Below, one piece after another: positions 1 to 64,000 of a stretch of DNA of 64,000 bases. Source of the DNA: an uncultured bacterium (lineage in GTDB: Bacteria > Pseudomonadota > Alphaproteobacteria > Rhodospirillales > Rhodospirillaceae). The notes below the pieces were generated by a model that ran no database searches, was not told the origin of the DNA, and was given only the letters and a program-made list of their open reading frames with translations. A program made the translations under genes and the position numbers. The stretch's first letter is position 1. Each line of letters starts with the position of its first letter. Location of the stretch: assembly GCA_903888485.1 (NCBI GenBank), contig CAISTS010000032.1:124001-188000 (forward strand), written 5' to 3'.

Positions 1-522
1 TTATCGTTGGTCGTGGTCGATGGTGTTCAAGGCTTCGGCAACGGCCGCATCATCCCCGCAGGCCCTTTACGAGAGTCCGTCACGGGCGGGCTCGCGCGCG
101 CGGATGCTGTCGTCCTCATGGGCGACGACCCGAACAGTCTGGCGCCGCAGCTCGGAGGGCGCTTGCCGGTGTTGCGCGCGCACTTGGCGCTGGGCCCGGA
201 GTGGCAGGCGCTGCGCGGACAGAAGGTCGTTGCCTTCGCCGGCATCGGCGGCCCCGAGCGGTTCTATCATGCCCTGCAAGCCGTGGGCGCACGCGTCGTT
301 GCATTCCATCCCTTCGGCGATCACTACGGCTACGCCGCCGCCGACATCCAACCAATGTTAGACGAAGCCTACAACGTCGGCGCCATTCCCGTGACGACGG
401 GCAAGGATGCCGTGCGCCTCGATCCCGATCAGCGCCAGCAGGTGAATGTGCTCAACATCACCGCCACCTGGGACGACGTACATCAGCTCGACGCGCTGCT
501 GAACAAAGTGATCGGCGACTAA
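1..522 (+). CDS. lpxK: Tetraacyldisaccharide 4'-kinase, C-terminal part (cut by window start)
   Basis: LpxK phosphorylates the 4' position of the lipid A disaccharide precursor at the inner membrane. The reading frame is open from base 1, so the N-terminus with its P-loop lies outside the window. The visible part opens with the family signature VVDGVQGFGNGRIIPAGPLR, which is very typical of LpxK, followed by the FAGIGGPERF segment and a C-terminal stretch containing TTGKDAVRL. The stop codon overlaps by 4 bp the stop of the oppositely oriented M23 peptidase gene. Identification rests on these motifs and is firm; the true start cannot be seen. Confidence 0.93.
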   Translation, partial: LSLVVVDGVQGFGNGRIIPAGPLRESVTGGLARADAVVLMGDDPNSLAPQLGGRLPVLRAHLALGPEWQALRGQKVVAFAGIGGPERFYHALQAVGARVVAFHPFGDHYGYAAADIQPMLDEAYNVGAIPVTTGKDAVRLDPDQRQQVNVLNITATWDDVHQLDALLNKVIGD

Positions 523-1328
523 TTCTTCGCCGGCAAGGTGGCGAGTACCGTCTCTGGGTCGAGACGCGTGTCGAACCAGGTGACGCCGAAGTGCAGATGC
601 GGCCCGCTCGCGCGACCTGTCATGCCGATTTCACCGATGATGTCGCCTTGCTTGACGTGCTGGCCGTCCGTCACATGCAGCTTGCTCATGTGGATGTAGA
701 CCGTCTGTAGGCCGTAGCCGTGACCCAGAACAACGGTATTGCCGGTCATGACCATCATCTCGTGGCGCAACGCGACAACGCCATCGGCGGCCGCGCGCAC
801 CGGCGTGCCCGTGGGCGCGGCGATATCAAGACCGGCATGGAACGAGCCCGGCGTGCCGTTGAGGATGCGCTGGCTGCCGAAGACGCCGGATATCCTCCCC
901 TCCGCCGGGCGGATGAGACCGGTCTCGAAATACGGCACCAACTCGAGCTTGGCGCGGGCCGCCTGCATCAGCTTGTTTTCGGCGAGGATCTGTTTCAGCG
1001 TCTCCGGGTCGGGCGTCACGGTTTTCTGCGGCACGCCGTCGACGCGTTCGATATTCCAAGTGCGCGGCGCGATGGCGAAGCGTTTAACCTCGCGCGCGCC
1101 GTCCGGCGCGGTGATGGTCAGCACGCCTTCCGCCGGCGCATCGCGGTCGATGCCCAGCAGAAAGCGGCCGTTATCCATGACCGGCACGCCGCGTTCGCCG
1201 AAGGTGATCTTTGCGCCCGCAGGCGCGTGACCGATGAGCAGACCGCCTTGCTCGCTGCGCCCTTCAAGCGTCGTCTCAGCCGACGCCGGCGACGAAATAA
1301 GAAGCAGAGCGAGGATCAACCGCTTCAC
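519..1328 (-). CDS. Secreted M23 family metallopeptidase
   Basis: A 269-residue protein with an N-terminal signal peptide (cleavage probably after ASA, about residue 17). A C-terminal peptidase M23 (LytM) domain spans about residues 140-260. Zinc ligands are all visible: H164 and D168 in HAGLD, and H246 in HLHFG, with H213 and H244 as the catalytic pair. M23 enzymes usually cut peptidoglycan cross-bridges, so a periplasmic cell-wall hydrolase is likely. The region before the domain (about residues 20-110) resembles a beta-rich substrate-positioning domain. The gene follows xseA with an ATGA overlap, so the two are probably co-transcribed. Confidence 0.88.
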   Translation of the reverse strand: MKRLILALLLISSPASAETTLEGRSEQGGLLIGHAPAGAKITFGERGVPVMDNGRFLLGIDRDAPAEGVLTITAPDGAREVKRFAIAPRTWNIERVDGVPQKTVTPDPETLKQILAENKLMQAARAKLELVPYFETGLIRPAEGRISGVFGSQRILNGTPGSFHAGLDIAAPTGTPVRAAADGVVALRHEMMVMTGNTVVLGHGYGLQTVYIHMSKLHVTDGQHVKQGDIIGEIGMTGRASGPHLHFGVTWFDTRLDPETVLATLPAKN

Positions 1329-2761
1329 AGCAACGATCCTTGTTTGCCGTCGTCTTTCTTAGGCGCGGCACGCACAGGCTTCACCGCCGCACCTTCCACG
1401 CGCGCGCCCACCGTTCCATCGGCGAACGCGACGTTGAGCGCAGCGCCCGCGGGGGCGCCCGCGACGGAGACCACCGGCGCGCCGCCGGCATCGGTCACCA
1501 TGGCGTAACCGCGCTCCAGCACACGTCGCGGCGAAACCGATTCCAGCCGCGCGAAAACGTGTTCGAGGCTGGTCGCCGCATCCTGCGTACTGCGCTGGGC
1601 CGCCCGCAACGCGCGCTCGGCAAGATTGGCGACCTCGTTGCACTGGCGCTGCATGTCCGCGAGGAACCGTTGCGGGTTAAGGCGTGTACTGGCAATCGTG
1701 AGCTTCTCGGTAATGGTCTGCAGGAACCGCCGGGGCGCTTCAGCAAGGCGCTCGCTCAAGGCATCGAGATCTTGGGTCTTCTGCGCGACGATCATGTCGA
1801 GGCGCGGGATGCCGCGCACGAGACCCTCGAGATGCATGCGCCGCTCCTCCAGCGTGCGCATCGCGGCCTGCATCAGGCGGTCCTGCGCTTTGTGCACCTG
1901 GGCCAGCAGTTCGAGCCGCACCGGCACGGCCATCTCGGCGGCAGCGGTTGGCGTGGGTGCGCGCCGGTCGGCGGCGAAGTCGATCAACGTCGTGTCGGTC
2001 TCGTGACCGACGGCGCTGATGAGCGGAATCACGGACGCCGCAGCCGCACGCACGACGTTCTCTTCGTTGAAGGACCAGAGGTCTTCGAGACTACCACCGC
2101 CGCGCGCCACGATGATCACATCGGGCCGCGGGATCGCACCGCCGGGCTCCAGCGCATTGAAACCGGCGATGGCCGCCGCGACTTCGTTTGCCGAGCCCTC
2201 ACCCTGCACCTTCACCGGCCAAAGAATGACGCGGCGCGGGAAACGGTCGGCAAGGCGGTGGAGAATGTCGCGGATCACCGCGCCCGTGGGCGATGTCACC
2301 ACGCCGATGACCTCGGGCAAATAGGGCAGCTTCTTCTTGCGCGATTCGTCGAACAGGCCTTCGGCGGCGAGTTTCTTTCTGCGGTCTTCCAACAGCTTGA
2401 GCAGCGCGCCTTGGCCCGCCAACTCGACTGCATCGATGATGATCTGATAGCTCGACCGCCCGGGATAGGTCGTGAGCTTGCCGGTCGCGATGACCTCCAT
2501 GCCCTCCTCGGGGCGGATGGAAAGCCGGCTCATGGTGCCGCGCCAGATGATGCCGTCGAGGCAGGCGTTCTCATCCTTGAGGCGCAGGTAACAATGGCCC
2601 GACGTCGCCACCTTTGGCTGTGAGATTTCGCCGCGCACGCGCACGTAGCCGAAGCTGTCCTCGACCGTGCGCTTCAGCGCCGCCGAAAGCTCCGAGACGG
2701 TAAAAGCGGCAGCGTTTCCGCCAAGTTCCGGGGGCGTATCCAAGAGTGGCAAGTCGCTCAT
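1325..2761 (-). CDS. xseA: Exodeoxyribonuclease VII large subunit
   Basis: A 478-residue protein of normal XseA length. It starts with an OB-fold nucleic-acid-binding domain (about residues 20-115, including the VRGEISQPK and LKDENA segments). The central catalytic region contains [34 protein letters not shown] and [20 protein letters not shown], all hallmark motifs of the family. A long helical tail (about residues 290-430) is expected to bind several XseB subunits. With XseB it degrades single-stranded DNA in both directions in the cytoplasm. The small subunit gene xseB is not in this window. The 3' end overlaps the M23 peptidase start (ATGA). Confidence 0.95.
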
Positions 2762-2810
2762 GGCTCTGTTATGCCACAGCCGGAAACGGCCATACAGAGC
2801 GGGGACAGAG

Positions 2811-4094
2811 ATGCGGGTACTGGTTGTGGGCGGCGGCGGACGAGAGCATGCCTTGTGCTGGGCGCTCAGCGCCTCGCCCCTCTGCGACGTCCTTTATTGT
2901 GCGCCGGGAAATCCGGGAATCGCCCAAGTGGCTACGTGCTTGCCGGTCAGCGCCGAGGACGTTCCCAGCCTCGTCGCCCTCGCCCAAAAAGAGAAAATCG
3001 ACTTCGTCGTCGTCGGCCCCGAGGCGCCGCTGGTGGCGGGCCTGGTGGATGCTCTGGCCGCCGTCGGCATTAAGGCTTTCGGTCCGTCCGCCAAGGCCGC
3101 GCGGCTCGAAGGCTCCAAGGCCTTCATGAAGGACTTCTTCGCCCGTCACAATATCCCGACCGCCGCCTACGGCCGTTTCACCGACGCCGCCAAGGCCAAG
3201 GCCTTCATCGACGCCAAAGGCGCGCCCATTGTGGTTAAGGCCGACGGCCTCGCCGCCGGCAAAGGCGTGATTATCGCCAAGACCACCGCCGAGGCCCACG
3301 CCGCCGTTGACAGCATCATGACCGAGAAAGTCTTCGGCGCCGCCGGCAACGAAGTCGTGGTCGAGGAATTTTTGGAAGGCGAGGAAGTCAGCTTCTTTGC
3401 GCTGGTCGACGGCACGACGGCGCTGCCGCTTGCGTCGGCACAGGATCACAAAGCCGTCGGTGACGGCGACACCGGGCCCAACACGGGCGGCATGGGCGCT
3501 TACTCGCCGACGCCTTTAGTGAATGACGCGCTGCAAGCGCGCATCATGAAAGAGGTCATCGCGCCGACAGTGAGCGGTCTTGCCGCAGAAGGCTCGCCGT
3601 TCAAAGGCGTGCTGTTCGCCGGGCTGATGATCACCAAGGAGGGGCCGAAGACGCTCGAATTCAACGTCCGCTTCGGCGATCCCGAGTGCGAAGTGCTGAT
3701 GATGCGCCTCAAGTCCGATCTGTTGCCAGCGCTCACCGCTTCTGCCGACGGCCAGCTCAAGAATTTTGATCTACGCTGGAAGGACGAGACCGCGCTCGTC
3801 GTGATCATGGCCGCCAACGGCTATCCCGGCACGCCGCAAAAGGGCACGGTGATCCAAGGCTTGGACGACGCGGCGAAAATTCCCGGCGTGCAGGTCTTCC
3901 ACGCCGGCACCAAAGCCAATGGCAGCGCAATCGTCGCCAACGGCGGGCGTGTGCTGGCGGTGACGGCCACAGGAAAATCCGTGAGCGAAGCGCAAGCGCT
4001 GGCTTACAAGGGCGTCGATACGATCAAATGGCCGGGGGGCTTTTGCCGGCGCGATATCGGCTGGCGCGCCGTGGCGCGCGAGAAGACGCGTTAG
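2811..4094 (+). CDS. purD: Phosphoribosylamine--glycine ligase (GAR synthetase)
   Basis: PurD joins glycine to phosphoribosylamine with ATP in de novo purine synthesis. The ATG at 2811 gives the canonical N-terminus [19 protein letters not shown]; the frame is open further upstream, but that would run antisense over the xseA start. The 427-residue product has the N-domain Rossmann motif, the ATP-grasp segments [11 protein letters not shown] and [17 protein letters not shown], the [21 protein letters not shown] signature and FNVRFGDPE near the metal site. The gene stands alone between two oppositely oriented units. Length and motifs match the family completely. Confidence 0.96.
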
Positions 4095-4095
4095 A

Positions 4096-4527
4096 CTATT
4101 TACACTGCGACGTGAGCGTCTGGGACTTGGGGTCCATCTTGCTCTTGTCGTCGCCTTCCTGCACCAGTTCCACGCCGGAGAAAAAGCCGCGCGCCGTGGT
4201 GGCAGTGGCGATATCCAGCAATTCTTTGATGAACACGTCGAGGCGCTGGCCTTGCAGGTCCGCCGGCTGCGGCATCGTCTTGTAAAGATGAAGCATCAGC
4301 TTCTCGTGCACGACCGGCACCATGAAACAGGCCGGGCGCTCGTTGACGCCCACATCCAATATCAGGCGCAGGGTCACAACCTGATAGCGCACGCCCGACG
4401 GCGTGCGGTACGGCGACATGAACGGCTGGAGCTGCACCTTGGCGCCGCCGTAGCCAACGGGCTCGTCCTCGGCGGCGTAAGCCGGAGCTGCAATCAGGAG
4501 CGCGAGTGCGGCGAGAAGGGCTTTCAT
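4096..4527 (-). CDS. Hypothetical exported protein, remotely FliL-like
   Basis: A 143-residue product starting at the ATG at 4527, which gives a clean signal peptide (MKALLAALALLIAAPAYAAE); the frame extends further upstream into tadA, but that longer form lacks a signal. The mature part has a beta stretch (RYQVVTLRLILDVG), a long helix with MVPVVHEKLMLHLY, and the ending GFFSGVELVQE followed by a polar tail. The order of these elements recalls the periplasmic domain of the flagellar protein FliL, but no flagellar genes lie nearby and the N-terminus is a cleavable signal instead of a membrane anchor. Function unknown. The stop lies 1 bp from the purD stop. Confidence 0.7.
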   Translation of the reverse strand: MKALLAALALLIAAPAYAAEDEPVGYGGAKVQLQPFMSPYRTPSGVRYQVVTLRLILDVGVNERPACFMVPVVHEKLMLHLYKTMPQPADLQGQRLDVFIKELLDIATATTARGFFSGVELVQEGDDKSKMDPKSQTLTSQCK

Positions 4528-4541
4528 GGCGCCAGTGTAGC

Positions 4542-5009
4542 TCAGCGCCGCACGGCGAAGAAGCCCTTGAGCAAGGCTTCGGCGCGGCTGGCGGCGACGC
4601 CACCGACGACTTCGGGGCGATGATGGCATGTGGGCTGTTCGAAAATCCGCGCGCCATGTTCAATCCCGCCGCCCTTGGGATCGTAGGCGCCGAAGATCAC
4701 GCGCCGCAGGCGCGCAAAGGACGCCGCGGTGGCGCACATGGCGCAAGGTTCCAATGTGACGTAGAGGTCGCAGCCGGCCAACCGGGGCGCCGCGATCTTG
4801 GCGGCAGCGGCGCGGATCACCAGAATCTCGGCGTGGGCGGTCGGATCGTGGCGGGCCTCGGTCTCGTTTCCGGCCGTCGCCAGAACTTCGCCCGTGGCCG
4901 GATCGACGATCACCGCCCCGATCGGCACCTCGCCGCGCGCGCCGGCGGCCTCGGCCTCGGCGAAGGCAAGGGCCATGAAATCGCTGGAAAAATCGCGTGT
5001 TACGGACAT
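4542..5009 (-). CDS. tadA: tRNA-specific adenosine deaminase
   Basis: TadA converts A34 to inosine in tRNA-Arg(ACG), an essential wobble modification. The 155-residue protein carries the cytidine/deoxycytidylate deaminase zinc site: H59 and E61 in HAE, and C89/C92 in PCAMC. The usual N-terminal ALAFAEAEAA helix and GAVIVDPATGEVLATAGNE strands are also present. It ends in a typical tail (RAEALLKGFFAVRR). The ATG at 5009 is preferred. The gene is followed after 14 bp by the small exported protein on the same strand. Confidence 0.94.
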   Translation of the reverse strand: MSVTRDFSSDFMALAFAEAEAAGARGEVPIGAVIVDPATGEVLATAGNETEARHDPTAHAEILVIRAAAAKIAAPRLAGCDLYVTLEPCAMCATAASFARLRRVIFGAYDPKGGGIEHGARIFEQPTCHHRPEVVGGVAASRAEALLKGFFAVRR

Positions 5010-5065
5010 GCCGCCAGACTACCCGCTGGGCGCGCGCTTTGAAATCGTTAAGGAGGAGTAAGGAT

Positions 5066-6172
5066 TTGCTAACGGACGACCGGTACCCTGCGCCCATGGT
5101 TCAAGGCCTCAGCAATATGATCAAAGTCGCGGGGCAGACCGTGGAGCGCTCGACGCTCGCCGGCCTGCAGAACGCCAGCGCCAAGAGCGGCGTGAGCTTC
5201 CAATACCTGGTCGCCAAGGCCGCGCAGGAAAGCAGCCTGCAAGCGGGCGCCACGGCCAAAACATCCTCAGCGGTGGGCCTCTTCCAGTTCACTAAGGGCA
5301 CGTGGCTCGACATGATGCGCAAGCACGGCGCGCTCTACGGCTATGGCGACCTCGCGGCAAAGATCAACGTGACGGACGACGGCAAAACCACGGTCAGCGA
5401 TCCCGCCGCCGAGAAGCGTTTGATGGCGCTGCGCGGTAACGCCGAGGCTTCGGCGCTGATGGCCGCCGAATACGCGCGCGACAACGCCACGTCGCTCTAT
5501 GATGCACTGGGGCGCAAGGTCGATGCCGCCGATCTGTATCTCGCGCACTTCCTGGGCGCCTCGGGCGCAAGCCAGTTGCTGAATGCCGCCGAAAAGACAC
5601 CCGACGCTTCCGCCGCCGCGCTGTTGCCGGGCGCCGCGAAAGCCAATGCATCTGTGTTTTACGCAGCTGATGGCCGCGCCCGCACGGCGGGCGAAGTCGT
5701 CGCGCTGATCCGCGAACGTTTCTCCGGCCAGATGGAACGCTACGCCGAGGTCGCCGATACGGTGGCCGGAACGGCCGAGACTCCGATTCCCGAACGCGCG
5801 CCTGCGGCGTTGCCAGCGCAGTTCAACGATGTGCGCGGCGCCATGATCAAGACCGAGACGCGCGACCCCAGCAAGGCCATGATCTCGCGCTTCATCATGG
5901 AAGAGCTCGCCAAGATGATCGCCATGAAGCCCATGATGATGGGCGATGAGGGCGAAGAAGAGCAGCCCGACCAGACCCTCGTGTCCTCAAATGGATTCCA
6001 AGGCGCCGATTTCGCCGCAGCCATGAGCAAGGCGCTTGCGAAAACCACCGGCGATGCGCCCGCCGAACCGCCCAGGCCGCGCGCCAGCGACGCCATGCGC
6101 ACCTACGACATGCTGAACGCGGTGCCGACGCCGGGCGCGCCGTTTCTTCCCCTGCGCCGCGATCCGCGCTAG
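5066..6172 (+). CDS. Lytic transglycosylase (SLT) domain protein
   Basis: Contains a soluble-lytic-transglycosylase-like fold in the first 150 residues: AAQESSLQAGA carries the likely catalytic Glu, followed by SSAVGLFQFTKGTWLDMM. Later comes an alanine-rich stretch with YLAHFLGASGASQLLNA. The C-terminal half is low complexity, rich in Met, Pro and Ala, and has no recognisable domain. Start: an AGGAGG at 5051-5056 sits 9 nt before an in-frame TTG at 5066, which is preferred; an ATG at 5096 lacks a good ribosome site. No signal peptide is evident, so export would need another route, as for some flagellar or secretion-associated transglycosylases. Family assignment is good, role unknown. Confidence 0.8.
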   Translation: MLTDDRYPAPMVQGLSNMIKVAGQTVERSTLAGLQNASAKSGVSFQYLVAKAAQESSLQAGATAKTSSAVGLFQFTKGTWLDMMRKHGALYGYGDLAAKINVTDDGKTTVSDPAAEKRLMALRGNAEASALMAAEYARDNATSLYDALGRKVDAADLYLAHFLGASGASQLLNAAEKTPDASAAALLPGAAKANASVFYAADGRARTAGEVVALIRERFSGQMERYAEVADTVAGTAETPIPERAPAALPAQFNDVRGAMIKTETRDPSKAMISRFIMEELAKMIAMKPMMMGDEGEEEQPDQTLVSSNGFQGADFAAAMSKALAKTTGDAPAEPPRPRASDAMRTYDMLNAVPTPGAPFLPLRRDPR

Positions 6173-6232
6173 CCACTGGCGCCATTCACCGAATTCTCAT
6201 AGCTTTGGCCGCTTTCTCGCCAGGAGAAAGCG

Positions 6233-6667
6233 ATGCCCTTTCCCTCCGCACTCTTTCCGCCGACAAGGCCTGCCCGCGACACCGACGTCACCGCGCTTGC
6301 GGCGTTGTGGGAACGCTGCGCGCTCACGCGGCCCTGGAACGATCCCGTCACCGACATCGCTTTTGCGCGCAAGGGACCGAACTCCGAGGTCTTGGTGATC
6401 GAGCAGGATGGTAAAATCTGCGCCAGCGTCATGGTCGGTCATGACGGCCATCGCGGCTGGGTCTACTACCTCGCCGTTGAGCCCGACCTGCAACGCGGCG
6501 GGCTCGGGCGTCACATCATGGACGAAGCCCAGTCCTGGCTGCGCGCCAAGGGCGCATGGAAGATGCACCTGATGATCCGGCGCTCCAACGGCGCGGTACG
6601 TACGTTCTATGAAAAGCTGGGTTTTTCGGAGAGCGACGTCGTCGTGCTGTCCAAAAGCTTGACTTAG
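6233..6667 (+). CDS. ypeA: GNAT acetyltransferase, YpeA type
   Basis: A 144-residue single-domain GNAT protein. The segment ALWERCALTRPWNDPVTDI followed by VGHDGHRGWVYYLAVEP is the signature of the YpeA subgroup. The acetyl-CoA pyrophosphate loop is QRGGLGRHIM, and the C-terminal FYEKLGFSESDVVVLSK is typical. The ATG at 6233 is preceded by CAGGAG at a good distance. The substrate of YpeA proteins is not established. The gene stands 46 bp before the glutamine-amidotransferase-like gene, possibly in the same transcript. Confidence 0.88.
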   Translation: MPFPSALFPPTRPARDTDVTALAALWERCALTRPWNDPVTDIAFARKGPNSEVLVIEQDGKICASVMVGHDGHRGWVYYLAVEPDLQRGGLGRHIMDEAQSWLRAKGAWKMHLMIRRSNGAVRTFYEKLGFSESDVVVLSKSLT

Positions 6668-6713
6668 AACGGGCCCGGTGGCCCTACTCCGGCAAGATCA
6701 CGAGGACAAGAGC

Positions 6714-7463
6714 ATGAGCCACGACCCGCCTCTCATCGGCATCACCGCCGACAGCGAACAGCCGAAAGCCGGCGCGCGCAGCGACTATTCGAAGTACCCG
6801 TGGTACGCCATCCGCGAGAACTACTGCTCGGCCGTGCGTGAAGCCGGCGGCGTACCGCTGGTGCTGCCCCATGAAGTCTCTCTGGTGGCGCAGTATGCCG
6901 AACTGCTCGATGGACTTTTGGTTTCGGGCGGCGCCTTCGACGTCGATCCGGCGCTGTTCGGCGATACCTCGCGCCATGAAACCGTGGTGCTGAAAGAAGG
7001 CCGCACCGATTTCGAACTCGGCATCACGCGCGCCATGCTGAAGGCCGATAAGCCCGTCTTTGGAATCTGCGGCGGCCAGCAACTTCTCGCGGTGGCCCTG
7101 GGCGGCACGCTGATCCAGCACATCCCCGACGAAGTGAAGAATCCCCTCGCCCACGAGCAACCCAATCCGCGCCACCAGGCCGGCCACGACATCAAGATCA
7201 CGCCGGGCTCCAAGCTGCACAAGATCATGGGCATGGCGTCAGCGCCCGTGAACAGCGCACACCATCAGGCGGTCAAAGCCGTGCCGAAAGAGATCGTCGT
7301 CGATGCCGTGGCGCCCGACGGCGTCATCGAAGGCATCGAAGATCCCCAACGTGACTTCGTCATCGGCGTCCAGTGGCACCCCGAATTCCACATCAGCGAA
7401 GGCGACAAGCGCTTGTTCAAGGCCTTCGTCGATGCCGCCCGCAAACGCGCAGGTCCGTCATGA
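6714..7463 (+). CDS. Class I glutamine amidotransferase-like hydrolase (PuuD family)
   Basis: A 249-residue member of the gamma-glutamyl-gamma-aminobutyrate hydrolase family (peptidase C26). The nucleophile elbow is FGICGGQQLLAVALGG, and the catalytic His-Glu pair lies in VQWHPEF. The GGAFDVDPALFGD segment is also typical of PuuD. The enzyme would release glutamate from a gamma-glutamyl compound; no other putrescine-catabolism gene is nearby, so the true substrate is uncertain. The ATG at 6714 has GAGGA upstream. The stop overlaps the rluB start (ATGA), so translation is coupled. Confidence 0.88.
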   Translation: MSHDPPLIGITADSEQPKAGARSDYSKYPWYAIRENYCSAVREAGGVPLVLPHEVSLVAQYAELLDGLLVSGGAFDVDPALFGDTSRHETVVLKEGRTDFELGITRAMLKADKPVFGICGGQQLLAVALGGTLIQHIPDEVKNPLAHEQPNPRHQAGHDIKITPGSKLHKIMGMASAPVNSAHHQAVKAVPKEIVVDAVAPDGVIEGIEDPQRDFVIGVQWHPEFHISEGDKRLFKAFVDAARKRAGPS

Positions 7464-8290
7464 CTCCGAAGCCATCTGGCGAGAAGGGCGAGCGCATCGC
7501 AAAGGTGATGGCGCGCGCAGGTCTGTGTTCGCGCCGCGATGCCGAGCGGTGGATTGCCCTCGGCCGTGTGTCCCTGAACGGCAAGGTGCTGGAAACGCCG
7601 GCACAGGTAGTGCGGGCCGGCGATGACGTGCGTGTCGATGGAAAACCGCTGCCGACGGTCGATCGCGCGCGCCTCTGGCGCTTTCACAAACCCAAAGGTC
7701 TCGTCACCACGCACAAGGACGAGAAAGGCCGCACGACGGTCTTCGACGTACTGCCGCCGGATTTGCCGCGCGTGGTCAGCATCGGGCGGCTCGATCTGAC
7801 ATCGGAAGGCTTGCTGCTGCTCACCAACGACGGTGCGCTGGCGCGCGCCATGGAGCTGCCGGAGCGCGGCTGGGTCCGCAGGTACCGCGTGCGTGTGCAC
7901 GGCCGCATCGACGACAAGATGCTCGCGCGCCTCAAGAAGGGCGTCACCGTCGATGGCGTCCGCTACGGCGCCATCGACGCCGCCATCGATAAGGTGGAAG
8001 GCGCCGATAAACCGCTGTCCAAGAGCAACACCTGGGTCACGGTGGCCTTGAGCGAAGGTAAGAACCGCGAAGTGCGCAAGGTGATGGAGTTCCTGGGGCT
8101 CACGGTGAACCGCCTCATCCGCGTGGCCTACGGCCCCTTCCAGCTCGGCAAACTCGAGCAGGGTGTGCTCGAAGAAGTGCCGGCGCAGGTGGTGCGCCAG
8201 CAGCTGGGCAGCGCCGCGCCCGCCGGACTCAATATCAAACGCAAGCGGACGCAAAGAGAACCACAGAAGAGCGATGCCGAAGAAGCTTGA
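7460..8290 (+). CDS. rluB: 23S rRNA pseudouridine synthase, RluB/RsuA family
   Basis: A 276-residue pseudouridine synthase with an N-terminal S4 RNA-binding domain (RIAKVMARAGLCSRRDAERW, about residues 10-70) and a RsuA-type catalytic domain. The catalytic Asp lies in SIGRLDLTSEGLLLLTNDG; GKNREVRKVMEFLGL and LIRVAYGPF are the other conserved blocks. The length without a long C-terminal extension and the S4 domain favour RluB (U2605 of 23S rRNA) over RluE or RluF, but RsuA-family members cannot be fully separated by eye. It starts inside the end of the upstream hydrolase gene and overlaps rsmD by 17 bp. Confidence 0.88.
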   Translation: MTPKPSGEKGERIAKVMARAGLCSRRDAERWIALGRVSLNGKVLETPAQVVRAGDDVRVDGKPLPTVDRARLWRFHKPKGLVTTHKDEKGRTTVFDVLPPDLPRVVSIGRLDLTSEGLLLLTNDGALARAMELPERGWVRRYRVRVHGRIDDKMLARLKKGVTVDGVRYGAIDAAIDKVEGADKPLSKSNTWVTVALSEGKNREVRKVMEFLGLTVNRLIRVAYGPFQLGKLEQGVLEEVPAQVVRQQLGSAAPAGLNIKRKRTQREPQKSDAEEA

Positions 8291-8858
8291 CGGCAAGCCC
8301 GGATCCGTGCGCCTCATCGCCGGCGCCTGGCGCGGGCGCAGCATCGAAGCGCCCGCCGGCGACATCGTGCGGCCCACCGCCGACCGCGTGCGCGAGGCGC
8401 TGTTCAACCGGCTCGCTCACGCTTTTGAAGACTTCGATTTGCGCGGCGCGCGCGTGGTCGATGTCTTCGCCGGAACCGGCGCGCTGGGCCTCGAAGCCCT
8501 CTCGCGCGGCGCGGCGCAGGCTTATCTGCTGGACCGCAATCCGGCGGTGATCACCCTCCTCAAGCGCAATGTGGCAAAGTTGGGGGCGGAAGACCGTGCC
8601 GTGGTGATGAACGCGGACGGCGCGCACCTGCCCCGCGCGGCGGCGGCATGCGACCTCGCCTTCCTTGATCCGCCTTACGGCGAAGGCCTCGTCGTTCCCG
8701 CCCTGCAAGGCCTTTCGCGCCAAGGCTGGCTCAAGCCTTATGCGCTGGTGAGCGTCGAGACCGATGCCGGCGAAATCGAGCCGGCCGCCGAAGGCTTCCA
8801 GCTCCTCGACCGGCGCGCCTATGGACGCGTAGCCATTAGCGTTCTGAGATTCGGATAA
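8274..8858 (+). CDS. rsmD: 16S rRNA (guanine966-N2)-methyltransferase
   Basis: RsmD methylates G966 of 16S rRNA during 30S assembly. The 194-residue protein shows the N-terminal RLIAGAWRGRSIEAP block, RPTADRVREALFNRLAH, the SAM-binding motif DVFAGTGALGLEALSRGA and the catalytic FLDPPYGEG (DPPY). It overlaps the end of rluB by 17 bp, so the two rRNA-modification genes form one unit with the upstream hydrolase. The stop is immediately followed by the stop of the next, oppositely oriented gene. Confidence 0.94.
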   Translation: MPKKLDGKPGSVRLIAGAWRGRSIEAPAGDIVRPTADRVREALFNRLAHAFEDFDLRGARVVDVFAGTGALGLEALSRGAAQAYLLDRNPAVITLLKRNVAKLGAEDRAVVMNADGAHLPRAAAACDLAFLDPPYGEGLVVPALQGLSRQGWLKPYALVSVETDAGEIEPAAEGFQLLDRRAYGRVAISVLRFG

Positions 8859-9770
8859 TTAGCGTTCCGGCACCAGGCCGCCAAGGCCCGCGACAGGATC
8901 GTCCAGCGACGGCGGCGGCGGGGTTGTATCCACCGCCAATCCATCCTCGGCCTTCTCTTCTTCCTTCACATTGCGCTGATAGATTTTGCCCGAGACGGCG
9001 TGAATGTAGTCGTGACTGGGGTGCTCTTCGGGATGGGGGGCGAAGAACCAGTCCCACTCTTCGTTGTGAACAATGGTCGGCGTCAGCGGCAGTTTGTAGG
9101 CCTTCAAGAGATCGGTCCGCGAGACCACCTTGTCGTCTTGCATCACAAAGCGTTCGGTGTCGGTGATGATCACGCCAATGCCGGTCGCGTCATGGGCAAT
9201 GGCTTTGCAGTGCTGCTCCATGATCTGGTAGGCGAGCTTGTCGGAATCGAGGTCCGAGAAACCGCGTTCCTTCTCGAAGTGTGCGGTGAAGGGCCCCGCG
9301 AGCTGCGTCAGGCAATTACATGAGACGACGAGGTCGGCTTCCTTCAAATGCGGGATACGCGCCGGCGGCGCGGGATTATGTCCGCCGGGCGGGCGGTTCT
9401 CCTTGATGGCGGCGAAGCAACCGGTGACGTCGCCGGTCAAGAGCTTGACGTTGAAGTGCCGCCGCGCCGCGCGCTGCACCTGCGGCATATGGAAAATATC
9501 GACGAGATAAACGCGCTCGAATTTCTCCGCCAATTCCTTGAGCGGCACTTCCAGCAAGAGGCCGGACCCGACGACGACGCAGACGCGCTGGTGCGCGCAC
9601 AGCTCGGCGGCCTTGACGATGAAGGATTTGCACCGGCTGCGGTGCATTCCCCACGCGTCGGCGCAACGCCGCGCCCGGAACTCGAGCGCGATCAGGCGCT
9701 TCAAGTAGCCGTACTTGCGGATGCGCTCGGGCGCAAACGTCGTGAGATAGCGTAAGAGCTCGCCAATCAT
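8859..9770 (-). CDS. Uncharacterised Rossmann-fold protein, possibly methyltransferase-like
   Basis: A 303-residue protein (ATG at 9770; a GGGGGA ribosome site lies 10 nt upstream, and a TTG at 9788 is the longer alternative). Residues about 60-110 contain a Rossmann-like strand and turn (VCVVVGSGLLLEVPL) followed by VYLVDIFHMPQVQRAA, which fits a SAM-dependent methyltransferase core. The VVSCNCLTQLAG stretch takes the place where such enzymes have their catalytic or substrate loop. The C-terminus is an acidic, proline-rich tail of low complexity. No specific family is recognised. The next gene upstream on this strand is mutL; the 27-bp gap suggests co-transcription. Confidence 0.75.
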   Translation of the reverse strand: MIGELLRYLTTFAPERIRKYGYLKRLIALEFRARRCADAWGMHRSRCKSFIVKAAELCAHQRVCVVVGSGLLLEVPLKELAEKFERVYLVDIFHMPQVQRAARRHFNVKLLTGDVTGCFAAIKENRPPGGHNPAPPARIPHLKEADLVVSCNCLTQLAGPFTAHFEKERGFSDLDSDKLAYQIMEQHCKAIAHDATGIGVIITDTERFVMQDDKVVSRTDLLKAYKLPLTPTIVHNEEWDWFFAPHPEEHPSHDYIHAVSGKIYQRNVKEEEKAEDGLAVDTTPPPPSLDDPVAGLGGLVPER

Positions 9771-9797
9771 GGCGGTGGTATCCCCCAACTCTCGGTC

Positions 9798-11651
9798 TTA
9801 GCGGCGGCCGAACAGCCGTTCGATGTCTTTCAGCTTTAGCTCGACATAGGTCGGACGCCCATGATTGCACTGGCCGGCATGGGGCGTCACCTCCATTTGG
9901 CGTAGGAGCGCGTTCATCTCGGCCCCGTTAAGCCGCCGGCCGGCGCGCACCGAGCCGTGACAAGCCATCGTCCCGCACACGTCGCCCAGCTTATCCTTGA
10001 GTGCCAGGGTGTCGTCGACCTCGGCGAGACTGTCGGCGAGATCCTTCACCAGCGCCACGACATCGGTTTCACCCAGCAGCGCCGGCACTTCGCGTACAAC
10101 GATGGAATTGCCGCCGAAGGCTTCCAGCACCAGGCCGAGTTGAGCGAGTTCGGGTGCGCGGGCGGCCACGCGGGCCGCCGAGGACTCATCGAGTTCGATG
10201 ACTTCCGGCAGCAGCAATATTTGGCGTGCAACTTCACCTTGGGCCATCGCCGCTTTCATGCGCTCATACACCAGGCGCTCGTGAGCCGCGTGCTGATCGA
10301 CGATGACGATGCCGTCGCCGGTCTGCGCGACGATGTAGGTCTCGTGTACTTGCGCGCGTGCGACGCCCAGGGGATGCGAGCGATAGTCCGCTTCGACCAC
10401 TTGAATGGGTGTGGCGTCGGGCGCCGAGGGCGCTATGGCGAACAGCGAGCTTGCGCCTTCGCCGTCGGCGAGGCCCTGGCCTTCTTCCAGCGGCGCCTGC
10501 GCGTCGTAAGCCGCGGCGTAGGTTTGTCCGGTCGACCCCGGCGCCATGGCGGCCCGCGTCTCGAAGGCGCGGCCCCCTTGCACTTGACCGGTGTGGACCT
10601 GGAAGGCGGTGAGCGCATCGCGGGCAACCGTTGTCGACGCTTTGTGGCCGGCTTCGGCCAAAGCATGTTTAAGCGCGCCCACCATCAGCCCGCGCACCAG
10701 GTTGGCGTCGCGGAAGCGCACTTCGGCTTTGGCGGGATGCACGTTCACATCGACGTCGCGCTGCGGCAGATCGAGAAAGAGCACGACATACGGGTGGCGG
10801 TTGGGCGCGAGGAAATCGTAGTAGGCCGCGCGCACGGCCCCGACCAGAAGGCGATCGCGCACGGGGCGGCCATTGACGAACATATACTGCGCCAGCGCAT
10901 TGCCGCGGCTGAAAGTCGGCACGCCGATGTAGCCGTAGAGTTTGATGCCCTCGCGCTCGGCCGCCACGGGCACGGCGTTGGCGGCGAACTCCTTACCGAG
11001 AATGACGCCCAGGCGCTCGAGGTGGGAATCGAAGAGATCGCCTTGCGTGAGACCGGCGGGCAGGTTGAGCCGCTGCTTGCCGTCGGCGGTCAGCGTAAAC
11101 GCGATATCCGGGTAGGCCATCGCCAGGCGCTCGATGGCGTCGACCGCGTACGAGAGTTCGGTCTGCGCCGATTTCAGGAATTTCAGGCGCGCGGGCGTTG
11201 CGAAGAAGATATCGCGTACTTCGATGCGCGTACCGCGCGGATGCGGCGCCGGCACCGGGCCGTCTTTGCGTCCACCGGCGACGACCACATACCAGCCGGA
11301 GTCCGAGTTGGCCGTGCGACTGGTGACCGTCAGGCGCGCGACCGAGCCGATGGCCGGCAGCGCTTCGCCGCGGAAGCCGAGATATGAGATGTCTAAAAGA
11401 TCGTCGCTGGGCAGCTTCGACGTGGCGTGGCGGTCCACGGCGACCATCAGCTCCTGCGAAGTCATGCCGCAGCCGTTGTCGGTGACGACGATCAGCGATC
11501 GCCCGCCGTCGTTGAGCACGATGTCGATGCGCGTAGCGCCGGCGTCAATCGAGTTCTCCACCAACTCCTTCAGCGCCGAGGCCGGCCGTTCCACCACTTC
11601 GCCGGCGGCGATCTGGTTCACGAGGTTCGGCGGCAGGAGACGGATGGTCAT
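9798..11651 (-). CDS. mutL: DNA mismatch repair protein MutL
   Basis: A 617-residue MutL with the GHKL ATPase domain at the N-terminus (LPPNLVNQIAAGEVVERP, VDNGCGMTSQEL, RGEALPAIGSV, GTRIEVRDIFFATPARLKF). The C-terminal dimerisation domain carries the endonuclease signature DQHAAHERLVYE, so this MutL is probably a latent nicking enzyme like most non-enteric homologues. The end (CNHGRPTYVELKLKDIERLF) is also typical. The ATG at 11651 gives the canonical start. It overlaps the pgi stop by 4 bp (ATGA). Confidence 0.95.
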   Translation of the reverse strand: MTIRLLPPNLVNQIAAGEVVERPASALKELVENSIDAGATRIDIVLNDGGRSLIVVTDNGCGMTSQELMVAVDRHATSKLPSDDLLDISYLGFRGEALPAIGSVARLTVTSRTANSDSGWYVVVAGGRKDGPVPAPHPRGTRIEVRDIFFATPARLKFLKSAQTELSYAVDAIERLAMAYPDIAFTLTADGKQRLNLPAGLTQGDLFDSHLERLGVILGKEFAANAVPVAAEREGIKLYGYIGVPTFSRGNALAQYMFVNGRPVRDRLLVGAVRAAYYDFLAPNRHPYVVLFLDLPQRDVDVNVHPAKAEVRFRDANLVRGLMVGALKHALAEAGHKASTTVARDALTAFQVHTGQVQGGRAFETRAAMAPGSTGQTYAAAYDAQAPLEEGQGLADGEGASSLFAIAPSAPDATPIQVVEADYRSHPLGVARAQVHETYIVAQTGDGIVIVDQHAAHERLVYERMKAAMAQGEVARQILLLPEVIELDESSAARVAARAPELAQLGLVLEAFGGNSIVVREVPALLGETDVVALVKDLADSLAEVDDTLALKDKLGDVCGTMACHGSVRAGRRLNGAEMNALLRQMEVTPHAGQCNHGRPTYVELKLKDIERLFGRR

Positions 11652-13273
11652 AATTTGCGCGCCTTGGCCGCAAGGTATGCGGCCACCAGCCCCGCGGTCG
11701 AGCTGTCGCGGCTCTGTAAGAGCGCGGTATCCCCGGCGAGCGCTGGTTCCAGCGACTTGGCCAGTTCCTTGCCCAATTCCACGCCCCACTGATCGAAGGA
11801 ATTGATGCCCCAGACGAGACCTTGCACGAACACCTTATGCTCATAGAGCGCGATGAGCATCCCCAGCGCATAAGGTGACAGCTCTTCCACTAACAGCGTG
11901 CTCGACGAACGGTTGCCTGAAAAAGAGCGATGGGCCTGCAGTTCCGGCGGTGTCGCGGCCAGGTCGGATGTGACGCGGCCGCGCATCAGCGCCTCGGTCT
12001 GGGCAAACATGTTGCCGAGCAACAGATCGCGGCTTGGCCCTGCCCCGTCAGCACCCTTGAGCGCAGCGATGAAATCGCAAGGAATCGGCTTCGGACCCTG
12101 ATGCAGAAGCTGGAAGAAGGAATGTTGTCCGTCCGAGCCGCCGGTGCCGAAAACGATCGGCCCGCTGCTGGCGATGGGCGCGCCATCGCTCATCACACCC
12201 TTGCCGTTGCTCTCCATGTCGAGCTGCTGCAGGTGGAACGGGAGCAGGCGCAAACGATGGTCGTAGGGCAACACGGCGAGCGCAGGTGCGCCCAGGAAAT
12301 CCGTGTGCCAGATGCCGATCATGGCGAGGATCACGGGCAGGTTGGCATCGAAGGGCGCGGTCTCGAAATGACGGTCCATGGCTTCGCCGCCGGCGAGGAA
12401 CTGGTCGAACGTCTCTGCGCCGCAGGCGATCACGACGGATAGTCCAATGGCCGACCATACCGAATAGCGTCCCCCGACCCAGTCCCACATGGGGAATACC
12501 GCGTCGCCCGTGATGCCAAAGTCGGCCGCGCCTTTGAGGTTGGTAGAGATGGCGGCGAAGTGTCTGCCCACCGCTTCCGGGCCCAGGTGGTCGATGATCC
12601 ACTGGCGCGCGAGGCCCGCATTGAGGCTGGTTTCCGCCGTGGTGAAGGTCTTGGACGCGACGATGAACAGCGTTGCGCCGGGATCTAGGCCGTTCAGTAC
12701 GTCATCGAGTTGCGCGCGGTCGGGGTTGGAGACGAAGGCCAGCGTCATGCCGTCCTGCCAGTAGTCCTTCAGCGCCTCGGCGACGAACATCGGGCCCAGG
12801 TGCGAGCCACCGATGCCGATGTTGACGATGTGGCGAAGGGGCTTGCCGGTCGCGCCGGTCCATTCCCCCTTGCGGATTTTCTCCGCGAAGGCGGCGATGC
12901 GCGCGCGCGCGGCGCGCACTTGGGGCATGACGTCGGCGCCATCGACAGCCATGGGCCGCTCTGCGCGGTTGCGCAGGGCGACGTGCAGCGCGGCGCGGTT
13001 CTCAGTGGCGTTGATGCGCGTTCCGGCAAACATCGCCGCGCGTCCCGCCCCGACGCCGCGTGTGCGCGCGAGTTCCTTCAGAAGCCCGACGGTCTCTTGC
13101 GTGATGCGCTGCTTGGAGTAATCGACCAGCAGCGGGCCGAGCGCGAAGGAGAACCGATGGAAGCGGTCGGGGTCCGCTGCGAAGAGATCGCGCAAGTGCA
13201 CGCCCTGAAGCGCGCCTGCATGAGCGGCGAGCGCTTGCCAGGCAGGCAGCGTCGTCAGCGGGTGTCCGGTCAT
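11648..13273 (-). CDS. pgi: Glucose-6-phosphate isomerase
   Basis: Pgi interconverts glucose-6-phosphate and fructose-6-phosphate. The 541-residue protein has the family signatures: NIGIGGSHLGPMFVAEAL in the first SIS domain, VASKTFTTAETSLNA, WDWVGGRYSVWSAIGLS, and the C-terminal QWGVELGKELA. SFSGNRSSSTLL carries the phosphate-contacting region. Upstream, between 13274 and 13391, an inverted repeat (13295-13317) may lie in the leader. The end is translationally coupled to mutL, an unrelated function. Confidence 0.95.
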   Translation of the reverse strand: MTGHPLTTLPAWQALAAHAGALQGVHLRDLFAADPDRFHRFSFALGPLLVDYSKQRITQETVGLLKELARTRGVGAGRAAMFAGTRINATENRAALHVALRNRAERPMAVDGADVMPQVRAARARIAAFAEKIRKGEWTGATGKPLRHIVNIGIGGSHLGPMFVAEALKDYWQDGMTLAFVSNPDRAQLDDVLNGLDPGATLFIVASKTFTTAETSLNAGLARQWIIDHLGPEAVGRHFAAISTNLKGAADFGITGDAVFPMWDWVGGRYSVWSAIGLSVVIACGAETFDQFLAGGEAMDRHFETAPFDANLPVILAMIGIWHTDFLGAPALAVLPYDHRLRLLPFHLQQLDMESNGKGVMSDGAPIASSGPIVFGTGGSDGQHSFFQLLHQGPKPIPCDFIAALKGADGAGPSRDLLLGNMFAQTEALMRGRVTSDLAATPPELQAHRSFSGNRSSSTLLVEELSPYALGMLIALYEHKVFVQGLVWGINSFDQWGVELGKELAKSLEPALAGDTALLQSRDSSTAGLVAAYLAAKARKL

Positions 13274-13391
13274 AGAGCGCGCGTGTGTGACATTGGGGTC
13301 GATACAATATCAACCCCGGGTGGCTAAGCCCACCCCCTCAATGTTTAAAACGCGCTAAATCAATAACTTATCGGTCGGCACTCGGTCGAGA

Positions 13392-14720
13392 TCAGCGCTT
13401 GGCCGGCTTGGCCGCCGGCGGCGACTGGCCAACCACCACAACCGTGAGGCCCGCCGGGTCGTAGATGGCTTTGGCCACGCGCTTGGCGTCCTCCAGGGTC
13501 ACCTTCTCGATCAGGCTGTTGCGCTTGTCGATGTAGTCGAGACCGAGGTTGTCGCGCTGCACGGACAGGAGCACCTCGGCGATGCTGCCGTTGGTTGTGA
13601 ACCGGAGCGGCCAGGCGCCGGTGAGGTAGCGCTTGGCGTCGTCGAGCTCCTTCTGGGTAGGGCCGGCGTCGCGCATCTTGATCCACTCGTCGCGGATGAC
13701 GTCGATGCTGGTCTGGGCCTGGTCGGCGCGGGTGCTGACGGAGGCGAACATGAGCGCGCCGTAGTCATAGGGCGCGAGGCTGGTGCCCACGCCATAAGTA
13801 AGCCCGCGCTTCTCACGCACTTCGTTGGTCAGGCGCGAGGCAAAGCTGCCGCTGCCGAAGATGTAGTCGTTCACCGTCATGGTGTACCAGTCGGGGTCCT
13901 GACGCATCATGCCGCGCTGAGCCATGTAGACCACGGTTTGCGGCAAGTCCTTCTCGACACGAATGGTTTGGCCTTTGGCCGGCGGCGCAACCTTCGGCAG
14001 CTTGACGTCCAGGCCCGTGGTCTGCGGCAAGCCGCCGAAGATGCGATCGAGGGTTTTTCCGAGATCCGCCGGCGTGATGTCGCCGGAGGCGCTGACCAGG
14101 AGCCGGTCGCGAGCGAAACGGGTTTTAACGAAGGCACGCAGGTCGTCGACGGTGATGGCGGCGACGGTCTGTGCCGTGCCGTCGGATTCGCGCGCATAGG
14201 GATGGCCGGCGAAGACGGCTTCCATCAGCGTCTGGCGCGCGATGCGGCCGGGGTTCTCCTGGCGCGAAGCAATGCCCACCAGTATCTGGCGGCGGATGCG
14301 CTCGACCGGCTCGGCGTCGAAGCGCGGCGCCGTGAGCGCCATGCGCGCGAGCTCGTAGGCGCGCTCGGCGTTAGGCGTCGTTGTGACGAGGTTGCCGCGG
14401 ATCATGTCGGACTCGTCGCCGAAGCGCAGCGTGATGGCCCGGTCCTCGAGCTCCGACTGGAAGGCGAAGGAATCAAGATCGCCCGCGCCTTCATCCAGGG
14501 TCGAGACCGCCATGCCGGAGAGCCCCAATTTGGCGGCGGGATCGAGGGTCGAGCCGCCCCTGAAACCGAACGTGATCGCGATCACCGGTGTCGAGTGATC
14601 TTCGGCGAGATACGCGGTGATGCCGCCTGGGCTTTTGACTTCCTGGACGGTGATGGCGAGAGCCGGCGCGGAGAACGCGACGAGCGCGACACAAAGAGCT
14701 GAGCGGAACACGTTTTTCAT
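13392..14720 (-). CDS. M16 family peptidase-like protein, inactive partner
   Basis: A 442-residue periplasmic protein with a signal peptide (MKNVFRSALCVALVAFSAPALA). The two M16 halves are visible, but the HxxEH zinc motif is absent: the equivalent region reads AAKLGLSGMAVSTLDEGAG. Such subunits act as non-catalytic partners in two-component M16 proteases. It lies 2 bp after the active subunit on the same strand, so the two are surely co-expressed and probably form a heterodimer that degrades exported peptides. Confidence 0.9.
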   Translation of the reverse strand: MKNVFRSALCVALVAFSAPALAITVQEVKSPGGITAYLAEDHSTPVIAITFGFRGGSTLDPAAKLGLSGMAVSTLDEGAGDLDSFAFQSELEDRAITLRFGDESDMIRGNLVTTTPNAERAYELARMALTAPRFDAEPVERIRRQILVGIASRQENPGRIARQTLMEAVFAGHPYARESDGTAQTVAAITVDDLRAFVKTRFARDRLLVSASGDITPADLGKTLDRIFGGLPQTTGLDVKLPKVAPPAKGQTIRVEKDLPQTVVYMAQRGMMRQDPDWYTMTVNDYIFGSGSFASRLTNEVREKRGLTYGVGTSLAPYDYGALMFASVSTRADQAQTSIDVIRDEWIKMRDAGPTQKELDDAKRYLTGAWPLRFTTNGSIAEVLLSVQRDNLGLDYIDKRNSLIEKVTLEDAKRVAKAIYDPAGLTVVVVGQSPPAAKPAKR

Positions 14721-14722
14721 GG

Positions 14723-16093
14723 TCAGTTCCCCTTCGCGGAAGCAGCTTGCGCGCCGGCGGGCGGCAATGGCGGCAACAGAATGCCGGTGGCGCTGGAATA
14801 TTGGGTGAAGAGCTTGCGCGCCGCGCTGCGCACCTGATCGGTGGTCACGGCGGCGATCTTCTCCGGCCAGCTTTCAATGTCCTCAATCGTCTGATCCTGC
14901 GCGAGCGCCGCACCCAGCGCATTGGCCACCGAGAACGGCGATTCTTTTGCGTACGCAAGCCGCGCTTGCATGCGCCCCTTGGCGCGGGCGACGTCGGCAT
15001 CGGTGATGCCGTCCTTCAGCAAGGCATCCATCGCCTTGGTGTAAGCCGCCTCGGCCTGTTCGATGGTCACGCCGGGCGAAGGCGTCATGGAGATATAGAA
15101 CGTGCCATAGGACACGGCGTCGGCGCCGTAGCCGGTGCCGAAGCTGGCGGCGATCTTCTGGTTTACCACGAGTTCGCGGTAGAGCTTGGAGGTGGCGCCG
15201 CCGCCGGCGATCTCGGCGAAGATCTCAAGCGCGTGCACATCGGCACGGTCGCCGACGCTGTAGCTGGGCGCGATGATGTAGCGAGACCACTGCGGCTGGC
15301 CGACGCGCTCGTGGCGCATGGTGATTTGGGTATCGACGCGCGGCTGCAGGAAGGTCGAGCGCTTGCGCGGCTTGTACTCGCCGGTCTTGGGAATCGCGCC
15401 GTAGTACTTCTCCACCAGCGGGCGGAACTTATCCATGGTGATGTCGCCGGTCACCACCAGGATGGCGTTATGCGGCGCGTAGTAGGCCTTGTAGACGTTG
15501 AAGGCGTCGTCGCGCGACAGCTCGTTCATCTCGGCCTGCCAGCCGATGATGGGGATGGAATAGTGGTTCGTGCCCCACAAGGCCGCATTCACGCGCTCGC
15601 CTAGTAGCGCGCCCGGCGAATTGTCGGTGCGCTGGCGGCGTTCTTCGATCACGACCTCGCGCTCGGTCTTCACGTCTTCTTCGCTGAGCACGAGATTGCG
15701 CATGCGGTCGGCTTCGATGTCCATCACCAGCGGCAGCCGATCGGCGGCGATGTTCTGGTAGTAGGCGGTGTAGTCGTAGCTGGTCATGGCGTTCTGGTTG
15801 CCGCCGTTGACCGCGACGGTGTCGGTGATGGCGGTGCCGGGATAACGCGGCGTGCCCTTGAACATCAGATGCTCGAGGAAGTGCGCGATTCCGGATTTGC
15901 CCGGCGTCTCGTCGGCCGAGCCGATCTTGTACCAAACCATGTGGCTGACCACGGGCGCGCGGTGATTGGGCACGAGAACCACTTGCATGCCGTTGGAGAG
16001 CGTGAAGGTCTCGGGGCCGTAGACCACGGCATGAGCCGGAGCGGCCGCCAGCACGAGCAGCAGCGAGAAAACCAAGGCGATGGAGCGCGGCAT
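14723..16093 (-). CDS. M16 family zinc peptidase, catalytic subunit
   Basis: A 456-residue periplasmic metallopeptidase with a signal peptide ending near AHA (residue 22). The inverted zinc motif HFLEH is at residues 71-75 within GKSGIAHFLEHLMFKG, and the downstream Glu ligand lies in SEEDVKTEREVVIEERR. The second domain keeps the peptidase M16 C-terminal fold (AHNAILVVTGDITMDKFRPL). It forms an operon with the inactive M16 partner directly downstream. Substrates are unknown. Confidence 0.92.
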   Translation of the reverse strand: MPRSIALVFSLLLVLAAAPAHAVVYGPETFTLSNGMQVVLVPNHRAPVVSHMVWYKIGSADETPGKSGIAHFLEHLMFKGTPRYPGTAITDTVAVNGGNQNAMTSYDYTAYYQNIAADRLPLVMDIEADRMRNLVLSEEDVKTEREVVIEERRQRTDNSPGALLGERVNAALWGTNHYSIPIIGWQAEMNELSRDDAFNVYKAYYAPHNAILVVTGDITMDKFRPLVEKYYGAIPKTGEYKPRKRSTFLQPRVDTQITMRHERVGQPQWSRYIIAPSYSVGDRADVHALEIFAEIAGGGATSKLYRELVVNQKIAASFGTGYGADAVSYGTFYISMTPSPGVTIEQAEAAYTKAMDALLKDGITDADVARAKGRMQARLAYAKESPFSVANALGAALAQDQTIEDIESWPEKIAAVTTDQVRSAARKLFTQYSSATGILLPPLPPAGAQAASAKGN

Positions 16094-16299
16094 GAAATTC
16101 CTCGGGTATAGCGCGAGGCCCGGCGGGAAGCCGGGCGGGGGCGATGAGGATGTGACGGGAGTGCGCGCCGGTCAATGCTAAGCCGGCCTAGTCCCCGGAA
16201 CATGAAAACCGTGTCATTCAAAGCCGTTAGGACGATGAAAGGCCACGCCCTTGTAACTGCGCTTAGGCTAAGCTGAATACCTCTCGCAAAGGGGCGGCC

Positions 16300-17142
16300 A
16301 TGGAATTCCCGGTCTTTCGTACGGTCCTTGAGGTGATCGACTTCTGCTGGCGCGAGCGCCGGCTGTTGGTGCACTTTGCCGCGCTGCCTTTTGTGCTGAC
16401 GCTGATCCTGGGCGTCGCGGCGTTGGCCTTCGGCGTCGGACCCACGCCGCAGGAAATGTCTGGCGTGCTGGTCGTGATGACCATCGCCACCGTCATGCTC
16501 TACCTGCCGCTGACGGTCACCTGGTATCGCATCGTGGTCTTTGGCGAGAGCGAAGCGGTCAACCGGCCACTGTTCACGCTTGGACGGCGCGAGATGCGCC
16601 TGCTGGGCTGGCAGGTCGTCCTGATTCTGATTTTTGCCGCGCTCGCGGGGGGCGGCGCGCTCATCACGTCGCTGCTCGGCCGCCTGGATGGAGACACACC
16701 CGGCGTGTTCACCGTCGTTGCCACCGCGTGGACCGCCGTTTGGGTGGTCGGCCTTCTGCTGGCGATCGTAAGATTGACCTTAGTGCTGGCACTGGCGTCG
16801 GTGGATCAGCCGATCAATCTCAAGATTGTCTGGGAGCGCACCAAAGGGATGTCGTGGCGGCTTACGGGCTCGATGTCCCTGGTGACGCTGTCGGCCATTG
16901 TCGCGGGGCTTCTGGTCCGCCTGATCGGCTTCATCGTCGGCACGGTCACCGCCATGGTGACGGGGAGCGAGGCCGCAACGGTCCTGCCCTACTTCGACCT
17001 CTTCGGCCAGAATGTGATGAGCTTTCTGTCGCTGGTGCTGACCGCGACTCTCTTCGGCTTCATCTACAAAATGCTGACGGCGCGCGCCATGAGCGAGGCG
17101 CAAAGCCCGCCGCCCGCGCCTTTGGAAACGCCCGGGTCGTAG
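16300..17142 (+). CDS. Multi-pass inner-membrane protein of unknown function
   Basis: A 280-residue protein with about six predicted transmembrane segments (for example LLVHFAALPFVLTLILGVAA, VLYLP-type segment near residue 65, and VMSFLSLVLTATLFGFIYKM near the end). It has no cytoplasmic domain large enough to carry an enzymatic site and ends in a proline-rich tail. The ATG at 16300 has a purine-rich stretch (AAAGGGG) upstream. It lies alone on the plus strand, with its 3' end 6 bp from the bamF stop. I do not recognise the family. Confidence 0.75.
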   Translation: MEFPVFRTVLEVIDFCWRERRLLVHFAALPFVLTLILGVAALAFGVGPTPQEMSGVLVVMTIATVMLYLPLTVTWYRIVVFGESEAVNRPLFTLGRREMRLLGWQVVLILIFAALAGGGALITSLLGRLDGDTPGVFTVVATAWTAVWVVGLLLAIVRLTLVLALASVDQPINLKIVWERTKGMSWRLTGSMSLVTLSAIVAGLLVRLIGFIVGTVTAMVTGSEAATVLPYFDLFGQNVMSFLSLVLTATLFGFIYKMLTARAMSEAQSPPPAPLETPGS

Positions 17143-17148
17143 AGTTGC

Positions 17149-17706
17149 TTAGAAGATTCCGCCGCCGCCTTTGCGGATGACCGGCGTGGCGCCTTCGTTG
17201 GCTTTCTTGCCGGCGGCGGCGTTCTCGGCGAGCCGCTTCATCTCGGCTTCCGGATCGATGGCCTGGCCGCCCGGGCCCCCGTCTTTCCAGAATACCAAGC
17301 GATCTGTGAACGAACGCTCCTCGGCGGCGAAGGCCGAGACTTCCTTGTCCAACGTCTCGCGGATGTTCGGCGGCACCACGTCGGCGCCGGCGAGCTGGAG
17401 CAAGCTGGCTTCACCGCGCGTGAGACCACGGTTCATGTAGTCCTGCACACGCGCGCGGCCGACCAGCGCCATGCGCGCCTGCTGCGAGGCCGAGAGCTGC
17501 TGCGGGCGGTCGGTGCCCGGCGCCGGCGGACGCAGATTGTAATCGGGCGGAATGGCGAGCGGCGCCGGCGAGGCGACGGCGAATTCGTCGGGCACGGTTT
17601 TGTCGAGGCCGATGGCGCGGCGCGTGCTCTGGCAGCCGGCGAGCAGCGCCACGGCGACGAGCACGGTGGCCCCTTGCAGCATGCGGCGCGAGATCAGGGT
17701 CGTCAT
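17149..17706 (-). CDS. bamF: DUF3035 lipoprotein, BamF-type outer-membrane assembly subunit
   Basis: A 185-residue lipoprotein: the signal ends in the lipobox LLAGC, with the lipidated Cys at about residue 25. The segment PDEFAVASPAPLAIPPDYNL followed by RPPAPGT is the DUF3035 hallmark. In alphaproteobacteria this family has been identified as BamF, a subunit of the outer-membrane beta-barrel assembly machine. The rest is low complexity and largely unstructured. It follows ileS and lspA on the same strand with a 6-bp gap, fitting a cell-envelope operon. Confidence 0.85.
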   Translation of the reverse strand: MTTLISRRMLQGATVLVAVALLAGCQSTRRAIGLDKTVPDEFAVASPAPLAIPPDYNLRPPAPGTDRPQQLSASQQARMALVGRARVQDYMNRGLTRGEASLLQLAGADVVPPNIRETLDKEVSAFAAEERSFTDRLVFWKDGGPGGQAIDPEAEMKRLAENAAAGKKANEGATPVIRKGGGGIF

Positions 17707-17712
17707 GAAGGG

Positions 17713-18261
17713 CTAGTCCTTTGCGGCGGTTTCGGGCGCATCGTGAGGGCGGGCGAGGATGGCGTCAAGCAGCCAGAGGCCAGCCCCGACGCTGATGCAG
17801 ATATCAGCGACGTTGAAAGTCGGGAAGTGCCACGACTGCCAGTAGAAATCGAGGAAATCCGCGACGGCGTGGAATTGTATGCGGTCGACAATATTGCCGA
17901 GCGCCCCGCCGATAATGAGGCCGGTAGCGAATTGTGGCAGCGGCTTGTCGAGGCCGCGCAGCCACCACAGCAGGACCGCGGTGACGGTCATTTGCACGGC
18001 GAGCAGGATCGCGGTCGTGGTCCCCTCGCCCGAGCTGAACAGCGAAAAACTGATGCCGGCATTCCACGACATGCGCAGCGCAAAGAACGGCAGAACGTCG
18101 ATGACGCGGTCGGTGAAGTAGGGCGTCTCCGTCACACCCTGGGGGCGCATCACTTGCTCGACCATGATGTATTTGGACACCTGATCGAGGACCAGGCCCA
18201 CGGTCGCCGTGACGATACCAAGCGCTGGCATACCGGCGATGCGGGCCGCGAACACGGTCAT
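17713..18261 (-). CDS. lspA: Lipoprotein signal peptidase (signal peptidase II)
   Basis: LspA removes the signal peptide of prolipoproteins after lipidation. The 182-residue protein has four transmembrane segments. The two catalytic Asp residues lie in GALGNIVDRI and FNVADICISVG, and the VADFLDFY block is conserved. It begins inside the ileS stop codon (ATGA overlap) and is followed by bamF, itself a lipoprotein that needs this enzyme. The ileS-lspA pairing is common in Proteobacteria. Confidence 0.95.
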   Translation of the reverse strand: MTVFAARIAGMPALGIVTATVGLVLDQVSKYIMVEQVMRPQGVTETPYFTDRVIDVLPFFALRMSWNAGISFSLFSSGEGTTTAILLAVQMTVTAVLLWWLRGLDKPLPQFATGLIIGGALGNIVDRIQFHAVADFLDFYWQSWHFPTFNVADICISVGAGLWLLDAILARPHDAPETAAKD

Positions 18262-21086
18262 GCAGCCACCACGCCCACCGCGCTGTCGCAGCGCTCGCAG
18301 ACGCCCGGATGTTTATGCGTGCCGACGTCGGGCAGCACTTTCCAACACCGCAGGCACTTTTCGCCTTGGGCCAGCTCGACCACCGCACCCACACCGGCAA
18401 CATCGGGCAGTGTGTAAGCGCCTGCCGGAGCCGCGCCTTCGCGGATGTCGATGCCGGAGGTTATGCAGATGTCATCCATCGGCAGATCGCGCGCGACCGC
18501 GATGAGCTCCGCGGGCGCAAAGACCTTGGGGCTCGCCTGCAGCGATGCGCCGATCTTCTTCTCGGCGCGTGCGATCTCGAGCGCGCCGGTGACGACGCGG
18601 CGCAAGTCGCGCACTTTGGCCCATTTCTCGGCGAGCGCCGCATCGCGCCAGTCGGCCGGGATCGTGGGGAACTGCTCGAAGTGCACCGAGTTTCCATCCC
18701 CCGGATGGCGTGTGAGCCAGGCCTCTTCCGCCGTGAAGCAGATGAAGGGTGCCAGCCACTTGACCAGGCAGTCGTAGAGCGTATCGAGCACCGTGCGGGC
18801 GGCGCGGCGGCGCAGCGAGTCCGGCGCGTCGCAATACAGAACGTCCTTGCGGATGTCGAAGTAGAAGGCCGAGAGGTCCACCGCACAGAAGTTATGCAGC
18901 TCGTTGAACAGGCCGTGGAAGTCGTAACTCTCGGTGGCCTCGCGGATCTGCTTGTCCAGCTCCCACAGGCGGTGCAGTACCCAGCGCTCGAGCTCGGGCA
19001 TGTCTTTCGCCGCGACACGCTCGGTCTCGCTGAAGCCGGCGAGGTTGCCGAGCAGATAGCGGAGCGTGTTGCGCAGGCGGCGATAGAGGTCGCTCATCTG
19101 CTTGAGGATATTGGGACCGATGGAGAGGTCCTGGCTGTAGTCGCTGGCCACGACCCACAGCCGCAGGATGTCGGCGCCGGATTCCTTGGTCACGTCTTGC
19201 GGCGCGACGACGTTGCCGAGGGACTTGGACATCTTGCGCGCTTTTTCATCCAGCACGAAGCCGTGCGTCAGCACCGCATCAAAGGGCGCGCGGCCGCGCG
19301 TGCCGCAGGATTCCAGCAGCGACGTGTGGAACCAGCCGCGGTGCTGGTCGGAGCCTTCGAGATACAAGTCCGCCGGCCACTTCAGATCCTTGCGCTGCTC
19401 GAGCACGAAGGCATGCGTACAGCCGGAATCGAACCAGACCTCGACGATGTCCTGAACCTGAGTCCACTCGTCGGCCTTGTAGTCGTTGCCGAGGAAGCGT
19501 TCGGGCGGGCTGGTGAGCCAGGCGTCGCCGCCTTCCTTCTCCACCGCCACGGCGATGCGCTCGATGACCGCCGGATCGCGCAACACTTCGCCGGTTTTCT
19601 TATTCATGAAGATAGTGATCGGCACGCCCCATTGGCGCTGGCGCGAGACGCACCAGTCGGGGCGCGATTCGATCATGGCGCCGATGCGGTTCTTGCCGAG
19701 CGCCGGCACCCACTTCGTCGCCTCGATGGCGGCGAGAGCCTTTTTGCGCAGATCGTTCTTCTCCATGGAGATGAACCACTGCGGCGTGTTGCGGAAGATT
19801 AGCGGCGCCTTCGAGCGCCACGAATGCGGATAGCTGTGTTGCAGCTTGCCGTTGGCCAGCAGCGCGCCGGCCTCGCGCAACGCCGCCAGCATATCGGGGT
19901 CGATCTTGAAGACATGTTTGCCGGCAAACAACGGCACGTGCGGGTAGTACGTGCCGTCGCCCGCCACTGTCTCCGGGATCGGCACGCTGTTGGCCAGACC
20001 GAGATGATAGTCGTCCTCGCCGTGACCGGGCGCGATGTGCACGAAACCCGTGCCCGCCTCCGTCGTGACGAAGTCGCCGGGATACAGCGGCACCTCGAAG
20101 TCGTAGCCCTTGCCGTTCAGCGGATGCTTGGAGACCGTGCCCGCCAAATCCGCGCCCTTGATGCGCGCGATAACGTCATGCGCGGTGATGTCGGCGGACT
20201 TCAGGACTTGTTCGAGCAACGCGATGGCCACGGCGAAGCGTTCGCCGACGCGCGCCATGCTTTTCTCGCCGACGGCCTTCACTTCGATCACGGCGTAGTC
20301 GATGCCCGCGCCGAAGCCGATGGCGCGGTTGCCGGGAAGAGTCCACGGCGTCGTCGTCCAGATGACAATGCTGCCGCCCTTCAGCGCATCGACCTTGGTC
20401 GCGGCGATGGGGAAGCGCACCCACACCGTCGTCGATGTATGGTCCTCGTATTCGACTTCGGCATCGGCCAGCGCGGTCTTTTCGACCACCGACCACAACA
20501 CGGGCTTGGAGCCGCGATACAATCCGCCGTTCATGAGGAACTTGCCGAGTTCGCGCACGATGTTGGCCTCGGCGGCGAAGTTCATGGTCGTGTAGGGGTT
20601 GTCCCAGTCGCCGACGATGGCGAGGCGCTTGAATTCGCCCTTCTGTACTTCGACCCACTTGGCGGCGAACTCGCGGCACTGGCGGCGGAACTCGACCACT
20701 GGCACGTCGTCTTTGTTCTTACCCTTGGCGCGATACTCTTCCTCGATCTTCCATTCGATGGGCAAACCGTGGCAGTCCCAGCCCGGCACATAATTGGCGT
20801 CGAAGCCGGTCATCTGACGCGCGCGGACGATGGTGTCTTTGAGGATTTTGTTGAGCGCGTGACCGATGTGCAGATTGCCGTTGGCGTAAGGCGGGCCATC
20901 GTGCAGCACGAACTTGGGCCGGCCCGCGGAGGCCGCGCGCAGGCGTTTGTAGATGTCCAGGCCCTCCCAGCGCGCCAGCAATTTTGGTTCCAACTGCGGC
21001 AATCCGGCTTTCATGGGAAAGTCGGTGGCGGGCAGAAAGACGGTCGGGCGGTAGTCGGGAGTATTCTTTTCTGGCGCGTCGGCCAT
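18258..21086 (-). CDS. ileS: Isoleucine--tRNA ligase
   Basis: A 942-residue class I aminoacyl-tRNA synthetase of normal size. Class motifs are present: HIGH as HIGH in PPYANGNLHIGHALNK and KMSKS in KMSKSLGNVV. The editing domain contains the TTPWTLPGNRAI block. A C-terminal zinc finger (CLRCWK and CERC) marks the bacterial type normally found outside the eukaryote-like group. The ATG at 21086 gives MADAPEKNTPDYRPTVFLP; an upstream in-frame extension is unlikely. A 9-bp hairpin sits in the leader at 21132-21154. It starts the ileS-lspA-bamF operon. Confidence 0.96.
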   Translation of the reverse strand: MADAPEKNTPDYRPTVFLPATDFPMKAGLPQLEPKLLARWEGLDIYKRLRAASAGRPKFVLHDGPPYANGNLHIGHALNKILKDTIVRARQMTGFDANYVPGWDCHGLPIEWKIEEEYRAKGKNKDDVPVVEFRRQCREFAAKWVEVQKGEFKRLAIVGDWDNPYTTMNFAAEANIVRELGKFLMNGGLYRGSKPVLWSVVEKTALADAEVEYEDHTSTTVWVRFPIAATKVDALKGGSIVIWTTTPWTLPGNRAIGFGAGIDYAVIEVKAVGEKSMARVGERFAVAIALLEQVLKSADITAHDVIARIKGADLAGTVSKHPLNGKGYDFEVPLYPGDFVTTEAGTGFVHIAPGHGEDDYHLGLANSVPIPETVAGDGTYYPHVPLFAGKHVFKIDPDMLAALREAGALLANGKLQHSYPHSWRSKAPLIFRNTPQWFISMEKNDLRKKALAAIEATKWVPALGKNRIGAMIESRPDWCVSRQRQWGVPITIFMNKKTGEVLRDPAVIERIAVAVEKEGGDAWLTSPPERFLGNDYKADEWTQVQDIVEVWFDSGCTHAFVLEQRKDLKWPADLYLEGSDQHRGWFHTSLLESCGTRGRAPFDAVLTHGFVLDEKARKMSKSLGNVVAPQDVTKESGADILRLWVVASDYSQDLSIGPNILKQMSDLYRRLRNTLRYLLGNLAGFSETERVAAKDMPELERWVLHRLWELDKQIREATESYDFHGLFNELHNFCAVDLSAFYFDIRKDVLYCDAPDSLRRRAARTVLDTLYDCLVKWLAPFICFTAEEAWLTRHPGDGNSVHFEQFPTIPADWRDAALAEKWAKVRDLRRVVTGALEIARAEKKIGASLQASPKVFAPAELIAVARDLPMDDICITSGIDIREGAAPAGAYTLPDVAGVGAVVELAQGEKCLRCWKVLPDVGTHKHPGVCERCDSAVGVVAA

Positions 21087-21131
21087 GATCGCAGGGTCCT
21101 TGAAATATTTGAGTGAGCGCGGTCCGGCAGT

Positions 21132-21154
21132 CCCCATTCCGTCAGGGAATGGGG
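21132..21154. promoter_or_regulatory. Perfect 9-bp inverted repeat in the ileS leader region
   Basis: CCCCATTCC and GGAATGGGG face each other across a 5-nt loop (GTCAG). On the minus strand it lies 46 nt before the ileS ATG, so a transcript starting further upstream would carry it as a stable hairpin. There is no T-run, so it is not a standard terminator. It could be an operator, a leader hairpin or chance. Confidence 0.45.
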
Positions 21155-21310
21155 CGGCTAATTCGCGCTGTCGGACGGCCTGCGATCGCCCTAAGATTTG
21201 CACCGATAAACATGGTGGGGCTGTCTATCAGGGCTGGGGGCGGGCTTCAAGCGCGCGCCGCATTTCCGCCGGCCCGGGGATATCCCATAAGTCATTGAAT
21301 TAACAATACA

Positions 21311-22105
21311 ATGTCAGATCTGGCCACAGCATGGCAACGTGAAGCCGGAAGGCTGGCCCCCACCAGCCTGACGCGGGAGACCATCGACTGGTCGCGCCCG
21401 CCCGACCCGGAACGCGCCTGGGTGCCCGAGCAGCTCACGCCGCTGGCGGCCTGCGCCGGCTACGCCGCGCTCTCCCGGACGCAACGCCTAGCCTACAACC
21501 AAGCCTACGCCTGCCAGCTTCTGGAAGAGTTCGTCTGGATCGAGAGCCGCCTTGTGTTGGCCCCGCTGGGGCGTTTGAAAACCGACGAACATTCGCGCGC
21601 GCCGCTGGCCTCATTCGCCAGCGACGAGGCGCACCACATTGCATGCTTCACGCACTTGCGCACCCTGGCCGGCGCGGTGGGTGAAAATTATTTCCGCCCG
21701 CCCTTCACCATAAATGCGCTCGCGCGCCTCGCGGCGTTCAGGCCGCACACCTTCTCCTTCTGGATCGTGGCGCTGGCGGCTTTCGAGGATTATGCCATCA
21801 ACGTCGCCAAGCTCTACCGCGCGGATGACAGCCTCGATCCTGTATTCCGCGATGTCTTCATCGCCCATGCGCGCGACGAAGCGCGTCATGTCCGCTTCGA
21901 TACGTTGCTGAAAAGCTGGCTGGGCGTAAGCCCGCTCAACGCGCGACTGCACGCGGTATTCAAAAACGCCTATTACGCGACGAGTTGGGGCCTGGACGGA
22001 CCGGTCACGGCGCTCGCCCGCAAGTTCCCCGAGCTTGCCGCGCAAGCGTCCGCGCTGCATGCCGAGGCCTGCGCCGCACGCGTGGGCGCTGGACATCTTG
22101 CATGA
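21311..22105 (+). CDS. AurF-like non-heme diiron oxygenase
   Basis: A 264-residue all-helical protein. A full set of diiron ligands can be read: E72 (LLEEFVWIE), E106 and H109 (DEAHH), E159 (AAFEDY), H186, E190 and H193 (HARDEARH). The H-x3-E-x2-H block and the 27-residue gap between E159 and H186 match the ligand spacing known for AurF (p-aminobenzoate N-oxygenase), so an N-oxygenase or related oxidase is a fair inference; the substrate is unknown. A rubrerythrin/ferritin-like non-oxygenase is the alternative. It heads a coupled three-gene cassette with a GNAT-like and an ATP-grasp protein. No clear ribosome site precedes the ATG. Confidence 0.78.
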   Translation: MSDLATAWQREAGRLAPTSLTRETIDWSRPPDPERAWVPEQLTPLAACAGYAALSRTQRLAYNQAYACQLLEEFVWIESRLVLAPLGRLKTDEHSRAPLASFASDEAHHIACFTHLRTLAGAVGENYFRPPFTINALARLAAFRPHTFSFWIVALAAFEDYAINVAKLYRADDSLDPVFRDVFIAHARDEARHVRFDTLLKSWLGVSPLNARLHAVFKNAYYATSWGLDGPVTALARKFPELAAQASALHAEACAARVGAGHLA

Positions 22106-22710
22106 TCCGCGAGCTTGTCCTTGTCACCGCAGATCTAAAAGCAGCACCCTGGCGTGCGCGGGGCACCGCCCCGCGTCTTCCGACACCGCCGGAGATCGCC
22201 TTTGCCGGCGAGATCAGCGCCGACGCCTTCGCCGCTGGACCCGTGTCCGCCGACGTTGCCCGCGCGCGCCTTGCCGGCGGCGACCGCTGCGTCGTTGCGC
22301 TGGAGAGATCAAAGCTCGTCGGGCAGATGTGGATCAGCCGTCAACCGGTGCACATCGACTGGATCGGCTGCGACGTCGCGCCCCTGGCGGATCAAGTCCT
22401 GCTCTACAACGCTTGGGTCGATCCGGATTGGCGCGGACGCAACATCCATTGGGGCCTTGCCAGCCTCGCGTGCGAGACGGCGCTGCAGATGGGCGCCTGC
22501 GCCATCACCGCCGGCGTCGAACGCGGCGAGTTCGAACCCTTCGCGCACAAATACGCCGACATGGGCCTCGCCGTGATAGAGCCCGCGGCCAGCTTATGGT
22601 GCATGCGCCTCGGCGGCGCGCGGCTGCGTTTCACCCTGCCCCCGCCCGCTCTGTTGCGATTCATGAGCCGCGAGATCGCCAAGCGTTTCAGCGAGGCGCC
22701 ATGCGCGTAG
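22102..22710 (+). CDS. GNAT-like acyltransferase of the diiron cassette
   Basis: A 202-residue protein. Residues about 90-165 resemble a GNAT core: LLYNAWVDPDWRGRNIHWGL corresponds to the beta4-loop-helix that holds acetyl-CoA, followed by ACAITAGVERGEFEPFAHKY and the MGL turn usual near the C-terminal strands. The first 60 residues and the C-terminal helix are not recognised. The ATG at 22102 overlaps the stop of the diiron gene (ATGA), and the stop overlaps the ATP-grasp start by 10 bp. This tight packing suggests the three products act on one pathway. Acyl transfer to an amine is plausible but unproven. Confidence 0.68.
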   Translation: MIRELVLVTADLKAAPWRARGTAPRLPTPPEIAFAGEISADAFAAGPVSADVARARLAGGDRCVVALERSKLVGQMWISRQPVHIDWIGCDVAPLADQVLLYNAWVDPDWRGRNIHWGLASLACETALQMGACAITAGVERGEFEPFAHKYADMGLAVIEPAASLWCMRLGGARLRFTLPPPALLRFMSREIAKRFSEAPCA

Positions 22711-23657
22711 CTTTCGCGATCGGTAAGCCTGACGCCGCCATGGCGGCGGAGAAGGACATGGGCCAGGGCGGCCGTTACTGGACATCGTCGATCCTCAAGG
22801 ACCTCGACGAGGCCTGCAAGCAGATGGGCTGGGAGCGCGACCTGTTCCTGATGGGCCAACCACAGACGCGGCACGCCCGCCGGCCCGACGCCATCGTCAA
22901 CCTGATCGCGGAGCCCTTGGTCTGCGGCCGCGCGCTCGCACTGCTCTACCAGACGGCGCAGCATCACGGCCTCACAGTGATCAATTCCGTCGCCGCGACT
23001 TTGCGCACGGCGCGCACCGCTTTGCCCGCCCTCACCAAAGGCACCGGCGCGTATGCGCCGCGCACCACCCTGTGCCGCACGGACGACCTTGCCGCGCACA
23101 TTCTCGCCTCTCGCCACCGCTGGCCGGTGCTGCTGCGCCCGCCCGGAACCCACGGCAGCCTCGGCTTGCGGAAGGTCGATGCGCCGGGCGCGCTTCCACC
23201 GGCTTCACCCGACGGCACGGTCATCAGCGACTTTGTCGACTTCAAATCCACCGATGGGCTTTATCGCAAATACCGCATCATTTCTGTTGGGGGGGCGCTG
23301 TTCCGCCGTCACCTGATCGTCTCCGACAGCTGGAACATCTCCGGCGCATCACGCGCCTTCATGGTCGGCAAGGCGGCGTTGATCGCCGAAGAGAAAACCT
23401 TCCTGACCGGCAAGGATTTCGACGCGCCGATCGCTGCGCTGTTCGCCGCCGCAGGCCTCGATTTCGCAGTGATCGATTTTGCACAGGATGCGGGCGGCCG
23501 GCTGGTCGTTTTCGAGCTCAACGGCAGCTTCCAGATCTCGGGCAGCATTCCCGAAGAAAAGCGCGAACGCTGGGGCTATCTCGAGGACAACAACGCTGCG
23601 ATCATTTCCGCCCTCACCGCATTGATCGCCGCGCGCGCGGGCCGGTCGGTCACCTGA
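22701..23657 (+). CDS. ATP-grasp ligase-like protein of the diiron cassette
   Basis: A 318-residue protein resembling the glutathione-synthetase/RimK ATP-grasp fold. LLRPPGTHGSLGL (about residues 144-156) resembles the flexible glycine-rich loop, SDFVDFKSTDGLYRKYRI the central strands, and D259 with E272/N274 in VVFELNG the metal-binding end. ATP-grasp enzymes couple a carboxylate to an amine or thiol through an acyl phosphate. The N-terminal domain (KDMGQGGRYWTSSILKDLDE) is unlike standard peptide ligases. It is coupled to the GNAT-like gene upstream and its 3' end overlaps ribF, on the other strand, by 8 bp. Confidence 0.75.
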   Translation: MRVAFAIGKPDAAMAAEKDMGQGGRYWTSSILKDLDEACKQMGWERDLFLMGQPQTRHARRPDAIVNLIAEPLVCGRALALLYQTAQHHGLTVINSVAATLRTARTALPALTKGTGAYAPRTTLCRTDDLAAHILASRHRWPVLLRPPGTHGSLGLRKVDAPGALPPASPDGTVISDFVDFKSTDGLYRKYRIISVGGALFRRHLIVSDSWNISGASRAFMVGKAALIAEEKTFLTGKDFDAPIAALFAAAGLDFAVIDFAQDAGGRLVVFELNGSFQISGSIPEEKRERWGYLEDNNAAIISALTALIAARAGRSVT

Positions 23658-24633
23658 CAGCCACGAAGGGCGCAGCAGCCGGCGCATCAAGGCCGCGCCG
23701 CTGCAACAGCACGCGGGCCTGGGCGCCGTCCATCGCGATCTGCGCCTTGAGCTCGTCGAGCCCCGAGAACTTTTGCTCCGGCCGGATGTAGTCGATCAGC
23801 GCGACGCGCAGGTGGCGCGTATAGAGATCGCCATTGAAATCGAACAGGTGGGCTTCAAGCAGCACGTCCTTCTTATCGAAGGTCGGACGGTTGCCAAAAT
23901 TGGCGACGCCGCTGCGCCAGACCGTGCCCGCACCTTCGTCGATGCCGGCGCTCACGGCGTAGACGCCTTTCTTGGGATGGAGATAGCCGCCGTGCGGCAC
24001 GTTCGCGGTGGGAAAACCAATCGTCCGCCCGCGCTGATCACCGTGTTCGACGCGGCCCTCGATCTCCCAAAACCGCCCAAGCAAAGCCGCCGCTTCGTCG
24101 GGCCGGCCGTCTTTAAGATGATTGCGAATGGTGGTTGACGAATAGCGCACGCCCGAAGGACCCGCGAGTTCGCCCACCGAAGTGACAGTGAACCCATGCT
24201 GCGGCGCCAGTTTCTCCAGCAGCGCAACGTTGCCGCGCCGCTGGTGGCCGAAGACATAATCATAGCCGACCACGATCTGCGAAACGCCCAAGCCGCCGAC
24301 CAGGACTTCTTCGACAAAATTCTCGGCCGGGCGCTGCGAGAAATCACGGTCGAACGTCTGCACGTATAGATAATCGAGACCGAGAATCTCGATCATACGC
24401 GCCTTGATGCGAAAGGGGCTGAGCCGAAAGGGTTCCTGCTCGGGCTTGAAGAATAGGCGCGGGTGCGGTTCGAAGGTCATCACGCCCGCGGGAACGCCCT
24501 TCGCACGCGCCAGCGCCACGGTCTTGGCGAGCACCGCCTGGTGGCCCAGATGAATCCCGTCGAAATTGCCGAGCGACAGCACGCCGCCGCGCAAATCCGC
24601 CGGGACTTCACTCCAGTGCCTAAAGAGGCGCAT
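23650..24633 (-). CDS. ribF: Bifunctional riboflavin kinase / FAD synthetase
   Basis: RibF makes FMN and FAD from riboflavin. The 327-residue protein has the adenylyltransferase domain first (SLGNFDGIHLGHQAVLAK with the HxGH nucleotidyl-transferase motif, and VGYDYVFGHQRRG). The riboflavin kinase domain follows (GRTIGFPTANVP, GVANFGNRPTF, EAHLFDFNGDLY). Length and order match the prokaryotic bifunctional type. In many Proteobacteria ribF lies next to ileS-lspA; here the diiron cassette sits between them, which may mark an insertion. Confidence 0.95.
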   Translation of the reverse strand: MRLFRHWSEVPADLRGGVLSLGNFDGIHLGHQAVLAKTVALARAKGVPAGVMTFEPHPRLFFKPEQEPFRLSPFRIKARMIEILGLDYLYVQTFDRDFSQRPAENFVEEVLVGGLGVSQIVVGYDYVFGHQRRGNVALLEKLAPQHGFTVTSVGELAGPSGVRYSSTTIRNHLKDGRPDEAAALLGRFWEIEGRVEHGDQRGRTIGFPTANVPHGGYLHPKKGVYAVSAGIDEGAGTVWRSGVANFGNRPTFDKKDVLLEAHLFDFNGDLYTRHLRVALIDYIRPEQKFSGLDELKAQIAMDGAQARVLLQRRGLDAPAAAPFVAVR

Positions 24634-24648
24634 GGATGACCCCGGCCT

Positions 24649-25116
24649 TTACTGGCGTGAGGGCAGTTTCATGGTCGCTTCACCGTCGATCACCAAGGTC
24701 TCGCGCACGAAGCACTGCGTCTTGAAGATCACAAAGCGGCGCTCCGGCACCAGCGTGATGACTTCGACATAGGCGGTGACGGTGTCCCCCACGTGCACCG
24801 GCGCTTTAAACTTTAACGTCTGCGCCACATAGACCGAGCCGGCACCCGGCAGCTTGGTGCCGAGCGCGGTGGAGATGAAGCTGGCCGTGAGCGCGCCGTG
24901 GGCCACGCGGCCCTTGAACATCGTTGTTCCGGCGTAATCCTCGTCCAAGTGGACCGGGTTGGTGTCGCCCGAGACACCCACGAACAGCGTCAAATCGGCG
25001 TCGGTCACGGTCTTCGAGAAGAAAGCTGTCATGCCGACCTGCATGTCCTCGAAGGTGGTGATCTTCATCTTTGCGCGGGGCTGGGTCGGGACACTGGATT
25101 GCATCGTGGCGGTCAT
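24649..25116 (-). CDS. MaoC-family (R)-specific enoyl-CoA hydratase
   Basis: A 155-residue hotdog-fold protein. The hydratase motif is clear: FVGVSGDTNPVHLDEDYA followed by FKGRVAHGAL, with the catalytic Asp and His in the DTNPVH block. This is the PhaJ type, which converts trans-2-enoyl-CoA to (R)-3-hydroxyacyl-CoA, often linking beta-oxidation to polyhydroxyalkanoate synthesis. No pha genes are nearby. An AAGGA ribosome site supports the ATG at 25116. It lies upstream of ribF on the same strand with a 15-bp gap. Confidence 0.88.
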   Translation of the reverse strand: MTATMQSSVPTQPRAKMKITTFEDMQVGMTAFFSKTVTDADLTLFVGVSGDTNPVHLDEDYAGTTMFKGRVAHGALTASFISTALGTKLPGAGSVYVAQTLKFKAPVHVGDTVTAYVEVITLVPERRFVIFKTQCFVRETLVIDGEATMKLPSRQ

Positions 25117-25169
25117 GCGATCATCCTTCCTGAGGTCGAATGCAGGCGGGCGGCTCTAGGAGGTAAAGA

Positions 25170-25541
25170 GTGGCGAAACAAACAGGTCGCGGTGGCGCGG
25201 TCAAGAGCGCATCCAGCGCCACACTTATGCAAATTGTCGCCGCCGGCGCCGGGCTCCTCCTGCTGTCGGCCTGCGGCACGTCTTGGCACAATGCCGGCAA
25301 GTCGCCGCAAGAGGCCAAGGCCGACGCGCGCGCCTGTTCCGCGGAAGCCGAGGAGACCGCCCTCACCCGTGCGTCCCGCCAGCGTGTTGACTATGGCAGC
25401 ACCTCCCCGGTCCAGCCCGGCATGCGCCGCGGCGAGACGCCTATGCAGTTGGTCGATCGCGCCCGCACCCAGGACACCTACCAGCGCGACTTCGAGAGCT
25501 GCATGCGGTCCAAGGGCTACACTCAGGATCCCGCGTCCTAG
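25170..25541 (+). CDS. Small putative lipoprotein
   Basis: A 123-residue protein with GTG start at 25170, strongly supported by AGGAGG at 25158-25163, 6 nt upstream. An N-terminal hydrophobic stretch ends in a lipobox, LLLLSAC, with the lipidated Cys at about residue 35. The mature part contains several Cys (one in DARACSAEAEE, one in FESCMRSKGY), a pattern common in small exported proteins of unknown role. The MarR-type regulator gene begins 1 bp after its stop, so the two are co-transcribed. Confidence 0.78.
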   Translation: MAKQTGRGGAVKSASSATLMQIVAAGAGLLLLSACGTSWHNAGKSPQEAKADARACSAEAEETALTRASRQRVDYGSTSPVQPGMRRGETPMQLVDRARTQDTYQRDFESCMRSKGYTQDPAS

Positions 25542-25542
25542 C

Positions 25543-25977
25543 ATGGCGATCCGGCGCATCGATTCCCTGGGCTATCAAATCGGCTTGCTGGGGCGGCTAT
25601 ACGATCGGCGCCTGCAAGAGATGCTAAAAGATTATGGAGTCGCGCCGGGACAGTTCGCGCCCCTGGTCATGCTGTTCGAGCAGGATGGGCTAACGCAGGC
25701 CGAGCTTTGCCGGCGCATCAACGTCGAGCAGCCGACCATGGCCAATACCTTGAAGCGCATGGAGCGCGACGGCCTCATCAAACGCAAGAACGACACCGCC
25801 GACAAGCGCCGCGCGCTGGTGCATCTCACGCCGCGCGCACGCGAAATGCAGACCAAGGTCATGGAAAGCGCGCGCGCCGTTTCCAACCAGACCGTCAAAG
25901 GGCTGTCGGTCTCCGATCAGGACGACATGTTCCGGCTGGTCGCGCGTATGGTCGACAACCTCAAAGGCGCCAATTAG
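25543..25977 (+). CDS. MarR-family transcriptional regulator
   Basis: A 144-residue winged-helix protein. Residues about 45-105 hold the MarR helix-turn-helix (LTQAELCRRINVEQPTMANT) and the wing (GLIKRKNDTADKRRALVHLT with the DxRxR-type basic hairpin). N- and C-terminal helices form the dimer interface. MarR proteins usually repress genes near their own and respond to small phenolic or lipophilic ligands. The adjacent lipoprotein gene upstream is in the same transcript; the monooxygenase-like gene downstream is on the other strand. Confidence 0.9.
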   Translation: MAIRRIDSLGYQIGLLGRLYDRRLQEMLKDYGVAPGQFAPLVMLFEQDGLTQAELCRRINVEQPTMANTLKRMERDGLIKRKNDTADKRRALVHLTPRAREMQTKVMESARAVSNQTVKGLSVSDQDDMFRLVARMVDNLKGAN

Positions 25978-25987
25978 CCCGCATTGG

Positions 25988-26317
25988 TTAGCCTGCGCCG
26001 TATTCGCGCTCGACCTTGGCTATGCGCAGCCGGAAACCGGCGTACCATTTTTCGCGGCCCAGCCTTTGCGCGACCTGATGCTCAGCGTTGCGCTTCCAGG
26101 CCGCGATGGCCTCCAGGCTCTGCCAATAACTCACCGTAATGCCGATGCCCTCGCGCGCGGATTCGATTCCAAGGTATCCGGGTTGCCGCGCGGCGAGCGC
26201 GTCCATGGCGCTGGCCATGGCGTCGTAGGCAGCGTGGTCGGCATCGGCGCGCAACGAGGTGAAGATCACCGCGTAGTAGGGCGGCGCTGGCGTCGCCGCG
26301 AAAGCATCCTTCGACAT
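25988..26317 (-). CDS. Antibiotic biosynthesis monooxygenase (ABM) family protein
   Basis: A 109-residue dimeric ferredoxin-like (ABM) protein, starting at the ATG at 26317 (an AAAGGAG site lies upstream; the in-frame GTG at 26320 is an alternative). The stretch YLGIESAREGIGITVSYW followed by AAWKRNAEHQVAQRLG is typical of this family, which ranges from heme-degrading to quinone-forming monooxygenases. The catalytic role of this member is not evident. It is convergent with the MarR-family gene. Confidence 0.82.
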   Translation of the reverse strand: MSKDAFAATPAPPYYAVIFTSLRADADHAAYDAMASAMDALAARQPGYLGIESAREGIGITVSYWQSLEAIAAWKRNAEHQVAQRLGREKWYAGFRLRIAKVEREYGAG

Positions 26318-26506
26318 CACAGAACCGCTCCTTTAACACACTGATTTGGCGTGAAGTTTTGCAAAAAACCCAGCTACAGTTTATTGCGGACAACAGCGGC
26401 AGATAGAATATTATGAAAAACGCCTGGGGCGCACGACAGGCAATTGACGAACCTCCTCAAGGACTTGAGGACAAACAAAAAAGCGCGGGGCGAGTGGATT
26501 AGAGCG

Positions 26507-28171
26507 ATGGTCGAAACGGAAGCCCTGTTTAGCGCGGTTCTCGACGCCACCGCCGACGCCGTGATGGTCACCGACCGCACCGGCGTCATCCGCCGCATCA
26601 ATCCGGCTTTCGAGAAATTGACGTGGTTCGATCCGTCCATGCTGCTGGGCAAGGACGCGCGCGAGCTGTTCAGCGACATCAACGACGACCAGTTCTTGGG
26701 CGAGCTGTGGGCCGAGGGCGCAGCGCCGCGGCATTATCCACAGGTACGTTCAAAACACGCCGACGGCCGCGCGCAGGTCCATGCCCTTAGCATGACGTCG
26801 GTCAACGACGCCGCCGGCCAACCCAGCCAATTCGTCGCGGTGATCCTGTCGGAATCGCTTCAGGGCGACATCAATTCGACCGAGGCGCGGCGCGTCGGCT
26901 ACGACGCGCTCACCAACCTGCCCGACCGCAGCATCCTGGCCGACCGCGTTGAACAGAACATCCTCAACGCCAAGCGCGCCAACAAATCCATCGCGCTGCT
27001 GGTCATGGGCCTCGACCGTTTCGCGCTCGTCAACGACGCACTTGGTTACGCCGCAGGCGATCAAATGCTGCGCGAAGTCGCCGAGCGACTGGCCAAAGTC
27101 ATCCGCGTATCGGACACCGCCGCGCGCCTCGACGGCGACAAGTTCGCGGTGATGACCCCCATCGCCGCCATCGACGATAGCGTCATCGTGGCTGAGAAAG
27201 TGCTGAACGCGATCAAGAAGCCTTTCCATCTGAAAGACGAGGAGGTCTTCGTCACCTTCTCCATCGGCATCAGCATCTACCCCACTGACGGCCAGGATTT
27301 CGACGACCTGCTCAAAGACAGTTTGAGCGCCATGCAGTACGCCAAGCAGGACGGCGGCAGCCAGTACCGCTTCTTCGCCTCCGACATGAACGCCAAGGCG
27401 AAAAACCGCCTGGCGCTCGAAAAGCGCATGCGCGCGGCCTTGGTGAACGAGGAGTTCGTGCTGTTCTATCAGCCCAAGGTGGAACCGAGCACCAATCGCG
27501 TCAAAGGCGGCGAAGCCTTGATCCGCTGGCGTGATCCGGTCCATGGCATGATCAGCCCCGGCGAGTTCATTCCGGTGGCTGAAGAGACCGGACTGATCGT
27601 CGATATCGGTACGTGGGTCATGCGCAAAGCGTGCTTCCAGGTCAAAGCCTGGCAGGACGCGGGCTACGCACCTGTGAAGATGTCCGTGAACGTTTCGTCG
27701 ATGCAATTCAAGGCCAAGGACCTGCTCGACAAGGTCAAGGCCGCGCTGGCGGACTCAAAGCTTGATGCCAAATGGCTGGAGCTTGAGATCACCGAGAGCA
27801 TGTTGATGAACGACGTCGAGGGCGCCATCGCCCGCATGCAAGCGGTGCGCGACCTCGGCTGCGGGCTGTCGATTGACGATTTCGGCACCGGCTATTCGAG
27901 CCTGTCCTATCTCGGTCGATTCCCGATCACGACGCTGAAAATCGACCGCGCCTTCGTCAAAGACGTTCAGGACAACCAGAACACCGCCGAGATCGCGCGC
28001 GCGATCATCGGTCTGTCGCGCGGCCTCAACCTCGAGGTCGTCGCCGAAGGCGCCGAGCTCAAGGAACACATCGACTTCCTGAAAGAGAACGGCTGCGACA
28101 GCATCCAGGGCTTTTTCTATTCGAAGCCGCTGGAAGCCAAGGATTTCGAAGCCAAGCTGACCAAGCTCTGA
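26507..28171 (+). CDS. PAS-GGDEF-EAL cyclic-di-GMP phosphodiesterase
   Basis: A 554-residue cytoplasmic signalling protein: a PAS domain (about residues 5-110), a GGDEF domain and a C-terminal EAL domain. The GGDEF signature is degenerate (LDGDKF in place of GGDEF), so diguanylate cyclase activity is unlikely. The EAL domain keeps its catalytic set: EALIRW, NVSSMQF, LEITESML, DDFGTGYSSL, KIDRAFV, VAEGAE and QGFFYSKP. The protein probably degrades c-di-GMP under PAS control. Start: the ATG at 26507 is chosen; a TTG at 26444 would add 21 residues. A short out-of-frame ORF (26413-26502) lies just before it. Confidence 0.9.
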   Translation: MVETEALFSAVLDATADAVMVTDRTGVIRRINPAFEKLTWFDPSMLLGKDARELFSDINDDQFLGELWAEGAAPRHYPQVRSKHADGRAQVHALSMTSVNDAAGQPSQFVAVILSESLQGDINSTEARRVGYDALTNLPDRSILADRVEQNILNAKRANKSIALLVMGLDRFALVNDALGYAAGDQMLREVAERLAKVIRVSDTAARLDGDKFAVMTPIAAIDDSVIVAEKVLNAIKKPFHLKDEEVFVTFSIGISIYPTDGQDFDDLLKDSLSAMQYAKQDGGSQYRFFASDMNAKAKNRLALEKRMRAALVNEEFVLFYQPKVEPSTNRVKGGEALIRWRDPVHGMISPGEFIPVAEETGLIVDIGTWVMRKACFQVKAWQDAGYAPVKMSVNVSSMQFKAKDLLDKVKAALADSKLDAKWLELEITESMLMNDVEGAIARMQAVRDLGCGLSIDDFGTGYSSLSYLGRFPITTLKIDRAFVKDVQDNQNTAEIARAIIGLSRGLNLEVVAEGAELKEHIDFLKENGCDSIQGFFYSKPLEAKDFEAKLTKL

Positions 28172-28900
28172 TCAGCGCGCCGCCGACTGCATCTCGTCGC
28201 CCTTGGGGCGCGGCGTGGTCTTCCATCCGCCTGACAGCTGGAACTGAATGACCTCGGCGATATTCGTGGCGTGGTCGCCGACGCGCTCGAGATTCTTGGT
28301 GATGAACAGAAGGTGCGTCCAGCTTTCGATGTCGCCGGAGTCTTTTTTACCCTCCTTGATCATCTCGGTCGACATGCGCGTCATCACCTGACGCATCACG
28401 CGGCCCACCAGATCGTCGATCTCTTGATCGTGCTGCCAGACCATCTCGGCCTTGTTAGCGTCGCGCGTAGTGAAGCTGTCCATGACGTTGCGCACCGTGC
28501 TGCGCGCGGCGGCGCCGAGGGCGCCCATGTCTGGCGGCAGCGCAATGCTGGGGTGTCGCGCCAAGATCAGCGTGCGCTTAGCGATGTTCTTGGCGTAGTC
28601 GCCGATGCGCTCGAGCGAGCCTGCGATTTTGACGTTGCCGAAGACGTAACGCAGGTCGTTGGCCATGGGCTGACGGCGCGCAATGATCGAAAGGGCGCCA
28701 GCCTCGATCTTGCGTTCGCATTCATCGAGCTCCGGATCGCGGGCAATGATGCGTTCGGCCGCTTCGATGTCGCGCTTGAGTAGCGCGTCCATGGCGCCCT
28801 GCAGCTGGGATTCCGCGAGCCCGCCCATCTCCAGCACCCGCCGCTCGAGCTGCGCGAGGTCGTTGTCGAACGAGGAGACGATGTGTTCGCCTTGAACCAT
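28172..28900 (-). CDS. phoU: Phosphate-specific transport system accessory protein PhoU
   Basis: PhoU links the Pst phosphate transporter to the PhoR kinase and dampens phosphate uptake. The 242-residue helical protein has the two repeated three-helix bundles, each with the metal-binding E/DxxxD motif: in VKIAGSLERIGDYAKNIAKR and in FITKNLERVGDHATNIAEVI. The pst and phoB/phoR genes that usually accompany it are not in this window. Its stop abuts the stop of the EAL protein on the other strand. Confidence 0.93.
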   Translation of the reverse strand: MVQGEHIVSSFDNDLAQLERRVLEMGGLAESQLQGAMDALLKRDIEAAERIIARDPELDECERKIEAGALSIIARRQPMANDLRYVFGNVKIAGSLERIGDYAKNIAKRTLILARHPSIALPPDMGALGAAARSTVRNVMDSFTTRDANKAEMVWQHDQEIDDLVGRVMRQVMTRMSTEMIKEGKKDSGDIESWTHLLFITKNLERVGDHATNIAEVIQFQLSGGWKTTPRPKGDEMQSAAR

Positions 28901-29020
28901 GTGAAGTTCGCTCCAAACAGGGCCTGAAGAGCTTGGCCGCTAAGACATCTGATCTAAGCCAAATATGGTAGGGCTTTGTGACGTTCCCGTGAAATATTTT
29001 TGACACCGACCCGCGCTCTT

Positions 29021-29299
29021 TCAGAACAGCTTGCGCGCCTTGCCGCCCGGCGGACGGTCTGGAGCACTTTGGGGCGGCATGGGCTGGGGCCGCACCGGCG
29101 GCGCATCGACCGAGATATCGACATCGAGAGGTTGCGGCTTGGTGCGCGGGCGGCGGCGGGAGAAGCGGCTGGCCATCAAAACGCTGCCGACGACAACCGC
29201 CAGCGGCACGATCAGCAGGAACGGATGGGGCCCGAGCCCGCGGTTCATCGCGACGTAGCTCAGCAGGAACAAGCCAGCGGCAATCAGCGCGCGTTTCAT
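29021..29299 (-). CDS. Small membrane protein of unknown function
   Basis: A 92-residue protein with two hydrophobic segments near the N-terminus (AAGLFLLSYVAM and HPFLLIVPLAVVVGSVLM), a basic patch (SRRRPRTK) and a proline-rich tail ending in RKLF. The frame has the usual high GC at third positions. No family recognised. It stands between phoU and the nucleoside transporter, divergent from the latter. Confidence 0.6.
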   Translation of the reverse strand: MKRALIAAGLFLLSYVAMNRGLGPHPFLLIVPLAVVVGSVLMASRFSRRRPRTKPQPLDVDISVDAPPVRPQPMPPQSAPDRPPGGKARKLF

Positions 29300-29403
29300 G
29301 ACGCCAGCATAACCGCGCGGCTAGCACGGCCAAAGACGCAATGGGGGTTGTTTTTTCCGGCGCTTGCGACAAGGTGGAACCAAGGGCCCGCGGAGTACAG
29401 CCG

Positions 29404-30672
29404 ATGTTACCGCTGCAAAGCGCTGTGGGGATTGTGGGGCTGCTCGGCCTTGCCTATCTGCTCAGTGAGAACAAACGCCACGTGCCATGGCGCATGGTCG
29501 GCGCGGGCATGGTGCTGCACTTCGTGCTGGCGGCGCTGCTGATCAAAGTGCCCGCCGTGCAGAGCGGGTTCGGTCACCTCAACGATGCTGTTACCGGACT
29601 CACCGATGCGACGCGCGCCGGCACCAGTTTCGTATTCGGCTATCTTGGCGGCGGCGATACGCCCTGGACCACCACCAACCCGGCCGCGAGCTTCGTGCTC
29701 GCGTTCCAGGCGCTGCCGCTGATCCTGGTTGTCAGCGCCCTCTCGGCGCTGCTCTTCCACTGGAACGTCATTCCCGTGATCGTGCGCGGCTTCGCCTGGG
29801 TGCTGCGCCGGACCATCGGTGTGGACGGCCCGATCGGCGTCGCGGCGACGATGAACATCTTCGTCGGCATGGTCGAAGCGCCGCTGGTGATCAAGCCTTA
29901 CCTCCGCACGGAATCGCGCGCGGGCCTGTTCGTCATCATGACCGGCGGCATGGCGACGGTGGCCGGCTCTGTCATGGTGCTGTACGCAACCATCCTCAAG
30001 GACATCGTCGTCAACCCGCTGGGGCAAATCCTCACCGCGTCGGTACTGGCGACACCGGCGGCTATCGTCATCTCTTACATGATGATCCCCGAAGATCCGG
30101 CTCTGCCGCCGCTCGGCGAACGCGAGACCGCGGTACTGCTCCCGAAGGAGCCGGGCGACAACATGATGTCCGTGATCACGCGCGGCACCGTCGATGGCTT
30201 ACAGCTCGTCTTGAGTGTCGTCGCCATGTTGATCGTCCTCGTCGCACTGGTAGGTCTGGCCAACGCTGTCATTGGCTTCCTGCCCGACGTCATTGGTGCG
30301 CCTTTGACTCTGCAGCGCATTTTCGGTTGGGCGATGTCGCCGCTCGCGCTGATGATGGGTATTCCCTGGTCCGAAGCCCAAGCCGCCGGCGCGCTGCTCG
30401 GCACCAAGACCGTGCTCAATGAACTGATCGCCTATGCCGATCTGGCGGCGCTGCCCGAGGGCACGCTGGAGGCCCGGTCGCGGCTGATCCTGACCTACGC
30501 CCTTGCTGGTTTTGCCAATTTCTCCGGGCTCGGCATCATGATCGGCGGGCTGGTCGCCATGGTGCCGGAACGGCGCGCGGATATTGTCCAACTGGCCCCG
30601 CGGACGCTGATTTCGGGCACGATTGCCACCTGCCTTTGCGGCGCCACCGCTGGCCTGTTCACCTGGTCCTAG
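29404..30672 (+). CDS. Concentrative nucleoside transporter (CNT family)
   Basis: A 422-residue inner-membrane protein of NupC/CNT type. Conserved elements are GVAATMNIFVGMVEAPLVIK in the first re-entrant and transmembrane repeat, TGGMATVAGSVM, and the second repeat ending in FANFSGLGIMIGGL. CNT proteins import nucleosides with protons or sodium. The N-terminus fits the bacterial form with 8-10 segments (LLGLAYLLSENKRHVPWRM is characteristic). The ATG at 29404 is preferred over an upstream in-frame start. The gene is 61 bp upstream of queE and may be co-transcribed. Confidence 0.92.
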   Translation: MLPLQSAVGIVGLLGLAYLLSENKRHVPWRMVGAGMVLHFVLAALLIKVPAVQSGFGHLNDAVTGLTDATRAGTSFVFGYLGGGDTPWTTTNPAASFVLAFQALPLILVVSALSALLFHWNVIPVIVRGFAWVLRRTIGVDGPIGVAATMNIFVGMVEAPLVIKPYLRTESRAGLFVIMTGGMATVAGSVMVLYATILKDIVVNPLGQILTASVLATPAAIVISYMMIPEDPALPPLGERETAVLLPKEPGDNMMSVITRGTVDGLQLVLSVVAMLIVLVALVGLANAVIGFLPDVIGAPLTLQRIFGWAMSPLALMMGIPWSEAQAAGALLGTKTVLNELIAYADLAALPEGTLEARSRLILTYALAGFANFSGLGIMIGGLVAMVPERRADIVQLAPRTLISGTIATCLCGATAGLFTWS

Positions 30673-30733
30673 ACCGGGCTTTTGCCCCTCCGAAGCCTGG
30701 ATTCTTGCGGGCCAAAGGGTTATGTGAACGCGC

Positions 30734-31369
30734 ATGAGCTATGCGGTGAAAGAGATTTTCTACACCTTGCAGGGTGAAGGCGCGCATGCCGGCCGGCCGG
30801 CCGTGTTCTGCCGCTTTGCCGGCTGCAACCTGTGGAGCGGACAGGAAGAGGGCCGTGCCGCGGCCGTCTGCCGTTTCTGCGACACCGATTTTGTCGGCGT
30901 GGATGGACCGGGCGGCGGTAAGTTCGAGGGCGCAGCGGCGCTGGCCAATGCGATCAGCGCGGCCTGGAAGGGCAACGGCGGCGCGCAGCGTTTTGTCGTC
31001 TGCACCGGCGGCGAACCGCTGCTGCAGCTCGATGTCGCGCTGATCGACGCGCTTCACGCGCGCGATTTCAAGATCGCGGTGGAGACCAACGGCACCATTG
31101 CCGCGCCAGCGGGCCTCGATTGGATCTGCGTCAGCCCGAAGGCCGAAGCCGAGCTCGTACAAATCACCGGCGACGAACTCAAGCTTGTCTATCCGCAAGT
31201 CGGCGGCGAGCCGAAGCGCTATGAGAGTTTGAATTTCGCGCACTGGTTCTTGCAGCCGATGGACGGTCTAGAGCGCGCTGCAAACAGTCAAAGAGCGGTT
31301 GATTACTGTCTCGCGCACCCCAAATGGCGGCTGTCGATGCAGACGCACAAATATCTAGGAATCCCGTAA
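30734..31369 (+). CDS. queE: 7-carboxy-7-deazaguanine synthase
   Basis: QueE is a radical-SAM enzyme that turns 6-carboxytetrahydropterin into 7-carboxy-7-deazaguanine, a step in queuosine synthesis. The 211-residue protein shows the family start (KEIFYTLQGEGAHAGRPAVF) and a non-standard cluster motif: C31, C46 and C49, that is CX14CX2C instead of CX3CX2C. This variant is known in the QueE family. TGGEPLLQLD and VETNGT are the SAM-contacting motifs. It heads the queE-queD-queC operon. Confidence 0.94.
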   Translation: MSYAVKEIFYTLQGEGAHAGRPAVFCRFAGCNLWSGQEEGRAAAVCRFCDTDFVGVDGPGGGKFEGAAALANAISAAWKGNGGAQRFVVCTGGEPLLQLDVALIDALHARDFKIAVETNGTIAAPAGLDWICVSPKAEAELVQITGDELKLVYPQVGGEPKRYESLNFAHWFLQPMDGLERAANSQRAVDYCLAHPKWRLSMQTHKYLGIP

Positions 31370-31373
31370 GTCC

Positions 31374-31745
31374 ATGGCTGGCCGTTTTCACATCGTCAAA
31401 GAGTTCGGCTTCGAAGCCGCGCATACCTTCGGGCACAAGCCCCTGGGCCACGCCAACACGCGCGTACATGGCCATTCCTTCAAGGTCGAAGTTGCGCTTG
31501 CCGGCGAACCCGATGCGACCAGCGGATGTGTCGCCGATTTCGAAGACGTATCGGCCGCGCTGGATGCCGTGCGCACCAAGCTGGACCATCATTTCCTCAA
31601 CGATATCGAAGGCCTTGCGACGCCTTCGCTGGAGAACCTCGCGCGCTGGATCGCCGGTGAACTCCGCACGCAGCTGCCGCAGATCACCAGTGTCACCGTT
31701 CGCCGCCCCACGCTGGGCGAGTCCTGCCGCTTTGACGTCGCATGA
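31374..31745 (+). CDS. queD: 6-carboxytetrahydropterin synthase-like protein (QueD), catalytic Cys missing
   Basis: A 123-residue T-fold protein. The zinc ligands are H17 (FEAAH), H32 and H34 (HGHSF), and the LDHHFLND block carries the catalytic Asp-His. The catalytic Cys of standard QueD (CxxxHGH) is replaced by Asn28 (NTRVHGH), and the C-terminal KETxxx Glu region reads RRPTLGES, so the proton-relay residues differ. It lies between queE and queC with tight spacing (ATGA overlap with queC), so it should still serve the queuosine pathway, perhaps through a variant mechanism. PTPS-family relatives with other replacements of this Cys are known. Confidence 0.85.
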   Translation: MAGRFHIVKEFGFEAAHTFGHKPLGHANTRVHGHSFKVEVALAGEPDATSGCVADFEDVSAALDAVRTKLDHHFLNDIEGLATPSLENLARWIAGELRTQLPQITSVTVRRPTLGESCRFDVA

Positions 31746-32410
31746 GTAAGCGTTGCGTCGTTCTGCACTCGGGCGGACTTGATTCCACGGTCTGCCTGTT
31801 GCTCGCACGCCGCGAAGGCCGTGAGCCCTACAGCCTCGGCATCAGCTACGGCCAACGTCACGACGTCGAGTTGGCTTACGCGGCGCGCCAGTGCGCGCGC
31901 TTCGGCATCGAGCGGCGCGTGCTCGACGTGGCGTGGAAGAAGCCGGAGATCGAGATCCCCAAGGACCGCAGCGTCGCCGAGATGAAGGCCGGCATCGCGC
32001 CCACTTTCGTGCCGGGGCGCAACGCCGTGTTCCTGGCGCTCGCGTGTGCCGAAGCCGCCGGCATCGGCGCCGAAGAAGTCTGGCTCGGCGTCAACGCCAT
32101 CGACTATTCGGGCTATCCGGACTGCCGGGAGTCCTTCCTCGCCGCGTTTCGCACCATGTGGGCCGAGGCCGTGCCCAACCCACCGCGCATCGTTGCGCCG
32201 CTGGTGACCATGACCAAGCCCGAGATCGCCGCGCTCGCGCGGAGCCTTGGCCTTGCCAAGGACGATACCTGGAGCTGCTACGCCCCCGAGTCTCAGGGTG
32301 GCGGCCAAGGTGCCGACTCCGACCCCTGCGGCCACTGTGACGCCTGTTTGCTTAACACACATGCGTGGATCGACGCTGGGGCGGTGGGGTCCGTTTCGCC
32401 CCAAATTTAA
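31742..32410 (+). CDS. queC: 7-cyano-7-deazaguanine synthase
   Basis: QueC makes preQ0 from 7-carboxy-7-deazaguanine, ammonia and ATP. The 222-residue protein has the N-type ATP-pyrophosphatase loop SGGLDSTVCLLLA, the SYGQRHDVELA block, PGRNAVFLALA and a zinc site formed by C in TWSCY and the CGHCDAC cluster. It overlaps queD by 4 bp. After its stop there is a 209-bp region before luxR with no obvious terminator. Confidence 0.95.
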   Translation: MSKRCVVLHSGGLDSTVCLLLARREGREPYSLGISYGQRHDVELAYAARQCARFGIERRVLDVAWKKPEIEIPKDRSVAEMKAGIAPTFVPGRNAVFLALACAEAAGIGAEEVWLGVNAIDYSGYPDCRESFLAAFRTMWAEAVPNPPRIVAPLVTMTKPEIAALARSLGLAKDDTWSCYAPESQGGGQGADSDPCGHCDACLLNTHAWIDAGAVGSVSPQI

Positions 32411-32576
32411 ACTCCAGGTTGTATAAGCCCTTATTCGAGTGTCAGTTGCGGGTGTTACAACAGGCGCGTGTTATCGGCCTTTCCGACAAGCGTTGATTCA
32501 ACCCCAGCGCTCTCATATTGTCCTAATGGTTAAGAGCCCAAACAAAGATGCTCGCAGGGTGTCCGCGAATGGGGAG

Positions 32577-32615
32577 AGTCCACGGTCAACCTGTGGACTT
32601 GTCTGGGGGCAGACA
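32577..32615 (+). promoter_or_regulatory. Two tandem hairpins in the luxR leader, next to the start codon
   Basis: Stem 1 is AGTCCAC (32577-32583) with GTGGACT (32593-32599), loop of 9 nt. Stem 2 is TGTCTG (32600-32605) with CAGACA (32610-32615), loop GGGG. The ATG of luxR follows 4 nt later. The only strong G-rich ribosome-site candidate lies inside loop 2, so translation of luxR could depend on these structures. Pairing is perfect in both stems; function is inferred. Confidence 0.5.
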
Positions 32616-32619
32616 GTCG

Positions 32620-33372
32620 ATGCGTGCCGACATTGACAAGATTCTGGGCGACCTCGAAACGCTGAACAGCGCGCGTGCGTTCAAGGCGAAGTTCGAGTCC
32701 GTCTGGGCGTCGCTGGGTTTTGGCTCCTACAGTTACGCCAGCATGGATACCGAAGACCTAGAGACCGGCCGCTACAAGGAAGGCGGCCATGTCATCTACT
32801 TGTCGAACGTCAAACCCGTCTGGGTTCAGCGCTACGTCGAAGAGGCCTACGCCGACCACGATCCCTTGGTGAAGGATTGCCTCAGCGCGCGCCTGCCGCT
32901 GCAGTGGACCGAAAACTACCGCGCCAACAGCCTTTCCGCGCGCGAGACCGAGATGATGAACGACGCCAAGGACATCGGCTTGCGCAAGGGCCTGGTGATC
33001 CCCATCCACGGTCCGCGCGGCGAGCTTGGCATCTTCAGCCTCTATTCCGACCTTGAAGACGGCGAATTCACGCGCCTCACCGCAACGACCAAGTACGAGG
33101 CGCAAGTCCTGGCCTACCACCTGCACGACGCCGCATGCCGTGTCCTTGCGACGCGCGAGGCGGTGCCGATGCCGATCCCGCTGACCGACCGCGAAGTCGA
33201 GATCCTGCGCTGGACCGCGGCCGGGAAAACCGCCTGGGAGATCGGCAGCATTCTCAGCATCTCCGAGCGCACCGTGAACTTCCACGTTCAGAACGTGATG
33301 GAAAAGTTCGGCGTGCACAACAAGACCCATGCGGCCGCCAAGGCCATGGGCATGGGCCTGTTCGCGCTTTAG
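32620..33372 (+). CDS. LuxR-family acyl-homoserine-lactone receptor and transcription factor
   Basis: A 250-residue LuxR protein. The N-terminal autoinducer-binding domain keeps the ligand-contact residues in the spacing known for TraR: W68, Y72, D81, P82 and W96 (offsets +4, +13, +14, +28). KGLVIPIHGPRGELGIFSL is the later conserved block. The C-terminal helix-turn-helix (LTDREVEILRWTAAGKTAWE and SISERTVNFHVQNVMEKFGV) is complete. It is convergent with the P450 and lies 1.5 kb from luxI, so it is the probable cognate receptor and probably binds the two lux-box-like repeats at 35601 and 48173. Two hairpins precede its start. Confidence 0.92.
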   Translation: MRADIDKILGDLETLNSARAFKAKFESVWASLGFGSYSYASMDTEDLETGRYKEGGHVIYLSNVKPVWVQRYVEEAYADHDPLVKDCLSARLPLQWTENYRANSLSARETEMMNDAKDIGLRKGLVIPIHGPRGELGIFSLYSDLEDGEFTRLTATTKYEAQVLAYHLHDAACRVLATREAVPMPIPLTDREVEILRWTAAGKTAWEIGSILSISERTVNFHVQNVMEKFGVHNKTHAAAKAMGMGLFAL

Positions 33373-33417
33373 CGCGAACGAATTCAAGACCAACCGCGCT
33401 TCAGTTTTCTTTCGGTC

Positions 33418-34830
33418 TCAGTGACGCAGGCGCGGTTTGACGCGCGCCCAGATGTCTTCGTGCGGGCGCAGCGTGACGAGATTTCCAAAGGCGGGCTCCT
33501 GGTCGGAGGTCACCTCGAGGTCGTAGCGGCGCAGGATCATCGACAGCGCGAAAACCATTTCCATCATCGCAAAGCCGCCGCCCACACATATTCTGGGACC
33601 CGCGCCGAAGGGGAAGTAGGCGAACTTCGATCGGCCCGCCGTGTTCTCGGGCAGGAAGCGGTCGGGATCGAACTTCTCCGGATCGTCCCACACATGCGGA
33701 TGGGTGTGGATCAAGTACTGCGAAATGAAAACCGTCGTGCCGGCCTTGATCGGCTGGCCGGCGATGTTGTCGTCGTTGATGGCAACCCGCGCGAACCACC
33801 AAATCGAGGGGCGCAGGCGCGCAACTTCCTGAACGACGCGCTTGGTGAAGTCTAGGGTCTTCATATCGCCCGCTTCCGGTATGCGGCCCGCGAGCACCTC
33901 ATCGACCTCGTCGCGCAGTTTCTCGAGGAACGCCGGCTGCTGTTTCAGCATGACCAAGGCCCAGGCGACCATGGTCGCGGTGGTGTCGTGGCCGGCAATC
34001 ATGAGGGTCATGACCTCGTCGCGCAGCTGCTGCTCGCTCATGACTTCGTTGGTGTCGGCGTCGCGCGCGTCCATCAGGATCGACAGCAAATCGTCCGAGC
34101 GGCGGCTGCTTGCGCGCCGTTCCGCGATGATGCGGGTGCATACGCCGCGCAGGTACGCGATGGCCTCATTGTCTTGGCGGTTGCGTTTGGTCGGGATCTT
34201 TTCGGTGATCGTGGTCAGGTTCCACACGCGGTCGGCGGTGACGTCGTGCGCGATGACCATGGCTTCCTTGAAGCCTTGCGCATCCGCGCCAAGGCCGGTG
34301 TCGAACATGGTCTGGAAGGCGATCTCGAGCGTCAGCGCCGAGATGTCCCACGAAAGATTGAAAGGCTCGCCGGTTTGGGCGCGCGTCTCCCAGGGCTTCA
34401 GATGAGTCTGGATCACATCCGTCATACGTCCAGCGAGCGCGTCGACGCGCTCCTTCAGGAATGACGGCTGGATCAACTTGCGCTGGCGCGTCCAAAGCTC
34501 GCCTTCACTGACGAGAAGGCCCTCGCCCATGAACGGCTTCAGCTTGCCGACCATCGGCGTCTTTCGATAGTTGCGGTAGTTCTTCTGCAAAACATGCTCG
34601 ACGTGAGCGGGATGGTTGAGCAGGTATGCTGTCGTCATGAGTATTCTCATCGGTACTATGTCGCCGTAGCTGGCGACTTTTTCCAAAAACTTCAGCGGCG
34701 TCGTGCGTAACTCAGGCAGGACTCCCATGATGGGGTGTCCCTTCGGCCCCTCGGCCGCGATCTTCGCGCGAGGGGCATTCTCTCGTTCAGCCGCCGTGAA
34801 CGTGCCGGCGGTGACTTTGGATTCCGACAT
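33418..34830 (-). CDS. Cytochrome P450, downstream of the AHL synthase
   Basis: A 470-residue soluble-type P450. The I-helix oxygen-activation motif is AGHDTT (279-284), the ExxR motif EVAR (335-338), and the heme loop FGAGPRICVGG holds the proximal Cys (C415). The sequence resembles fatty-acid and terpene-type bacterial P450s (GEGLLVSEGELWTRQRKLIQ), with no fused reductase domain. It lies 65 bp after luxI on the same strand, so it is likely expressed from the same lux-box promoter. Possible jobs are oxidising the acyl chain of the signal or making a quorum-controlled metabolite. The ATG at 34830 is preferred. Redox partners are not nearby. Confidence 0.93.
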   Translation of the reverse strand: MSESKVTAGTFTAAERENAPRAKIAAEGPKGHPIMGVLPELRTTPLKFLEKVASYGDIVPMRILMTTAYLLNHPAHVEHVLQKNYRNYRKTPMVGKLKPFMGEGLLVSEGELWTRQRKLIQPSFLKERVDALAGRMTDVIQTHLKPWETRAQTGEPFNLSWDISALTLEIAFQTMFDTGLGADAQGFKEAMVIAHDVTADRVWNLTTITEKIPTKRNRQDNEAIAYLRGVCTRIIAERRASSRRSDDLLSILMDARDADTNEVMSEQQLRDEVMTLMIAGHDTTATMVAWALVMLKQQPAFLEKLRDEVDEVLAGRIPEAGDMKTLDFTKRVVQEVARLRPSIWWFARVAINDDNIAGQPIKAGTTVFISQYLIHTHPHVWDDPEKFDPDRFLPENTAGRSKFAYFPFGAGPRICVGGGFAMMEMVFALSMILRRYDLEVTSDQEPAFGNLVTLRPHEDIWARVKPRLRH

Positions 34831-34895
34831 TCTTGCAACGAGGCTCCCTGGCGCCGGCAAATCCGGCGCGTCTCCCCTTCATAGCGTCATTCGGC

Positions 34896-35537
34896 CTAAG
34901 CGGCGACCTTGAACGCCTCGGCGCCGATGAGCGGCGCGCGCGGGGCGTCGGAGAGGCCGAGGTGCATGCGGCGCACGTTCAAATCCGAAACGTCGGCGTA
35001 GCCAGAGATCGCGCGTGTCACGCCGATCTGCAGGGGCGGACCAAAGCGCTGCGTCAACAAACCGGCGCGCTTGAGGATGCGTTCGAAGCGAACATCGGCG
35101 ACGGCGACGATGCGGCTGATCTTGCGGCGGGCAGCGAAAGCGAAGAGCTGCTCGAGCAGGAGGTTGGTGACGGTATTGATGGTGCCGAGAGATTCGTTGC
35201 TGGCGACTTTTTTTGACACAGCGAAGCGGCTGATCTCCCAGACGTCCTCGGCTTCGGGCGCCGGCATGCCGTAGAGCAGTTCGGGGAACACGTCTTTCAG
35301 CATATACGGGCGGGTCGTGGGCAGGAGACGCCACGAGCCGAGCACTTCGCCCTGGGCCTCGCAGACGATGTAGACGGGATCGAGATCGTCGAACATGTCG
35401 CGTTCGCGTCCGGCCTGCGAGCCGACTTCCCAATCCAGGCGCTCTTTGAAAACTTCGTGACGCAGCCGGAACATGCCATCCAACTTGCGGGATGCATCCG
35501 CGGTCGCTTCCGGCATTTCGATGATCGATGCGAGCAT
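34896..35537 (-). CDS. LuxI-family acyl-homoserine-lactone synthase
   Basis: A 213-residue AHL synthase making a signal from S-adenosylmethionine and an acyl carrier. All hallmark residues are present: R26 and F30 (FRLRHEVF), W36 (LDWEV), D47 and D50 (RERDMFDD), R70 (GSWRLLPTT), E101 and R104 (WEISRF). They sit two positions after those of EsaI. The ATG at 35537 has GGGGGTAG upstream; the frame is open further 5' but that would cover the lux box. The lux-box-like repeat at 35601-35620 lies 63 nt upstream. The P450 follows in the same transcript. The acyl chain of the product cannot be read from sequence. Confidence 0.95.
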   Translation of the reverse strand: MLASIIEMPEATADASRKLDGMFRLRHEVFKERLDWEVGSQAGRERDMFDDLDPVYIVCEAQGEVLGSWRLLPTTRPYMLKDVFPELLYGMPAPEAEDVWEISRFAVSKKVASNESLGTINTVTNLLLEQLFAFAARRKISRIVAVADVRFERILKRAGLLTQRFGPPLQIGVTRAISGYADVSDLNVRRMHLGLSDAPRAPLIGAEAFKVAA

Positions 35538-35600
35538 TGAGCCGCTACCCCCGAGACGATTGTTTCGGGTCAAGATCACCACACCATTAAGGGCCCTTTG

Positions 35601-35620
35601 ACCTGTCAGAACTGACAGGT
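35601..35620. promoter_or_regulatory. lux-box-like operator upstream of luxI
   Basis: ACCTGTCAGAACTGACAGGT: two perfect 9-bp arms around a 2-bp centre, the length and CTG/CAG pattern of known lux boxes. It lies 63 nt before the luxI ATG. No good -10 or -35 is visible toward luxI, which fits a promoter that needs LuxR-AHL for activity. An identical pair of arms occurs at 48173-48192. Confidence 0.85.
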
Positions 35621-35925
35621 CCGGGCCCAACTAAAGAGGTGCAAGGTGCCGACACAACCGCGCTGAAGCTCTTGCAAAACCCAGGAATATTCAGCGAAAT
35701 CAACGAGTTGTCGGGGCTAGAGCTCCAGGAAAGACGACCACGAAAAGCGCTCCGGTGCGGGCCGGTCTGGTGTCATCCAAACGCCGCCTGAAGCGCCAAA
35801 AAAAACTGCCGGATGGCGTGGCGCCGCAGGGGACCCAGCTAAAGCATTGGGAAACCTCGGAAAAGCCAGGAAACAAGCCCGATTAAGGGTGTCGTTCGGT
35901 CGGCAATGGAACCTGGAGCCGGATC
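35621..35925. other. Intergenic region upstream of luxI, no clear gene
   Basis: About 300 bp, lower in GC than the surroundings, with an A-rich patch near 35798. A GTG at 35639 opens a 50-codon frame (ends about 35791) directly after AAAGAGG, but it lies only 18 bp from the lux box and is weakly supported. No hairpin or promoter stands out. Confidence 0.4.
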
Positions 35926-36141
35926 ATGACGCACTTCGCACGCCCCCTGCCCCCGTTTTGGGCGGGCTCTAAAACCTCCTCTTCGGCTGTCGCCGTGGCC
36001 GAGTCGCAATCCGCAGCCACCCCCGCCCGCCCAACCGCCAGCGCCGCCGTGTCCCTGACCGTCGCGCTGCGCTACATGGCGGCGCGGCGCACGCGTGAGA
36101 CGATTGCCGCGGCGCTCGAGCCGGCGCTCCACGGGCTCTAA
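35926..36141 (+). CDS. Possible small protein upstream of the aminotransferase
   Basis: A 71-codon frame with ATG at 35926 preceded by GGAG at 9 nt. About 85% of third codon positions are G or C, as in the real genes around it. The first half is rich in Ser, Ala and Pro; the second half (VALRYMAARRTRETIAAALE) should form a basic amphipathic helix. No family recognised. It is the first of three plus-strand frames leading into the GSAM-like gene. Confidence 0.42.
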   Translation: MTHFARPLPPFWAGSKTSSSAVAVAESQSAATPARPTASAAVSLTVALRYMAARRTRETIAAALEPALHGL

Positions 36142-36160
36142 GCCGCGCTGGATCACCGCC

Positions 36161-36436
36161 GTGCAAGACCCTCCGCAGCAGAAAGCCGGAGCACCGCGTG
36201 CTGAGCCGCGCCAAGACGCGCACCAGCGCTCCCTCCACATTGTCACCGCCACGTTCCGGTTCCCCGGACGTCCGCGTTTTGCCGTCGTACGCGCCGCGCT
36301 CTCGCGCGGCGCCGGCGGCCGCGCCTGGTTGCGCCGGCGCGCAACCGCTGGCGTAGCCGCCATCATTCTCGGATTGGCCGATGGCCGCTCCATCAACACC
36401 AACGTCCCGCCGCGCCGTACGGGAGGGCCGGTATGA
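36161..36436 (+). CDS. Possible small basic protein coupled to the aminotransferase
   Basis: A frame of 91 codons from a GTG at 36161 (no good ribosome site; other starts possible, including further upstream). It ends with an ATGA overlap into the aminotransferase start, the pattern used by true operons in this window. The product would be very basic (RRR clusters) with one short hydrophobic stretch, TAGVAAIILGLADG. No family recognised; it may be spurious. Confidence 0.35.
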   Translation: MQDPPQQKAGAPRAEPRQDAHQRSLHIVTATFRFPGRPRFAVVRAALSRGAGGRAWLRRRATAGVAAIILGLADGRSINTNVPPRRTGGPV

Positions 36437-37689
36437 GTCACGCCGCCGACTTCTCGCCCACCGGCCTGATCCGCGGCGCGCTCAGTTCGCGTTTCGACCG
36501 CGCCTTGTCGGCCCTTGAATCGCGCACGGCGCATTCGTGGATGATGGCGCTCGATCGCGCGAAAGTTTTGCCCGACAGCATGGCCGCCGCACCCGCATCG
36601 AACCTGCGCCTGTTCATCAAGGCCGGCGCCGGCGCGCGCGTCACCGACATGGACGGCACCAGCTTCATCGACCTCTGCCTCGGCGACGGTGCGCAAATCC
36701 TCGGCCACGCCCATCCGGTGGTGCAGCAGGCCATCGTCACGCAGAGTTCGCGCGGCTGGCACTTCGATCTGCCCGCCGACGGTCAGCTCGATCTCGCCCG
36801 CCTCATCCAGGGCGCGGGCGCGGCCAACGAACGCGTCGCGTTGTGCAGCGCGGGCAGCGAAGCCGTGGCTTACGCGCTGCGCGCGGCGCGCGCCTACACC
36901 GGCCGCACGAACCTTGCCGTGTTCACCGGCCGCACGCCTGGCAAGAGCAATACCGAAGACGCGGCGGTGGTGCTGCCCTACGGCCACGTCGCGGCCTTCG
37001 AACAGATCCGCCGCCGCAAGGGTGAGATTGCCGCGGTGATGATCGAGCCCGTGCGCGGCGGCGATCCCAACCTCGACCGCGCACCCTGGCTGCATGGCCT
37101 GGTGGAGACCTGCCGCGCGGCCGGCGTGCTCCTGATCCTCGACGAACGCGCGACCGGATTCCGCCTCGCCTACGGCGGCGCGCAGGAAATCTTCGGGCTG
37201 ATCCCCGACCTCGTCGTCTATGGCAAAGCGATCGGCGGCGGACTGCCGCTTGGGGCCGTCGCCGGACGCAGCGACGTCATGGCGGCGCTGCGCACCAATC
37301 AGCCGCAGGTGGTGAACCCCCTCAGTGTCACCGCAGGCACCGCGACACTGGACTACCTGTTCGCCAACCGCGCGACGCTCTATCCCGCGCTCAACGACGC
37401 CGGCCGCGGGCTAGCGGAGCACTTCAACGGCTTTGCGCAAAGCGAAGGCCTGCCGGTGGAGATGCGCAGCGCCGGATCGATGTTCCACATCAACTTCACC
37501 GCCGCCGAAACCGGCGCGGCCAACGCCTTCAATGTGCTGGTGCTCAGCCGCGGCGTGCTCTTGCTGCCCTGCCACAAGGGCTATCTGTCGATGGCGCACA
37601 CCGGCGCCGATCTCGACGTGGTGCGCGACGCCTTCACGCAATCTTTGCGTGACCTGCGCGACGACGGCCTTCTGACGCGCGTGAGCTGA
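36433..37689 (+). CDS. Class III aminotransferase, glutamate-1-semialdehyde aminomutase-like
   Basis: A 418-residue PLP enzyme of fold type I. The cofactor Lys is K265 in VVYGKAIGGGLPLGAVAG, and LILDERATGFRL carries the PLP-ring Asp. AGSEAVAYALRAARAYTGR matches the GSAM phosphate-binding block. However, the YHG motif and the lid segment that normally follow are missing: the sequence jumps from VFTGRTPGKSNT straight to VVLPYGH. It is therefore unlikely to be the tetrapyrrole enzyme HemL and may work on another amino ketone or amino acid. It is divergent from luxI, with two small frames before it, and may belong to the quorum-associated region. Confidence 0.85.
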   Translation: MSHAADFSPTGLIRGALSSRFDRALSALESRTAHSWMMALDRAKVLPDSMAAAPASNLRLFIKAGAGARVTDMDGTSFIDLCLGDGAQILGHAHPVVQQAIVTQSSRGWHFDLPADGQLDLARLIQGAGAANERVALCSAGSEAVAYALRAARAYTGRTNLAVFTGRTPGKSNTEDAAVVLPYGHVAAFEQIRRRKGEIAAVMIEPVRGGDPNLDRAPWLHGLVETCRAAGVLLILDERATGFRLAYGGAQEIFGLIPDLVVYGKAIGGGLPLGAVAGRSDVMAALRTNQPQVVNPLSVTAGTATLDYLFANRATLYPALNDAGRGLAEHFNGFAQSEGLPVEMRSAGSMFHINFTAAETGAANAFNVLVLSRGVLLLPCHKGYLSMAHTGADLDVVRDAFTQSLRDLRDDGLLTRVS

Positions 37690-37691
37690 AG

Positions 37692-38072
37692 TTACTTCTG
37701 TTCTCTAGGCTTCAGGGCTTCCGCCATGTCGCCGCAGCGTTGATTGACGCGGGAGATGTCGACCTTGCTGGCCGTGGCGGTGAGTTTGCGGCTGTCTTCG
37801 CTCACACAGGATGCGTTGAACAGCTCCTCGACCTTGGCCACCAACTCCTTGGGACACTCTGCATCCTCGCCGATGACTTCGCTCAAGCCGGCGGGCGCCA
37901 AGAGGCCCATGACCGGTTTTCCGGCGAGCATCAGACCGACCACAGGAAATCCGGGGTCGACCACTTTGCCGTCCTTGTCCTTGTAGATGACCTTCACGCA
38001 ATGCGCCGCAGACGCCGGCGCGGACAGGAGTGCCGCGCCGAGAAGGAGAGCAAGAGCCGCCGCGATCCGCAT
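37692..38072 (-). CDS. Small periplasmic protein of unknown function
   Basis: A 126-residue protein with a clear signal peptide (MRIAAALALLLGAALLSAPA, cleavage near SAA). The mature part has four Cys (HCVKV, AECPKE, ASCVSE, RCGDM), suggesting two disulfides, which is consistent with periplasmic location. No family recognised. The frame is open much further upstream, but only this ATG gives a signal peptide. Its stop lies 2 bp from the aminotransferase stop (convergent). Confidence 0.75.
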   Translation of the reverse strand: MRIAAALALLLGAALLSAPASAAHCVKVIYKDKDGKVVDPGFPVVGLMLAGKPVMGLLAPAGLSEVIGEDAECPKELVAKVEELFNASCVSEDSRKLTATASKVDISRVNQRCGDMAEALKPREQK

Positions 38073-38229
38073 GGATGGCCTTTCGAATGGGGGGTAAAAG
38101 TCAGCCGATTGAGTACCACGGACGGCCAAAGCTGCCCACTGGCAGATGTACAGCCGGGTCCCAGGGGAGATATCCTGGCCGGGCATCGTAAAGGTCGTAT
38201 CGGGACGGCCCGCAAATGGGAGGGAGACC

Positions 38230-38784
38230 ATGAGCAACGAAGAAAAATTAGCGCGCCGGGATGTTCTGCTGGCCGGGGGCGCAGCCCTCGCGGTCGGCGC
38301 ATTGAGTGCGGCCCCGACTGAGGCCGGCGAAGCGCCGCCGGCAAGCTTCCGGCGCGTGGTCGTCGGCAATGCCAAGAACGGCAAGTCCATCGTCATCAGC
38401 GATGAAAAATTGAAGCCCGGCGAGTTCTGGCGCTCGGACGCCAACTTGCTCATGGGCGCGCGTGGCGACGGCGAGCTCGTCGAACTGCTGCCCGCAAGCC
38501 CGACGCCGCGGGCAGGTGCGCAGACCACCGGCACGCGCTGGTACTCCGCCTTCATCGCGCCGTCCAAGGCGGCCTTCGACCGCGCCACGATCAAAGGCTG
38601 GCACCGCAACGTATCGATGTCTTACGTCACCATCACCAACGGCGAAGTCATGCTGGTGATGGACGAAGGCGAAGTCATGCTGCGCGGCGGCGATTTGCTC
38701 GTGATGCGCAACGCCATGCACACCTGGCACAACGCGACGGACACGCCCGTGGGCATGCTGATCGCGCAGACGATGTTGGGGTAG
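38230..38784 (+). CDS. Exported cupin-domain protein
   Basis: A 184-residue protein. The N-terminus has a Tat-like signal (RRDVLLAGGAALAVGALSAA) with twin Arg at residues 9-10. The C-terminal half is a small cupin beta-barrel: WHRNVSMSYVTITNGEV, MDEGEVMLRGGDLLVMRN, HTWHNATDTPVGMLIAQ, with His residues placed to bind a metal. Cupins of this sort act as oxygenases, isomerases or binding proteins; the role here is unknown. A strong ribosome site (GGGAGGGAG) precedes the ATG. The tRNA-Leu gene lies downstream. Confidence 0.82.
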   Translation: MSNEEKLARRDVLLAGGAALAVGALSAAPTEAGEAPPASFRRVVVGNAKNGKSIVISDEKLKPGEFWRSDANLLMGARGDGELVELLPASPTPRAGAQTTGTRWYSAFIAPSKAAFDRATIKGWHRNVSMSYVTITNGEVMLVMDEGEVMLRGGDLLVMRNAMHTWHNATDTPVGMLIAQTMLG

Positions 38785-38866
38785 GTCTGAGGCAGCCCGC
38801 CTTCGCGAGAGGCTTCGGCGGGCACTCGCTTTCGTAAGCTCGCATTGCTCGCCAACGAACGCTAAA

Positions 38867-38950
38867 TGGTGCGGGTAGAGGGACTCGAACCCCCACTCCA
38901 GAGGAACCTGATTTTGAGTCAGGCGCGTCTACCAATTCCGCCATACCCGC
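38867..38950 (-). tRNA. tRNA-Leu (anticodon CAA)
   Basis: An 84-nt tRNA gene read on the minus strand. The acceptor stem pairs GCGGGTA with TACCCGC, the anticodon stem-loop is CCTGA-CTCAAAA-TCAGG giving anticodon CAA (reads UUG), the T-arm contains GTTCGAGTC, and a short variable arm is present as in class II tRNAs. Discriminator A and CCA are encoded. It lies between the cupin gene and the tannase-family cluster. Confidence 0.95.
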
Positions 38951-39041
38951 AACGAGCGCACCAACGGTAGGCGCGCTTTTTGGCATAGGTTCGGGGGCGC
39001 GTAAAGCGTCCCCCTCACCCCTCACATCTTCGAAAGACCGC

Positions 39042-40694
39042 TTATTCCTGGGGTGGCGCGGCGCAACTGAAGCTCTTGGCGTCGTCGGTCGAGCTTTTGC
39101 CGTCCCATTTGGCCACCTGCGGATAGGCGCACACGGGCCGCGTGCGCGCGATGGGCTTGCTGGTGTCGTTGCCGGTGTATTTGGTGGCGATGATCTGTTG
39201 AGGCGCGACGCCCTTGGTCACCCACGCATCGAGCGCGGCGATGAGGTTGTGCGTCGGGCTCATGTTGAGGTCGGTGGGGTTCTGGCCGAGCTGGTTGGGG
39301 CCTTCGCCGCCGCCGCAGTGACCGACGCCGGGTGCCAGGAACAGGCGCATGGAGTCGGCCGCCTTTGCGCCGACGGTGCGCGCCGCCGTCTCATAATAGT
39401 TCGCGGTGTTGTACTGGGGGAAATTGGGATCACCCCAGCCGGCCCACATGATCAGCTTGCCGCCGCGGTTGATGAACGGGCGGATGTCGGGATTGTCGTT
39501 GCTGTAGGGCGCGACCTTTTTCAACAGATCCTCCGCGCCCTTGTCGAAGTCGAAGGTCAGCCAGTTGTCGGCTTTCCAATCCGCCGGCAGCACCCAGCCG
39601 AGGGCACCGGTGAAGGTCGGGTTGATCACCGAGCCAACGTCTTCGTTCGAAATGCGCACGCGGGCTGCCGGCGCCAGTTCGGCGCCCGGCTGCAGGCCGT
39701 GATAGATCACAGCACCCGTGCGCGGGTTCTTGAGACCGCCGTAGATTTTGTTCAGCGCTTCGATCTGCGGCGGGGTGAGGCACTGGTCATTCTCGGCACC
39801 TGTGCATTGCATGGCGGCGGGATTGAACTTGCAGGCGCGCGGGTTCTCGATGACGCCGTCTTTCACGGCATCAAGCGTGTCGCACTGCTTCAGCACCTCG
39901 GCGTTGATCGCCGCCAGCTTTGAGGACTTGATGTTGTGCGCCGGCGTCTTGTGCGTCGCGGCGTAGCTGTAACCCTGGAACAGGCCGAGCGGGCCGAAGT
40001 AGATGGACGGCGAGCCCATGAGGATGCCGTCGTAATCCTCGGGGAAGCGCTGGACTTCCGCCGCCGCCTCGCCGCCGCCGGTGGAGCAGCCGCTGAACAG
40101 CGCTTTTTCCTGCGGCTTGCCGTAGTAGGCCGCAACGGCCTTCTTGGCCGCGAGCGTCATCTCGTGGATGCCGCGATAGACGTAATTGGTGCGCCGTTCC
40201 GGATCGAGGCCGAACTTGAAGGCCGCTGCCGCCGCGCCGACGCCAGCTTCCGCATGCGTGCCGACGTCGGTGTTGGTGACGGCGTAGCCCATGGCCAGAC
40301 CGCCGACGAGCGTGCCGTGATTGATGGAGCCCGCAGCGCCGCCGTTGCCGGTGCCGAGCAGCTTGCCGTTCCACTTGCCCGGCTCAGGCAGCCAGACCTC
40401 GGTTTTGATCTCCGCGCCCGGCGCCGGCGCGGTGGTGACTTCCACGCGGCAGAAGGTGGTTTTGGTCGCGGCACCGTTGCCGCCGCCGCCGCCCGCTTTG
40501 GCCCCGACCGCTGTGTCGCGGGCTTGCGCCGCGGTCATGGGCTGAGTGACTAGGCTGGCCTTGGTCACTTTCATGGCGCCGCCGGAGATCGACGTCAGGC
40601 TTTCGCATTGCTTGGCGTCGGCGGCGACGGCGTGCAGCGGCATCGCGCTGCTGAGAGCGGTGGCCGCGAGCAGCGTGCGGAACATCGGCGTCAT
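39042..40694 (-). CDS. Tannase/feruloyl esterase family hydrolase, third of three tandem paralogs
   Basis: A 550-residue secreted alpha/beta hydrolase (signal peptide ends near AVA, residue 24). The nucleophile elbow is GCSTGGGE, and the catalytic His lies in the GVGHCGGGEGPNQ block; the Asp is probably in the WGDPNFPQYN segment. Conserved Cys pairs that clamp the active site in this family are present. Tannase-family enzymes cleave ester bonds of gallic or ferulic acid with sugars or polyphenols, outside or at the surface of the cell. It is the most diverged of the three copies, 25 bp after the second. Confidence 0.92.
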   Translation of the reverse strand: MTPMFRTLLAATALSSAMPLHAVAADAKQCESLTSISGGAMKVTKASLVTQPMTAAQARDTAVGAKAGGGGGNGAATKTTFCRVEVTTAPAPGAEIKTEVWLPEPGKWNGKLLGTGNGGAAGSINHGTLVGGLAMGYAVTNTDVGTHAEAGVGAAAAAFKFGLDPERRTNYVYRGIHEMTLAAKKAVAAYYGKPQEKALFSGCSTGGGEAAAEVQRFPEDYDGILMGSPSIYFGPLGLFQGYSYAATHKTPAHNIKSSKLAAINAEVLKQCDTLDAVKDGVIENPRACKFNPAAMQCTGAENDQCLTPPQIEALNKIYGGLKNPRTGAVIYHGLQPGAELAPAARVRISNEDVGSVINPTFTGALGWVLPADWKADNWLTFDFDKGAEDLLKKVAPYSNDNPDIRPFINRGGKLIMWAGWGDPNFPQYNTANYYETAARTVGAKAADSMRLFLAPGVGHCGGGEGPNQLGQNPTDLNMSPTHNLIAALDAWVTKGVAPQQIIATKYTGNDTSKPIARTRPVCAYPQVAKWDGKSSTDDAKSFSCAAPPQE

Positions 40695-40719
40695 GGTGTC
40701 ACCTGTTGTTTGAAGTTCA

Positions 40720-42411
40720 TCAATCCGGCGGCAGGACGCAGGAGAAGCTCTTGGCCTCGTCGGTCGAGCCCTTGCCGTCCCACTTGGCCACCTGCGGATA
40801 GGGGCAAATGGGCCGGGTGCGGATGGCGCGCTTGGTGGGATCGTTGTCTTCGAACTTGGTGGCGATGATCTCCTGCGGCGCGATGCCCTTCGTCACCCAC
40901 TGATCGAGCGCGAGCAGCAGATTGTGCGTCGGGCGCTTGTCGAGCGAGTAGGTGTACTGGCCGAAGATGTTGGGGCCCGGCCCGCCACGACAGTGATAGA
41001 CGCCGGGCGCCAGATACATGCGCATGGAGTTGGCGCGCTCGGGACCGACGAACTCGCCAGCTTCTTCGAAGTAGCGCGCGGTGTTGAACTCGGGGAAGTT
41101 GGGATCGCCCCAGCCTGCCCACATGATCAATTTACCGCCGCGGCTGGTGAACGGCAGGATGTTGGTCTTGTTGTTGCCGAACTCCTCGAACTTGTTGAGG
41201 ATTTCGGTGGCCTGCTTGTCCCAATCGAAGGTCCTGAAGTCGTTGGCCGTGAAGCCGGGACCGAGGACCCAGCTCATGGGGCCAAGCTGCATCGGGTTGA
41301 TGACCGAGCCGATGGTCTCCTGCGAGATGCGCACGCGCGCCGCGTCCGCCAGCTCCACGCCCGGCTGCAGGCCGTAGTAGATGAGCTCGCCGGTGCGCGG
41401 GTTCTTGAGATCGCCGTAGATTTTCTTCAGCGTCGTCACCTGATCGAGGTGCAGGCACTGGTCGGTCTCGGCGCCTTTGCAGGTCAGCGGCGTCGGATCG
41501 AATTTGCAGGCGCGCGGGTTTTCGATGACACCGTCTTTGACTTCATCGAGCGCATCGCACTGGCGCAGAACTTCTGCGGCGATGGCCGGCAGCTTCTCGC
41601 GCCCGACGTAGCTATTGCGGGTGGCGTAGCTCGCCGCATAGGCATGGCCCTGGAAGAGGCCCAGGTTCGCGAAGTAAATACCCGGCGAGCCCATGATGAT
41701 GCCGTCGTAGTCCTCGGGGAAGCGCTGCAGCTCGGCGGCCGCTTCGCCGCCGCCGGTGGAGCAGCCGACAAACAGCGACTTCTCCTGCGCCTTGCCGTAG
41801 TAGGCGCGCACGACTTCCTTGGCCGAGGTCGTCATCAGGTGAATGCCGCGCCAGACATAGTTGGCGCGCAGTTCCGGATTGAAGCCGAAGCGGAAGCTGC
41901 GCGGGTCTTCGTAGCCCGGGGAGCCTGAATGGGTGCCGACATCGGTGTTGGTGACGGCGTAGCCCAGCGTGAGGCCCTCCATCAGGGGCCCGTAGACGAT
42001 CGCCCCCGCCGATGCGCCGTTGCCGGTGCCGAGCATACGCCCGTTCCAGCGCGCGCTGTCGGGCAGCCAAACTTCGGAACGGATGTCCGCGCCCGGCGCG
42101 GGGATGAGCCTGATTTCGACGCGGCAGAAGTTCTGATCGGTGGACTGACCGCGGTCGCCGTCGCCGCGCCGGCCGGTTTCGCTGTTGCGGACCGAGCCGC
42201 CTTCGGACGAATTGTCGGCCTGGATTGTGGTGATCGGCTTGTCGACGTAGGTCGCCTTGATCTTCATGTCGGCGCGGCTGAGCGAAGCGATACTGGCGCA
42301 GCGCTTGGCGGCGTCCGCATCTGCGGCCTCGACATGAGAGGCCGCGCACAGCGCGGTCACACCCGCGAGCGCGGCAAACCAGCCGCGCTCGCGCAAAGAA
42401 TGAGCCGTCAT
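40720..42411 (-). CDS. Tannase/feruloyl esterase family hydrolase, second of three tandem paralogs
   Basis: A 563-residue secreted member of the same family; ATG at 42411 with an AAGGA ribosome site and a signal peptide ending near VEA. The nucleophile elbow is VGCSTGGGEAAAELQRFPED and the catalytic His block is VYHCRGGPGPN. It differs from its neighbour by a longer N-terminal insertion (around SSEGGSVRNSETG). Long stretches are nearly identical to the upstream copy, so these two arose by a recent duplication. It lies 10 bp after that copy. Confidence 0.92.
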   Translation of the reverse strand: MTAHSLRERGWFAALAGVTALCAASHVEAADADAAKRCASIASLSRADMKIKATYVDKPITTIQADNSSEGGSVRNSETGRRGDGDRGQSTDQNFCRVEIRLIPAPGADIRSEVWLPDSARWNGRMLGTGNGASAGAIVYGPLMEGLTLGYAVTNTDVGTHSGSPGYEDPRSFRFGFNPELRANYVWRGIHLMTTSAKEVVRAYYGKAQEKSLFVGCSTGGGEAAAELQRFPEDYDGIIMGSPGIYFANLGLFQGHAYAASYATRNSYVGREKLPAIAAEVLRQCDALDEVKDGVIENPRACKFDPTPLTCKGAETDQCLHLDQVTTLKKIYGDLKNPRTGELIYYGLQPGVELADAARVRISQETIGSVINPMQLGPMSWVLGPGFTANDFRTFDWDKQATEILNKFEEFGNNKTNILPFTSRGGKLIMWAGWGDPNFPEFNTARYFEEAGEFVGPERANSMRMYLAPGVYHCRGGPGPNIFGQYTYSLDKRPTHNLLLALDQWVTKGIAPQEIIATKFEDNDPTKRAIRTRPICPYPQVAKWDGKGSTDEAKSFSCVLPPD

Positions 42412-42421
42412 GTGCCTATCC

Positions 42422-44101
42422 TTACTCCTGCGGCGCGACACAAGAGAAGCTCTTGTGGTCGTCGGTCGAGCCTTTCTTGTCCCACTTCGCAATCTGCGGA
42501 TAGGGGCATACCAAGCGGGTGCGCTCGACCCGGCTCTTGGTGTCGTTGTTGTCTTCGAACTTGGTTGCGATCATCACGTTCGGCGCGATGCCCTTGCTCA
42601 CCCACTGGTCGAGCGCGACCACCAGGTTCTTCTCGGGGCTCATGTCGAAAGCGTTGGGCGCCTGGCCGAATTGGTTGGCGCCGGGTCCGCCGCCGCAGTG
42701 ATAGACGCCGGGCGCCATGTACATACGCATGGAGTCATTGCGGCCGGAGCCGACGAACTCACCGGCCTCTTCGTAGTAGCGCACCGTGTTGAACTCGGGG
42801 AAGTTGGGATCGGACCAGCCCGCCCACATGATCAGTTTGCCGCCGCGGTTGGTGAACGGCAGGATGTTGGGGTTGTTGTGTCCGAACTCCTCGAACTTCT
42901 TGAGGACTTCGGTCGCCTGCTTGTCCCAGTCGAAGGTCTTGAAGTCCTCGGCGTGGAAGCCGGGTCCCAGCACCCACGTCAACGGACCGAACTGCGTCGG
43001 ATTGATGACCGAACCGATGGACTCTTGCGAGATGCGCACGCGCGTCGCATCGGCGAGCTCGGCGCCCGGTTGCAGGCCGTAATAGATCACATCGCCCGTA
43101 CGCGGGTTCTTGAGGCCGCCATAGATCTTCTTCAGCGTCGTCACTTGGTCGGGATGCAGGCACTGGTCGGTCTCGGCGCCCTTGCAGGTCAGCGGCGTCG
43201 GATCGAATTTGCAGGCGCGCGGGTTTTCAAGAATGCCGTCCTTTACGTCGTCCAGCATGTCGCACTGGCGCATGACCTCGTCGTGGATGGCCGGCAGCTT
43301 CTCGCGCCCGACGTAGCTGTTGCGCGTCGCGTAGTTGGCGGCGTAGGCGTAGCCTTGAAACAGTCCTAAGTGCCCGAAGTAGATGCCGGGCGAGCCCATG
43401 ATGATGCCGTCGTAGTCCTCCGGATATTTCTGCAGCTCGGCGCCGGCTTCGCCGCCGCCGGTCGAGCAGCCAACGAACAGCGATTTTTCTTGCGGCTTGC
43501 CATAGAAGGCCCGCACCACATCCTTGGCCGACGTGGTCATGGTGTGAATGCCGCGCCAGACGTAATTCGCGCGCAGCTCCGGGTTATAGCCAAAGCGGAA
43601 GCTACGCGGATCGGAGTAGCCGGGGGAACCGGAATGCGTGCCGACGTCGGTGTTGGTGGTGGCGTACCCCATGGTCACGCCTTCAAGCAGAGGACCATAG
43701 TTGATTGCGCCCGCCGACGAGCCGTTGCCGGTGCCGAGCATACGGCCGTTCCAGCGCGAGGCTTCCGGCAGCCAGACTTCGGTACGGATTTCGGCACCGG
43801 GCACCGGCGTGATCACGATCTCGACGCGGCAGAAGGTTTGCTGGGTGGCGCGCGGCGAATTGCTGGCGCCCTGGCTGCCCGGGGTGCCCCCGACGGCAGA
43901 CGTGCGGGCCTGATTGACGGTGAGTGGTTTATCGACGACCGTCGCCTTGACGATCTTCACGTCACCCTTCGAGAGCGACATCATCGCGGCGCATTGTTTG
44001 GCCGTGTTGGCGTCGGCCGCAAAGGCCGGGGCCGTGCCGGCAAGCATGGTTGCGCCGAGCAGACCGGCATAGATACCTGCGCGCGAGACTACGTTCGTCA
44101 T
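42422..44101 (-). CDS. Tannase/feruloyl esterase family hydrolase, first of three tandem paralogs
   Basis: A 559-residue secreted hydrolase, first gene of the operon. The ATG at 44101 has an excellent GGAGGA site, and the signal peptide ends near AFA. The catalytic elements are GCSTGGGEAG and VYHCGGGPGANQFG. It is much closer to the second copy than to the third. Together the three genes form a plant-phenolic esterase operon; the divergent neighbour is dsbB, which could help in forming the disulfides these enzymes need. Confidence 0.92.
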   Translation of the reverse strand: MTNVVSRAGIYAGLLGATMLAGTAPAFAADANTAKQCAAMMSLSKGDVKIVKATVVDKPLTVNQARTSAVGGTPGSQGASNSPRATQQTFCRVEIVITPVPGAEIRTEVWLPEASRWNGRMLGTGNGSSAGAINYGPLLEGVTMGYATTNTDVGTHSGSPGYSDPRSFRFGYNPELRANYVWRGIHTMTTSAKDVVRAFYGKPQEKSLFVGCSTGGGEAGAELQKYPEDYDGIIMGSPGIYFGHLGLFQGYAYAANYATRNSYVGREKLPAIHDEVMRQCDMLDDVKDGILENPRACKFDPTPLTCKGAETDQCLHPDQVTTLKKIYGGLKNPRTGDVIYYGLQPGAELADATRVRISQESIGSVINPTQFGPLTWVLGPGFHAEDFKTFDWDKQATEVLKKFEEFGHNNPNILPFTNRGGKLIMWAGWSDPNFPEFNTVRYYEEAGEFVGSGRNDSMRMYMAPGVYHCGGGPGANQFGQAPNAFDMSPEKNLVVALDQWVSKGIAPNVMIATKFEDNNDTKSRVERTRLVCPYPQIAKWDKKGSTDDHKSFSCVAPQE

Positions 44102-44305
44102 GTTGTGATCCTCCCTCACTGTCCAATGCGACGGCAAATCCTAACCCTAGCCATCCGGTCCGCCTATCCCCTTCCGCCGGCATGGCGTGACACGGCCGTG
44201 ACGGCGGCGGCCCCCTTGCGGACCATAGGACGGCACACGGCAAATTGTCCGGGCCTCTCCAACATGTTAGGACTGCGTTCCCCGCAACAGATATATAAAA
44301 GCGAC

Positions 44306-44803
44306 ATGTCAGCCGCCGTCCAACCCGGCAAAGCCGCCCTCCTCGCCGCCAGCCTTGCGTCCGCGGCGATCCTCGCGAGCGTCTTTACCGCGCAGTACGG
44401 CTTCGACCTGTGGCCCTGCTCGCTCTGTTACATGCAGCGCGTGCCGCACTTCTTCGTCGCGGTGTTCGGCGCACTCTCGCTCATGCCCGCCATCGACGGG
44501 CGCACGCGCCGCGTCATCCTGTTTCATCTCGTCGGGCTGTTCATGCTCAGCGCCGCCTTGGGTGGCTATCACGCCGGCGTCGAAGCGAAGTGGTGGCCGG
44601 GTCCGGACACCTGCACCGGCATCCGCGCCGTCGGTTCCATGACCGACGTGCTCTCGGGCCTGACCAAAGCCGGCCAGCCGGGCTGCGACGAAGTAGCCTT
44701 CGCCTTCATGGGCATCTCGCTCGCCGGCTACAACCTCATCGGTTCGGTGGTGCTTGCTGCCGGTAGTCTCTACGCCGCCCTGCGCAGGGACTGGTGGGCG
44801 TGA
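44306..44803 (+). CDS. dsbB: Disulfide bond formation protein B
   Basis: DsbB re-oxidises DsbA with ubiquinone. The 165-residue protein has four transmembrane segments, the first periplasmic pair C38-C41 in WPCSLCYMQ, and the second pair in PDTCTG and GQPGCDE. The ATG at 44306 is preferred; a longer start at 44264 is possible. It is divergent from the tannase operon and coupled at its 3' end to coq7, a ubiquinone-synthesis gene. Confidence 0.93.
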   Translation: MSAAVQPGKAALLAASLASAAILASVFTAQYGFDLWPCSLCYMQRVPHFFVAVFGALSLMPAIDGRTRRVILFHLVGLFMLSAALGGYHAGVEAKWWPGPDTCTGIRAVGSMTDVLSGLTKAGQPGCDEVAFAFMGISLAGYNLIGSVVLAAGSLYAALRRDWWA

Positions 44804-45351
44804 AAACCACCGCTGAAAACCGCCTGCCCGGCGATCCCGACCGCGCGGCGTTGATCGAACAGATCATCCGCGTCGATCAAGCCGGCGAATACGGAGCCAA
44901 GCGCATCTACGAAGGTCAGCTTGCGGTGCTCGGCAATCGTGGCGGCGCGGGCGTGATCAAAGAAATGCTGGCGCAGGAAGAGCAACACCTTGCCAAGTTC
45001 AGCGCCATCATGGCCGCGCGCGGGGTGCGCCCCACCGCGCTTGAGCCTTTCTGGCATGTGGCGGGATTTGCGCTCGGCGCTGCGACCGCGCTGCTCGGCA
45101 AAGAAGCCGCCATGGCCTGCACGGTGGCGGTGGAAGAAGTCATCGGCGAGCACTACGCCGAACAAAGCGCGGCATTGGGCGAGGATGAGCGCGATCTGCG
45201 TGAGACCATCGACGCCTTCCGCAGCGACGAGTTGCATCACCGTGACGTGAGCTTGGAACAGGGTGCGACTGCGGCGCCGGCCTATGTACCGCTGACAGCG
45301 GCCATCAAGGCCGGCACGCGGCTGGCGATCTGGTTGTCGAAAAGAATCTAA
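44800..45351 (+). CDS. coq7: Ubiquinone biosynthesis hydroxylase Coq7
   Basis: Coq7 is a diiron membrane-associated hydroxylase acting late in ubiquinone synthesis. The 183-residue protein has two helix-pair repeats with diiron ligands: E in DQAGEYGA, EEQH, and in the second half VAVEEVIGEHY and DELHHRD. Both GTG codons at 44794 and 44800 are in frame; 44800 is favoured because an AGGGA site lies 9 nt upstream and it overlaps the dsbB stop (GTGA). The stop overlaps the HNH gene stop by 4 bp. Confidence 0.94.
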   Translation: MKTTAENRLPGDPDRAALIEQIIRVDQAGEYGAKRIYEGQLAVLGNRGGAGVIKEMLAQEEQHLAKFSAIMAARGVRPTALEPFWHVAGFALGAATALLGKEAAMACTVAVEEVIGEHYAEQSAALGEDERDLRETIDAFRSDELHHRDVSLEQGATAAPAYVPLTAAIKAGTRLAIWLSKRI

Positions 45352-45905
45352 GCCGGGTCCAGCTCGGTATCCCAGTAGAGATAGTCGCGCCAACTTTCGT
45401 GCAGATAGTTGGGCGGGAAGCTGCGTCCGATCTGCTGCAGCTCAAACGAGTTGGGGCGATAGGGCCGCTGCGAGGGGAACATGTGGGCTTCTTGCGGAAG
45501 CCTGTTCGCCTTGACGAGATTGCAGCTCGAGCAGGCCGTTACCACGTTCTGCCACGTCGTCCGCCCACCGCGCGAGCGCGGGATCAGGTGATCGAAGGTC
45601 AGATCATTGGTCGGGTGCGGCGTGTGGCAGTACTGGCATTTGAATTGATCGCGCAGGAACACGTTAAACCGCGTGAACGCGGGCGAGCGTTCCATGGGCG
45701 CGTATTTCTTCAGCGAGATGACGCTCGGCAGGCGCATTTCCCAGGACGGCGAACGCACGATGTGTTCGTATTCCTGGACCACCTGGACGCGGCCGAGGAA
45801 GACCGCTTTGATGGCTTCCTGCCACGACCAAAGCGACAGCGGAAAGTAGCTGAGCGGACGGAAGTCCGCGTTCAGAACCAGGGCCGGACAGGTTTCGAGC
45901 AACAT
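45348..45905 (-). CDS. HNH endonuclease family protein
   Basis: A 185-residue protein with an HNH domain (about residues 75-145): zinc pairs CQYC and CSSCN and the core TFDHLIPRSRGGRTTWQNVV. The N-terminal part (LVLNADFRPLSYFPLSLWSW) marks the widespread chromosomal subfamily found in many bacteria. Its physiological role is not established; the neighbouring genes are housekeeping and show no homing or phage features. It is convergent with coq7. Confidence 0.9.
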   Translation of the reverse strand: MLLETCPALVLNADFRPLSYFPLSLWSWQEAIKAVFLGRVQVVQEYEHIVRSPSWEMRLPSVISLKKYAPMERSPAFTRFNVFLRDQFKCQYCHTPHPTNDLTFDHLIPRSRGGRTTWQNVVTACSSCNLVKANRLPQEAHMFPSQRPYRPNSFELQQIGRSFPPNYLHESWRDYLYWDTELDPA

Positions 45906-46006
45906 TCGTCCCCACCAGATCGCCGTCTAGAGGGAGCAGTGTAGCAAGTCTCGGCGGGAATACAAAATGTGGTATTCGTGACAGCCGCAGCCCACCAGCC
46001 CTTCCC

Positions 46007-46873
46007 ATGACCGCCGCTCCCCACAAAGACTCGACCCCCGTTACCCGCTTTGCCCCAAGCCCCACAGGCTATGTGCATCTCGGAACGGCCTATTCGGCCC
46101 TTTTCGCCGCCAACGCGGCCGGACCGCGCGAGCGTTTCATCCTGCGCATCGAGGACATCGACACCGGCCGGGCCAGGCCGGAATTCGAGACGGCGATTTT
46201 CGAAGACCTCGCTTGGCTGGGCCTTCAATGGGAGCAGCCCGTGCGCCGTCAGTCGGAGCACTTCGCCGCCTATGCCGCCGTCACCGCCGACATGGAGAAA
46301 CAGGACCTGCTCTATCCGTGTTTCTGCACCCGCGCCGAGATCGCGCGCGAGATTGCCGCAGCATCGACCGCGCCGCACCTCGCGGCGGGTCCGGACGGCC
46401 CGGTTTATCCCGGCACCTGCCGGCACCTGACGGGCACCGAGCGCCGCCGGCGCATTGACGCCGGCACGCCTTATGCCCTGCGCCTGCGCGTGGATGCGGC
46501 TAAGGAGATGACCGGACCGTTGACCTGGACCGATGCCGCGCGCGGCACGGTGGACGCCACGCCGGAAATTTTCGGTGATGTCGTACTGGCCCGCAAAGAC
46601 ACGCCGGCGAGTTATCACCTCGCGTGTACCTGGGACGATGCGCTGCAGGGCGTGACTTTGGTCACGCGCGGCGAGGAACTGGCGCCGGCGACGCACATCC
46701 ATCGTCTGCTGCAAGCCCTATGGAAAGTGCCGACGCCGCGCTACCACCATCACAAGCTAGTGCTCGCTCCGGACGGCAAGAAGCTGTCGAAGCGCGATAA
46801 AGCGCTCACCCTCCGCGCTTTACGCGCAGAGGGCAAGACTCCCGAAGACATCAAGGCAATGGTAGGACTTTAA
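46007..46873 (+). CDS. gluQ: Glutamyl-Q tRNA(Asp) synthetase
   Basis: GluQRS attaches glutamate to queuosine in tRNA-Asp. The 288-residue protein is a GluRS catalytic domain without an anticodon-binding domain, which defines the family. Class I motifs are visible: RFAPSPTGYVHLGTAYSAL (HIGH region), RIEDIDTGRARPEFE, YPCFCTRAEI with the zinc cysteines, and KLSKRDKALTL (KMSKS region). It fits functionally with queE/D/C, also in this window. The stop overlaps the acyltransferase stop. Confidence 0.93.
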   Translation: MTAAPHKDSTPVTRFAPSPTGYVHLGTAYSALFAANAAGPRERFILRIEDIDTGRARPEFETAIFEDLAWLGLQWEQPVRRQSEHFAAYAAVTADMEKQDLLYPCFCTRAEIAREIAAASTAPHLAAGPDGPVYPGTCRHLTGTERRRRIDAGTPYALRLRVDAAKEMTGPLTWTDAARGTVDATPEIFGDVVLARKDTPASYHLACTWDDALQGVTLVTRGEELAPATHIHRLLQALWKVPTPRYHHHKLVLAPDGKKLSKRDKALTLRALRAEGKTPEDIKAMVGL

Positions 46874-48111
46874 CGGCCTGCCGGTGTCGGCAGGCCGGCG
46901 TGAAACTGCAGCAGCGCCAGCGCCCGCCGGTATTTCTGACCGTTGAGCGCACAGCCGATGAAGGTGGCGCGCGCGAACACGTCATAGGTCACAAAGCCGA
47001 AGATGGCCGCGGCGCTCATGACGATGATCATCTTCGCGCCGGCCGTCAGATGCGCGCCCGACAGCATGCCGACCAGAAACAACAGGAACGGCAAGTGCAC
47101 GAGGTACACCCAGTAGGAACCATCGACGATGTAACGCATCACCGCCGAGGGTTTATCGAGATAGCGCAGGAACAGACCAGTCGCGCCAAAGAACATCATC
47201 CAGGCAACGATACCGCCGGTTACTGACCACAGCGCGAGCGCACCGCCGGTGTGCTGATCGGCGCCGAAAACCGGCGAGATGAAATACTTCACGGCGATGT
47301 AGATCGCGAGCGCGCCCGCGACCTGCGCCCAGGCGAGGCGCGTAAAGCCGGCGATCAGGTCGCGCTGCGCATACAGCAGCCAGCCGAAGCCGAAGAACAC
47401 GCCGTAGGCAATCACGATGAAAGCGTCCGGAATGAATACGGTCGTGGTGTGCAGGAAGCCCTGCATCGGGGCGAGCGTGAAGGCCGTCACAATGCCCGGC
47501 ACGATCACACGCAACACTGGTTGCTGAACGAGCGCGCGAAATACACGCGCAACGCCTGCGCGGAACGCGGCCGGAAGATGCTTGCAAGCCGCGGCAATCA
47601 CGACGGCGCCGACATAGAAGTAGAGCAGGTAATAGAGGAACCACAGGTGCATGGTGAACGTGGGCAGATAAGGCGGCGAGGTCTGCGCCACCGCCCAGAC
47701 CGCGCGCCAGCCCGCGGCGATGCCGCCCTTGGCCGCGACGTTGGCGAAGATGAAGGCGAAGTTGGTGGCCGGGAACAGCAGCAGCAGCGCGATGGCGAAG
47801 GGAATGCCGATGCGCTTGACGCGGTTCTCAAGCAGGCCGGCGGCGCCGCGCTTGCTGTACAGCATGGCGGCGAACAAGCCGGCCAGCACAAAGAAGATCG
47901 GCATGCGGAAGACGTGGATGAAGGACACCAGGAAATCGGCCGAGCCGCTGAGCGCGGCGTCCTGATAGGGCCAGACCTTGCCGAGGCCGATCACCATGTA
48001 GGAACATGCGCCGTGCAAGACGAGGCCCAGCAGCATCATGGTGCCGCGCAAGCCGTCGAGCGCGTGCATGCGCTCCGTGCTGTCCGCAACTGCGCTCTGT
48101 CCGTCAGCCAT
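46870..48111 (-). CDS. Membrane acyltransferase-3 family protein (OpgC-like), preceded by a lux box
   Basis: A 413-residue protein with about ten transmembrane segments. The acyltransferase-3 signatures are HALDGLRGTMMLLGLVLHG (catalytic His region), VFRMPIFFVLAGLFAAMLY and SYWVYLVHLPFLLF. These enzymes move acyl groups onto periplasmic or surface carbohydrates, for example OpgC succinylating glucans. The ATG at 48111 is supported by an AGAGGA site. The lux-box-like repeat at 48173-48192 is 61 nt upstream, nearly the same spacing as at luxI, so quorum control is likely. The substrate is unknown. Confidence 0.9.
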   Translation of the reverse strand: MADGQSAVADSTERMHALDGLRGTMMLLGLVLHGACSYMVIGLGKVWPYQDAALSGSADFLVSFIHVFRMPIFFVLAGLFAAMLYSKRGAAGLLENRVKRIGIPFAIALLLLFPATNFAFIFANVAAKGGIAAGWRAVWAVAQTSPPYLPTFTMHLWFLYYLLYFYVGAVVIAAACKHLPAAFRAGVARVFRALVQQPVLRVIVPGIVTAFTLAPMQGFLHTTTVFIPDAFIVIAYGVFFGFGWLLYAQRDLIAGFTRLAWAQVAGALAIYIAVKYFISPVFGADQHTGGALALWSVTGGIVAWMMFFGATGLFLRYLDKPSAVMRYIVDGSYWVYLVHLPFLLFLVGMLSGAHLTAGAKMIIVMSAAAIFGFVTYDVFARATFIGCALNGQKYRRALALLQFHAGLPTPAGR

Positions 48112-48172
48112 TACTGAGATCCTCTTCTTAGTGTGAGGTGAGCCCACGATCAGGCTTTTCGCGGGGCAGCGG

Positions 48173-48192
48173 ACCTGTCAGCTCTGACAGGT
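48173..48192. promoter_or_regulatory. Second lux-box-like operator, upstream of the acyltransferase
   Basis: ACCTGTCAGCTCTGACAGGT: arms identical to the repeat before luxI, only the 2-bp centre differs (CT against AA). It lies 61 nt before the acyltransferase ATG, against 63 nt at luxI. On the other side it overlaps the -35 of a plus-strand promoter. Confidence 0.82.
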
Positions 48193-48212
48193 CATTAACT
48201 AATTGATATAAT
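48184..48212 (+). promoter_or_regulatory. Near-consensus sigma70 promoter overlapping the lux box
   Basis: CTGACA (48184-48189) and TATAAT (48207-48212) are separated by exactly 17 bp. The -35 is the right arm of the lux box, so LuxR binding would directly affect, and possibly block, this promoter. It reads toward the hairpin and eutB fragment. Confidence 0.5.
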
Positions 48213-48269
48213 AACATTTATTCCAGTCGCTGCGAACCGTGCAATGTCCGGGCCGCCTCGCTAGTATCG

Positions 48270-48294
48270 CTTGGGCGCGGCTGCCGCGCCCAAG
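48270..48294. repeat. Strong 11-bp hairpin before the eutB fragment
   Basis: CTTGGGCGCGG (48270-48280) pairs perfectly with CCGCGCCCAAG (48284-48294) around the loop CTG. It ends 14 nt before the ATG of the eutB fragment. There is no T-run, so it is not a standard terminator. Confidence 0.6.
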
Positions 48295-48308
48295 TCGCGA
48301 GGGCGCCC

Positions 48309-48458
48309 ATGTATGCCAAGGCTGTTGCGGGAACGCGATATCAGTTCGCGGACCTGCGCACGCTCCTCGCCAAGGCTTCGCCGTTGCGCTCGGGCGATGT
48401 GCTCGCGGGGCTGGCCGCCGGCGACGGGACCGAAAGCGGCGCGGCGCTGCTCGGCTAA
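48309..48458 (+). pseudogene. eutB: Truncated ethanolamine ammonia-lyase large subunit (N-terminal fragment)
   Basis: The 49-codon frame reads like the extreme N-terminus of EutB: YQFADLRTLLAKASPLRSGD followed by VLAGLAAG, matching the EutB pattern YxFxDxxxxLAKAxxxRSGDxLAG. After that the sequence diverges and stops, whereas a full EutB has more than 450 residues. No eutC or other eut genes are near. This is most simply a deletion remnant of a B12-dependent enzyme; a retained mini-protein cannot be excluded, since a promoter-like sequence lies upstream. It is too short to be judged by length alone; the motif makes the case. Confidence 0.72.
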
Positions 48459-48583
48459 TATTTCCCGACGAACTCGCGGACTTCGGCGAAGGCACCGTCG
48501 ATCTCGGCGGACAGCGCGGCGATGAGCGGTAGGGCGGTCGCCCTAGCTCGCCACGCCGCCCGTGCAAAGCGCCGCGTCGGCAC
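48455..48583 (-). CDS. Possible small or remnant ORF, 42 codons
   Basis: A frame from GTG (48583) to TAG (48455), overlapping the stop of the eutB fragment. The C-terminal half (LPLIAALSAEIDGAFAEVRE followed by FVGKY) looks like a genuine amphipathic protein end. The N-terminal half is Arg/Ala-rich and not convincing. It may be the tail of another decayed gene in this 0.6-kb remnant region between the acyltransferase and xerD. Family unknown. Confidence 0.3.
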   Translation of the reverse strand: MPTRRFARAAWRARATALPLIAALSAEIDGAFAEVREFVGKY

Positions 48584-48716
48584 GTTTTGCGCTATGCATC
48601 GACAGGCATTGCGCAATCCCCAACGGCTGGGTGCGAGTCATCCGGAACAGGCTCAAAAGCCTTGTAGAACCCCTCCCCCCGCGAAAATCTCGCACAACTA
48701 CAGGTGCGAGTCGGAA

Positions 48717-49652
48717 TCATCTCCCGTTGCGTGCGGGCCTGCGGAGTTTGGCGAGGGGATGACTCTGCTGCACCAGTTTGGACAACCGCTCGTCGAGAAC
48801 ATGGGTGTAAATCTGCGTGGTGGCGATGTCGGCGTGACCCAACATTTGTTGCAGGCTGCGCAGGTCGGCGCCATGCGCCAGCAGGTGCGTAGCGAAGGAA
48901 TGGCGCAGCACGTGCGGCGAGATGCGCGCCGGCGACAGCCCGGCCTTCACGGCGATGGTCTTCAGCAGCGCCCAAAAGCCGGAACGTGTCATATGACCAT
49001 CACGCGCCGGTGCGGGAAAAAGCCGCGGCGAGGTTTTGGCGTTCTTGGGAATAAAGGCGTCGCGCACCGCGAGATAAGCAGCCAGTGCATCACGCGCCGC
49101 ACCGCCGATGGGCACCATGCGCTCCTTGGCGCCCTTGCCGCGCACGATCATCGCCGGCGGACTGGACTTGCCAAGCACCGCGCCGCGGACGGCATTCAGC
49201 GGCAACGCCACCAGCTCCGAGACGCGCAAACCGGTGGCATAGAGCAACTCGACCAGCGCCGTGGCGCGCAGGCCCTTGATGCCTTCGATTGCCTGCGCCG
49301 CATCCAGAAGGCGCTTCACTTCCGCTTCACTCAAGAACTTCGGCAGAGACCGGCCGATCTTCGGGCTGTCGAGCGCGGCCGTCGGATCGTCGGAGCGCAG
49401 ACCCTCACCGTAAAGGAACTTATAGAACTGGCGCAGGCACGAGAGCCGCCGCGCCGCCGTGCGCGGGGCGAGCGCGCTCTTCTTCATATGCGCAATGTAG
49501 CGCCGCAGGTCGTCTGTCGCGGCTGCGGCCGCATCGCCCCTGAGGAAGGCCGCCACATCGGCGAGATCGCGGCGGTACGCTTCCAGCGTACGCACGGATG
49601 CGCCACGTTCCGCCGCCATCATCTCCAGGAATGATTCGACCTGCGGGTTCAT
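48717..49652 (-). CDS. xerD: Tyrosine recombinase XerD (chromosome dimer resolution)
   Basis: A 311-residue tyrosine recombinase. The N-terminal SAM-like core-binding domain is at residues 1-85 (SVRTLEAYRRDLADVAAFL). The catalytic set is visible: Arg in YATGLRVSEL, Lys in VRGKGAKERMVPI, HxLRH as HVLRHSFATHLLAHGADL, His in LGHADIATTQIY with the nucleophilic Tyr in IYTH. Proximity to aroKB and the lack of phage features favour the housekeeping XerD over an integrase; XerC cannot be fully excluded. It follows the large exported protein with a 13-bp gap. Confidence 0.9.
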   Translation of the reverse strand: MNPQVESFLEMMAAERGASVRTLEAYRRDLADVAAFLRGDAAAAATDDLRRYIAHMKKSALAPRTAARRLSCLRQFYKFLYGEGLRSDDPTAALDSPKIGRSLPKFLSEAEVKRLLDAAQAIEGIKGLRATALVELLYATGLRVSELVALPLNAVRGAVLGKSSPPAMIVRGKGAKERMVPIGGAARDALAAYLAVRDAFIPKNAKTSPRLFPAPARDGHMTRSGFWALLKTIAVKAGLSPARISPHVLRHSFATHLLAHGADLRSLQQMLGHADIATTQIYTHVLDERLSKLVQQSHPLAKLRRPARNGR

Positions 49653-49665
49653 GCCCCGCCGATCC

Positions 49666-51609
49666 CTAGAAGCCGAGCGCCAGCGCGGCCTCGACCGCGA
49701 GCGCGCGGGCGTCCTCGTCGCGCCCTGCCGCGCGCAAGGATTCGATTACCTGCTGCAGCGATGGCAGCGCCATTTGCGACGGCGAGTCCTCGCCCACCGC
49801 AACCAGCGCGAAGGCGGCCGTCTCGCCGCTGCGGCCCGCTTTGGCCGCGAGCGCCATACCGTTCCAGATGTGCGGCGCGAGCACGCCGGCGCTATCGATG
49901 CGCGCCGGCCCCGGCACGACGCCGAGCCAATCGGTCGCTTGTACAGGTTCACCTACAGCCATGAGCAAACTCAGCACAGTGCCTTGACGCAGCGCGATGA
50001 CCTCGGCCGGCGTCTCGGGCGGCAAGGAGCCCATCCAGGAGCGAAGCGCCTGCGGCGGCAGCCGCGAGGCCGCGCTCTCGCGCAGCATCGCCTCCACAGG
50101 CCAGAGGCCGGCGGCGATCTGTCCGGCTTCGCGCGAGGTGCGGCCCATGCTGCGGGCCAGGTCGAGCCAAGCTTCGGCGCGCTCACGCGCACGTTTATCC
50201 GCAGGACCGGCTGCCAGCAAAGCGCGCGCGGCGTGACCGGCGAACCAAACCAAATCCGAGGTGGGCTCCATCGCGGTCAGCATGTCGGCATAGACCGCTC
50301 CCATAACGGAAAGGGGAGGCCCCTTCTGACCGCGGTCGGCACGCACGAGTTCGAGCGCGCGGGCAAGCACCTCGGCGCGCGCCGTCGGCACGGTCTGCGC
50401 GGCGGCGGATTGATAAAGAAATGCCCGCCCGCGCACGTCCTCGGCGGTGATCTGCGTCAGCGGCGGCGGCGCGGGGTCCTTAGTATTAAGGCTGGCATAA
50501 ATATCGCGCAGCGCAGCGGCCGGCAGCGTGCCGGCGCGCACCGCGCGCTCAGCCAAAAGAATGCGGGCCTCTTCCTGCGCGCGGCGCCGGGCCGCCCGTT
50601 GCGCCGGCGGCGTCCTGTCGCCCTTCACGGCGGCATCGTCCGGCATCGGGAGCGCTGCGAGCCACCCGAGCGTCGCGGGATCAACAATATTGTCCTGCAC
50701 GTCGGCGATGTTCACCGGCAGGCGTCCCTCGGCCTTGCGCAGGATGGCGTAGTGCAGCGGCTCGAGGCGCGTGAAGCTCGCCGGCACGCCGCCTTGCGCA
50801 CCGCTCGAAACATCGACGGCCCAGAAGAACACCGGGTCTTCGACCTTCTGCTCGCGCAAGAGCGCCAAACCAAGATTGGCGGCGCTGCCTTGGCCGGCAT
50901 CGAGCTGACAGAACACCTGGATCTTCTGCCAATACACGTCGGGTGCGGTGCTGAGCGCGGTTTGGGCGCGCGAACAGGCGTCGCTCACACGATTGGCGAC
51001 GAGGTTGGATTCCGCGCGCAAACGGCGCAGCGTCTCGGTGAGCTGATCTTCGGGAACCAGTTCGAGCAAAGCCTGCACTTCGGTCCAGTCGCCAAATCCG
51101 GCGAGCGTGCTCGCGCGCGCTTCGATCAACCACTGCGATGCCGTCAGCGCCGTGTTCTCGGCGGGCTGATCTTCACGGGCGCCGCTGGCGGGCGCGGCTA
51201 TGGGCGGCGCGCCCGGCGACAGCAACAGATTTCTGGCAAGCTGGCGCACCGCCGGCAACGCCGAGCGCCGCGGAAGCTGCGGCAAAAGCTGTTTCAGGAG
51301 TTCGAGATCGGTGCCGCGCCACAGCTGCGGCGAAAAACCGCCAGCAGCGACGTCGACCAAACCGATGCTACCGACACCGGGCGCGGCGAGATCGCCCACA
51401 GCGATGCCGGGGTCTTCACGCACGGCGCTGTCGGACGTGGCCGGCAGGATGGACACAGGGCCGGCGGGCTGCGCGGGGACCACGCTCGGGTCAGCTGGCG
51501 CCGCGGGCGGCAGTTCGGCAGCGGCAAGACAGGTGCCGCCGAACCCGAGCGTCAGCGCGAAGGCCGCGGCCAGCCTGCGGGCAGCGCGGCGGCTATTTGA
51601 AACGGTCAT
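49666..51609 (-). CDS. Large exported alanine-rich helical-repeat protein of unknown function
   Basis: A 647-residue protein with a signal peptide (ATG at 51609; cleavage near CLAAA). The rest is Ala/Leu-rich and looks like an alpha-solenoid made of TPR-like repeats without a strict consensus. A Pro-rich linker follows the signal (PPAAPADPSVVPAQPAGP). It is found upstream of xerD in the same transcript, and a 42-residue membrane protein overlaps its start. Proteins in this position are conserved in alphaproteobacteria without an assigned function, to my knowledge. Periplasmic scaffolding is a guess. Confidence 0.78.
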   Translation of the reverse strand: MTVSNSRRAARRLAAAFALTLGFGGTCLAAAELPPAAPADPSVVPAQPAGPVSILPATSDSAVREDPGIAVGDLAAPGVGSIGLVDVAAGGFSPQLWRGTDLELLKQLLPQLPRRSALPAVRQLARNLLLSPGAPPIAAPASGAREDQPAENTALTASQWLIEARASTLAGFGDWTEVQALLELVPEDQLTETLRRLRAESNLVANRVSDACSRAQTALSTAPDVYWQKIQVFCQLDAGQGSAANLGLALLREQKVEDPVFFWAVDVSSGAQGGVPASFTRLEPLHYAILRKAEGRLPVNIADVQDNIVDPATLGWLAALPMPDDAAVKGDRTPPAQRAARRRAQEEARILLAERAVRAGTLPAAALRDIYASLNTKDPAPPPLTQITAEDVRGRAFLYQSAAAQTVPTARAEVLARALELVRADRGQKGPPLSVMGAVYADMLTAMEPTSDLVWFAGHAARALLAAGPADKRARERAEAWLDLARSMGRTSREAGQIAAGLWPVEAMLRESAASRLPPQALRSWMGSLPPETPAEVIALRQGTVLSLLMAVGEPVQATDWLGVVPGPARIDSAGVLAPHIWNGMALAAKAGRSGETAAFALVAVGEDSPSQMALPSLQQVIESLRAAGRDEDARALAVEAALALGF

Positions 51610-51721
51610 TCGGAATGACCTTCTCTGTCGTCGCGGACGGCGGCGGCATATCCCAGGTGGCCAGGAAGATCGTCCCACCGACAAGGACCGCGAGGATCAC
51701 CAGAATCAGGAATTTAATCAT
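51593..51721 (-). CDS. 42-residue single-pass membrane protein
   Basis: A short frame from ATG (51721) to TAG (51593): one transmembrane helix (IKFLILVILAVLVGGTIFLA), then TWDMPPPSATTEKVIPNDRF. The pattern ATWDxPPPxxxxEKVIPxDRF looks conserved: I recall similar small proteins in related bacteria, but cannot check. The end overlaps the start of the large exported protein by 17 bp, so translation is coupled. It is too short for most gene finders. Confidence 0.7.
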   Translation of the reverse strand: MIKFLILVILAVLVGGTIFLATWDMPPPSATTEKVIPNDRFK

Positions 51722-51906
51722 GCTCTTATGCTACGCGTGCTGCTTCTATATAACGGTGCGCGAGACCCTGCCAACCGGCGGGCGGGCGCTTCTGCGACTG
51801 CTACCAACGACAGTACGCAAGCGCTGTGATAAAGTCCATTGAGCCAATGGGTTGGCCGCCAGATTTGCCGCCCGGGCCCAAGACCAGACAAGACCAGAAT
51901 AGATTT

Positions 51907-52521
51907 ATGAACGAGACCGCCAACATCACCCCGACCGAGCCTGCCAAGCTCGACCTCGGCCCGTCCCTGCCGCTGACGCGCACCATCGTGCTCGTAGGCC
52001 TGATGGGCGCGGGCAAAAGCTGCATCGGCCGGCGCCTTGCGCAGCGTCTCAACGTGCCCTTCGTCGATGCCGACGCCGAGATCGAACAGGCGGCGGGCTG
52101 CTCGGTGGGCGAGATTTTCGAAAAATACGGCGAAGCCTATTTCCGCGACGGCGAGCGCCGCGTCATGGCGCGGCTGCTGCAGGGTACGCCGACCATCCTG
52201 GCCGCCGGCGGCGGCGCGTTCATGGATCCGGACACACGCCGGCTGATCACCGAGAACGCCATCTCGGTCTGGCTGCGCGCCGACCTCGAAACGCTGAGCG
52301 CGCGCACCAAGGGCCGCTCGCACCGTCCGCTGCTCAATGAAGGCGATCCCCGCGACACCTTGGCCAAGCTGATCGATCATCGCTACCCCACCTATGCGCT
52401 TGCAAATATCACCGTCGACACCGGCAACGACAATCCGAACGTCACCTGCACGCGCGTGATCGAAGCGCTGGTGCACATCCGCGGCGACATCATGCCGAAC
52501 GAGCTCGACGCCCTGTCATGA
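51907..52521 (+). CDS. aroK: Shikimate kinase
   Basis: AroK phosphorylates shikimate in the chorismate pathway. The 204-residue protein has a P-loop (LVGLMGAGKSCIGRRLA), the shikimate-binding DADAEIEQ and FRDGERRVM, and the GGGAFMDP block; RSHRPLL is the lid. The ATG at 51907 is chosen; a longer frame starts at 51826 but lacks support. It overlaps aroB by 4 bp. Confidence 0.95.
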   Translation: MNETANITPTEPAKLDLGPSLPLTRTIVLVGLMGAGKSCIGRRLAQRLNVPFVDADAEIEQAAGCSVGEIFEKYGEAYFRDGERRVMARLLQGTPTILAAGGGAFMDPDTRRLITENAISVWLRADLETLSARTKGRSHRPLLNEGDPRDTLAKLIDHRYPTYALANITVDTGNDNPNVTCTRVIEALVHIRGDIMPNELDALS

Positions 52522-53666
52522 ACGCCGAACCTGCCCGCCGACAAAGCGCGCCGGCCGCCGTCACCGTTGCACTGGCCGACCGCGCTTACGACATCCATGT
52601 CGGGCGGGGCTTGCTGGCGCGCGCCGGCGAACTCACGTCCCCCGTGCTGCGCCAACGCCGCGTCTTTATCGTCACCGACAGCACTGTCGCGCCACTTTAT
52701 CTTGCGCCGTTGACCACGAGCCTGGCCGCCGCCGGCATCAGCGCCGATCATTGCATCGTGCCCGCCGGCGAAGCGACTAAGGATTTCTCTCATCTGGCGG
52801 AGGTTTTGGACGCCATGCTCGCCGCCAAGTGCGAGCGCGGCACCATGATCATTGCGCTGGGCGGCGGCGTGGTCGGCGATCTCGCCGGCTTCGCGGCCGC
52901 AGTGTTGCTGCGCGGTGTCGATTTCATTCAAATCCCGACGACGCTGCTGTCGCAAGTCGATAGCTCCGTCGGCGGCAAGACCGGCATCAACACGCGTGCG
53001 GGCAAGAACCTGGTTGGGGCGTTCCACCAACCGCGCCTCGTGCTCGCCGATACCGATGTGCTCGCTTCGTTGCCGCGCCGCGAATTGCTGGCCGGCTATG
53101 CCGAGGTCGCTAAGTACGGCCTGCTCGGCGATGCCGCGTTCTGGGGCTGGTGTGAGGCCAACGGCGAAACCATGCTGAGCGGCGGCGAAAAGTCTCACGA
53201 CCTCTTGCGCGCGGCCATCGTTGCCAGCTGCGAAGCCAAGGCGCGGATCGTCGCCGCCGACGAGAAGGAAAGCGGCCTGCGCGCCCTGCTCAACCTCGGC
53301 CACACTTTCGGCCACGCCTTCGAGGCGGAGATGGGCTACGGCGGCGAACTTCTGCACGGCGAGGCCGTTGCCATCGGTATGGTCTTGGCGTTCTCGCTCT
53401 CCGCGCGCCTCGGCTTCTGCGCGCCCGCCGATACCGCGCGCATCCGCGCTCATTTCGAAGCTGTCGGCCTGCCGGGGTTACCGCCTAAGCGCGGGCCGCG
53501 CGGCGGCATTACGCCCGCGGCGCTGATGGCACATATGACCCAGGACAAGAAGATGAAGGACGGCAAGCTGACCTTCGTGCTCGCGCGCGGCATCGGCAAA
53601 GCTTTCCTCACCCACGACGTGCCAGCGGCGATCCTCGAAGAGACGCTCGCGGCGGCGCTGGCTTAG
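52518..53666 (+). CDS. aroB: 3-dehydroquinate synthase
   Basis: AroB turns DAHP into 3-dehydroquinate with NAD and zinc. The 382-residue protein has ALGGGVVGDLAGFAAAVLLRG (NAD site), PTTLLSQVDSSVGGKTGIN, and the zinc ligands E in GYAEVAKYG and the two His in LNLGHTFGHAFE and LLHGEAVAIGM. It is coupled to aroK by an ATGA overlap and followed after 23 bp by the CNNM transporter. Confidence 0.96.
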   Translation: MNAEPARRQSAPAAVTVALADRAYDIHVGRGLLARAGELTSPVLRQRRVFIVTDSTVAPLYLAPLTTSLAAAGISADHCIVPAGEATKDFSHLAEVLDAMLAAKCERGTMIIALGGGVVGDLAGFAAAVLLRGVDFIQIPTTLLSQVDSSVGGKTGINTRAGKNLVGAFHQPRLVLADTDVLASLPRRELLAGYAEVAKYGLLGDAAFWGWCEANGETMLSGGEKSHDLLRAAIVASCEAKARIVAADEKESGLRALLNLGHTFGHAFEAEMGYGGELLHGEAVAIGMVLAFSLSARLGFCAPADTARIRAHFEAVGLPGLPPKRGPRGGITPAALMAHMTQDKKMKDGKLTFVLARGIGKAFLTHDVPAAILEETLAAALA

Positions 53667-53689
53667 TTGCTCTCACCACGGAGCTTTCC

Positions 53690-54973
53690 ATGACTATGAT
53701 TGCGGTGATCGTGCTGTTGCTGTTGACGGTCGCGGCCTTCTTCTCGGCCGCCGAAACGGCGCTGACCACGGCTTCGAAGCCATTGATCCACCAGATGGCC
53801 GTCGATGGCAACGCGCGCGCCGGTGTGGCCAACGCGCTGCTCAACAAGCGCGAGAGTCTGATTTCGACCGTCCTCCTCGGCAACAACCTCGTCAACATCC
53901 TGGCGTCTGCGCTCACCACGAGTCTGATGATCGACCTCTTCGGCAACGAGGGCATCGCCTATGCCACGGCCATCATGACGGTGTTGGTCGTGATCTACGG
54001 CGAGATCCTGCCAAAGACCTACGCGCTATTGCACCCCATTACGGTCTCGTTGCGCTCGGCCGGCATCATGAGCGCGCTGGTCGCGTTCTTCGGGCCCTTC
54101 AACACCGTCATCGACGTTCTCGTGAAGGCCGCCCTCAAGCTCTTCCGCGTACCGACGGCGCAGGTGCGTACATCGAGCCAGATTCTCGCCGAGCTGCGCG
54201 GCGCCATCGAAGTGCAGATGATGGACAGCGACATCAAGGAAGAGGTCCGCCACGAGCGCGTCATGCTGCGCAGCGTGCTCGATCTGACGAATGTGACGGT
54301 CGGTGAGATCATGATCCACCGGAAAAAGATCGCGACCATCAACGCCGACCTGCCGATCAACGAGATCTTCGAGCAGATCGCCTCCAGTCCTTACAGCCGC
54401 TTGCCGCTGTGGCGCGGCGAGCCCGACAACATCGTCGGCGTGATTCACGCCAAGGCACTGCTGCGCGCCGCCACACACGGCGGCAGCCGCCTGCACGTCG
54501 CTGCGCTGGCCACAAAACCCTGGTTCATTCCCGACACCACGACGCTGCTTGAACAGCTGAACGCCTTTCGCGCGCGCCGCGAACACTTCGCGTTGGTGGT
54601 CGATGAGTACGGCACGTTGCAGGGCATCGTCACCCTTGAGGACATCATCGAAGAAATCGTCGGCGATATCCGCGACGAGCACGACATTCCCGTTGCCGGT
54701 GTGCGGCGCCAGACCGACGATTCCTATCTCATCGACGGCAGCGTGACCTTGCGCGACCTCAATCGCGAATTCGACTGGCACCTGCCCGACGACAAGGCTT
54801 CGACCATCGCCGGCTTTGTGCTGCACGAGGCGCGGACGATCCCGGACTCCGGGCAGGAGTTCCTTTTCGAAGGGTTTCGCATCCAGGTTGTGCGGCGCAC
54901 ACGCAACCAGTTGACGCTGTTACGCTTGACGCCCCCTAAGCCTGACAGCCCCGCCGTCGCCGTAACTGGCTGA
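53690..54973 (+). CDS. CNNM/CorC-type membrane protein with CBS pair
   Basis: A 427-residue protein: N-terminal DUF21 (CNNM) transmembrane domain (about residues 1-185), a CBS pair (about 205-330, including PYSRLPLWRGEPDNIVGVIH and VVDEYGTLQGIVTLEDIIEE) and a C-terminal CorC/HlyC domain. The family is tied to divalent metal, mainly magnesium, transport or homeostasis. Sometimes named hemolysin-like (TlyC), but no toxin role should be inferred. A GGAG ribosome site precedes the ATG. It is probably in one unit with aroKB. Confidence 0.9.
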   Translation: MTMIAVIVLLLLTVAAFFSAAETALTTASKPLIHQMAVDGNARAGVANALLNKRESLISTVLLGNNLVNILASALTTSLMIDLFGNEGIAYATAIMTVLVVIYGEILPKTYALLHPITVSLRSAGIMSALVAFFGPFNTVIDVLVKAALKLFRVPTAQVRTSSQILAELRGAIEVQMMDSDIKEEVRHERVMLRSVLDLTNVTVGEIMIHRKKIATINADLPINEIFEQIASSPYSRLPLWRGEPDNIVGVIHAKALLRAATHGGSRLHVAALATKPWFIPDTTTLLEQLNAFRARREHFALVVDEYGTLQGIVTLEDIIEEIVGDIRDEHDIPVAGVRRQTDDSYLIDGSVTLRDLNREFDWHLPDDKASTIAGFVLHEARTIPDSGQEFLFEGFRIQVVRRTRNQLTLLRLTPPKPDSPAVAVTG

Positions 54974-55073
54974 AATAGACCTGACGCCCGCTTGACCGCC
55001 GGGGGGCGCGAGGCTCACACTTCAGTTCAAGAAGGGGTCTTTGACCTAGGTCCCTGCTCAAGGTTGGAAAGAC

Positions 55074-55089
55074 AGGCTGGTACCAGCCT
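55074..55089. promoter_or_regulatory. Perfect 16-bp palindrome before the CBS protein gene
   Basis: AGGCTGGTACCAGCCT reads the same on both strands. It lies 49 nt upstream of the CBS-protein start. The size suits an operator for a dimeric regulator. A TTGACCTAGGTC stretch 33 bp upstream is also partly symmetric. Confidence 0.45.
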
Positions 55090-55138
55090 TCCGCGGGATT
55101 GCTTCCCTTGAATGACGACCCCTTGAAGGGAGTACGCC

Positions 55139-55588
55139 ATGATCCGGAAGATTGTGCCCGATGTTATAAGCGGCCAGACCTTGCAGAAAGTCACGCCGCG
55201 CGAAAGCGTGCGGGCCGCCGCCAAAATGATGCGCGATAAGAAGATCGCCGCTGTGCTGGTGATGGAAGGCGAACGCCTCGTCGGCATCATCACCGAGCGC
55301 GACATGACCTGCCGCGTGGTCGCCGCCGGCCTCAACCCCGATACCGCTTCCTGCGCCGAAGTCATGACGGCCAATCCCGACACGTTGTCGCCGGATGACA
55401 CCGCCGTCGAAGCGCTGAATATGATGCGCGAACGTAACTACCGCCACCTGCCGGTGGTCAAAGGCGATCGTGTGGTCGGTATGGTGTCCGTGCGCGACCT
55501 CTACGCGGTCTACAAGACCGAGCTCGAACAAGACCTCAAAGACCGCAACGCTTTCATCTACGGCGAAAGCTACGGCGGGATGGCCTAA
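55139..55588 (+). CDS. CBS-domain protein
   Basis: A 149-residue protein consisting of two CBS domains (IAAVLVMEGERLVGIITERD and RHLPVVKGDRVVGMVSVRDL). CBS pairs bind adenine nucleotides and sense energy or redox state. Stand-alone versions are frequent in alphaproteobacteria and often under oxygen or stress control. A GGGAG ribosome site precedes the ATG, and a 16-bp palindrome lies upstream. A partner is not evident. Confidence 0.92.
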   Translation: MIRKIVPDVISGQTLQKVTPRESVRAAAKMMRDKKIAAVLVMEGERLVGIITERDMTCRVVAAGLNPDTASCAEVMTANPDTLSPDDTAVEALNMMRERNYRHLPVVKGDRVVGMVSVRDLYAVYKTELEQDLKDRNAFIYGESYGGMA

Positions 55589-55596
55589 CCCTCACC

Positions 55597-55619
55597 TGGC
55601 GCGCGGTTAACGCGCGCCA
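55597..55619. repeat. GC-rich hairpin after the CBS gene
   Basis: TGGCGCGCG and CGCGCGCCA pair over 9 bp around GTTAA. The following CCAAACCTTTGAATCAG resembles the sequence after the palindromic repeat at 59657-59704 (CCAACAATTTGAATCAG), so both may be copies of one dispersed element. Confidence 0.5.
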
Positions 55620-55642
55620 AACCTTTGAATCAGTCGAGAGCT

Positions 55643-55921
55643 TTAGCTCTCGCCGGGCGCGCTGGTCTTCAGCGACAGCGCGTGCACGCGCTCCTTGAGT
55701 TCGGACGCCAGAACCTCGTAAACGAGGCGCTGGCGTTCGACGCGTGATTTGCCGGCAAAAGCCGCGGCCTCGATCACGACATTGAAATGCGTCTCGCCGC
55801 CCCCGTCCGGATGCGCGCCGGCATGGCCGTGATGGCTAGCAGAATCGTCGATGACGTCGAGGCGTGCCGGCGCAAAGGCTGCCGTCAGTTTGCTGCGAAT
55901 CCGTTCGCTATAAGTGCCCAC
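55643..55921 (-). CDS. bolA: BolA-family protein
   Basis: A 92-residue BolA protein. Core motifs: IRSKLTAAFAPARLDVIDDS, HHGHAGAHPDGGGETHFNVV and RQRLVYEVLASELKERVHAL, with the Fe-S-binding His near the C-terminus. BolA partners with monothiol glutaredoxins in iron-sulfur handling and regulation. The GTG at 55921 with GAGGG upstream gives the usual N-terminus; an ATG at 55957 would add 12 residues. It is divergent from the J-domain gene. Confidence 0.9.
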   Translation of the reverse strand: MGTYSERIRSKLTAAFAPARLDVIDDSASHHGHAGAHPDGGGETHFNVVIEAAAFAGKSRVERQRLVYEVLASELKERVHALSLKTSAPGES

Positions 55922-56011
55922 ATTTCCCTCGTGATTCCCGTGCGCGAGAATGCACATCCGGCGTGAAGAAACAAGATTGCGGCATCCCGGGCACGGTCAC
56001 ATATTTGGACC

Positions 56012-56593
56012 ATGAGGCAGTTCCACCAACACGCGTCCACCCCTTGCTGCGCCGTCGAAGGCTGCACCGGCGCGGGCGAATATCGCGCGCCCAAAGACCG
56101 CTCGCTCTCCGATTATCATACGCTCTGCCTCGAACATGTGCGCGCCTACAATGCGCGGTGGAATTTCCACGCCGGCCTCTCGTCCCATGAGCTGGAGCAA
56201 GAGATCCGCAGCGCCGCGACGTGGGATCGCCCCACCTGGAAGCTGGGCACCCTCGGCGCCGGATTTCGCGGCACCTTCCGCCCGGGGCGCACGCGCGTGC
56301 ATGATCCCTTTGGATTTGCCGAGGACACCGATTTCGATCCGCGCGGCCGCGCCAAGCGCGAAGAGAAAGCCCAGGCGGCCAATCCGCACACAGCCTTCAT
56401 CGGCGCGCGCGACAAGGCCTTGAAGATTTTCGAGCTCTCCTGGCCCATCACCCTTGAATCCCTGCGCCGGCGCTACAAGGTTCTGGTCAAGAAACACCAC
56501 CCCGATGCCAACGGCGGTTCGGCGGAAGCCGAGACGCGCATGAAGATCATCAACGAGGCCTACCAGACCTTACGCGCCAGCCTGGCGCCTTAG
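56012..56593 (+). CDS. J-domain protein of the cobST neighbourhood
   Basis: A 193-residue protein with a C-terminal J-domain (about residues 140-190) containing the HPD motif in KKHHPDANGGSAEAE. The N-terminal part has Cys residues (CCAVEGC, LCLEH) that may bind zinc and a YNARWNFHAGL block. J-domain proteins stimulate Hsp70. The bolA / J-domain / cobS / cobT order recurs in alphaproteobacteria. It is 123 bp upstream of cobS. Confidence 0.88.
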   Translation: MRQFHQHASTPCCAVEGCTGAGEYRAPKDRSLSDYHTLCLEHVRAYNARWNFHAGLSSHELEQEIRSAATWDRPTWKLGTLGAGFRGTFRPGRTRVHDPFGFAEDTDFDPRGRAKREEKAQAANPHTAFIGARDKALKIFELSWPITLESLRRRYKVLVKKHHPDANGGSAEAETRMKIINEAYQTLRASLAP

Positions 56594-56716
56594 AGTCGGC
56601 CTAGCCCCCGATCTTATTGTAAAATATGATCTATCCGGGCCGATTGATGGTCCGGCGGCGGCATGTCATAACCACCGCCTTTCGATTTGGGGCTCATGGG
56701 CCCGCCTGGAGATGAG

Positions 56717-57718
56717 ATGAGCAAGCGCAGCGAAACAGTCCGGAGCGAAACCACTGGCGGGGGCATCCCCGACCGTCAGGTTTCCGTGCGTGAGCTGTTC
56801 GGCATCGCCAGCGACATGAAGGTGCCCGCGTTCTCCGAAATCAGCGAACACGTGCCGGTGATCGACGAGGCCTACCGCTTCGATCCCGAGACCACGCTCG
56901 CGATCCTCGCCGGCTTTGCGCACAATCGCCGTGTTCTTATTCAGGGCTATCACGGCACTGGCAAGTCGACTCATATCGAGCAGGTGGCGGCGCGTCTCAA
57001 CTGGCCGTGCCTGCGCATCAACCTCGACAGCCACATCAGCCGCATCGACTTGATCGGAAAAGACGCGATTGTCATCCGTGACGGCGTCCAGGTCACCGAA
57101 TTCCGCGAGGGTCTGTTGCCCTGGGCGCTGCAGCACAACGTTGCGCTGGTGTTCGATGAATACGACGCCGGCCGGCCCGACGTGATGTTCGTGATCCAGC
57201 GCGTGCTGGAAGTCGACGGCCGATTGACCTTACTCGACCAGAACAAAGTCATCCGCCCGCATCCGGCCTTCAGGCTGTTCGCCACCGCCAACACCGTTGG
57301 CTTGGGCGACACCACGGGCCTTTATCACGGCACGCAGCAGATCAACCAGGGCCAGATGGACCGGTGGAACATCGTCGCCACGCTCAACTATCTGAAGCAC
57401 GACGAGGAGACCAACATCGTCATCGCCAAGATGAAGTCCTACGACAACGCGGCGGGGCGCAAGATCATCTCGGCCATGGTCAACGTCGCCGACCTGACCC
57501 GCGCCGGTTTCATGGCCGGTGACATTTCGACCGTGATGTCGCCGCGTACGGTCATCAGTTGGGCCGAGAACAACCAGATCTTCAACGACATCGGCTATTC
57601 GTTCCGCGTCACCTTCCTCAATAAGTGCGACGAGACCGAGCGGCCGGTGATCGCCGAGTACTTTCAGCGCAGCTTCGGCGAGGAAGTCTCGGGCGTCGCC
57701 ATCGAAGCGGTGGCATAA
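56717..57718 (+). CDS. cobS: Cobaltochelatase subunit CobS
   Basis: CobS is the AAA+ ATPase of the aerobic cobaltochelatase CobNST, which inserts cobalt into hydrogenobyrinic acid diamide during B12 synthesis. The 333-residue protein has Walker [10 protein letters not shown], Walker [18 protein letters not shown], and [18 protein letters not shown]. The ATG at 56717 (GGAG upstream) is preferred to an in-frame upstream start. CobN is not in this window. The gene is followed by cobT after 15 bp. Confidence 0.95.
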
Positions 57719-57733
57719 CATTAGCGGGCGAAC

Positions 57734-59653
57734 ATGAAGCCCAGCTATCCAACACACGACCGGCACGCCTCGCGCAGCGAGACGTTCAAGAACGCCACCG
57801 GCGCGGCGGTGAAGGCGCTTGCCGGCAAGCCTGACACCACGGTCGTCTTTACGCCGGTCGCCAATCAAAAAACATCGGTCATCAGCAATGCGGCGGGCCA
57901 CGAGGTGCGCCTGCCGCTGCCGCCGCACAAGCTGAGCAAGGATCACGTCACGCGGCTGCGCGGCGCGGCCGATGCCGCCGCCATGCGCCTCAAGCACCAC
58001 GACTCCGGCGTGCACGCGCGCCGCATGCCGAACAGCAAGGACGCCATCGACGCCTACAACGCCATGGAGCAGGCGCGTGTGGAAGCGCTCGGCGCACGCC
58101 AGTTCGACGGTGTCGGACGCAATCTCTCAAGCGCCCTCGAACAGCGCCTCGCCGCCGAGGGCTATCACATGGCGCGCACCTATTCGCAGATCGACCGCGC
58201 CGAGGCGCTCAAGGTGCTCGTGCACGCACGCGCCAATGCGCTCTCACTGGGCGCCACCGGCAAGCACATCGAGAACGTGCTGCGCGGCGAGTTCGGCAGC
58301 AAGCTCGACAAGAGTTTGGGCGAGCTTGTCACCCACCTCGCCGACCAGAAGAAAAGCGCCGACATCCTGCGCCGCCTGATCGAGGACATGAACCTCGAGA
58401 AGGATGACGTGAAGGAGATGGAGCGCGAAGAGGACGACGGCGACGACGACCAGTCCCAAAGCGGCGAGCAACAATCCGACGAGGAGGATGCGTCCTCGGC
58501 CGATGCGCCGGAACAAGGCGAAGATGCGGGCGATAGGTCCACCACGCCGCAGGAGGCGCAGTCCGATGGCACGCAAGACCAGGAGGGCGAAGGGGAAGGC
58601 CAGCCCGCCATGGCCGCCGACACCGACGACGAAAGCGACGCCAAACAGGCCCGCCAGCGCCCGGGGCACAATCAACAGGGCCGCGGCGAGCGCTACAAGG
58701 TCTTCACCACGCGCTTCGACCAGGTTGAGGACGCGGCTAACCTGTGCGATCCCGAGGAAATGGCGCGCCTGCGCCTGCAGCTCGACCGGCAGCTCGCGCA
58801 TCTGCAGGGCGTGGTCTCGCGCCTCGCCAACCGTCTGCAGCGCAAGTTGATGGCCCAGCAGCAGCGCAACTGGGAGTTTGACCTGGAAGAAGGCCTGCTC
58901 GATGCCGGCCGCCTCGCCCGCATCGTCACCAATCCCATGCACTCGCTGTCCTTCAAGCGCGAAAAGGAAACCCAGTTTCGCGACACCGTCGTGACGCTGC
59001 TCATCGACAACTCGGGCTCCATGCGCGGCCGGCCGATCACCATCGCCGCCATGACCGCCGACTTGCTCGCGCGCACGCTTGAGCGCTGCGGTGTGAAGGT
59101 CGAGATCCTCGGCTTTACGACGAGCCAGTGGAAAGGGGGCCAGTCGCGCCGCCTCTGGACCGACAGCGGCAAGCCCGCGCACCCGGGCCGCCTCAATGAC
59201 CTGCGCCACATCATCTACAAGGCCGCCGACATGCCGTGGCGGCGCGCGCGCAAGAACCTCGGCCTGATGCTGCGCGAAGGCATCCTCAAGGAAAATATCG
59301 ACGGCGAGGCGTTGGCCTGGGCGCATAACCGGCTGGCCGCGCGCGGCGAGCAGCGCCGCATCCTGATGGTGATCTCCGACGGCGCGCCGGTGGACGATTC
59401 AACCTTGTCGGTGAATCCGGGCAATTACCTCGAGCAGCACCTGCGCGACGTCATTGCCTACATCGAGAACAATTCCGAGGTGCAGTTGCTGGCCATCGGC
59501 ATCGGCCACGACGTGACGCGCTACTACCGCCGCGCCGTGACGCTGATGGACGCCGACGAGCTCGGCGGCGCGGTCATGAGCCAGCTCACTGAGCTCTTTG
59601 AGGACGACATCCGCGGTAATCCCTACAACTTCGCCGCGCCGCTGGTGATGTAG
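57734..59653 (+). CDS. cobT: Cobaltochelatase subunit CobT
   Basis: A 639-residue protein. The middle (about residues 220-310) is very acidic and low complexity ([20 protein letters not shown]), followed by a C-terminal von Willebrand A domain with the MIDAS motif in [13 protein letters not shown] and later [12 protein letters not shown]. CobT forms a chaperone-like ring with CobS that drives CobN. Length and domain order match the family. A palindromic repeat follows the stop. Confidence 0.94.
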
Positions 59654-59656
59654 CCA

Positions 59657-59704
59657 GCGCGCGATAGGGAAAAGTGGGAACCGGTTTTCCCGGTCATCGC
59701 GCGC
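59657..59704. repeat. Compound palindromic repeat downstream of cobT
   Basis: Outer arms GCGCGCGAT (59657-59665) and ATCGCGCGC (59696-59704) enclose inner arms GGGAAAA (59667-59673) and TTTTCCC (59685-59691). The core GAAAAGTGGGAACCGGTTTT resembles dispersed intergenic palindromes known from alphaproteobacteria. It lies between the convergent cobT and LysR genes and could act as a bidirectional terminator. A related sequence may be at 55597-55636. Confidence 0.7.
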
Positions 59705-59716
59705 CAACAATTTGAA

Positions 59717-60649
59717 TCAGGCGGCCTTCTTCGCCGGCTTGGGCTGCATCTTGCCCACCAGTCGTCCGTGATCGCTCGCGATCTCGGCGGCGAGGAAGTC
59801 GTAGAGCGCGCGGATGCGGCCCGAACGGCGCATGTCGGCGTGGGTCACCAGCCAGATCTCCAGGCGATGATCGAAGGTCTCGGGCATGACGCGTTGCAGT
59901 GAAGGCTCGGCGTCGGCGAGCACGCAGTCATGCGCGCCCAGCCCAATTCCTGCGAGCGTCGCGGTGAGCTGGCCGATGAAGCTCGACGAGCGATGCACGA
60001 TCTTCTCGTTGCCGAAGCAGCGCTCGAGCCTTTGCACGGCTTTGTTGCGCGTGCCCATGTTCTCGTCGAATCCGACCAGGAAGTGATTGCGCAGATGCGC
60101 GACCTCCGTCGGCTCGCCATGTTTGGCGAGGTATTCCTTCGACCCATAAAGCCCCATCACCATCTCGCCGACATGGCGCGCGATGAGGTCGGGCTGATCG
60201 GGGCGGAACATGCGGATGGCGATATCGGCTTCGCGGCGCACGAGATTGGCGGCGCGGTTGTCCACCAGCACTTCGACACAGACGCCGGGGTAGGTGGTGT
60301 GAAAAGCGGCGAGGCGCTTAGGGAGCCACAGCGCGCCCAAGCCTTCGGTCACCGACAGGCGCACGGTTCCGGAGAGCCCCTGCTGCGCGGCGTCGGCCTG
60401 GCGTTCGATGGCGAGCGCTTCTTCTTCGACGCGGCGCGCGCCGGCGAGCACGTGCTCGCCCGCATCGGTCAGCAACAGCCCGCGCGGTGTGCGCTGGAAC
60501 AGCTGCGCCTTCAATTGCTCCTCGAGCGCGGCGATACGGCGCGACAAGGTCGGCTGGCTGACCCGCAGTTTGCGCGCCGCCTGCGACAGCCCCCCGGTCT
60601 CGGCGACCGCTATGAAGTCGCGGAGGATGCTCCAATCCATGGTATTCAT
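59717..60649 (-). CDS. LysR-family transcriptional regulator
   Basis: A 310-residue LTTR. N-terminal winged helix: WSILRDFIAVAETGGLSQAA followed by RVSQPTLSRRIAALEEQL. The C-terminal effector domain is the periplasmic-binding-protein-like type (VRLSVTEGLGALWLPKRLAA). The effector is unknown. The gene that LysR proteins usually control is divergent; here that would be the exported protein at 60763. The intergenic region is AT-rich. Confidence 0.92.
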   Translation of the reverse strand: MNTMDWSILRDFIAVAETGGLSQAARKLRVSQPTLSRRIAALEEQLKAQLFQRTPRGLLLTDAGEHVLAGARRVEEEALAIERQADAAQQGLSGTVRLSVTEGLGALWLPKRLAAFHTTYPGVCVEVLVDNRAANLVRREADIAIRMFRPDQPDLIARHVGEMVMGLYGSKEYLAKHGEPTEVAHLRNHFLVGFDENMGTRNKAVQRLERCFGNEKIVHRSSSFIGQLTATLAGIGLGAHDCVLADAEPSLQRVMPETFDHRLEIWLVTHADMRRSGRIRALYDFLAAEIASDHGRLVGKMQPKPAKKAA

Positions 60650-60762
60650 ATTGTTTCGCCCTCATATGATAATTTGGCCAATACCATGCAAATTTTTATA
60701 CGCTAAGATCCCCGACGTGAAAAGGGAAGATCGCTCCGAACGCACGCTGAGGGGTTAAGGTC

Positions 60763-61257
60763 ATGGCCAATCGTGGCTCTTTTAGGAAATATGCGGCCTC
60801 TGCCGGGCTCGTCGCACTGTTGGCGACGGTCGGCGCGGCAGCTGAAAACCCTGGCGCGGCCTGGCTGTGGTCGGCGCGGTCACCAATGGTCAATCGCTCG
60901 ACCGAGGCCCTGGCCACCGGCCATCGTGCGCGCGCGGCGTACTTTGCTCAAATAGCGCATGCCGTCACGCCGCACGCGGCTGACAAACTGATCGCCACGC
61001 AGAACCTGTGCCTCGCGCTGATTGCGCAAAATAAAAGCGACGAAGCCGATGCACACTGCCGCGCCGCCATCGGCGCGGCCGCCGCGCTCGATCCGGCGCT
61101 CGACAAGATCGTTTTTGTGCGCGGCGCGCTCACCAGCGGCGCCGAAGACAATGGAATGAATTTGAGTCTGGCGGCGACCGTGCGCGACAACATTGCGCGT
61201 GCATATGGCGCCCGCGTCGTCGATCATATGGCCGAAGATTTAGCGGCGGCTTGGTGA
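60763..61257 (+). CDS. Exported protein of unknown function
   Basis: A 164-residue protein with a signal peptide (SAGLVALLATVGAAAE). The rest is helical and resembles one TPR-like pair (ARAAYFAQIAHAV, LCLALIAQNKSDEADAHCRA). No catalytic motif. It is divergent from the LysR regulator, with a GGGGTTAAGG stretch before the ATG, and is followed after 4 bp by the DUF3291-like gene. Confidence 0.75.
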   Translation: MANRGSFRKYAASAGLVALLATVGAAAENPGAAWLWSARSPMVNRSTEALATGHRARAAYFAQIAHAVTPHAADKLIATQNLCLALIAQNKSDEADAHCRAAIGAAAALDPALDKIVFVRGALTSGAEDNGMNLSLAATVRDNIARAYGARVVDHMAEDLAAAW

Positions 61258-61261
61258 ACTC

Positions 61262-61666
61262 ATGGCCCTCGTTTCCATCACGCGTCTGCGCCTGCGCAGC
61301 TTCATCTATGAACTGCCGTTCATCTGGCATGCCGTGCGCAGCCGCCTGCAGGCCGCGCGCGCCGACGGTCATCTCGCCATGGATCTGCGCCGCTCCGGCG
61401 ACGGCGTGTATTGGACCATGACGCTTTGGCGCGACATCGCCGCTATGCGTGCTTTCATGGGCTCTGGCGCGCACCGCAGGGCGATGCCCAAGCTGATGCA
61501 CTGGTGCGATGAAGCGTCGGTCGCCCATTGGGAAAGCGATGAAACGACGCTACCGGGCTGGGACGAAGGCAAAGCCCGTCTCGCGCGCGAAGGCCGCCTG
61601 TCGAAATTGCTGAACCCGTCGCCCCTGCACACAGCGGGGCAGTTGCTCGGCTCATCGCAGAAATAA
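61262..61666 (+). CDS. Small protein with DUF3291-like fold
   Basis: A 134-residue protein. The segment GVYWTMTLWRDIAAMRAFMG followed by HRRAMPKLMHWCDEASVAHW resembles the DUF3291/dimeric alpha-beta barrel group. Some relatives are putative monooxygenases. No cofactor site can be pinned down. It ends at the stem of a bidirectional terminator. Confidence 0.72.
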   Translation: MALVSITRLRLRSFIYELPFIWHAVRSRLQAARADGHLAMDLRRSGDGVYWTMTLWRDIAAMRAFMGSGAHRRAMPKLMHWCDEASVAHWESDETTLPGWDEGKARLAREGRLSKLLNPSPLHTAGQLLGSSQK

Positions 61667-61695
61667 AAAAGCCCGCCATCACTGGCGGGCTTTTT
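61666..61695. terminator. Bidirectional rho-independent terminator
   Basis: GCCCGCCA (61671-61678) and TGGCGGGC (61683-61690) form a perfect 8-bp stem with loop TCAC; A-run on the left, T-run on the right, so it works in both directions. It serves the DUF3291-like gene on the plus strand and rpmB on the minus strand. Confidence 0.92.
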
Positions 61696-61713
61696 CGAAT
61701 GCTCTTGCCAAAC

Positions 61714-62007
61714 TTAGGCGGCTTGCTTGCCCTGGACCTTCTTGATGCGGCGCTTGATGGTCAGCGCTTCGGGCTGCAGCTTGGCGTTCGGCGTGCCCAG
61801 CAGGAACGCATCCAAACCGCCGCGCTTCTCGATGGTGCGCAGGCCGTTGGTGGTCACGCGCAGACGCACGCGCTGGCGCAGCACGTCCGACAGCAAGGTC
61901 ACCTGATGCAGGCTCGGCAGGAAGCGACGCCGGGTCTTGTTGTTGGCGTGGCTGACGTTATTACCGGACTGGACACCGCGACCGGTGGCTGCACAACGTC
62001 GCGCCAT
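61714..62007 (-). CDS. rpmB: 50S ribosomal protein L28
   Basis: A 97-residue L28 protein. Signature [35 protein letters not shown] and the C-terminal [20 protein letters not shown]. The ATG at 62007 has an AAGGA site upstream. The bidirectional terminator lies 19 bp after its stop. Confidence 0.97.
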
Positions 62008-62145
62008 GGCTGAATTCCTTTTATAAATTGGGCTCCCTTTCATGGGAGCCCCAAGAAGCCCGGGGTTTTACCCGCTGACCCCGCCAGGGTCAAGCGTAAA
62101 ACCGGCCGTTTCCGGGCCTGCTTTTCCCAAAAAATGTAAGGTAAA

Positions 62146-62496
62146 TCAAGGCTTTGATTTAGGTGGGCGGCCCATGAGTCCCTTCATTCCGGCCAATACC
62201 TTGGCGCGCTGGCCGTCGTGGTCGCCCGCGCGCCGCATGGCCAGGACCGCGCGGCGCAGTTCCAGGAGGCGAGTCATGGCTTCCTGATCGCTGGGCTTAG
62301 GCGGTTTGGCTGACAGCTCGGCGAAGGTCTTTTCCAGCACGGCCTGCACCTGGGCGCGCCCCTTCTCCTGGATCGCCAAGGCCTCCTTGATGAGCGCGGC
62401 GCGGTTGGAGGGCGGATTGTAGGTCTTGCCGGCCGGGCGCTTTTTCGCGGGGCCGGCGGCATTCTTGCCGCCGAAGAGATTCCTCAGCCAGCTCAT
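62146..62496 (-). CDS. Small basic protein of unknown function
   Basis: A 116-residue protein starting MSWLRNLFGGK, which resembles a short amphipathic membrane-associating start. The middle is an amphipathic helix (ALIKEALAIQEKGRAQVQAV) and the C-terminus is basic. No family recognised. It begins with an ATGA overlap at the end of the membrane-anchored coiled-coil gene, so the two products probably function together. Confidence 0.7.
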   Translation of the reverse strand: MSWLRNLFGGKNAAGPAKKRPAGKTYNPPSNRAALIKEALAIQEKGRAQVQAVLEKTFAELSAKPPKPSDQEAMTRLLELRRAVLAMRRAGDHDGQRAKVLAGMKGLMGRPPKSKP

Positions 62497-63314
62497 CGCG
62501 GGGCGGCGGCCTCAAGGCGCTCGCCGAGGTTCGCCAGACGATGCTGTGCGAACGATTCATCGCTGACCATTTCGCTCGGCTGCGGCGCAGGCGCCATGCG
62601 CTTACTCGCCTGATCGTCGGCGGTCCTGAAGAGCCGGTAGGCACGCCCGAGCGCGCCGTCGTCGAAGATCTCGGCGGCGAGCTTATCGTCGCCGCTGGCG
62701 GCCAGCAGGCGTTCGTAGCGGCGCACGAAGGTGGCAAGTGCGGCGCCGGCAACCGCATCGCGCGACACCGCTTCGGCCATGCGCGAGGCAATGTCGGGAT
62801 GACTGACGGAGAAATTGAGGAACGCCTGCACGAACACGTTCACATCGCCCGCGCCGTAACGCATCCAGGCGGCAGCGGAGGCTTCGCGGGTCATCACGCC
62901 CAGACGTTCGGCCAGCACCGCGGCGCTGGCCGCCATGTCCTGCAAGGCGAGCTGGCGCGTTTCCATCGCCTGTGTGCGCGCGCCTTGCGCGTGGAGCTGC
63001 AGAAGCGTCCGCGCCTGAGTCTCAGCCTGCTGCAAACTCTGGCGGTTCTGCTGCGCGAGCTCGCCCAGTTTGCGCGCGAAGATCTCGACGGCGCGGCGCT
63101 GCTCGAGCAGCGCGACGATCAGCCACAACACAGCCAGCGGCGCGCCGGCGGCGGCAATGAGATTGATCAGCTCCAAGGGTGCCAGCTGCTGCAATCCCGC
63201 AAATCCGCCGTGGACATTGATGTAGGCGCCGGCGGCCAAGAGCCACAAGGTCGAGAGCGCGACGGCCAGGATAAGGGCGAGGCGCGCGCGCAACTGTGTG
63301 ATGATATCGTGCAC
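62493..63314 (-). CDS. Membrane-anchored coiled-coil protein
   Basis: A 273-residue protein from a GTG at 63314. Two N-terminal transmembrane helices (LILAVALSTLWLLAAGAYIN and LINLIAAAGAPLAVLWLIVA) are followed by a long helix rich in Gln, Ala and Glu (KLGELAQQNRQSLQQAETQA) likely to form a coiled coil, then a helical domain. No enzyme motif. Translationally coupled to the small basic protein. It could organise an inner-membrane complex; this is only inference. Confidence 0.75.
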   Translation of the reverse strand: MHDIITQLRARLALILAVALSTLWLLAAGAYINVHGGFAGLQQLAPLELINLIAAAGAPLAVLWLIVALLEQRRAVEIFARKLGELAQQNRQSLQQAETQARTLLQLHAQGARTQAMETRQLALQDMAASAAVLAERLGVMTREASAAAWMRYGAGDVNVFVQAFLNFSVSHPDIASRMAEAVSRDAVAGAALATFVRRYERLLAASGDDKLAAEIFDDGALGRAYRLFRTADDQASKRMAPAPQPSEMVSDESFAQHRLANLGERLEAAAPR

Positions 63315-63381
63315 GCGCTGATTCTATGTGAGGCGAGTCCGCCCGTCCAACATCATATGGTCCAATGTGATATGAAGAGCC

Positions 63382-64000
63382 ATGAGTTATCTTAACAAAG
63401 TTGAACACTGCAATCGGCGCGACATGTCGCGCTTCGTTCCCTTCACCGTCGCCGGCGTCCAATACGGCTGGCTCACGCACGAACGCGCCGCGGCGCTGCT
63501 CTCGCACCCCGAAGTCTTCGTCGTTTCCGGCCACGGCGTGGGGCTGCACCCTGCCCTTAACTCCCCTGCCACTCGCTCGAAGGCCGTCGCGCGCATCACC
63601 GCCCAGCTCGCCGCGAGTGTGCTCTTTCAAAAACCGCGCGGTGAACTCTACGCCGTGCGCAATCGTTGGGGCGAGAAGCCGGTGTTCAATATCGACCGCG
63701 CGCTGGTGCCGGCCTTCGGGCTCTGCGCCTTCGGCGTACACGTCAACGGCATCGTGCAGAAAAAGAGCGGCCCGCAACTGTGGATCGGCACACGCGCGAA
63801 GGATCTCTTGGTCGAACCCGGCAAGATGGACAACATGGTCGCGGGCGGACAGCCCGCAGGCCTCGGCCTCATGGATAACTTGATCAAGGAGTGCGGCGAA
63901 GAAGCGCACCTTGCGCCGAAAATCGCGCGCGGGGCCAAGCACGCGAGCCTAATCACCTACAGCTTCGAATCACCGCAAGGGCTGCGTGTCGATACGCTGT
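63382..64000 (+). CDS. Nudix hydrolase with DUF4743-type N-domain (cut by window end)
   Basis: An open frame of 206 codons from ATG 63382 that runs off the window. The first 120 residues fit a DUF4743-type domain found before Nudix domains in thiamine-related hydrolases (FTVAGVQYGWLTHERAAALL). The Nudix box reads GGQPAGLGLMDNLIKECGEE, with the metal-binding Glu residues in place. Nudix enzymes hydrolyse nucleoside diphosphates linked to another group. The C-terminus is not visible. Confidence 0.85.
   Translation, partial: MSYLNKVEHCNRRDMSRFVPFTVAGVQYGWLTHERAAALLSHPEVFVVSGHGVGLHPALNSPATRSKAVARITAQLAASVLFQKPRGELYAVRNRWGEKPVFNIDRALVPAFGLCAFGVHVNGIVQKKSGPQLWIGTRAKDLLVEPGKMDNMVAGGQPAGLGLMDNLIKECGEEAHLAPKIARGAKHASLITYSFESPQGLRVDTL

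What the first reader, a model, noticed from the sequence alone, without database searches (positions are those of the whole stretch)
48173..48192. Second lux box with identical arms 12.5 kb away, before an acyltransferase
ACCTGTCAG/CTGACAGGT occurs twice in the window, 35601-35620 and 48173-48192, with only the 2-bp centre different. Distances to the start codons are 63 and 61 nt. Two chance 18-base matches with the same geometry are very unlikely. This suggests a regulon that adds acyl groups to a surface or periplasmic polymer when cells are dense.
Basis: partly seen in the sequence, partly recalled or inferred. Interest (0 to 1): 0.8.

Follow-up and report, generated by a model that had tools for sequence, protein, structure and literature searches.

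The report
Quorum-sensing switch before envelope acyltransferase
A perfect binding site for a cell-density sensor lies in front of a gene for a membrane enzyme that probably adds acyl groups outside the cell, and comparison with relatives suggests a small quorum-sensing circuit whose most widespread target is an undescribed small RNA.

Summary
Two perfect lux-type palindromes lie 61 and 63 nt before an acyltransferase gene and luxI; the 3.49-Mb genome holds only one other site within 3 mismatches. The LuxR reading is well supported: luxI, a P450 gene and luxR sit together, and 15 of the 16 genomes with a close luxI keep the box (the 16th is cut by a contig end).

Box 2 is an accessory branch. 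Its acyltransferase-3 (MdoC/OpgC-like) gene is in 3 of 19 genus genomes; of the other two, one keeps a box (2 mismatches), one has none. Another genus independently shows luxR, lux box and an MdoC-like acyltransferase in a row. No OpgG or cyclic-glucan marker was found, so the acceptor is unknown.

The wider target is elsewhere: a tandem pair of boxes, 33 bp apart in 26 of 31 loci, firing into a ~100-nt terminator-ended stretch without Rfam match, a probable quorum-regulated sRNA. Its conserved core matches the ribosome-binding site of a small gene divergent from luxI; this site beats all other stretches of its region in 10 of 15 genomes, but co-variation is only weakly significant (p 0.047). 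Nothing was measured experimentally.

The parts
48173..48192 (.). Box 2: perfect lux-type palindrome, 61 nt before the acyltransferase start codon
46870..48111 (-). Acyltransferase-3 gene (PF01757), MdoC/OpgC-like; R-X10-H at residues 22-33, RVKR at 97, SYWVY at 332
   Evidence: motif meaning from PMC9833829 passages
35601..35620 (.). Box 1: same arms, 63 nt before luxI; kept with 0-1 mismatch in 15 of 16 genomes with a close luxI
34896..35537 (-). luxI, acyl-homoserine-lactone synthase (PF00765)
33418..34860 (-). Cytochrome P450 gene just after luxI on the same strand (true start uncertain)
32548..33372 (+). luxR (PF03472 + PF00196), the only autoinducer-domain protein found in the genome; true start uncertain
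35926..36141 (+). ORF1, conserved small gene (71 aa here, starts MTH) divergent from luxI
35905..35915 (+). AATGGAACCTG before the ORF1 start, complementary to the core of the probable sRNA encoded on contig C2
36433..37689 (+). Class-III aminotransferase gene (PF00202) downstream of ORF1 on the same strand; operon inferred

Best explanation
Box 2 is an operator for the LuxR protein encoded at 32548-33372. At high density the LuxI product binds LuxR; the dimer binds boxes 1 and 2 about 60 nt before each start codon and recruits RNA polymerase to luxI (with the P450 gene) and to the acyltransferase gene. The acyltransferase then moves acyl groups across the inner membrane onto an unidentified envelope sugar. 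The same LuxR binds a tandem box pair on another contig and drives a ~100-nt sRNA whose conserved open core pairs next to the ribosome-binding site of ORF1, in the unit divergent from luxI, and probably represses it. Shown by sequence: boxes, rarity, gene content, conservation, tandem spacing, complementarity. Inferred: binding, activation, AHL dependence, transcription of the sRNA, direction of its effect, acyl donor and acceptor. The confidence is for box 2 being a LuxR operator that raises the acyltransferase gene; the sRNA part is rated in the section on the most novel reading.
For: Exact box and rarity. One LuxI/LuxR pair 12.5 kb away with the identical box before luxI. Box before luxI in 15 of 16 genomes with close luxI. 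G010 keeps a box before the orthologous acyltransferase: 17 of 20 positions identical, against 37 of 63 and 36 of 62 alignment columns in the flanks. Independent luxR - box - MdoC-like acyltransferase order in G075. AT3 motifs intact. Tandem sites: spacing 33 bp in 26 of 31 loci, beside the same hydrolase gene in 31 of 31, core-plus-terminator motif in 27 of 31.
Against: Only two genomes show the box before this acyltransferase; the third orthologue (G009) has none within 5 mismatches, though its luxI region is also disrupted or missing. The G010 box has 2 arm mismatches. No -10 element is conserved between the two acyltransferase promoters (by eye). G022 keeps tandem boxes without luxI or an autoinducer-domain LuxR being found. 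No expression or binding data exist here.
Confidence: 0.72

Rival explanations
1. LuxR binds box 2 but represses the acyltransferase gene, or the site is occupied without effect.
For: In Brucella an AHL lowered opgC about 2-fold (PMC2898763, passages), so the sign can differ; no shared -10 element is seen at box 2 (by eye).
Against: Distance to the start codon matches that at luxI (61 and 63 nt).
Confidence: 0.18
2. Box 2 is a chance or relic palindrome without function.
For: The gene is rare and one orthologue has no box.
Against: Exact 18-base match, 0 in shuffles; conserved in G010 above its flanks; independent recurrence in G075.
Confidence: 0.06
3. The tandem-box stretch is not an sRNA gene but a leader or readthrough product, and the match of its core to the ORF1 ribosome-binding site is accidental.
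For: The core is short. An 11-nt match of some part of the RNA within the window is expected by chance (3 seen). AATGGAACCTG is expected about 1.7 times per genome (my estimate) and is seen twice, once at the RNA itself. Swap test p = 0.047 without kinship correction. Pairing is poor in G002, G010, G015, G020 and G066. RNAalifold supports only the terminator helix.
Against: Boxes, core and terminator are kept together across 7 genera; the ORF1 site is the best of 370 ORF starts in the window and of its region in 10 of 15 genomes; shuffled cores reach the real energy in under 5% of 1000 trials in 10 of 13 genomes.
Confidence: 0.4

Closest known systems
LuxI/LuxR systems with a lux box before the synthase gene (NspI/NspR1 of Nitrospira, PMC8553950, passages)
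   Same: 20-bp ACCTG...CAGGT palindrome 81 bp before the synthase gene, shared with a divergent gene; very few confirmed targets.
   Different: Different inner letters and neighbours; here an acyltransferase and a probable sRNA are targets, and P450 lies beside luxI.
OpgC/MdoC succinyltransferases of periplasmic glucans (PMC4726272, search listing only; PMC9833829, passages)
   Same: Acyltransferase-3 membrane protein; MdoC is the only NCBIfam match.
   Different: 145.5 bits against a cut-off of 338; no OpgG found; predicted control by LuxR rather than osmolarity.
Lrs1, quorum-regulated sRNA of Pseudomonas aeruginosa (PMC11949849, abstract and passages)
   Same: A small RNA whose promoter depends on a LuxR-type regulator.
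   Different: Lrs1 lies in the pqsA promoter region; this stretch has tandem boxes at fixed spacing beside a hydrolase gene and matches no Rfam family in the 4 loci searched.

Membership tests
LuxR/lux-box regulon | 20-bp palindrome of lux type at promoter distance from the start codon | tested here: met
LuxR/lux-box regulon | cognate LuxI and LuxR encoded in the genome | tested here: met
LuxR/lux-box regulon | site conserved before the orthologous gene in relatives | tested here: inconclusive
   kept with 2 mismatches in G010, absent in G009
LuxR/lux-box regulon | AHL-dependent binding and expression | not testable with these tools
   needs bench work
Acyltransferase-3 (PF01757) | profile match and R-X10-H, RXXR, SXXXY motifs | tested here: met
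   81 bits, cut-off 31; motifs as described in PMC9833829
OpgC/MdoC equivalog | score above the NCBIfam cut-off (NF003014) | tested here: not met
   145.5 against 338 bits
OpgC/MdoC equivalog | glucan backbone synthesis genes in the genome | tested here: not met
   PF04349 in 0 of 5 genomes; PF10091 in 0 of 3 (its use as a cyclic-glucan marker is recalled)
Quorum-regulated base-pairing sRNA | LuxR-type promoter and intrinsic terminator around a conserved non-coding stretch | tested here: met
   tandem boxes in 30 of 31 loci (partner box allowed up to 6 mismatches), core-plus-terminator motif in 27 of 31
Quorum-regulated base-pairing sRNA | conserved pairing with a target mRNA supported by co-variation | tested here: inconclusive
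   best site of its region in 10 of 15 genomes; swap test p = 0.047
Quorum-regulated base-pairing sRNA | discrete transcript | not testable with these tools
   no expression data

The most novel reading that the evidence does not exclude
A family of alphaproteobacteria runs a minimal quorum circuit whose most widespread output is an sRNA. LuxR on two boxes a near-constant 33 bp apart (44 bp, one helical turn more, in one species) switches on an RNA that silences the unit divergently transcribed from the luxI promoter, an incoherent feed-forward loop. Protein targets such as the MdoC-like acyltransferase are added lineage by lineage through gain of a single box.
Probability: 0.45. Interest if true: 0.75.

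Novelty: new variant of a known kind. Interest (0 to 1): 0.55.

Why it matters
If true, it gives a quorum-sensing regulon small enough to list almost fully from sequence, links cell density to acylation of an envelope sugar, and adds a conserved LuxR-driven sRNA whose proposed target can be tested by matched changes in a laboratory host. It also suggests how such regulons grow: a fixed core (luxI and the RNA) plus single boxes gained before accessory genes (the acyltransferase here, an acyl-AMP ligase in another genus).

Tried and rejected
Periplasmic-glucan reading: left unproven, since searches for OpgG and a cyclic-glucan marker found nothing.

'G009 lost luxI and so lost box 2': one search finds no luxI there, but its luxI locus falls across two contig ends whose sequence looks to me like transposase (by eye, not searched). 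Loss is likely, not certain, and one genome proves little.

Whole-RNA duplex scan of the window was uninformative, as G+C-rich duplexes dominate. Its seed-only scan ranked a stretch overlapping box 1 just ahead of the ORF1 site (-24.0 against -23.9).

Weak full-length hits of the RNA model (G015:C7, G011:C1, G014:C17, G012:C191) have no lux box within 5 mismatches and are treated as chance; the other weak full-length hits were not looked at.

At 3 mismatches the pattern is near noise in relatives: the reversed control occurs in 13 of 37 genomes, so family-wide counts use 2 mismatches. Even then some sites are at other genes or inside a gene (L096, L103, L106, L108) and are not claimed.

First pairing test used a wrong core in G001, G002 and G024; redone (p went from 0.026 to 0.047). 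Not: G003, G004, G009, G017, G022 (ORF1 region not in hand or not tested), G014 (ORF1 but no sRNA found), G024 (ORF1 start not settled). One search added G066 (fails: 44 of 171 stretches as good or better) and G091 (passes: 0 of 163). G089 has an ORF1, but its sRNA was not retrieved.

Solved-structure search with the acyltransferase found nothing. Paper search for the box letters listed 15 of 171 papers, none on quorum sensing by title. and passages of PMC3386692, PMC5479921 and PMC8553950 showed no luxI-P450 neighbour pair; the MOLA 401 authors do propose a P450 acting on AHL chains. The listings showed no such sRNA in this group by title or abstract start; the library lacks most subscription papers.

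Full report
What is there. The two palindromes are exact and their coordinates right. The window is contig C32:124001-188000 of a 3.49-Mb, 89-contig genome, 90.84% complete. Within 3 mismatches that genome holds three sites and none for the reversed pattern: box 1, box 2, and a third on contig C2.

The quorum system. Box 1 lies 63 nt before luxI (PF00765, E 1e-41), followed on the same strand by a cytochrome P450 gene; luxR (PF03472 + PF00196) lies beyond on the other strand. It is the only PF03472 protein found in the genome; its closest solved relatives by sequence are LasR and CviR. Sixteen of 61 genomes searched, own included, carry a luxI at least 74% identical. In 15 of them the box stands before luxI with 0-1 mismatch, in most followed by a TATGGTGATCT-like element at -10 distance; G019 differs there. 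In the sixteenth, G003, luxI begins at base 17 of its contig. The 15 loci were in hand because they held a box, but only G003 is missing from the 16. Titles of named relatives are Rhodospirillaceae, Alphaproteobacteria or 'Candidatus Marinimicrobia' MAGs, with two Rhodobacteraceae-type records at 37%.

Box 2 and its gene. The gene at 46870-48111 is an acyltransferase-3 (81 bits, cut-off 31). MdoC is its only NCBIfam match, 145.5 bits against a cut-off of 338. It has R-X10-H, RXXR and SXXXY motifs, described for AT3 proteins in PMC9833829 (passages). An orthologue was found in 3 of 37 genomes, all in the genus (3 of 19): G000, G010 (69%) and G009 (56%). In G010 the box has 2 arm mismatches; counting the centre, 17 of 20 positions are identical, against 37 of 63 and 36 of 62 alignment columns in the flanks. 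G009 has no box within 5 mismatches on its 5.5-kb contig. No luxI was found in G009, and the places where luxI and box 1 should lie are replaced by other sequence at contig ends. An independent case exists in genus g15: in G075 a luxR ends 17 nt before a one-mismatch box, which lies 57 nt before another acyltransferase-3. That protein's only NCBIfam match is again MdoC (84.3 bits), and it is 28% identical to ours over 252 residues. The stretch SERTVNFHV of the DNA-binding domain is identical in the two LuxR proteins. No luxI was hit at E 1e-4 in the 18 kb fetched there.

Which polymer. OpgG (PF04349) was found in 0 of 5 genomes while the E. coli control was found; PF10091, recalled as a cyclic-glucan-synthase domain, in 0 of 3. 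The acceptor is open. In Brucella an AHL lowered opgC about 2-fold, also without VjbR (PMC2898763, passages): density control of such enzymes has a published parallel, of opposite sign.

The third site leads to the widest branch. It is a tandem pair of boxes beside the 3' end of an alpha/beta-hydrolase gene (PF00561; prolyl-iminopeptidase-like by my reading). I examined 31 such loci in 30 genomes (G096 has two) of 7 genera. The hydrolase gene is present in 31 of 31. Spacing is 33 bp in 26, 34 in 3, 44 in 1, and no partner was found in 1; the partner box was allowed up to 6 mismatches. 44 is 33 plus one helical turn. The pair points into about 90-100 nt ending in a G+C hairpin and T run; a TTCCA-core-plus-terminator motif is found in 27 of 31 loci (G006 has ATCCA, and G064, G088 and one G096 locus were not resolved). 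RNAalifold on 18 members supports only the terminator helix, 8 pairs. Rfam has no match other than tRNAs in the 4 loci searched. A covariance model built from the 18 finds 19 of 61 genomes at 56 bits or more: those 18 and G022; everything else is at 33.4 bits or less. In the family, 32 of 73 genomes have a site within 2 mismatches, while the reversed control occurs in 1. In genus g7 another box precedes an acyl-AMP ligase gene in G024, G064, G066 and G067, a further lineage-specific target.

What the RNA may do. Its conserved core (GACAAGTTCCATTACCC in most; mean unpaired probability 0.56-0.91 in 18 RNAs, against 0.37-0.54 upstream) is complementary to AATGGAACTTG just before the GGAG of ORF1, a conserved small gene divergent from luxI and upstream of a class-III aminotransferase gene. 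In the own genome the 11-mer complement is found twice, at the RNA itself and here, with about 1.7 expected by my estimate. Among 370 ORF starts in the window, many of them spurious, this one is best: -22.6 against -18.3 kcal/mol. In 9 of 13 genomes it beats every other 36-nt stretch tested in the box-to-aminotransferase region (161-344 each); with G066 and G091 it is 10 of 15. Shuffled cores do as well in under 5% of 1000 trials in 10 of 13 genomes; the exceptions are G015 (51), G002 (130) and G020 (257). Against it: G002, G010, G015, G020 and G066 pair poorly, and the swap test gives p = 0.047 without correction for kinship. Reading the letters, paired changes keep the match in G000, G026, G005 and partly G019, while G006 and G010 carry one-sided changes that weaken it. 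Pairing next to a Shine-Dalgarno sequence usually represses (general knowledge); direction was not tested.

Reading. Box 2 is best explained as a real, accessory LuxR operator on an envelope acyltransferase, added to a small circuit whose constant parts are luxI and the tandem-box RNA. A LuxR-dependent sRNA has a parallel in Lrs1 of Pseudomonas (PMC11949849, abstract and passages), and a lux box shared by a synthase gene and a divergent gene in Nitrospira (PMC8553950, passages). New here are the combination, the fixed tandem spacing and the RNA family. All regulation is inferred.

Unsolved. G022 (100% complete) keeps tandem boxes and RNA, but neither luxI nor an autoinducer-domain LuxR was found; another regulator may bind there, or the pair is a relic.

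Noticed in passing
window 33418-34860: A cytochrome P450 gene sits between luxI and luxR here and in most relatives with this luxI; it might act on the AHL signal. Paper searches showed no such neighbour pair.
   Followed up: partly
window 48309-48458: A 49-aa reading frame matches only the N-terminus of ethanolamine ammonia-lyase EutB (30.8 bits), right of box 2: probably a gene remnant.
   Followed up: partly
L046:8671-8762 (G024), also L087, L091, L094: In genus g7 a lux box with 1 mismatch precedes an acyl-AMP ligase gene in four genomes: a lineage-specific target.
   Followed up: partly
L056 about 8140-8192 (G022): Tandem lux boxes and the RNA are kept in a 100% complete genome in which no luxI and no autoinducer-domain LuxR was found.
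   Followed up: partly
L085 and L086 contig ends (G009): The luxI/box-1 region seems replaced by transposase-like sequence (by eye) while P450, luxR and ORF1 remain.
   Followed up: partly
window 35621-35645: About 20 nt to the right of box 1 a G(T/C)GCA element is conserved in the 14 genomes aligned, which suggests that box 1 also drives transcription rightwards to ORF1.
   Followed up: partly
L039 about 19455-19868 (G010): The gene upstream of the G010 box ends in what looks like a PEP-CTERM-type sorting tail (read by eye).
   Followed up: no
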